A stretch of DNA of 22,207 bases, taken from a virus. This document shows, one piece after another, positions 1 to 22,207 of the stretch; within the stretch, counting starts at the first letter, position 1, and each line of letters begins with the position of its first letter. The notes beneath the pieces are model-generated. The model made no database searches. It saw nothing but the letters and a program-made list of their open reading frames with translations, and was not told the origin of the DNA. The stretch is from IMG/VR virus record IMGVR_UViG_3300035157_000148, positions 1 through 22,207 of that record, one strand, 5' to 3'. Position numbers and translations under genes: made by a program.

Positions 1-44
1 GGAATTAAAACTATTCCTATAAATGAGTATATTAAAAAATCCAT
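1..44 (-). CDS. Partial leftward CDS, hydrophobic N-terminus
   Basis: Only the first 14 codons and two bases of a fifteenth are visible before the left edge. They read MDFLIYSFIGIVLI, a hydrophobic N-terminus that looks like a membrane segment or signal anchor. The start codon shares one base with the stop of the upstream leftward gene (TAATG on the minus strand), the same coupling used repeatedly in the rightward cluster. A purine-rich GAAAGGG lies a few bases upstream inside the preceding gene and can serve as ribosome binding site. That arrangement is the main support for a real gene. The function cannot be told from this fragment; a small membrane protein is the most that can be inferred. 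Confidence 0.5.
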   Translation of the reverse strand, partial: MDFLIYSFIGIVLI

Positions 45-208
45 TATATCGCCCTTTCTTTTTTTAATAATTCATAACCCCAATTTGAATTATAGTTTAT
101 TTCTTGTTTTAAGATTGTTTTAAATGCCTGTTGCTCACTTGTTTCAGTAACATGAAAAACAGGATAGGGCTTAGCTTTAAGTTTTATTGTGTATTTATAA
201 TAATTCAT
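44..208 (-). CDS. Small basic hypothetical protein (54 aa)
   Basis: This is a 54-residue protein (MNYYKYTIKL...KKERAI), rich in Lys and Tyr, with no membrane segment or recognisable domain. The middle (TETSEQQAFKTILKQEI) should be helical. I chose the ATG at 208, not the in-frame TTG at 235, because GAAAGGA lies at normal spacing before it and the TTG has no ribosome binding site. It is the first gene of a leftward unit, reads from the promoter at 244-272, and its stop overlaps the start of the next leftward gene by one base. It is divergent from the 134-residue gene at 375. Small genes at a divergent control region are often early or host-takeover genes in phages, but that is inference here. 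Confidence 0.6.
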   Translation of the reverse strand: MNYYKYTIKLKAKPYPVFHVTETSEQQAFKTILKQEINYNSNWGYELLKKERAI

Positions 209-243
209 TTGTTTAATCCTTTCATTAATTAACAACTTTTAAA

Positions 244-272
244 GTTATATATTATACAATTAATGTTGTAAA
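244..272 (-). promoter_or_regulatory. Leftward sigma70-like promoter
   Basis: On the minus strand, TTTACA (267-272) is followed after 17 bases by TATAAC (244-249). A start point near 237 gives a leader of about 29 bases before the ATG at 208. The spacer holds an imperfect dyad (ACATTAATTGT). The arrangement mirrors the rightward promoter at 316-344, which supports it. Confidence 0.55.
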
Positions 273-315
273 GTTTTTTTTAACAAAAAAAAATAAATAA
301 ATATAAATAAAAGAC

Positions 316-344
316 TTTACAAACAACATTTAATGTTTTATATA
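316..344 (+). promoter_or_regulatory. Rightward sigma70-like promoter with dyad in spacer
   Basis: TTTACA (316-321) is followed after a 17-base spacer by TATATA (339-344). A start near 351 gives a 24-base leader to the ATG at 375. The spacer contains AACATTTAATGTT (325-337), a perfect inverted repeat with 6-base arms around one T. Placed between -35 and -10, it is well sited for a repressor. Confidence 0.6.
325..337. promoter_or_regulatory. Candidate operator, 6-bp inverted repeat
   Basis: AACATT-T-AATGTT lies entirely between the -35 and -10 elements of the rightward promoter. A degenerate version occurs at the matching place in the leftward promoter (ACAATTAATGTT, about 256-267). Two related dyads at mirrored positions suggest one regulator acting on both promoters. 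In DNA this AT-rich a short palindrome can arise by chance. Confidence 0.4.
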
Positions 345-374
345 TTACTTATTATTTAATGAAAGGAAATAATT

Positions 375-779
375 ATGGATTATAAAAAAGAAGAATTAAA
401 AGAATATTTTGATGACTTTATTGATGACAGTCTTGAATATCTTAAAGAAGATGAATACTGGAAAGATGATTTACATCACAACGCATTTAATCAAGATTAT
501 TATATTACAGGAACATATAAAGCTAAAAAATGGCTAGGTGATATGGCTTTTGATGTTATTGAACATATAAGAGAATATGAGCAGCTACATTTTGGTGAAG
601 TAAATACTGATCTCTCAGATGCTGAAAAGATTGTAAATATGTATGTTTATATTATAGGTGAAGAAATCGTTCACGAATGGTTAGAAAATTACGAAAAAGA
701 AGAAGAAGAAGATAAACCCTCAATTAGTCCATTTTCTAAAACATTTTTGAAAGATACTTTTTCTTCTACTAATAATTAA
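375..779 (+). CDS. Acidic conserved phage protein of unknown function (134 aa)
   Basis: The protein is strongly acidic, with DDFIDDSLEYLKEDEYW near the start and a Glu run (KEEEEEDK) near residue 110. The core (NAFNQDYYITGTYKAKKWLG, then FGEVNTDLSDAEKIVNMYVYIIGEEIVHEWL) has the look of an uncharacterised phage family built on an FN-x-DYYI...GEEIV pattern. I recall this only as a style of phage hypothetical protein and cannot name the family with certainty. AAAGGA (362-367) sits 7 bases before the ATG. The gene is monocistronic: its own promoter is at 316-344 and an intrinsic terminator follows within 25 bases. Its acidic nature and separate control would suit an early regulatory or DNA-mimic role, but nothing in the sequence proves it. 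Confidence 0.8.
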   Translation: MDYKKEELKEYFDDFIDDSLEYLKEDEYWKDDLHHNAFNQDYYITGTYKAKKWLGDMAFDVIEHIREYEQLHFGEVNTDLSDAEKIVNMYVYIIGEEIVHEWLENYEKEEEEDKPSISPFSKTFLKDTFSSTNN

Positions 780-801
780 TATCAAATATATAAGATAAAT
801 T

Positions 802-828
802 AAGGCGGTTTTTACACCGCCTTTTTTT
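802..828 (+). terminator. Rho-independent terminator
   Basis: The stem AAGGCGGT (802-809) pairs with ACCGCCTT (816-823) around a 6-base loop, and the T-run continues to 828. The GC-rich stem followed by seven T residues (822-828) is a textbook intrinsic terminator. It ends the 375-779 transcript before the late promoter. Confidence 0.92.
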
Positions 829-847
829 ATGCCAATTAATTATTTTA

Positions 848-877
848 TTGAATATTTTTTAATATTCTCTATATAAT
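848..877 (+). promoter_or_regulatory. Promoter of the terminase/late cluster
   Basis: TTGAAT (848-853) is followed after an 18-base spacer by a perfect TATAAT (872-877). It lies between the terminator at 802-828 and the first gene of the cluster, giving a leader of about 30 bases to the ATG at 915. A second TATAAT at 891-896 lacks a good -35 partner. A phage-specific sigma factor or RNA polymerase could also be used, but a host-type promoter explains the sequence. Confidence 0.65.
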
Positions 878-914
878 AAAATCAAAAGGTTATAATTTTT
901 AATAAAGGTTTTTT

Positions 915-1301
915 ATGGCACAGGAAACAACAACGCAAGAAAAGCGGAAGCGAGGTCGTCCAAAAGGAAGCAAGACGCAAGTCAATCCTATAAAAAAGGA
1001 AGCTAAAAAAATGTTGTTACATGGGTTGCGACACGCAATTATTAATATTAATGCCTCTGCTATGCCTTTGGAGAAGATAATTGAAGAAAGTCTTAGAAAC
1101 GATTTTAAAGGCACTTTAAAAGCATATAGTTCTATATTACCTAAAGATATAAACTTGACTGCGAATGGCTCTATAAGTTCCACTTTAAGTTTAATAAGCG
1201 ATAAAATAGAAACATATAAGGATAATGTAATTGATATTACCCCAACCAAAGAAACAGGAACAAAGCTAGAACAAATAGAGAACAAAACAAGAACAAAATA
1301 G
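915..1301 (+). CDS. Probable terminase small subunit
   Basis: This 128-residue protein starts with a basic segment holding an AT-hook-like RGRP core (KRKRGRPKGSK, residues 10-20). A helical middle follows (KKEAKKMLLHGLRHAI, then LEKIIEESLRNDFKGTLKAYSSILPKDINL). Small terminases of this phage type often have a basic or helix-turn-helix N-terminus and a segment ending in a LLPK-like motif before a short beta stretch, as here. It lies just upstream of the large terminase, the usual position. Small terminases recognise the packaging site and load DNA onto the large subunit; an AT-hook would suit AT-rich DNA. AAAGG lies upstream of the ATG. The 292-base gap to the large subunit is longer than usual. 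Another DNA-binding regulator remains possible. Confidence 0.6.
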   Translation: MAQETTTQEKRKRGRPKGSKTQVNPIKKEAKKMLLHGLRHAIININASAMPLEKIIEESLRNDFKGTLKAYSSILPKDINLTANGSISSTLSLISDKIETYKDNVIDITPTKETGTKLEQIENKTRTK

Positions 1302-1364
1302 CAACATTCCCCCCCTTTGTTCTCACACACCCCCTAGCACCATCACCTGACTCCCCCCCCCTCT

Positions 1365-1402
1365 CTAAAAAAATTCGATATATAGTACCCCCTAAAAAAA
1401 TT
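1365..1402. repeat. Direct repeat of an A-tract element, 27-bp period
   Basis: CTAAAAAAATT occurs at 1365-1375 and again at 1392-1402, 27 bases apart. A C-run precedes each copy and a TATATA element follows each within a few bases, so the repeated unit is larger than the exact match. A7 tracts are expected to bend DNA. Confidence 0.7.
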
Positions 1403-1412
1403 TTTCTATATA

Positions 1413-1440
1413 TTGACAAACTTTGTAAAATCGCTAAATA
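1413..1440 (+). promoter_or_regulatory. Candidate promoter for the large terminase
   Basis: A consensus TTGACA (1413-1418) is followed after 16 bases by TAAATA (1435-1440). The -35 is perfect, but the -10 is weak and the spacing slightly short. It would give a leader of about 145 bases that includes the palindrome and hairpin before the ATG at 1594. Confidence 0.4.
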
Positions 1441-1522
1441 TGGCAACATAGGCAGAATTGTGTTGTAAATATATCTCCCTTCCTTTCAACAACTATTAAT
1501 AAAATGGGTTTATGACATATTG

Positions 1523-1532
1523 CCTTGCAAGG
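1523..1532. repeat. 10-bp perfect palindrome CCTTGCAAGG
   Basis: CCTTGCAAGG is self-complementary and more GC-rich than its surroundings. It directly abuts the hairpin at 1533-1576. It could be a protein-binding site, a nicking or packaging site, or chance. Confidence 0.5.
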
Positions 1533-1576
1533 TGGGGTGGCAGGTTTTTAACATACCATTTTCCCCTGTTACCCCA
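1533..1576 (+). promoter_or_regulatory. 12-bp hairpin in the large-terminase leader
   Basis: The left arm TGGGGTGGCAGG (1533-1544) pairs with CCTGTTACCCCA (1565-1576) around a 20-base loop (1545-1564). Ten pairs are Watson-Crick and the two central ones are G-T, which pair in RNA as G-U wobbles. The stem ends about 8 bases before the AAGGA ribosome binding site. There is no T-run, so it is not a standard terminator. It could tune translation of the large terminase or mark a packaging site. Confidence 0.55.
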
Positions 1577-1593
1577 TATAAAAAAGGAAATAT

Positions 1594-2997
1594 ATGAGCA
1601 ACGAACAATTAGCTGAAATACTTGCTGAACTCGCTTTAGACCCTGTAATGTTTGTCGAAACAATGTTAGATGTCAAACCTGAACAATGGCAGCGTGAGTT
1701 TTTGCGTAATGTCATGGACAATCCCAGATGTGCAGTTAAATCAGGTCATGGAGTCGGTAAAACAGCAGTATTGTCGTGGCTTATCTTGTGGTGGTTACTC
1801 ACTCGTCACCCATGTAAAGTGGTATGTACTGCCAACACCGCACATCAATTATCAGATGTGCTATGGGCAGAAGTGAAAAAATGGGGTCGTAGGCTGCCAG
1901 AAGCATTTTATCAGCAGCTTGAAATGAAATCGGATAAAATTAATTTAGAAGGTGCTAGTGATAGTTACGCTGTGGCTCGTGTGAGTCGTAGAGAAAATCC
2001 AGAAGCGTTACAAGGATTCCACTCTGATAACCTTTTATTTATTATAGATGAAGCCTCTGGTGTAGATGATATGATATTTGAGGTTGGTGAGGGTTCGCTT
2101 TCAACACCTAATGCGAAAGTTGTGATGACTGGTAATCCAACACGAACTAGTGGCTATTTCTTTAATGCCTTTTCCGCAATGCGTGATAGATGGACATTGA
2201 TGACAGTTGCTTGTAAGGACAGTTCGCAAGTTGCACCTGAATATATTGAAGATATGGGAATAAAATATGGTGATGACTCGAATGTGTATCGAGTGCGTGT
2301 TTTAGGCGAGTTCCCTCGTGCAGAAGATGATACAGTTATTCCGCTATATATGGTGGATAGTTCTTTAAATAGAGATGTGCAAGTTGACCCCTATACTCCT
2401 GTAGTTTGGGGTTTAGATGTCGCCAATTTCGGTAGTGATAGGACAGCCCTATGTAAAAGGCGTGGCAATGAAGTCGTAGAGCCAATAAAGACATGGCAAG
2501 GCAAAGATTTAATGGAAACTGTTGGAATGATAGTCCAAGAGTATGAAATGTGTAAATATAAAGATAGACCAACAGATATTATGGTAGATACCATAGGTAT
2601 TGGGTCTGGTGTGTGTTCACGATTGACAGAACTTGACCTTCCTGCCAGACCTATACAAGTTAGTGAAAGTCCTAGTATGCGTGAAAAATATATGCGTTTG
2701 CGTGACGAATTATGGTTTAGGGCGAGAGAATGGTTTGAAGGGCGTGATGTGTATTTAGTGCAAGATGACAAACTCATAGAAGAACTTATTGCACCTCGTT
2801 TTAAAATTACAAGTGCTGGAAAAATAAAAGTTGAAGCCAAAGATGAATTTAAGAAAAGATTAGGTGGTCGTTCTTGTGACCTAGCTGATGCTTTTTGCCT
2901 AACTTTTGCACAACAAGCATTTACTGCCTCTGTTCGTGGCACACAGCATAATTGGAATAAACCAATATCATATAAGGATAACTCATGGATAACATAG
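1594..2997 (+). CDS. terL: Terminase large subunit (packaging ATPase/nuclease)
   Basis: This is the packaging motor that translocates DNA into the prohead through the portal and cuts it. At 467 residues it has normal length. The ATPase domain has Walker A GHGVGKT (51-57), Walker B LLFIIDEA (147-154, with D152 and E153) and the coupling motif VVMTGNPT (176-183). The C-terminal RNase H-like nuclease domain has the acidic set D275 in GLDVANFGSD, D332 in MVDTIGIGSG, and D429/D432 in SCDLADAF. All key residues are present, so it should be active. AAGGA lies 5 bases before the ATG. Its last 13 bases overlap the next gene. It follows a probable small terminase and precedes the portal, the standard packaging order. 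Confidence 0.97.
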   Translation: MSNEQLAEILAELALDPVMFVETMLDVKPEQWQREFLRNVMDNPRCAVKSGHGVGKTAVLSWLILWWLLTRHPCKVVCTANTAHQLSDVLWAEVKKWGRRLPEAFYQQLEMKSDKINLEGASDSYAVARVSRRENPEALQGFHSDNLLFIIDEASGVDDMIFEVGEGSLSTPNAKVVMTGNPTRTSGYFFNAFSAMRDRWTLMTVACKDSSQVAPEYIEDMGIKYGDDSNVYRVRVLGEFPRAEDDTVIPLYMVDSSLNRDVQVDPYTPVVWGLDVANFGSDRTALCKRRGNEVVEPIKTWQGKDLMETVGMIVQEYEMCKYKDRPTDIMVDTIGIGSGVCSRLTELDLPARPIQVSESPSMREKYMRLRDELWFRAREWFEGRDVYLVQDDKLIEELIAPRFKITSAGKIKVEAKDEFKKRLGGRSCDLADAFCLTFAQQAFTASVRGTQHNWNKPISYKDNSWIT

Positions 2998-3251
2998 ATG
3001 ACATCATATTTGAACTAGATGAAGAAGTTAAAGAGGTAATCGCAGATAACCCTGTGACAGACGCTTTGCTAAGCCATCTGTGTTTAGAATTAGAGTCAAT
3101 GAACAAACCAATAGATAACTGGAAATTATTAACAGATATAACTTTAGCTGCTTCTGCATTTTGTTTTTACAAAAGCGGTGGTAGTTCTGACGAGTTTTTA
3201 GAAAAAATACAATCTATTGATATACGACCAGATATGAGCAAATTAAACTAG
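2985..3251 (+). CDS. Small acidic hypothetical protein (88 aa)
   Basis: The start lies 13 bases inside the end of the large terminase gene, suggesting translational coupling. The N-terminus is acidic (MDNIDDIIFELDEEVKEVI). A moderately hydrophobic helix follows near the middle (LLTDITLAASAFCFY), too mixed to be a confident membrane segment. No family is recognised. Its place between terminase and portal is typical for small accessory genes of this phage type. The gene is supported by its length, the coupling and the following gene, whose ribosome binding site overlaps its stop (TAGGAG at 3249-3254). Confidence 0.7.
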   Translation: MDNIDDIIFELDEEVKEVIADNPVTDALLSHLCLELESMNKPIDNWKLLTDITLAASAFCFYKSGGSSDEFLEKIQSIDIRPDMSKLN

Positions 3252-3259
3252 GAGAAAAT

Positions 3260-3373
3260 ATGGAAATATTAACGACAATTATTGATTACATCAAAAATCA
3301 TTCATGGGATTATGTTGATGCTGCATTTGGTGGCATTATCGTACTACTTTTATTAATTTTAACAATAGGATAA
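3260..3373 (+). CDS. 37-aa single-pass membrane protein
   Basis: This tiny gene encodes a soluble-looking N-terminus (MEILTTIIDYIKNHSWDY) and a strongly hydrophobic C-terminus (AAFGGIIVLLLLILTIG, about residues 21-37), a good membrane helix. GGAGA lies 4 bases before the ATG and overlaps the upstream stop codon, so expression is well supported. The position between terminase and portal is stable ground for accessory genes. A membrane helix this short could belong to a pinholin-like or lysis-regulating protein, or to a minor virion or membrane protein. No lysis partner is visible in the window, so the role is open. Confidence 0.65.
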   Translation: MEILTTIIDYIKNHSWDYVDAAFGGIIVLLLLILTIG

Positions 3374-3377
3374 TACA

Positions 3378-3473
3378 ATGCAAAGAAGCCAAGCACTTGA
3401 TATAGATAAGCAGAAGAAAAAAGAACAAGAAGAAAAAAAATCTGCTGAAAAGAAAAAAACAACCAAAAAATAG
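3378..3473 (+). CDS. 31-aa lysine-rich peptide
   Basis: This gene encodes MQRSQALDIDKQKKKEQEEK followed by a Lys-rich tail (KSAEKKKTTKK). It is almost entirely charged and should be helical or disordered. AGGATAAT upstream gives a ribosome binding site about 7 bases from the ATG, and the gene begins 4 bases after the previous stop. It fills the gap before the portal exactly. The basic charge would suit nucleic acid or capsid binding, but the sequence is low in complexity and no family is recognised. Confidence 0.5.
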   Translation: MQRSQALDIDKQKKKEQEEKKSAEKKKTTKK

Positions 3474-3481
3474 GTTACATT

Positions 3482-5491
3482 ATGGAAGAACTAGAGTTTC
3501 AGGCTTTAGTGCGTAATGAGATTGAAAACGCATTAGGGTTTTATGATAGCGAGTATGGTATAGACCGCATACAAGCAATGGATTACTACATGGGTGAAAA
3601 GTTCGGCAACGAACAAGAAGGGCGCTCCCAAGTTGTAACGACAGAAGTTGCCGATACCATTGAGTTTATCATGCCAAGCCTTATGCGTACATTTACACAA
3701 ACTGACAATTATGTTGAGTTTATGCCTCGACAAGAAGAAGATGTTGAGGGCGCAAAACAAGCCACATCATACGCTAATTATGTCATTAACTGTCAAAATG
3801 ATGGTTTTGTCATTATGCACAATTTCTTTAAAGACGCTTTATTGCAAAAAATTGGCGTTGTTAAAGTCTATTATGATGAAACCGAAAATGTCGAAGAAGA
3901 AACTTATACTGGTTTATCTGATGATGAACTAACCTTATTGCTGCAAGATGAAAATGTAGAAATTGTTGAGCAAAACACCGAAGAATATGGTGAAGAAGGT
4001 GTTGACGAAATGGGTATGCCTTTATCGGATTATAGTGTTAGCCATGATGTCAAAATTAAACGCACTATGTATGGTGGCATGATTAAGGTTGACAACATAC
4101 CGCCAGAAGAATTTTTAGTGAACAGACGAGCTGCGTCAATAGATGAAGCTGATTTTGTAGCACATAGAACAACAATGAAAGTGTCTGATTTGTTACAAAT
4201 GGGTTATGACCGAGATTTAGTTGAAAAACACGCTGGTCATGCTGAATTAGATACAAACCAAGAAGTGCAAAATCGTTTTGAAGATGTAGAGTCTGGTTCT
4301 GATACTGACAGCTCTGATATGTCAATGCGTGATGTTTTAGTCACAGAAGCCTATATTAAAGCAGATTATGATGGTGATGGCATTGCCGAGCTACGCAGAG
4401 TTGTTACATTAGGGTCTGGTTTTGAAATTGTTGAAAACGATACATTTGACCATGTACCTTTTGCGTGTTTATCACCAATATTAATGCCGCATAGGTTAAT
4501 TGGTCGTAGTTTAGCAGAATTAATCATGGATATACAGATGATTAAATCAACTGTTATGCGTCAATTATTAGATAATATTTATCTTACAAACAATGTAAGA
4601 GTTGCTGCTGTTGAAGGGCAAGTCAACATTGATGATTTATTAAATTCACGAGCAGGTGGTATTGTGCGTGTGCGTCAAGCTAATGCACTACAACCAATAC
4701 AGCCACAACTTATCGGTCAAAACGCATTTAGCTTGTTACAATATCTTGACGATTTAAAAGAACAAAGAACAGGATTGTCAAAAGCGTCTATGGGATTAGA
4801 TGCCGATTCCTTGCAAAGCACGACAGCTACAGCAGTTGCAGCACAAATGTCTGCAGCACAAGGTAAAATAGAAATGATAGCACGAGTATTTGCTGAAACT
4901 GGAGTTAAACAACTGTTTCAACTTATCTTAACGCTTTGCTTACATCATGGCAAAAAAGACCAAATGATACGACTTAACAATAAGTTTGTGCCGATTGACC
5001 CTAGCAACTGGAAACATGAATACGATATATCAGTTAATGTTGGATTAGGTTCTGGTCAAACAAACGAGAAAATGGCGTTTTTGGCTCAAATGGCACAAAA
5101 ACAAGAACAAATATTATTGCAAACTGGCGTTGATAACCCATTAGTTAGTATGCAGCAATATCGTAATACACTTGCCGAACTTGCTGGAATGGCTGGTTAT
5201 AAAGATGCGTCACGCTTCTTTAAAAATCCAGAAGATGCACCGCCACAACCACAACAACCGCCACCCCCTAGTGAAGCAGAATTAAAAATGCAATTTGAAC
5301 AACAAAAATTCCAAGCAGAATTAGAATTGCAAAAACAAAAACAAGAAGCGGAATTAGCATTGAAACGAGAAGAATTGCAAATGAAAATGCAAATACGACA
5401 AGAAGAATTACGCTATGAAGCACAGTTACGAGGTTTTGAACAACAAATGGGCGGTGACCCCTCTACAAATTTACCAAGAGTAGTTGAATAA
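3482..5491 (+). CDS. Portal protein, P22-like
   Basis: This is the dodecameric vertex ring through which DNA enters and leaves the capsid. At 669 residues it falls in the P22-type portal range. The N-terminal segment (MDYYMGEKFGNEQEGRSQVV, then ADTIEFIMPSLMRTF) is characteristic of that family. A Ca-binding-like loop DYDGDGIAEL starts at residue 295. The C-terminus has a Pro/Gln run (about 585-596) and then a long charged Gln/Glu/Lys coiled coil (about 597-655), matching the barrel or stalk region of such portals. The ribosome binding site is weak (AGG at 3472-3474). The stop overlaps the next start by one base (TAATG). It sits between the terminase and the scaffold/capsid genes, as expected. 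Confidence 0.93.
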   Translation: MEELEFQALVRNEIENALGFYDSEYGIDRIQAMDYYMGEKFGNEQEGRSQVVTTEVADTIEFIMPSLMRTFTQTDNYVEFMPRQEEDVEGAKQATSYANYVINCQNDGFVIMHNFFKDALLQKIGVVKVYYDETENVEEETYTGLSDDELTLLLQDENVEIVEQNTEEYGEEGVDEMGMPLSDYSVSHDVKIKRTMYGGMIKVDNIPPEEFLVNRRAASIDEADFVAHRTTMKVSDLLQMGYDRDLVEKHAGHAELDTNQEVQNRFEDVESGSDTDSSDMSMRDVLVTEAYIKADYDGDGIAELRRVVTLGSGFEIVENDTFDHVPFACLSPILMPHRLIGRSLAELIMDIQMIKSTVMRQLLDNIYLTNNVRVAAVEGQVNIDDLLNSRAGGIVRVRQANALQPIQPQLIGQNAFSLLQYLDDLKEQRTGLSKASMGLDADSLQSTTATAVAAQMSAAQGKIEMIARVFAETGVKQLFQLILTLCLHHGKKDQMIRLNNKFVPIDPSNWKHEYDISVNVGLGSGQTNEKMAFLAQMAQKQEQILLQTGVDNPLVSMQQYRNTLAELAGMAGYKDASRFFKNPEDAPPQPQQPPPPSEAELKMQFEQQKFQAELELQKQKQEAELALKREELQMKMQIRQEELRYEAQLRGFEQQMGGDPSTNLPRVVE

Positions 5492-7944
5492 TGATAGATG
5501 AAACATTAGACGCTATAACTGCATTATATAACACATACCCAACAACAAAGAATGTAAATTATTCAGCGTTTATGCGTGATTTTCAACCTGTGGAAAGTTA
5601 TCCAAATTACTTTGTGCCACAACAAGGTTTATTACAAAATACACCTACATTAGACACATTGTCAGATTTGGATATTATGCAGCAAAGACCACAATCTTTG
5701 TTAAATATGCTTGATTTATACCCAACGCTTGAAAATGATTTTCAACGCAGTTTTGCTGTAAATCCTGATACATATAATATGAATGTATATCAGCCATTAC
5801 CTTATGACGAAAATTATTGGAAAAGTAAGGTTGGCGGTACAGGTGGCACAGGAAGTAGCGGTCTTGATTTAAGTGGATTACCAGCAATAGCTAGTGCAAT
5901 TTCTTTACTTTCAGGTGGTGATGATGATGGTGATGATGATGATGGTGGTGATGGTGGTGATGGTAGTGATGGTTCAAGCGGAACTGATGTTATAACCACT
6001 AATACAACATTAACAGATACCTCAGGAACACAAACAGGTGAGGGCGGAGATATTGAAAGTAGCTCTAGTGATGTTGTTAAGATTACAATAACAGATGATG
6101 ACGATAGCTCTCAAAGCACAGGTCAAGGCGGAGATGTTGAAAGTGGTGGTAGTGATGTTTTAAAAGTCACAACAACAGATAGTAGTGATTCACAATCCCA
6201 AACAGGTGAGGGCGGAGATGTTGCTAGTAACACATCAAATGTTCTTAGTGCAACAAGTGTAGATTCATCAGAGTCTAGCGCAACAAGCGGAGATGTTGAA
6301 AGCGGAAGTAGTGATGTTACTAAAGTTTCTAATTTTGATATAAACGACACCTCAACTTGGGTGTGGGGTGGTTCGCCATTTAAGATAAATGTACATACAA
6401 GTGATGGAAAAGTTAAAGTTATTGATATAGAATCAAAAGAACAATTAGAAGCTTTAGTAGACCAACAAAACAGATGGAATCAAAGTGGTTTTAAAGGTAG
6501 TGTATTTCAATCAGATGCTATAGGTTTTACATTACCAAACAATGTAGTTAATACTGGGAGTGGCTTAAATTTTACAACTGAATTTGGAGTTGATAAGACT
6601 GGTTTAACTGGAACTGGAAAAACATGGGCTGGTGTTAATGATACAGCAGAAGATATTTTAATCAATACATCTAGAGATTTAATTACCACTTCAAAAGGAG
6701 GATTAGCACAATTTACTAATGTTGGAGTTGGCGGCAATCCTGATATGTGGGCTTATGATACAGCTAACAATACATGGCTTTCAAAAGCTGAATATGATTT
6801 GATAGCAGACCCTTTAAAAGCAAATTTACAAGAGGGTAATGCAATAGCGGAAACCTTAAGTTCAGCTTATGATGATGGCGGCAATATTTTTAGTGATGCT
6901 GCTCAAGGTGTGTCTAATTTTTTAAATAAAGAAATAATAGCTGGAACAGGTGGTGAGGGGTATTTAGGGCAATTAACAAATGTAAAAGTTGGTGAAGCGT
7001 TATCAGGTGTAGGTATGTTAATGTCTTTAAAAAGTGCTATTGATGACGCAAATGTCAGTAATGTTGTTGGAACTGCAGCAGGTGCTGCAGGATTAGGTTT
7101 ATTTGGTGCAAACGCACAAGCATTAGCAACCCCATTAGGTGCTGTTGCATTAATAGCAGGTTTAGGTGGACTTGGACAGCCTGACCCACCAAATATGACT
7201 GGTTTTGGTGGAACTGATTTAGCAAGTGGTGAAAGTGTTAGCTTTGGTATGCAAGGCGATAAATTTAACGAAGATAATGTTAATAATGCAGGAAATGTTG
7301 CTAATGTAATGGGTGGCGTTGTAAATAATATTACAAGTGCATTTGGTTTAAGTGCAGAGGGTGACATACTAGCACAAACAGGAAATCGTGACCCACTTAA
7401 TATAACTTTTGGCGACCAAGAATCTACACAAACATTAAACGATAGATTAAATTATAGTACAGAAACTGGCGACATTACAAATTCTAATGATGATATTACA
7501 AGATTATATTATACAGGTCGTGATGGTAATGATGGTGCAACTTTAGCTGATAATTTAGTTAAAGGCACAGCCTTATTATCGTTAAAAGCTCTTGCTAATG
7601 GTGAAGATAGTATAAATATCGCAGACATTACATTACCAGCAAGGTCTGCAGATGATGTTAAAAACACTTACTTATCACAAGGCTTTGATGAAACCGCAGC
7701 AGATGCCTTAACAAGTGCAGCTCGTAGTGCAAGTGGAGCAACTTCTGAATTATTAGGTGGATTATTGTTAGCCAATACAACTAATGAAGCTAATTATCTA
7801 ACTAATACTGAAAGAACAAGTTTATTAGAACAAGGATTTACAGACGAACAGCTAGACACAATATTATATGGTACAACAGAAGAAAGCATAACTGCTGTAA
7901 ATTTATTAAACACTAATGAGGAAAATAACGAAGAAAACATATAG
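5491..7944 (+). CDS. Large virion-type protein with Asp/Gly tract and repeats (817 aa)
   Basis: I do not recognise a family. The N-terminal 125 residues are rich in Pro, Tyr and Asn. They are followed by an Asp/Gly run (about 141-165; GGDDDGDDDDGG) and four imperfect 27-28-residue repeats (182 to about 290) of the form TGxGGDVESxxSDVxKVTxTD. A globular part follows, then a hydrophobic Ala/Gly segment (about 524-563; VVGTAAGAAGLGLFG and ALIAGLGGLG), and a Thr/Asn-rich acidic C-terminus. The start overlaps the portal stop (TAATG), so it is made with the portal. Acidic Gly/Asp repeats may bind Ca, and the Ala/Gly segment resembles the membrane-active parts of ejected virion proteins. A minor capsid or internal protein is my best inference. 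Confidence 0.75.
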   Translation: MIDETLDAITALYNTYPTTKNVNYSAFMRDFQPVESYPNYFVPQQGLLQNTPTLDTLSDLDIMQQRPQSLLNMLDLYPTLENDFQRSFAVNPDTYNMNVYQPLPYDENYWKSKVGGTGGTGSSGLDLSGLPAIASAISLLSGGDDDGDDDDGGDGGDGSDGSSGTDVITTNTTLTDTSGTQTGEGGDIESSSSDVVKITITDDDDSSQSTGQGGDVESGGSDVLKVTTTDSSDSQSQTGEGGDVASNTSNVLSATSVDSSESSATSGDVESGSSDVTKVSNFDINDTSTWVWGGSPFKINVHTSDGKVKVIDIESKEQLEALVDQQNRWNQSGFKGSVFQSDAIGFTLPNNVVNTGSGLNFTTEFGVDKTGLTGTGKTWAGVNDTAEDILINTSRDLITTSKGGLAQFTNVGVGGNPDMWAYDTANNTWLSKAEYDLIADPLKANLQEGNAIAETLSSAYDDGGNIFSDAAQGVSNFLNKEIIAGTGGEGYLGQLTNVKVGEALSGVGMLMSLKSAIDDANVSNVVGTAAGAAGLGLFGANAQALATPLGAVALIAGLGGLGQPDPPNMTGFGGTDLASGESVSFGMQGDKFNEDNVNNAGNVANVMGGVVNNITSAFGLSAEGDILAQTGNRDPLNITFGDQESTQTLNDRLNYSTETGDITNSNDDITRLYYTGRDGNDGATLADNLVKGTALLSLKALANGEDSINIADITLPARSADDVKNTYLSQGFDETAADALTSAARSASGATSELLGGLLLANTTNEANYLTNTERTSLLEQGFTDEQLDTILYGTTEESITAVNLLNTNEENNEENI
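6034..6345 (+). repeat. Four imperfect 81-84-bp coding repeats
   Basis: Units begin at 6034, 6118, 6202 and 6283, with periods of 84, 84 and 81 bases. Each starts with a motif like ACAGGTGAGGGCGGAGATGT (the last is shortened). They encode repeated TGEGGDVES...SDV units. Period and reading frame are conserved, so selection acts on the protein. Confidence 0.85.
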
Positions 7945-7952
7945 AGGAAAAA

Positions 7953-8213
7953 ATGGTAAAAATAGAGAATTTAGAAAAAGATAAAGCTCGTGCCGAACAA
8001 GCACAAGCATTATTACGAAACGAAATATTACAAGAGGCTTTTACATATTTAGAGGAACAATACCATATTGCATGGGCTAATAGTTCACTAGACCAAAAAG
8101 ACCCTCGTGAAAAAGTTTTTATGATGTTGACAACGCTTAAAGCTGTTAAGCAACACATAGAAAATGTCGTTACTGATGGTAAATTAGCTGACGACACCTT
8201 AAACCAACTATGA
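7953..8213 (+). CDS. Small helical conserved phage protein (86 aa)
   Basis: This all-helical 86-residue protein (KIENLEKDKARAEQAQALLR, then LQEAFTYLEEQYHIAWANS, KVFMMLTTLKAVKQHIENVV, DGKL) is of a kind commonly found just before the scaffold in phages with this head cassette. The pattern of an N-terminal charged helix, an AW dipeptide, a DPREK turn and a final VVxDGKL is familiar, but I know of no proven function. GAGGA upstream gives a good ribosome binding site. It lies 8 bases after the previous gene. It may act in head assembly together with the scaffold; this is inferred from position only. Confidence 0.75.
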   Translation: MVKIENLEKDKARAEQAQALLRNEILQEAFTYLEEQYHIAWANSSLDQKDPREKVFMMLTTLKAVKQHIENVVTDGKLADDTLNQL

Positions 8214-8244
8214 CCAAGCATTTAGCAGTCAAAAGGAGAAAAAC

Positions 8245-9282
8245 ATGACAGACGACAACCCTAAAGGGAACGACCCTATCAACATGGCGGAAGCCACAAG
8301 CCTACTACTTGACAGGCAGGAATCAGAAGATAATCCACAACCGAATCAAGAGGCACAACCAGAAACAGAGGTTGAAGAAACCCCTGATGTAACAGATACA
8401 GAAGAACCAACAAGTGAACAACCTGATGAGGCACTTGAAGCTGTTGAGGAAGATGTATCGGAAGAATTAGATGAAGAAATAGTAACCGAAGATGAAACTG
8501 AGGAATACGAGGAACAAGAATACTATACTGTAAAGAATAATGGTGTAGAAGAAGATGTTAGCCTTGATGAATTGGTTGCAGGTTATTCTCGACAATCTGA
8601 TTATACAAAAAAGACAACCGATTTAGCTAATCAAAGAAAAGACTTTGAGCAGCAACAACAGGCTCTTTTACAGGAGAGGCAAGCTCTCCAGCAAGGTTTA
8701 CAACAGTTAAACCAGCAGTTATCTGCGGAAACACAAAACCAGCCTACACAAGAATATTGGGATAATCTGTATGAAACAGACCCCTTAGAATATGTAAGGG
8801 CTAAAGACAAATTTCGTGACAAAGAGGCGGAACTTGCAAAAGTTCAAGCAGCACAAAATGAACTTGCACAGCGACAAGCATTTGAACAACAGGAAGCTAT
8901 GAAAAAACATCTTGCCGAAGAACAAGTAAAATTGACAAAGGCAATTCCTGAATGGAAAGATAATAAAGTTGCTGAAATGGATAAAAGAAACATTGTTACT
9001 TTTGCTAAGCGTTATGGCTTTAATGAGCAAGAGTTAAACAATGCTACTGACCACAGAGCAATATTAATGCTGCGTAAGGCTATGCTTTATGATGAACTAG
9101 AAGCAAAAAAACCGCTTGTTAAGAAAAAAGTTAAGAAAGCACCAAAGATGACGAAATCTGGTAAAAAGATAACAACTACAAAAACTTTGCAAAAAGGAAA
9201 GGTTGATAAAGCCTTTAATAAGTTGAAATCAACTGGCAGCATGGATTCTGCTGTTGATTATCTTTTACAAAAATCCAATTAA
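8245..9282 (+). CDS. Capsid scaffolding protein
   Basis: The protein directs prohead assembly and is normally lost before DNA fills the head. The first 90 residues are extremely acidic. Then comes a motif common to such scaffolds, YYTVKNNGVEEDVSLDEL followed by GYSRQSDYTKKT (about 92-120). A long Gln-rich coiled coil follows (about 125-235), and the C-terminus is strongly basic (KKPLVKKKVKKAPK and on). That layout of acidic head, coiled coil and basic capsid-binding tail fits scaffolds. GGAG lies 6 bases before the ATG. The major capsid gene follows after 20 bases, the usual order. No protease domain is seen, so it is not a scaffold-protease fusion. Confidence 0.9.
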   Translation: MTDDNPKGNDPINMAEATSLLLDRQESEDNPQPNQEAQPETEVEETPDVTDTEEPTSEQPDEALEAVEEDVSEELDEEIVTEDETEEYEEQEYYTVKNNGVEEDVSLDELVAGYSRQSDYTKKTTDLANQRKDFEQQQQALLQERQALQQGLQQLNQQLSAETQNQPTQEYWDNLYETDPLEYVRAKDKFRDKEAELAKVQAAQNELAQRQAFEQQEAMKKHLAEEQVKLTKAIPEWKDNKVAEMDKRNIVTFAKRYGFNEQELNNATDHRAILMLRKAMLYDELEAKKPLVKKKVKKAPKMTKSGKKITTTKTLQKGKVDKAFNKLKSTGSMDSAVDYLLQKSN

Positions 9283-9302
9283 CCATATAAGGAGTTTATA
9301 AT

Positions 9303-10247
9303 ATGGCAACTTACTTAACCGCAAACGCTGTTGGTGAGAGAGAGGATTTGTCTGATGTAATTACTCGTATTGACCCTGCTGAAACACCAATTTTCAGTAA
9401 TGGCAAGAAAATTACAACAAGTGGTGTATTCCACGAATGGCAAGTTCAAGAACTTACAGCAGCTTCCGATACTAATTATCAATCAGAGGGCGCAGATTAC
9501 ACATACACTAATCCTACCGCTACAACTAGACTTGGTAATTATCATCAAATTTCTATCCAAGCTGCATCAGTATCAGGTACACTTGATGTTGTTGACAAGG
9601 CTGGTAGAGATAAAGAAACAGCTTATGTTAAAGTCTTAAAAGGACTTGAGCAACGCAGAGATATTGAAAAAGCACTTTGCAAAAACGAAGCAAGAGTAGC
9701 TTCACCTGAACCAAGAAAAGCAGGTAAAATTAGTTCTTATATAACTAATGTTTCACTTGTTTCTCCAAGTACAACACCAACAGGTGATGGAACAGATGTT
9801 TCTGACAAAGCTGGTACTGACGCTGCACTAACTTTAGCAAAAATTGATACTGCAATGAAAGCTGCATACGAAGATGGCGGACAGCCTAATATGCTTGTAG
9901 TTTCACCTGCAAACAAAGTAGCTTTTAGTGACTTATCAGGTGGTGGCGTAGCAACACAACAGTTGCAATACACAGCACCAAAAGAAGTAGCTATCGTTGG
10001 TAGCGTTTCACTTTATCTTACAGATTTTGGTGAACTAAGCGTTACTATCGACAGACAAATGCCTGATGACACAATATTCTTATTAGATTCTAACCATTAT
10101 TCTATTGGTTCGTTACCTAATAGACTATTCTCTGTTTCAGATGTAGCACCAACTGGTGATGCAACCAAATTTGCAATAGTTTCTGAGTGGACTTATGTTC
10201 CAACAGCACCTAAAGCACATGGCATGGTAACAGACTTAAATACTTAA
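9303..10247 (+). CDS. Major capsid protein, SU10/DUF5309-type
   Basis: This is the main shell protein, HK97-like in fold. The start (ANAVGEREDLSDVITRIDPA followed by ETPIFSNG) is the hallmark of the DUF5309 family, whose members include the phage SU10 capsid protein. At 314 residues the length fits. The middle contains the family's A-domain-like pattern around PNMLVVSPANKVAFSDLSGG, and the C-terminal part has a RLFSVSDVAPTGDATKFAIV segment before a short tail. A strong AAGGAG sits 8 bases before the ATG, one of the best ribosome binding sites in the window, as expected for an abundant product. It follows the scaffold and is followed by a strong hairpin. Confidence 0.93.
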   Translation: MATYLTANAVGEREDLSDVITRIDPAETPIFSNGKKITTSGVFHEWQVQELTAASDTNYQSEGADYTYTNPTATTRLGNYHQISIQAASVSGTLDVVDKAGRDKETAYVKVLKGLEQRRDIEKALCKNEARVASPEPRKAGKISSYITNVSLVSPSTTPTGDGTDVSDKAGTDAALTLAKIDTAMKAAYEDGGQPNMLVVSPANKVAFSDLSGGGVATQQLQYTAPKEVAIVGSVSLYLTDFGELSVTIDRQMPDDTIFLLDSNHYSIGSLPNRLFSVSDVAPTGDATKFAIVSEWTYVPTAPKAHGMVTDLNT

Positions 10248-10257
10248 TTTAAGCAAA

Positions 10258-10278
10258 GGGGGGTATTAAGTACCCCCC
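10258..10278 (+). promoter_or_regulatory. G6/C6 hairpin after the major capsid gene
   Basis: GGGGGGTA (10258-10265) pairs perfectly with TACCCCCC (10271-10278) around a 5-base loop. The 8-bp stem is very stable, but no T-run follows, so it is not a complete intrinsic terminator. It lies 10 bases after the capsid stop and 17 before the next ATG. Protection of the capsid mRNA 3' end or partial attenuation are the likely roles. Confidence 0.7.
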
Positions 10279-10295
10279 ACAACTTAGGATTTACA

Positions 10296-10616
10296 ATGAA
10301 AAAAATAATTGGTTATGACCCTGTACAGAAAAAAACAACATATTTTCATGGGGGAAATGATGGTCAGCATCATGTTTCAGTAGAACAAGAAACAAAAGAC
10401 ATAATTAAAAAAGCCAAAGATTTAGATATTGATTACAAACCATACAATATCGTAGGTACACAAAAACACATGAGGCAAATCGCAGAAATACCTGCAAACC
10501 TCTATTATGAATTATTAAATAAATTCGGAGAACCGAAGAAAAACAAAAAAGCATGGTCAAGATGGTTAAATGACCCTGACAACAAATATTTTAGAACAGG
10601 TGGCGGAAGTATATAA
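10296..10616 (+). CDS. Conserved phage protein after the capsid gene (106 aa)
   Basis: The protein is basic. It begins with a short beta-like segment (MKKIIGYDPVQKKTTYFHGG). Its C-terminal half has the pattern KHMRQIAEIPANLYYELL followed by WLNDPDNKYFRTGGG. The IAEIP...LNDP...FRT arrangement recurs in small phage proteins encoded just after the major capsid gene in many podoviruses; its function is not established. The stop overlaps the start of the adaptor gene by one base (TAATG), tying it to head completion. A head or neck accessory protein is my inference. The ribosome binding site (TTAGGA) is acceptable at about 8 bases. Confidence 0.75.
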   Translation: MKKIIGYDPVQKKTTYFHGGNDGQHHVSVEQETKDIIKKAKDLDIDYKPYNIVGTQKHMRQIAEIPANLYYELLNKFGEPKKNKKAWSRWLNDPDNKYFRTGGGSI

Positions 10617-11239
10617 TGGCAACAGATTATTCATCATTAAAAACAGAGATAGCTGATTTTTTAGCTAGAGATGACTTAACGACACAAATTGATACATTTA
10701 TTGATTTAGCTGAAAGTCGTTTATCTCGTGAACTAGAAACTCGGTCACAAGACACACGAACAACCTTAACAACAAGTGCAGATAATGCCTATGTATCGTT
10801 GCCAACTGATATGCGCAGTATTCGCAATGTAAAGGTAATGAATAACCCTCGTGTTACATTAAGGTATTTATCACCGCTACAAGTAAAGAAAGAATATGCT
10901 ACAACAGGTACTGGTTTACCACGAGTTTATAGCGTTATTGGTGATAATTTATTTTTAGCACCAACACCTGACTCAACACTTAACATAGAATTGACCTATA
11001 AAGCGTCTGTAAGCTCTTTAAGCGACAGTAACACGACAAACACTATATTAACTCGTTTTCCTGATTTATACCTCTATGCGAGTCTATTTTACGCTTATAC
11101 ATATTTATTAGATGAACAAAGGGCTACACAATATAACGCACTTGTAGAGAACATACTGCAATCAATACGAATTGATGAAGAAAAAGGTAATTATGGCGTA
11201 GGTTTAGAAATGCGTGGTGATTATGGGGAAATAAGATAA
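10616..11239 (+). CDS. Head-tail adaptor protein (SU10 adaptor-like)
   Basis: The adaptor ring joins the portal to the tail nozzle and is equivalent to P22 gp4 or T7 gp11. The N-terminus (SLKTEIADFLARDDLTTQID, then FIDLAESRLSREL) is the typical start of this family: a helix with a D-L-T motif, then the LAESRLxREL helix. A beta part follows (YVSLPTDMRSIRNVKV, PRVYSVIGDNLFLAPTPD). The C-terminal helices (FPDLYLYASLFYAYTYL) are also characteristic. At 207 residues it has the expected length. Both ends overlap neighbours by one base (TAATG at 10616 and 11239), so it is tightly coupled to the 106-residue protein and the nozzle. Confidence 0.88.
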   Translation: MATDYSSLKTEIADFLARDDLTTQIDTFIDLAESRLSRELETRSQDTRTTLTTSADNAYVSLPTDMRSIRNVKVMNNPRVTLRYLSPLQVKKEYATTGTGLPRVYSVIGDNLFLAPTPDSTLNIELTYKASVSSLSDSNTTNTILTRFPDLYLYASLFYAYTYLLDEQRATQYNALVENILQSIRIDEEKGNYGVGLEMRGDYGEIR

Positions 11240-12708
11240 TGATGAATTTTGGTGAATGGTTGCCTGACCAGCCTGACAACACAAGCGGTGTGACAACAGC
11301 CAAAAATGTTATACCTGCTGCAAGAGGGTATCGTGGTTTACAAGACCTATCCCAATACAGCAATGCTGCGGATAATAGATTAAGAGGAATATTTGCCGCT
11401 AAAGATGATACTGGCGACCCTAAGATATTTGCAGGTGATGTTACAAAATTATATGAATTTACAAAAACAAATTCTAATTTAACAAATATATCAAAAGCAG
11501 GAAATTACAACTCATTAGGTAATGACGATATATGGAAGTTTATTGACTTTAGTGGTTATGTTATTGGTGCGTCAGGGCATAACAATATATTACAAGTATA
11601 TGATAATGGCACAAGTTCATTATTTGCCGACATAGCAGGTAGCCCTGCTGCTAAACATATAGCAGTTGTAGGTGATTTTGTTTTTACAGGTAATGTTAAA
11701 TATGGTGGCAACACATATCCAAATCGTGTGTACTTTTCCTCACTTGCTTCTCATACAGGTTGGACAATAGGCACAGACCAATCCGATATACAGGATATAT
11801 TTGATATGGGAGATATTACAGGTATTGTTGGCGGTGAATCTGCAACTATACTTTGTGAAAGAGGTATAGTGCGTGGGTCTTATGTTGGCACACCACTTAT
11901 ATTCCAATTTGATAAAGTTCAAACAGGCTTTGGTTGTAACTATCCAAATTCAGTAGCAAGTGTTGGTGAAACTGTCTTTTATTTATCAGATGATGGTTTT
12001 TATCAATTTGATGGACAAAGAAGTACGCCAATAGGTGCGGAAAAAGTAAATCGTTTTTTCTTTGATGATTTTACAATACGAAACAAAGGCAGAATATCTA
12101 CTGCTGTTGACCCTACAGAACAAATAGTTGTGTGGTCATATACATCAGGTAGTTCTAATGATGATACACCTGATAGATTATTAATTTATAATTATGCGTT
12201 AAAAAGATGGTCTTATGCAGAATTAGACTGTGAACTCATATCGCCATTTATGACTATTAATTATACTTTAGAAGAATTAGACGCTATTAGCACATCATTA
12301 GATGGATTACCTGCCTCACTTGACTCATCAATCTATATTGGTGGTCAATTTATCTTTGGTGGTGCTAAAGACAAAAAGTTACACACCTTTAGTGGTATTA
12401 ACAAAGAAGCCTTAATTGAAACTGCTGATTTAGATACAGGTAATGGTCGGACAAGCGTTATAACGAATGTTATACCTTATGTTGAGATAGTAAGCGGCAC
12501 GACACCATCTGTTACAGCACAAGTATCGTCAAGACGCAGACAAGTTGATGATGATAGCTTTGGCACAGCAAGTACCTTAAATGATGATGGATATTGCAAT
12601 GTAAGGTCAAATCAAGGTAGGTATCATAAAATAAGATTAAATGTTTCAGGTACTTGGAAGTATATACAAGGTGTAGAAATAGAGGCAAAAACAGTAGGTA
12701 AACGATAA
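11239..12708 (+). CDS. Tail nozzle / stabilisation protein, P22 gp10-like
   Basis: This protein should form the tube below the adaptor and close the neck of the short tail. The first residues (NFGEWLPDQPDN, then AKNVIPAARGYRGLQDLS) are the signature of the P22 gp10-like stabilisation/nozzle family. The remainder is almost all beta, with repeated blade-like strands such as KIFAGDVTKLYEF, HIAVVGDFVFTGN, ATILCERGIVRGS and ETVFYLSDDGFYQFDG, which fits a beta-propeller. At 489 residues it matches the usual length. Two ATG codons lie side by side at the start; the first overlaps the adaptor stop. Its last base is the first base of the next gene. Confidence 0.88.
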   Translation: MMNFGEWLPDQPDNTSGVTTAKNVIPAARGYRGLQDLSQYSNAADNRLRGIFAAKDDTGDPKIFAGDVTKLYEFTKTNSNLTNISKAGNYNSLGNDDIWKFIDFSGYVIGASGHNNILQVYDNGTSSLFADIAGSPAAKHIAVVGDFVFTGNVKYGGNTYPNRVYFSSLASHTGWTIGTDQSDIQDIFDMGDITGIVGGESATILCERGIVRGSYVGTPLIFQFDKVQTGFGCNYPNSVASVGETVFYLSDDGFYQFDGQRSTPIGAEKVNRFFFDDFTIRNKGRISTAVDPTEQIVVWSYTSGSSNDDTPDRLLIYNYALKRWSYAELDCELISPFMTINYTLEELDAISTSLDGLPASLDSSIYIGGQFIFGGAKDKKLHTFSGINKEALIETADLDTGNGRTSVITNVIPYVEIVSGTTPSVTAQVSSRRRQVDDDSFGTASTLNDDGYCNVRSNQGRYHKIRLNVSGTWKYIQGVEIEAKTVGKR

Positions 12709-13022
12709 TGGCTGATAACCAGTTTAAACGACTAGCTAATCAAGGTGGCAACCCAAGACAAGTTGCAGAAGTGGTCAATAGGGTTCTTGATGGTGGTTTA
12801 AACTCTACAGGTTCAGTAACTTTACAAACCTCATCTGCAACAACTGTTGTAAGTGATGTGCGTGTAGGTGAAAATAGCGTAATAACTTTTATGCCAAAAG
12901 ATACTAACGCTGCTGCCGAATTAACAGCTTTATATGTATCAGCAAGAACAAATGGAACTTTTACAATAACGCATAACAATAGTGGAACAACACGAGCCTA
13001 TGAATACATCATCATTGGATAA
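12708..13022 (+). CDS. Small conserved virion-type protein (104 aa)
   Basis: The N-terminal helix (NPRQVAEVVNRVLDGGLNST) is followed by a beta-rich domain (GSVTLQTSSATTVVSDVRVG, then NSVITFMPKDTNAAAEL and ALYVSARTNGTFTITHNNS). The QVAEVVNxxLDGxLNxTGSVTL pattern recurs in small proteins encoded after the nozzle in many phages with this cassette. The small beta domain could be a decoration or tail component, but no role is established. It starts on a TAATG overlap with the nozzle stop. Its 3' end overlaps the next gene by 23 bases. Confidence 0.8.
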   Translation: MADNQFKRLANQGGNPRQVAEVVNRVLDGGLNSTGSVTLQTSSATTVVSDVRVGENSVITFMPKDTNAAAELTALYVSARTNGTFTITHNNSGTTRAYEYIIIG

Positions 13023-13380
13023 AGAAGCGTGGTTAAAATCACGCAAATACATACTAGAAGCATTAGAACAAGGCATAGATAGCCATAGTGAAAAAGATGT
13101 ATTTTATGCAATAGCAAGGGGTGATGCTCAATTATGGACAGGGCAAAAATCTGCTTGTGTAACAGAAATAGTCACATACCCTAACTTTAAAATGATACGA
13201 TTTTGGTTAGGTGGTGGTAATTTAGAAGAATTAAAGGAAATGGAAAAACCAATCTGTGAATGGGCTAAATCCATTGGTTGTAAAAAATCAATGATACTAG
13301 GTCGTAAAGGTTGGTCAAAAATTAAACACGAAGATAGAACCTACAAAGATGTAGGCACAATTTCAATAAGGAGTATATAA
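13000..13380 (+). CDS. GNAT-like phage protein
   Basis: The 126-residue product (MNTSSLDKEAWLKSRKYILE...) has the pattern DVFYAIARGDAQLWTGQKSA, then VTEIVTYPNFKMIRFWLGGG, then MEKPICEWAKSIGCKKSMIL and GRKGWSK. This alternation of strands, a Gly-rich loop and helices resembles the reduced GNAT (acetyltransferase) fold of small proteins found next to neck genes in many phages. The acetyl-CoA loop is not a clear Q/RxxGxG/A, so activity is uncertain. I chose the ATG at 13000, a 23-base overlap with the upstream gene, over an in-frame GTG at 12982 that has no ribosome binding site. Its stop overlaps the next start (TAATG). Confidence 0.65.
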   Translation: MNTSSLDKEAWLKSRKYILEALEQGIDSHSEKDVFYAIARGDAQLWTGQKSACVTEIVTYPNFKMIRFWLGGGNLEELKEMEKPICEWAKSIGCKKSMILGRKGWSKIKHEDRTYKDVGTISIRSI

Positions 13381-14123
13381 TGAGTTTAGGCGGAAGCGAA
13401 CAAACAGGAGTACAGACAACAACTGTGCTGCCACCTGCGTATGTGTTACCACAATTAGCGTATGGTGCAAATGAAGCTCAAAGAATGTATAGTGCAGGTA
13501 CTGGTTTTGGCTATTATCCTGAAAATACAGTAGCAGGATTTAGTCCAGAACAACAAATGGCTATGACGCTGCAAGGTAATCGTGCCTTATCTGGTAGTCC
13601 TATAACACGAGAAGGTCAGTCATTAGGTTTAAACACTTTGCGTGGTGATTTTTTAGGAAGCAATCCTTATTTTAAACAAGCTGTATTAGACCCAATTACA
13701 GACCAAGTGCAAGGTCAATTTAGTCGTGCAGGGCGTTTAGGTTCTGGTGCAAATCAAAATGCTTTAACTCGTGCATTGTCAACACCATTAATGCAAAACT
13801 ATGAAAACGAAAGACAAAGGCAAAGCAATATGTTATCTAATGTACCTGCCCTTGCTAACCAAGATTATACTGATTATGCACAATTAGCAGCAGTTGGATT
13901 GGACAGACAACAACAAGCACAAAGACAAATTGAAGCTAATAAAGCTCGTTTTGATTTCTTACAATCTGCACCACAACAAAGACTAGGTACTTTCTTAGGA
14001 AACTTAAACGCTGCAGCAGGAAATGCACAAACAACAAACCAACCTTTATATGAAAATACAAATGCTAATGCTTTAGCAAATACAGCTACTTTACTTAGCA
14101 TTATTAAAAGTTTGAGGGGTTAA
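13380..14123 (+). CDS. Putative internal/ejection protein (247 aa)
   Basis: The N-terminus (GGSEQTGVQTTTVLPPAYVL, then YGANEAQRMYSAGTGFGYYP and ENTVAGFSPEQQMAM) and the middle (SRAGRLGSGANQNALTRAL) match a pattern common in internal or minor tail proteins of short-tailed phages: a Gly/Thr/Gln-rich lead, YYPxNTVAxFSPxQ, and GRxGSG. The rest is helical and rich in Gln, Ala and Asn (NERQRQSNMLSNVPALANQD, VGLDRQQQAQRQIEANKARF), which would suit a protein that unfolds during ejection. Its position just after the neck genes matches the ejection genes of P22-like phages. It starts on a TAATG overlap. Confidence 0.65.
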   Translation: MSLGGSEQTGVQTTTVLPPAYVLPQLAYGANEAQRMYSAGTGFGYYPENTVAGFSPEQQMAMTLQGNRALSGSPITREGQSLGLNTLRGDFLGSNPYFKQAVLDPITDQVQGQFSRAGRLGSGANQNALTRALSTPLMQNYENERQRQSNMLSNVPALANQDYTDYAQLAAVGLDRQQQAQRQIEANKARFDFLQSAPQQRLGTFLGNLNAAAGNAQTTNQPLYENTNANALANTATLLSIIKSLRG

Positions 14124-14125
14124 AT

Positions 14126-15688
14126 ATGACTTTGTTAAACAATGCTGTTAATAATAATGAAGAAGAAAAAGGTTTAAGTGGTTTATTAGGTAGATTAGAT
14201 AGTCAAGGTTTATTAGCTTTCGCTGCTGCTTTACAAGAACAAGCTGCTCCCTCTACAACGCCACAAGGCGATTTAAGATTAGCTGCACCTATGTTGGCTT
14301 ACAAACAAGCAAATGAACAACAAAAACAAAAACAGGCTTTAAATCAATTATTTGAAGCTAGAGGCATACCTACTGATTTACCAACTGATGTTGCATTAAA
14401 ATTATTAAACAATAACAAACAAACAAAACCAAACTTTCAAACATTTCAAAATACATCATCTCAGCCAATAAATATAGGTGGGCGAATTATTGAACCTAAT
14501 GCTACTTTTAATATAGATTCAAATACATTTTATGACCCACAAAATCAAGCTATAGCTAATGCTTATAGTCGAGGATTAATAACGCCATTTACACCAAAAA
14601 ATAAAAATCAACAAGTATCTTTTAAGAATTTTACAAATACTAGCGGTGACGACATTACATTATCAAATGGTATAGTCATTAAATCTGGAGAATCTACAGC
14701 ATTAAATGTTTCTGATGTTTTTGCCAACCCAAATAGAGGAGTTACAAAAGAATTAATTAATAAAGGAATTTTAAGAGAAAGCGGTAAAATAGATATAAAA
14801 GATAAATCATATATTAATAACACAACAAAACTTATAAAATTAGCAAATGGTACAGAGCTAGGCGTTGGGCAAACAATAACATTAGATAGTAATTCACAAA
14901 TTCAAAACAATAAACTTATAGATAATAATAAATTAGCATTTTATGAAGGTGGTAGAGCTACAAATAAAACAATACTGCAAGACCCAGAAACAGGTAATAG
15001 GTATGAACAATATAATGTTGATGGTAAAGAATTTATAAGAGATTTAAAACAAGGTCAAAGGTTGCCATTAGAAATATTTAGAAAACTATACCCAGATTTA
15101 CTTCCAAAATTAAAATCTATTACTACAACTGAAATTGCGGAAAGAAGTGTAAAAAGACCAAAATTATTAGATATGTCGCAAGACATAGTAACAGACTATG
15201 TTTCATTACAAGCATTAACACGATATGGTGCTAGTGTTGACAAGGCTGGACAAGGTATTAATTTTGCTGTTGATTCATTGTTAAGAAATATTAACACTAT
15301 ACTTGATGCCGAAGATTTAACCGAAGAAGAACTTGCTGCTGGTTTAGCGACAGGTCAGCAAGAAGGTTTACTTGGTAAATATCGACTTGAAGTTGTAGGT
15401 GGTGGTGTAATGACAGAACAAGATGCTATGAGGGTTATTAAAGCTCTAGGTCGAAGGGGTGCTTTAAGAAACAAAAAAGAAATTAAAGTATTGTTAACGC
15501 AAATGTTTAAAGATAAATACGCTAAATATGCAAGACAAGTGCAGTTTTTTAACACAGCAATTAGTGACCAACAAGATGACGCTTTTTTACCTTTCCCTGT
15601 ATATGAATCCTATGAAGAAATGTTAAAAGAATTAACAGAAAATGCAGAAAAAGAACAGTTTAGCGAAACTGAAAGTGATTTTGATTAA
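14126..15688 (+). CDS. Internal-virion-type protein with a threefold repeat (520 aa)
   Basis: No family is recognised with certainty. Residues 1-80 are Ala/Gln-rich and helical. Residues 107-276 carry three related copies with an exact 62-residue spacing (starting at 107, 169 and 231), each of the form NTS...I-x-L-x-NG-x-x-I-x-x-G-x-x-x-x-L, likely small beta domains. The C-terminal half is helical (VTDYVSLQALTRYGASVDKA, then NINTILDAEDLTEEELAAGL) and ends in an acidic tail. The ribosome binding site GAGGGG is inside the end of the upstream gene. Size and position between two putative ejection proteins suggest a third one, or a tail-associated protein. Confidence 0.65.
   Translation: MTLLNNAVNNNEEEKGLSGLLGRLDSQGLLAFAAALQEQAAPSTTPQGDLRLAAPMLAYKQANEQQKQKQALNQLFEARGIPTDLPTDVALKLLNNNKQTKPNFQTFQNTSSQPINIGGRIIEPNATFNIDSNTFYDPQNQAIANAYSRGLITPFTPKNKNQQVSFKNFTNTSGDDITLSNGIVIKSGESTALNVSDVFANPNRGVTKELINKGILRESGKIDIKDKSYINNTTKLIKLANGTELGVGQTITLDSNSQIQNNKLIDNNKLAFYEGGRATNKTILQDPETGNRYEQYNVDGKEFIRDLKQGQRLPLEIFRKLYPDLLPKLKSITTTEIAERSVKRPKLLDMSQDIVTDYVSLQALTRYGASVDKAGQGINFAVDSLLRNINTILDAEDLTEEELAAGLATGQQEGLLGKYRLEVVGGGVMTEQDAMRVIKALGRRGALRNKKEIKVLLTQMFKDKYAKYARQVQFFNTAISDQQDDAFLPFPVYESYEEMLKELTENAEKEQFSETESDFD
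14444..14953 (+). repeat. Three protein-level repeats, 62-residue period
   Basis: Copies begin at 14444, 14630 and 14816 (186 bases apart). They align as FQNTSSQPINIGGRIIEPN, FTNTSGDDITLSNGIVIKSG and NNTTKLIKLANGTELGVG. The first two also share a following DxFxxPN-type stretch and a GLI/GIL end. DNA identity is low, so duplication is old or the repeat is maintained for structure. Confidence 0.7.
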
Positions 15689-15697
15689 GGACATAAT

Positions 15698-17518
15698 ATG
15701 GCAAAAAGACATTTAATACACACAAAAACTAGAAAGAAAATAACAATTTATGTGCCTAAATCACATGAAGATAAATTTGGTAAATTGCAAGATAAAGTAA
15801 AAGGTTACAGCTCACAAATAGAAAAAGAATTTTTAGAAAATTTAGTAAAAAACCCAAAAAATATGCCAAAAGGATATTATGTTTCAAAAGGTAACTTAGA
15901 TGATTTTGGAAAAGCATTAAAAAAATTACCAAGTTCTAGTTTAAAATTATTAACAGATTATGCAAATATAGTTATACACCCAATAGATACAGCAACAAAT
16001 GTTTTTAAATTAGGAAAAGGTGTTTTAGAACTTGCTGTTCCAGATTATATATATAAATCTGATGACCAAGATATGGCAATAGCTATTGGTAATTATTTTA
16101 AAGATAAATATGGTTCTATGGCAGGTTTTAGAAAAGCTGCAACATCAGACCCTGCTGGTATATTAGCAGATGTTAGTATGGTTTTTTCTGGTGGTGCTAC
16201 TGTTCTTGGTAAAATACCTCAACTAGCAGGACAAGCAGAAAAAATTAATAAATTTGCAAGAATTTCAAATAGATTTGACCCTGTAATTGGAACTGGTTGG
16301 GGTTTAAAAGAAAGTGGAAAAGGTGTTATGAATTATTTACCAGATATAGCTGCTTTACCCTCTGGTGTTGGGGGTGATGTTCTTAGGTTAGGTTATCAAG
16401 CTGGTCGTGAAGGTGGTGAAAAGCAAAGAGCATTTACCGATAATATGAGAGGAAAAAATCCTAATGCTGCTGAAGATTTAGCAAAACAAATAAGAGAAAG
16501 ATTAAATCAGCATAAACTAGCAAAACAAGAAAAATATAGTAATGATATGGGTCAATTATTATTAGGAAATAAAGTTATACCACAAAAAGATTTTAACAAA
16601 ATAATAGACAACATTATAAAAAATATAGACAATAAAACAACATTTAAGGGTAGGAATATAGATAAAACTATTGAAGTGCCAAGTCATTTACCTGTAAAAC
16701 CTGAAATAAGAAAAGTTAATGAAAAAGGAATTAATACAGTACAAAATGAAAAGGGTGCTGCAGCAGTAAATGAAATTAAGGAAATATTAACTACATTTAA
16801 AGAAAATCCTAATTTTCATACAGCAGAGGGTTTAGATGTTTTAAAAGGCATGATTGATGATTTATACCCTACTACAGCAAATAGCGAATTACCAAATTTA
16901 GTTCAAAATATAATTACTGAAACAAGAAATAATATTAAAAGCAAAATTATTGAAATTGAACCAAATTATGCAGATGTTATGGAAGCGTATGAAGTTGCGC
17001 ATAGACTAGAACAAGAATTATTAAAAGGATACGCTTTAGGTAATAAATCAACTATTGATACAATTTCAAGAAAATTATTTCAAGCTTTAAGAAACAACAA
17101 AAGTACAAATTACAATTCAAGATTAAACACATTAAAACAATTTGATAATCTTGGTGATTTACAAGCTGCAATAGCAGGTCTTGTTGCACAAAGCCCAATA
17201 CCTGTTGGGGGTTCTGGTTTAGTTTATAGTAGCCTTGCTGCAGGTGGAGCAATAGGTGCTGGCGCATCAGGTGGAACATTAGCAGCTTTACTAGCTTTAT
17301 CAAGTCCAAGAGTAGCAGGTGAAGCAAGTAATTTAGCAGGTAGAATTGCTGGTACTGTTAATCAAATGTCACCACCACCACAAGTAACAGGTTTATTAGA
17401 CGCAATACCAGATAGTATAACACAAGCTGCGTCTAATACAGCAGGGGTTTTAAAAAAACCTTTAACAGATATAACTCTATTGGAAGCTAGAGCAATAGAT
17501 GAAGAAGAAAATTATTAG
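15698..17518 (+). CDS. Putative ejected/membrane-active internal virion protein (606 aa)
   Basis: The N-terminus is basic (MAKRHLIHTKTRKKITIYVP). A conserved-looking block follows at about 150-180 (DPAGILADVSMVFSGGATVL), a pattern I know from large internal proteins of many podoviruses. The middle is helical and charged (about 240-470). Near the C-terminus is a glycine-zipper-like segment (about 508-538; AAGGAIGAGASGGTLAALLA), well suited to membrane insertion. A Pro patch and an acidic tail follow. Together with the two preceding genes it makes a three-gene set like P22 gp7, gp20 and gp16, which leave the virion and breach the envelope during infection. The function is inferred from composition and position. 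AAGGA is 6 bases before the ATG, and the stop lies inside the next ribosome binding site. Confidence 0.7.
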   Translation: MAKRHLIHTKTRKKITIYVPKSHEDKFGKLQDKVKGYSSQIEKEFLENLVKNPKNMPKGYYVSKGNLDDFGKALKKLPSSSLKLLTDYANIVIHPIDTATNVFKLGKGVLELAVPDYIYKSDDQDMAIAIGNYFKDKYGSMAGFRKAATSDPAGILADVSMVFSGGATVLGKIPQLAGQAEKINKFARISNRFDPVIGTGWGLKESGKGVMNYLPDIAALPSGVGGDVLRLGYQAGREGGEKQRAFTDNMRGKNPNAAEDLAKQIRERLNQHKLAKQEKYSNDMGQLLLGNKVIPQKDFNKIIDNIIKNIDNKTTFKGRNIDKTIEVPSHLPVKPEIRKVNEKGINTVQNEKGAAAVNEIKEILTTFKENPNFHTAEGLDVLKGMIDDLYPTTANSELPNLVQNIITETRNNIKSKIIEIEPNYADVMEAYEVAHRLEQELLKGYALGNKSTIDTISRKLFQALRNNKSTNYNSRLNTLKQFDNLGDLQAAIAGLVAQSPIPVGGSGLVYSSLAAGGAIGAGASGGTLAALLALSSPRVAGEASNLAGRIAGTVNQMSPPPQVTGLLDAIPDSITQAASNTAGVLKKPLTDITLLEARAIDEEENY

Positions 17519-17527
17519 GAGTAACAC

Positions 17528-20500
17528 ATGGCAAAAACGAAAATATCACAGTTTGATGCAAACGCAGCAAATAATACTGACTTAAATAGTATTAGTATTG
17601 CTGAGGGAACAGCACCATCAAACATAAATAACGCTATAAGAGAATTAATGTCGCAACTTGCTGACCTTAATCTTGGTAACGAAGTACTATCTACACTTAA
17701 AATAGATAATTTGCATTTAGATGGAAACACCATAGTTACGCTTGATACAAATGGCGACCTAAACCTTACTCCTAATGGTACAGGGTCAGTCACGATAGCT
17801 AAAGCAGACATTAATGGTGGTGCTATTGATGGCACACCTATTGGTGCTTCTAGTGCAAGTACAGGTGCATTTTCTACATTATCTGCAAGTTCAACTGCTA
17901 ATCTAGGTTCAACAGTAACAATAAGTGGTGGAAATATAGATGGGGTTATAGGTGCTAATACACCTGCGGCAATAACTGGTACTGTGATTACCGCCAATAC
18001 AAATTTTGCAGGAGATATTACAGGTAATGTTACTGGAAATGTCACAGGCAACCTAACTGGAAATGTCACAGGGAATGTAACTGGAAATGTGACTGGAGAT
18101 GTAACTGGAAATATTACAGCTTCCACAGGTTCATCTACATTCAACAATGTAACTATCAATGGCACATTGGATATGGATTCAACCACTACACAAACTATTA
18201 CAGGTCTTGCCACGCCATCAGGTAGTTCAGATGCAGCAACTAAAGGGTATGTTGATACCGAAGTATCAGCATTGGTTGACTCTGCTCCATCAACATTAAA
18301 TACATTAAATGAATTAGCTGCAGCATTAGGTGATGACGCTAATTACGCAACAACAACAACTAACGCTATCGCTGCCAAGCTACCTCTTGCTGGTGGCACT
18401 ATGACAGGGAACATAAACCTTGATTCAAATAGTTTAACAAACTTAGCTGCTCCATCAGGTGCAAATGACGCTGCAAGAAAAGCCTATGTAGATACTGCTG
18501 ACGCACTAAAACTTAATTTAAGTGGTGGTACAATGTCAGGTGACATTAATGCAGATAGCAATAAAGTTACAAATCTTGCTACGCCAACAAACACAGGTGA
18601 CGCAACAAGTAAATCTTATGTTGATGGTATATTAGGTTCGGCAACCTCTGCGGCTACATCAGCTTCTAACGCAGCAACTTCGGCTACAAACGCTGCAAAT
18701 TCAGCAACCTCTGCTTCAACCCAAGCTAGTAACGCAGCTACAAGTGCTGCTGCTGCCGCTACATCTTATGACAATTTTGATGATAGATATTTAGGTGCAA
18801 AATCATCAGCACCTACTGTTGATAATGATGGTGACGCTTTAATTGAGGGTGCATTATATTTTAATACAACATCAAATGAGTTATTTGTTAGAAATTCATC
18901 AAACGCATGGACACAAGCTGCCTTTACAGCAAGTGGATTTTTAAGTGGTAGTAATAACCTATCAGATGTTGATAGTGCATCAACAGCAAGAACAAATTTA
19001 GGATTAGCTATTGGTACAAATGTACAAGCCCATGACGCTGATTTAGATGCCCTTGCAGGACTAACATCTGCTGCCGACAAAGGTATTCAATTTACAGGTA
19101 GTGGAACTGCAGGTACATACGATTTAACAAGTGCAGGTAAAGCCCTACTAGATGACGCAGATGCTGCAGCCCAAAGAACAACATTAGGATTAGGAACTGC
19201 CGCTACAACAGCTTCTTCTGATTATGCTACAGCAGCACAAGGAACGAAAGCTGATGATGCAGCAGCAAAAGCATCAAACTTGTCAGATTTAGCAAGTGCA
19301 AGCACAGCTAGAACTAATTTAGGACTAGGCAGCGTTGCAACATTGACCGCAGGTACATCAGCAAATAATGCTGTTCAATTAGATAGTAACGCCAAACTAC
19401 CAGCAGTAGATGGTTCACAACTTACAGGAATATCAGGTGGAACTGACCAAATTGATATGGTCGTTGCAACAGGTTCAGATGCTATATCTGTTGGTGATGT
19501 TATTACAAGAGAAAGTAGTGGTGAAACTAAAAAGGTTAAAAAAACTTCCACGACAACAAACTATTCTGTCGGAGCTATTGACCACCTAGAAACTAACATA
19601 GGTAATGCTGGGTGGCATACTAGCTCATACAGTCCTCATGGTCATACCCAGCTTTTTGAAGTATGCGGATCGCATGATGGAAGATTTGTAGTTTTCTGGG
19701 GTTCTGGGTGGCCGAGTTACACTTATTATGCCATTGCTTGGGTACATAATGGAAGTGGTAGTTGGACTATCGGAAGCAGTAGGACATCTACAAGCGATAG
19801 TCATAATGGCGGTCAAGTAGCTGTTCCAACATTAAGATTTTCTAAGAGCTTAAACACAAGTGCTGGTGGAACATGGATAGCCTTTTATCAAGATAATGGC
19901 AGATATACTAGAACAATGTTTTTTACTGTTGATAGCGGTACAGGGCATCAAGTATATAAATATGGTGAGAGTGGCTCTACATCATCTTTCTACAGTAAAG
20001 GTCAAGCTGCTTCTGGAAGCGGAACAACAGTCAATGAAGGCAACACAATAAGACAAGTATCAAGTGAAAGAGTGGACATCTTATCTCTTGGAAATACATA
20101 TAACAAAACTTATGTTGGCTCATGGAAAGTAGAATATAATGGTTCACAATACACTTGTTCTACAATAGGTGGAGTCCAGACTAACGATTCAGCTTATTCA
20201 AACTCTGGCTATGGAAGCAGTTATTACAGTCGATTTGCTTTATGTGGTTATGACCATAAGAACGATAGACTTATTGGCTGTGTTGTAGATAGCAATAGAC
20301 GACTTACTTTTGTAAAAGCAAAACCAGCAGGAAATGCTCTTGATTGGACTTTTGAATGGGCTTCTAATGCTTGGAGTGCATCAAACTTAAACGATAATGG
20401 TACGATTGATCAGGGATATGAATATGGGGATTATGTGATGCAAGATGGCTATGGACAAGCCTTCCTAAGTTCAAGAAACTATCGAGCTGGGCAATCACAA

Positions 20501-21862
20501 ATATATTATTCTCTAGTCGCAGTAGATGGAGCTATGACAAGCTACAATGCGTCAGGTGTTTCTAATATTATACATACTAGCAGACAAAGTGATTACAATT
20601 ATATTGGCGGCCCGCCTATGAAGTGGGATATCCTAAATAGAAAGTTATTAGTTTGGGGTACAGGATATAATCATTCAGATAGCTTACAGAGCTGGGTTCA
20701 TCTTAACAACTCAATGAGAGTAATCAGTATGTCTGAAAGCGGTGGTTACCATGTAACCCACAGTACCGATTCAACAGTATCAACAGGAAGTAGTTATGAT
20801 GGTAGCTCTGGTTCTGAGTTTACTCGTTTTAGAATGTGGGGATTTGTTGATGGTGTAAGTATTACATCTTTGACTGATGCAAAAGCTGGAAGATACCTTA
20901 TGTTTAAGAGCAGTAATGCTACAGGAACAGGAACTATAAAGTGGGCATCAGGAACAATTCCACATTCTGTAACGACATCAACTACAAATAAATCAGATGC
21001 TTTTGGATTTGCACAAAAAGCTGGTACTGCTGGAGATACAATTTCAGTATTACCATTTGATAGTGAAAGTATTGAACAAAACCAATCATCTTTAACACAT
21101 GGTACAAAATATTATGTAAGCTCAACAGGAGCATTGTCTACAGCTACAACTCCAGATGCGGATATTGCAAATGACCCTGATAATCCTCTTGTTGGACAAG
21201 CTATTAATACTACTTTTTTACGATTGCCCTCAAAAAGCATTTCTGGTGGTGGAATAGCTTCATCAGACACTTCCAAGATATTTTGTGGAGCTGTTGATTT
21301 AAAAAATGACACAGGAGTGCAGTCTAATTTTACATTATCAAAACCATCAGGCATTAACGCAGAAGATATTAGGGCATATATAATTGAATATTATGGAATT
21401 ATGACAAGTACAGGTACAGGTGATTATTATGTCTTGCAAATGAAACCTTACAATAGTGGTAGTTCTGTTATGAACAGTACCTTTTATGGTGGGGGTTTTT
21501 ATTATGGGGGTGGCACAGATGGCTCATATAATACAAACATGAGTACCTACTTAAACATAGCTTATCAAGGTGGTGAATCACTACAAGGAGCATCAAGCTC
21601 AACAAGAGCTTCAAATGCTATTATGTACAGTCCATCATGGTCTGGTGTTTGTTTATATGAAAACAACATAAACCAAGCTTCTATAGATTATTGGTCTATC
21701 ATGCGGTATGGAACTAACAATAATCAGATAAGAAAAGAATGGTACACAGGCGGAGCAAACAACAATCAGACAACATCTAATTATGCTGATTCATTTTATT
21801 TTGAGCCACGAACAGGCACATGGTCAGAGGGTGTTGTTAGTTTATACGCAATTACTAAATAG
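17528..21862 (+). CDS. Tail fibre / receptor-binding protein (1,444 aa)
   Basis: The N-terminus (KTKISQFDANAANNTDLNSI, then NINNAIRELMSQLADL) is a typical virion-anchor start. A shaft follows with nine GNVT-type tetrapeptides (about 162-197) and three T-x-LAxP...DAAxKxYVDT repeats (about 224-367). Then come an Ala/Ser/Thr coiled coil (about 371-414), a YDNFDDRYLGAKSSAPTVDN block and LSDxxSASTARTNLGLG repeats to about 640. A Trp/Tyr/Gly-rich beta region (about 650-1130) probably binds the receptor and looks propeller-like. Near 1165-1243 is a GTAGDTISV...LTHGTKYYVSSTG module seen in marine phage fibres, then a Gly/Tyr/Asn-rich C-terminal domain. TAGGAG overlaps the upstream stop. A dedicated chaperone follows. 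Confidence 0.88.
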   Translation: MAKTKISQFDANAANNTDLNSISIAEGTAPSNINNAIRELMSQLADLNLGNEVLSTLKIDNLHLDGNTIVTLDTNGDLNLTPNGTGSVTIAKADINGGAIDGTPIGASSASTGAFSTLSASSTANLGSTVTISGGNIDGVIGANTPAAITGTVITANTNFAGDITGNVTGNVTGNLTGNVTGNVTGNVTGDVTGNITASTGSSTFNNVTINGTLDMDSTTTQTITGLATPSGSSDAATKGYVDTEVSALVDSAPSTLNTLNELAAALGDDANYATTTTNAIAAKLPLAGGTMTGNINLDSNSLTNLAAPSGANDAARKAYVDTADALKLNLSGGTMSGDINADSNKVTNLATPTNTGDATSKSYVDGILGSATSAATSASNAATSATNAANSATSASTQASNAATSAAAAATSYDNFDDRYLGAKSSAPTVDNDGDALIEGALYFNTTSNELFVRNSSNAWTQAAFTASGFLSGSNNLSDVDSASTARTNLGLAIGTNVQAHDADLDALAGLTSAADKGIQFTGSGTAGTYDLTSAGKALLDDADAAAQRTTLGLGTAATTASSDYATAAQGTKADDAAAKASNLSDLASASTARTNLGLGSVATLTAGTSANNAVQLDSNAKLPAVDGSQLTGISGGTDQIDMVVATGSDAISVGDVITRESSGETKKVKKTSTTTNYSVGAIDHLETNIGNAGWHTSSYSPHGHTQLFEVCGSHDGRFVVFWGSGWPSYTYYAIAWVHNGSGSWTIGSSRTSTSDSHNGGQVAVPTLRFSKSLNTSAGGTWIAFYQDNGRYTRTMFFTVDSGTGHQVYKYGESGSTSSFYSKGQAASGSGTTVNEGNTIRQVSSERVDILSLGNTYNKTYVGSWKVEYNGSQYTCSTIGGVQTNDSAYSNSGYGSSYYSRFALCGYDHKNDRLIGCVVDSNRRLTFVKAKPAGNALDWTFEWASNAWSASNLNDNGTIDQGYEYGDYVMQDGYGQAFLSSRNYRAGQSQIYYSLVAVDGAMTSYNASGVSNIIHTSRQSDYNYIGGPPMKWDILNRKLLVWGTGYNHSDSLQSWVHLNNSMRVISMSESGGYHVTHSTDSTVSTGSSYDGSSGSEFTRFRMWGFVDGVSITSLTDAKAGRYLMFKSSNATGTGTIKWASGTIPHSVTTSTTNKSDAFGFAQKAGTAGDTISVLPFDSESIEQNQSSLTHGTKYYVSSTGALSTATTPDADIANDPDNPLVGQAINTTFLRLPSKSISGGGIASSDTSKIFCGAVDLKNDTGVQSNFTLSKPSGINAEDIRAYIIEYYGIMTSTGTGDYYVLQMKPYNSGSSVMNSTFYGGGFYYGGGTDGSYNTNMSTYLNIAYQGGESLQGASSSTRASNAIMYSPSWSGVCLYENNINQASIDYWSIMRYGTNNNQIRKEWYTGGANNNQTTSNYADSFYFEPRTGTWSEGVVSLYAITK
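18011..18118 (+). repeat. Nine 12-bp GNVT coding repeats in the fibre shaft
   Basis: Nine tandem 12-base units encode G-N/D-V/I/L-T. Base differences between units are largely synonymous (GGA/GGT/GGC/GGG, ACT/ACA, GTT/GTC/GTA/GTG), so protein sequence is conserved while DNA identity is broken up. Confidence 0.92.
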
Positions 21863-21870
21863 GAGAAATT

Positions 21871-22152
21871 ATGCCAAAACAACAAGTATATGATGGAACA
21901 TTAAAAAAGTTTGTTGAAATTGAGGTTGAGGATATTGATACCTCTGAAATAGAATTAGAACAAACAACTGCTGGTGTTAGGACTAATAGGAACAATTCTT
22001 TAAAAGATAGTGATTGGGCTTTAGCTTCTGATAGCCCTTTAACAGATGAACAAAAAACTGAAGCTACAACATACAGACAAGCATTAAGGGATTTACCAGA
22101 GCAAGAGGGTTTTCCAAATGTTGAGTTTCCAACTAAACCCGATTTTTTATAG
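21871..22152 (+). CDS. Tail fibre assembly chaperone-like protein
   Basis: This 93-residue acidic protein has the C-terminal pattern RTNRNNSLKDSDWALASDSP, then TEATTYRQALRDLPEQEGFP, then VEFPTKPDF. The series Rx2RxxxLxxxDW...YRQxLRDLPxQxGFP...P is the signature of the phage tail assembly chaperone family (Phage_tail_APC in Pfam, by recall). Such proteins help fold or attach the fibre encoded just upstream. The gene starts 8 bases after the fibre stop, and its AGGAG overlaps that stop codon, so it is co-translated with the fibre. The N-terminus (QQVYDGTLKKFVEIEVEDID) is specific to this phage type. Confidence 0.85.
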   Translation: MPKQQVYDGTLKKFVEIEVEDIDTSEIELEQTTAGVRTNRNNSLKDSDWALASDSPLTDEQKTEATTYRQALRDLPEQEGFPNVEFPTKPDFL

Positions 22153-22161
22153 GAGAATAAA

Positions 22162-22207
22162 ATGAAATTATTGGTAAGAACAGATGAGTATTATGGGGGG
22201 TCTGCAA
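22162..22207 (+). CDS. Partial CDS at right edge
   Basis: Only 15 codons are visible (MKLLVRTDEYYGGSA). AGGAG, overlapping the stop of the chaperone gene, sits 6 bases before the ATG, which supports a real start. The gene continues the late cluster. Too little is seen for a function. A run of six G residues (22195-22200) encodes the Gly-Gly. Confidence 0.6.
   Translation, partial: MKLLVRTDEYYGGSA

Follow-up and report, generated by a model that had tools for sequence, protein, structure and literature searches.

Portal-adjacent minor head proteins that bind the portal and carry variable payloads are known from the MuF superfamily and SPP1 gp7, and include the MuF polymorphic toxins (PMC5576092). 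For another class of virion protein, the ejection proteins gp20-24 of SU10, the criterion was presence in virions and loss after genome release (PMC9509320). Here we analyse a viral DNA of 22,207 nucleotides (IMG/VR record IMGVR_UViG_3300035157_000148, positions 1 to 22,207), called the window below, in which a gene for an 817-aa protein directly follows an SU10-type portal gene. We use GAP as a working name for this portal-slot protein gene (5491-7944), and L-numbers (L005, L054, L074 and so on) as labels of the loci or contigs of relatives compared with the window. A previous sequence-only reading of the window had thought an ejected protein encoded beside the portal unusual; the position has precedent in the minor head proteins of PMC5576092, and it is the mobile module and the hypervariability of GAP that are out of the ordinary.

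The GAP gene and its neighbours

The gene is real, a single open frame of 817 codons (Table 1). At the 3' end of the portal gene (GAATAATG), which closes with GAA-TAA, the final A of the stop codon also opens the ATG of GAP (TAATG), so that translational coupling is plausible; the earlier statement that GAP is coupled to the portal thus stands as to the overlap, while the coupling itself would be a plausible reading of these letters. Profile matches assign the neighbouring scaffold to PHROG 3927 and the SU10-type capsid protein to PF17236. Near GAP also lies p247, which matches a 'DNA ejection protein' (PHROG 4287, 1.1e-8) and is followed by p520, p606 and a gene for a 1444-aa fibre-like protein. 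A small gene that separates the terminase gene from the portal gene, p88 (window 2985-3251), is rather variable too, with 37-97% identity where its neighbouring genes show 83-99%.

GAP had been described as fitting no recognised family, and the profile search proposed at that time has now been run with the same outcome: no match to any known family was found in Pfam, PHROGs, NCBIfam, PDB sequences, BFVD or the phages collection, the two fold libraries searched included. A host search over genome contigs returned no close relative, only distant contigs, mostly from MAGs.

Table 1. Coordinates of GAP, its parts and the edges of the slot in the window
Feature	Position	Strand	Basis
Portal (SU10 type), upstream edge of the slot	3482..5491	+	PF23899, 1.2e-220
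GAP, whole gene, 817-aa portal-slot protein	5491..7944	+	One open frame; 40 full-length homologues, 657-888 aa, in the same place
Conserved N-terminal region, residues 1-115	5491..5835	+	108-116 aa in 40/40 relatives; invariant columns
Terminal 'slot module', residues ~38-104: P..VPQQG.LQ.TP.L ... YPTLE.DFQ.SFAV.PDT......P	5602..5802	+	Profile-profile comparison, reciprocal HMM
Hypervariable low-complexity linker, residues 116-470, rich in Gly/Thr/Asp/Ser/Asn	5836..6900	+	Low identity; low model confidence
Asp/Gly tract, residues 143-160	5917..5970	+	Sequence; repeat family D1
Four tandem units, residues 182-290, offsets 28, 28 and 25	6034..6360	+	Repeat family D2; 0/2000 shuffles
Uncharged Ala/Gly-rich segment, residues 520-564, helical at low confidence	7048..7182	+	Composition, hydropathy, model
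C-terminal alpha/beta and helical domain, residues 568-810; types A and B	7192..7920	+	Separate model; alignment A2
p86, small conserved gene, downstream edge of the slot	7953..8213	+	Identity between phages; follows the portal in three isolates

An optional slot between portal and p86

In IMG/VR we found 66 loci with a related portal, with identities of 80-100% over the matched part except for three short weak matches. Every close relative (portal identity at least 83%) with enough downstream sequence carries a GAP-family gene in the slot. In the isolates HTVC106P, Venkman EXVC282S and phiM5 the slot is empty, and the p86 counterpart lies directly 3' of the portal. Among 66 scorable divergent loci from IMG/VR or phages, whose portal identities are mostly 43-57%, a slot gene of at least 150 aa is absent in 42 and present in 24. 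GAP is therefore an accessory gene that occupies an optional slot between the portal and the p86/scaffold genes.

Several groups can be told apart among the slot proteins, with no resemblance to one another, and almost none of the proteins matches a known family; an enzyme is recognisable in a single slot payload, the GDSL/SGNH hydrolase of L158:4008-5444 (PF13472, 3.1e-16). Other short motifs recur among them. Slot proteins of a more distant portal clade (L129, L131, L133, L148 and L162) carry a second motif, YGA(G/A/S)R(F/Y), close to either terminus, which is perhaps another docking tag, and a third, LNSxFxxxNxLGGTQWxxL, is found at the C-terminus of those of L149, L155, L160 and L166. In the slot proteins of L115-L122, L126 and L132, a two-Cys motif (CPEGYxFDxDLQACR) stands ahead of the C-terminal module described below, and some of them have a common N-terminal motif, LAYIN..E..LL..GG.G. 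For the N-terminus of the L116 protein there is a weak match in Roseobacter phage CRP-901, to a LysM protein (E 0.08).

Conservation and exchange of GAP alleles

The 40 full-length GAP homologues, 657-888 aa when complete, all belong to one family and occupy the same genomic place. Their alignment shows a conserved N-terminal region, a very poorly conserved linker and a C-terminal region whose conservation lies between the two, and all 26 invariant columns fall within residues 17-104. Net charge lies between -62 and -87 in every full-length member. Cysteine is absent from all 41,211 residues of the family, a trait that is a hint at most, since p247, p606 and the scaffold are likewise Cys-free. 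The nearly identical GAP copy of L003:1-1591 has an apparent frameshift near residue ~550, due either to a sequencing error or to a broken gene.

We compared phages with a portal identity of 97% or more. In the 43 pairs available for GAP the median identity was 0.56 and 79% of pairs fell below 0.8, counts that do not represent independent events because some contigs are near-duplicates. The same comparison gave medians of 0.99-1.00 for the terminase, p86, scaffold, capsid and tail genes and 0.98 for p88, the identity of p86 ranging over 93-100%. Compared with the window, L005 and L006 keep 94-98% identity in the DNA that flanks GAP, while GAP itself has been swapped for another allele.

The ejection cassette p247/p520/p606 is variable too, with at least three types. 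L074 and L092 have portals 99% identical and the same cassette type, yet different GAP types (L092 has the divergent type B), and L074 and the window have most of GAP in common, with C-terminal domains 89% identical, while the cassette type differs. On these combinations we rejected co-exchange of GAP with the cassette: no co-segregation with p247/p520/p606 was found, and the alleles shuffle independently. The cassette itself (window 13380-17518; also L074, L075 and L077-L092) is modular, and some p520 and p606 types have no detectable similarity to those of the window. The p520/p606 part sits between p247 and the fibre gene, and the N-terminus of the fibre protein shows 79-98% identity wherever it could be read; the relatives' contigs showed just this N-terminal part of the 1444-aa fibre-like protein, which in the window (17528-21862) has a VTGNVTGN/LTGN-type repeat near residues 165-195.

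The linker and the C-terminal half

In most blocks of the linker the mean identity to the window protein is 9-35%, and pLDDT is mostly below 50. The Asp/Gly tract noted earlier is present at residues ~143-160. Of the four 28-residue repeats that had been claimed, the tandem array holds up, its period-28 score being reached by none of 2000 shuffles of that region, but the spacing shortens to 25 residues at the fourth unit; units 2-4 share 79, 68 and 60% nucleotide identity with the first. Comparison of the repeats among relatives, as the earlier reading had proposed, showed that both the length and the number of units vary between alleles: L062 has a stronger period-28 array, and the periods of other relatives are about 20-44. 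RTX calcium-binding repeats (PF00353) occur in the linker of 13 of the 45 aligned relatives (best E-value 7.5e-12; 35.4 bits in L054 against a cut-off of 23). The window protein has no PF00353 match, nor any Pfam match at E up to 1, and its Gly/Asp run and 28-residue units are recognised by no model. The suggested resemblance of the Gly/Asp repeats to calcium-binding linkers thus gains support from relatives, though not from the window's own copy. RTX repeats fold on calcium.

Residues 520-564 form a stretch of 45 residues without charge, about 50% of them Ala or Gly. This had been called hydrophobic and likened to membrane-active virion proteins. The composition is as described, but the hydropathy is not exceptional: a maximum as high as that of GAP (1.71, over 19 residues, at residue 544) turns up in 17% of whole-protein shuffles, and a peak of at least 1.3 at the segment is found in just 21 of 40 full-length relatives. 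What is conserved in this region is a Gly pattern (G508, G531 and G539) rather than hydrophobicity. The case for membrane activity is accordingly weak, and we rejected the idea of a membrane segment in GAP.

The C-terminal region occurs as two homologous types, A and B, within the family. Structure prediction, another check proposed with the first reading, succeeded for the C-terminal domain modelled alone (pLDDT 79, pTM 0.80) and not for the full-length protein, for which most of the AlphaFold model has low confidence (pLDDT 44) and the best PDB alignments are short helical fragments with Z under 4. The domain model gave nothing above noise against PDB and BFVD with Foldseek or with VIA-align, which does not imply a new fold, and no confident PDB or BFVD match to a fibre or tip fold. 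A kinship of this domain with the proteins of L099, L103 and L104, suspected by eye, was unsupported (hhalign E 0.03 over 21 columns).

A module shared between slot proteins

Side-by-side reading of the slot proteins first drew our eye to a recurring pattern, GLL..AP ... ANxxFxxSFAxRPxxY. It corresponds to a module that is N-terminal in L099, L101, L103 and L104 and C-terminal in the slot proteins of L102, L115-L122, L126, L132 and L070 and in that of phage C72C1. As these cases had been picked by eye, we tested them in four ways. An HMM built from GAP N-termini alone and run against 5,936 six-frame ORFs placed L104 (E 4e-5), L099 (5e-4), L103 (1.5e-3) and L101 (0.03) at the top, and one further iteration brought in the C-terminal class (L102, 8e-5; L126, 0.005). 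Profile-profile comparison gave E-values of 8.5e-10 for GAP against the L099 group, 5e-8 for the L099 group against the C-terminal group, and 2.6e-4, resting on 21 columns, for GAP against the C-terminal group directly. In 200 column shuffles per pair none reached the real matches, the best being 0.013-0.021. Reciprocally, an HMM of the C-terminal modules alone, searched against 3,415 ORFs of the window clade, recovered 84 GAP entries as its first 84 matches, with E-values of 0.0025 for the best GAP, 0.012 for the window and 2.3 for the first non-GAP ORF; against 12,888 other ORFs it also retrieved L099, L101, L103 and L104 (7e-7 to 0.01). Taken singly, GAP and the C72C1 protein gave a probability of 0.5%, the relation being seen only with group profiles. 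The module HMM also aligned in part with a p520-type protein (E 0.035), which we put down to chance.

For the C-terminal type only, we also scanned a DNA pattern over all of IMG/VR (2.9 million viral contigs). It occurred in 44 stretches, 43 of them in frame and 27-30 codons before a stop. All those with readable flanks lie directly upstream of p86/scaffold, and downstream of the portal where the contig extends that far; flanks were limited in L182, which is too short, and L215, which starts at the contig edge. Outside the module, the payloads of the three module-bearing classes have no mutual BLASTP match at 1e-3. These comparisons show a shared module at either terminus of otherwise unrelated slot proteins. 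Between the window and L005 the N-terminal module is only 52% identical although the portals are 99% identical, so that contact with a constant partner would be limited to invariant residues of the module, such as G46, F84, F88 and P92 in the numbering of the window protein.

What GAP may be

The tag is constant, its position and payload change, and it occurs only in portal-adjacent genes, which is most simply read as a docking signal for the product of a constant neighbour. We therefore read GAP, with about as much doubt as confidence, as a docked portal-slot cargo or minor virion protein that would work in a MuF-like way with the module as its docking tag. GAP is a rapidly exchanged accessory gene inserted between portal and p86/scaffold in a marine group of SU10-portal phages; its N-terminal module of ~65 residues would recruit it, while the procapsid is assembled, to a partner in the particle that stays constant, for which the portal vertex is the simplest choice, and the acidic Gly/Asp linker (RTX in relatives) with the C-terminal domain would be a payload carried by the virion, most likely delivered or exposed at infection. 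That the module docks, that the portal vertex is its partner and that GAP is in virions are points we infer; the partner is guessed from gene position, and p86, the scaffold or the capsid protein would fit too. An ejected virion protein, as first suggested, would be compatible with the sequence. The failure of GAP to co-segregate with the ejection cassette counts against the docked-cargo reading.

The main rival, in our view unlikely, is an outside-facing virion protein (a neck or head fibre, or an adhesin) anchored by the N-terminal module, with an RTX-like stalk stiffened by calcium and variation that tracks host surfaces. A conserved anchor, a repetitive stalk and fast exchange are indeed fibre-like, GAP is as variable as the ejection genes, and the RTX repeats of 13 of the 45 relatives would equally suit a protein that faces, and folds in, calcium-rich seawater. 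However, the linker is the most variable part and the C-terminal end is better conserved, the opposite of a receptor-binding tip; the C-terminal domain is modelled as mixed alpha/beta and helical without a fibre match, and a fibre-like gene distinct from GAP, for 1444 aa, lies behind the ejection cassette. We think it distinctly unlikely that GAP is non-structural and merely made together with the portal, as an assembly factor or an intracellular effector outside the virion. The confinement of the module to the slot argues for a link to the neighbouring morphogenesis products, and an acidic, Cys-free, largely disordered and RTX-bearing chain would be odd for a cytoplasmic effector, even though late operons can take up accessory genes and a slot that is optional is not needed for assembly in the group as a whole. 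Least probable of all is that GAP belongs with p247/p520/p606 as a classical ejection protein and has been displaced from their cassette: GAP is Cys-free like p247 and p606 and hypervariable like p520 and p606, but its alleles shuffle independently of the cassette in L074, L092 and the window, and it has no sequence match to the cassette proteins above noise.

Returning to docked cargo, the data suggest that these phages attach swappable cargo to the particle by means of the module tag. Calcium-driven pulling has been proposed for type I secreted RTX proteins. As RTX repeats fold on calcium, it is attractive but speculative that the payload is extended in passage and folds outside the cytoplasm: an RTX-bearing payload would be unfolded in low calcium, and its folding in the envelope would pull the chain out of the tail. 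Delivery into the envelope with calcium-dependent folding there is likewise speculative, and the full proposal, that SU10-portal phages share a cargo-tag system whose module loads payloads at the portal vertex and whose RTX payloads draw themselves from the tail as they fold, seems to us quite improbable as a whole.

If the module does dock virion cargo, it would serve as a portable targeting tag, short and MuF-independent, and would give first access to the non-DNA cargo of marine SU10-type phages. The module also provides a sequence signature for finding such genes in uncultured phages. Here a single head-operon gene is exchanged wholesale between phages with nearly identical neighbouring head genes, which marks the slot as a likely front of phage-host conflict.

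Comparison with known systems

A brief search of open PMC papers found no description of the slot or the module, so that their novelty is provisional. Like the MuF proteins and SPP1 gp7, GAP is encoded immediately downstream of the portal and joins a conserved part to a variable remainder. By contrast, its module is ~65 residues long and can lie at either terminus, and our searches of GAP turned up no toxin domain. Our test for the MuF domain, hmmscan of Pfam-A for PF04233 and PF06152 (the MuF3 and MuF4 profiles of PMC5576092 lie outside Pfam), was negative for the window protein, 45 family members and 32 other slot proteins, and GAP is therefore not filed as MuF, despite seeming to work like one.

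With RTX proteins the family shares PF00353 in 13 of 45 relatives, acidity and the lack of Cys, whereas the window allele has Gly/Asp-rich 28-residue units without PF00353 and the gene lies in a phage head operon. HTVC106P, Venkman EXVC282S and phiM5 have the same portal, scaffold and capsid families in the same gene order, but their p86 counterpart adjoins the portal without a slot gene. Phage C72C1 (OQ984150), the one annotated isolate in which we found the module, does fill the same slot, with the 362-aa hypothetical protein WJE88100.1, which bears the module at its C-terminus and is unlike GAP everywhere outside it.
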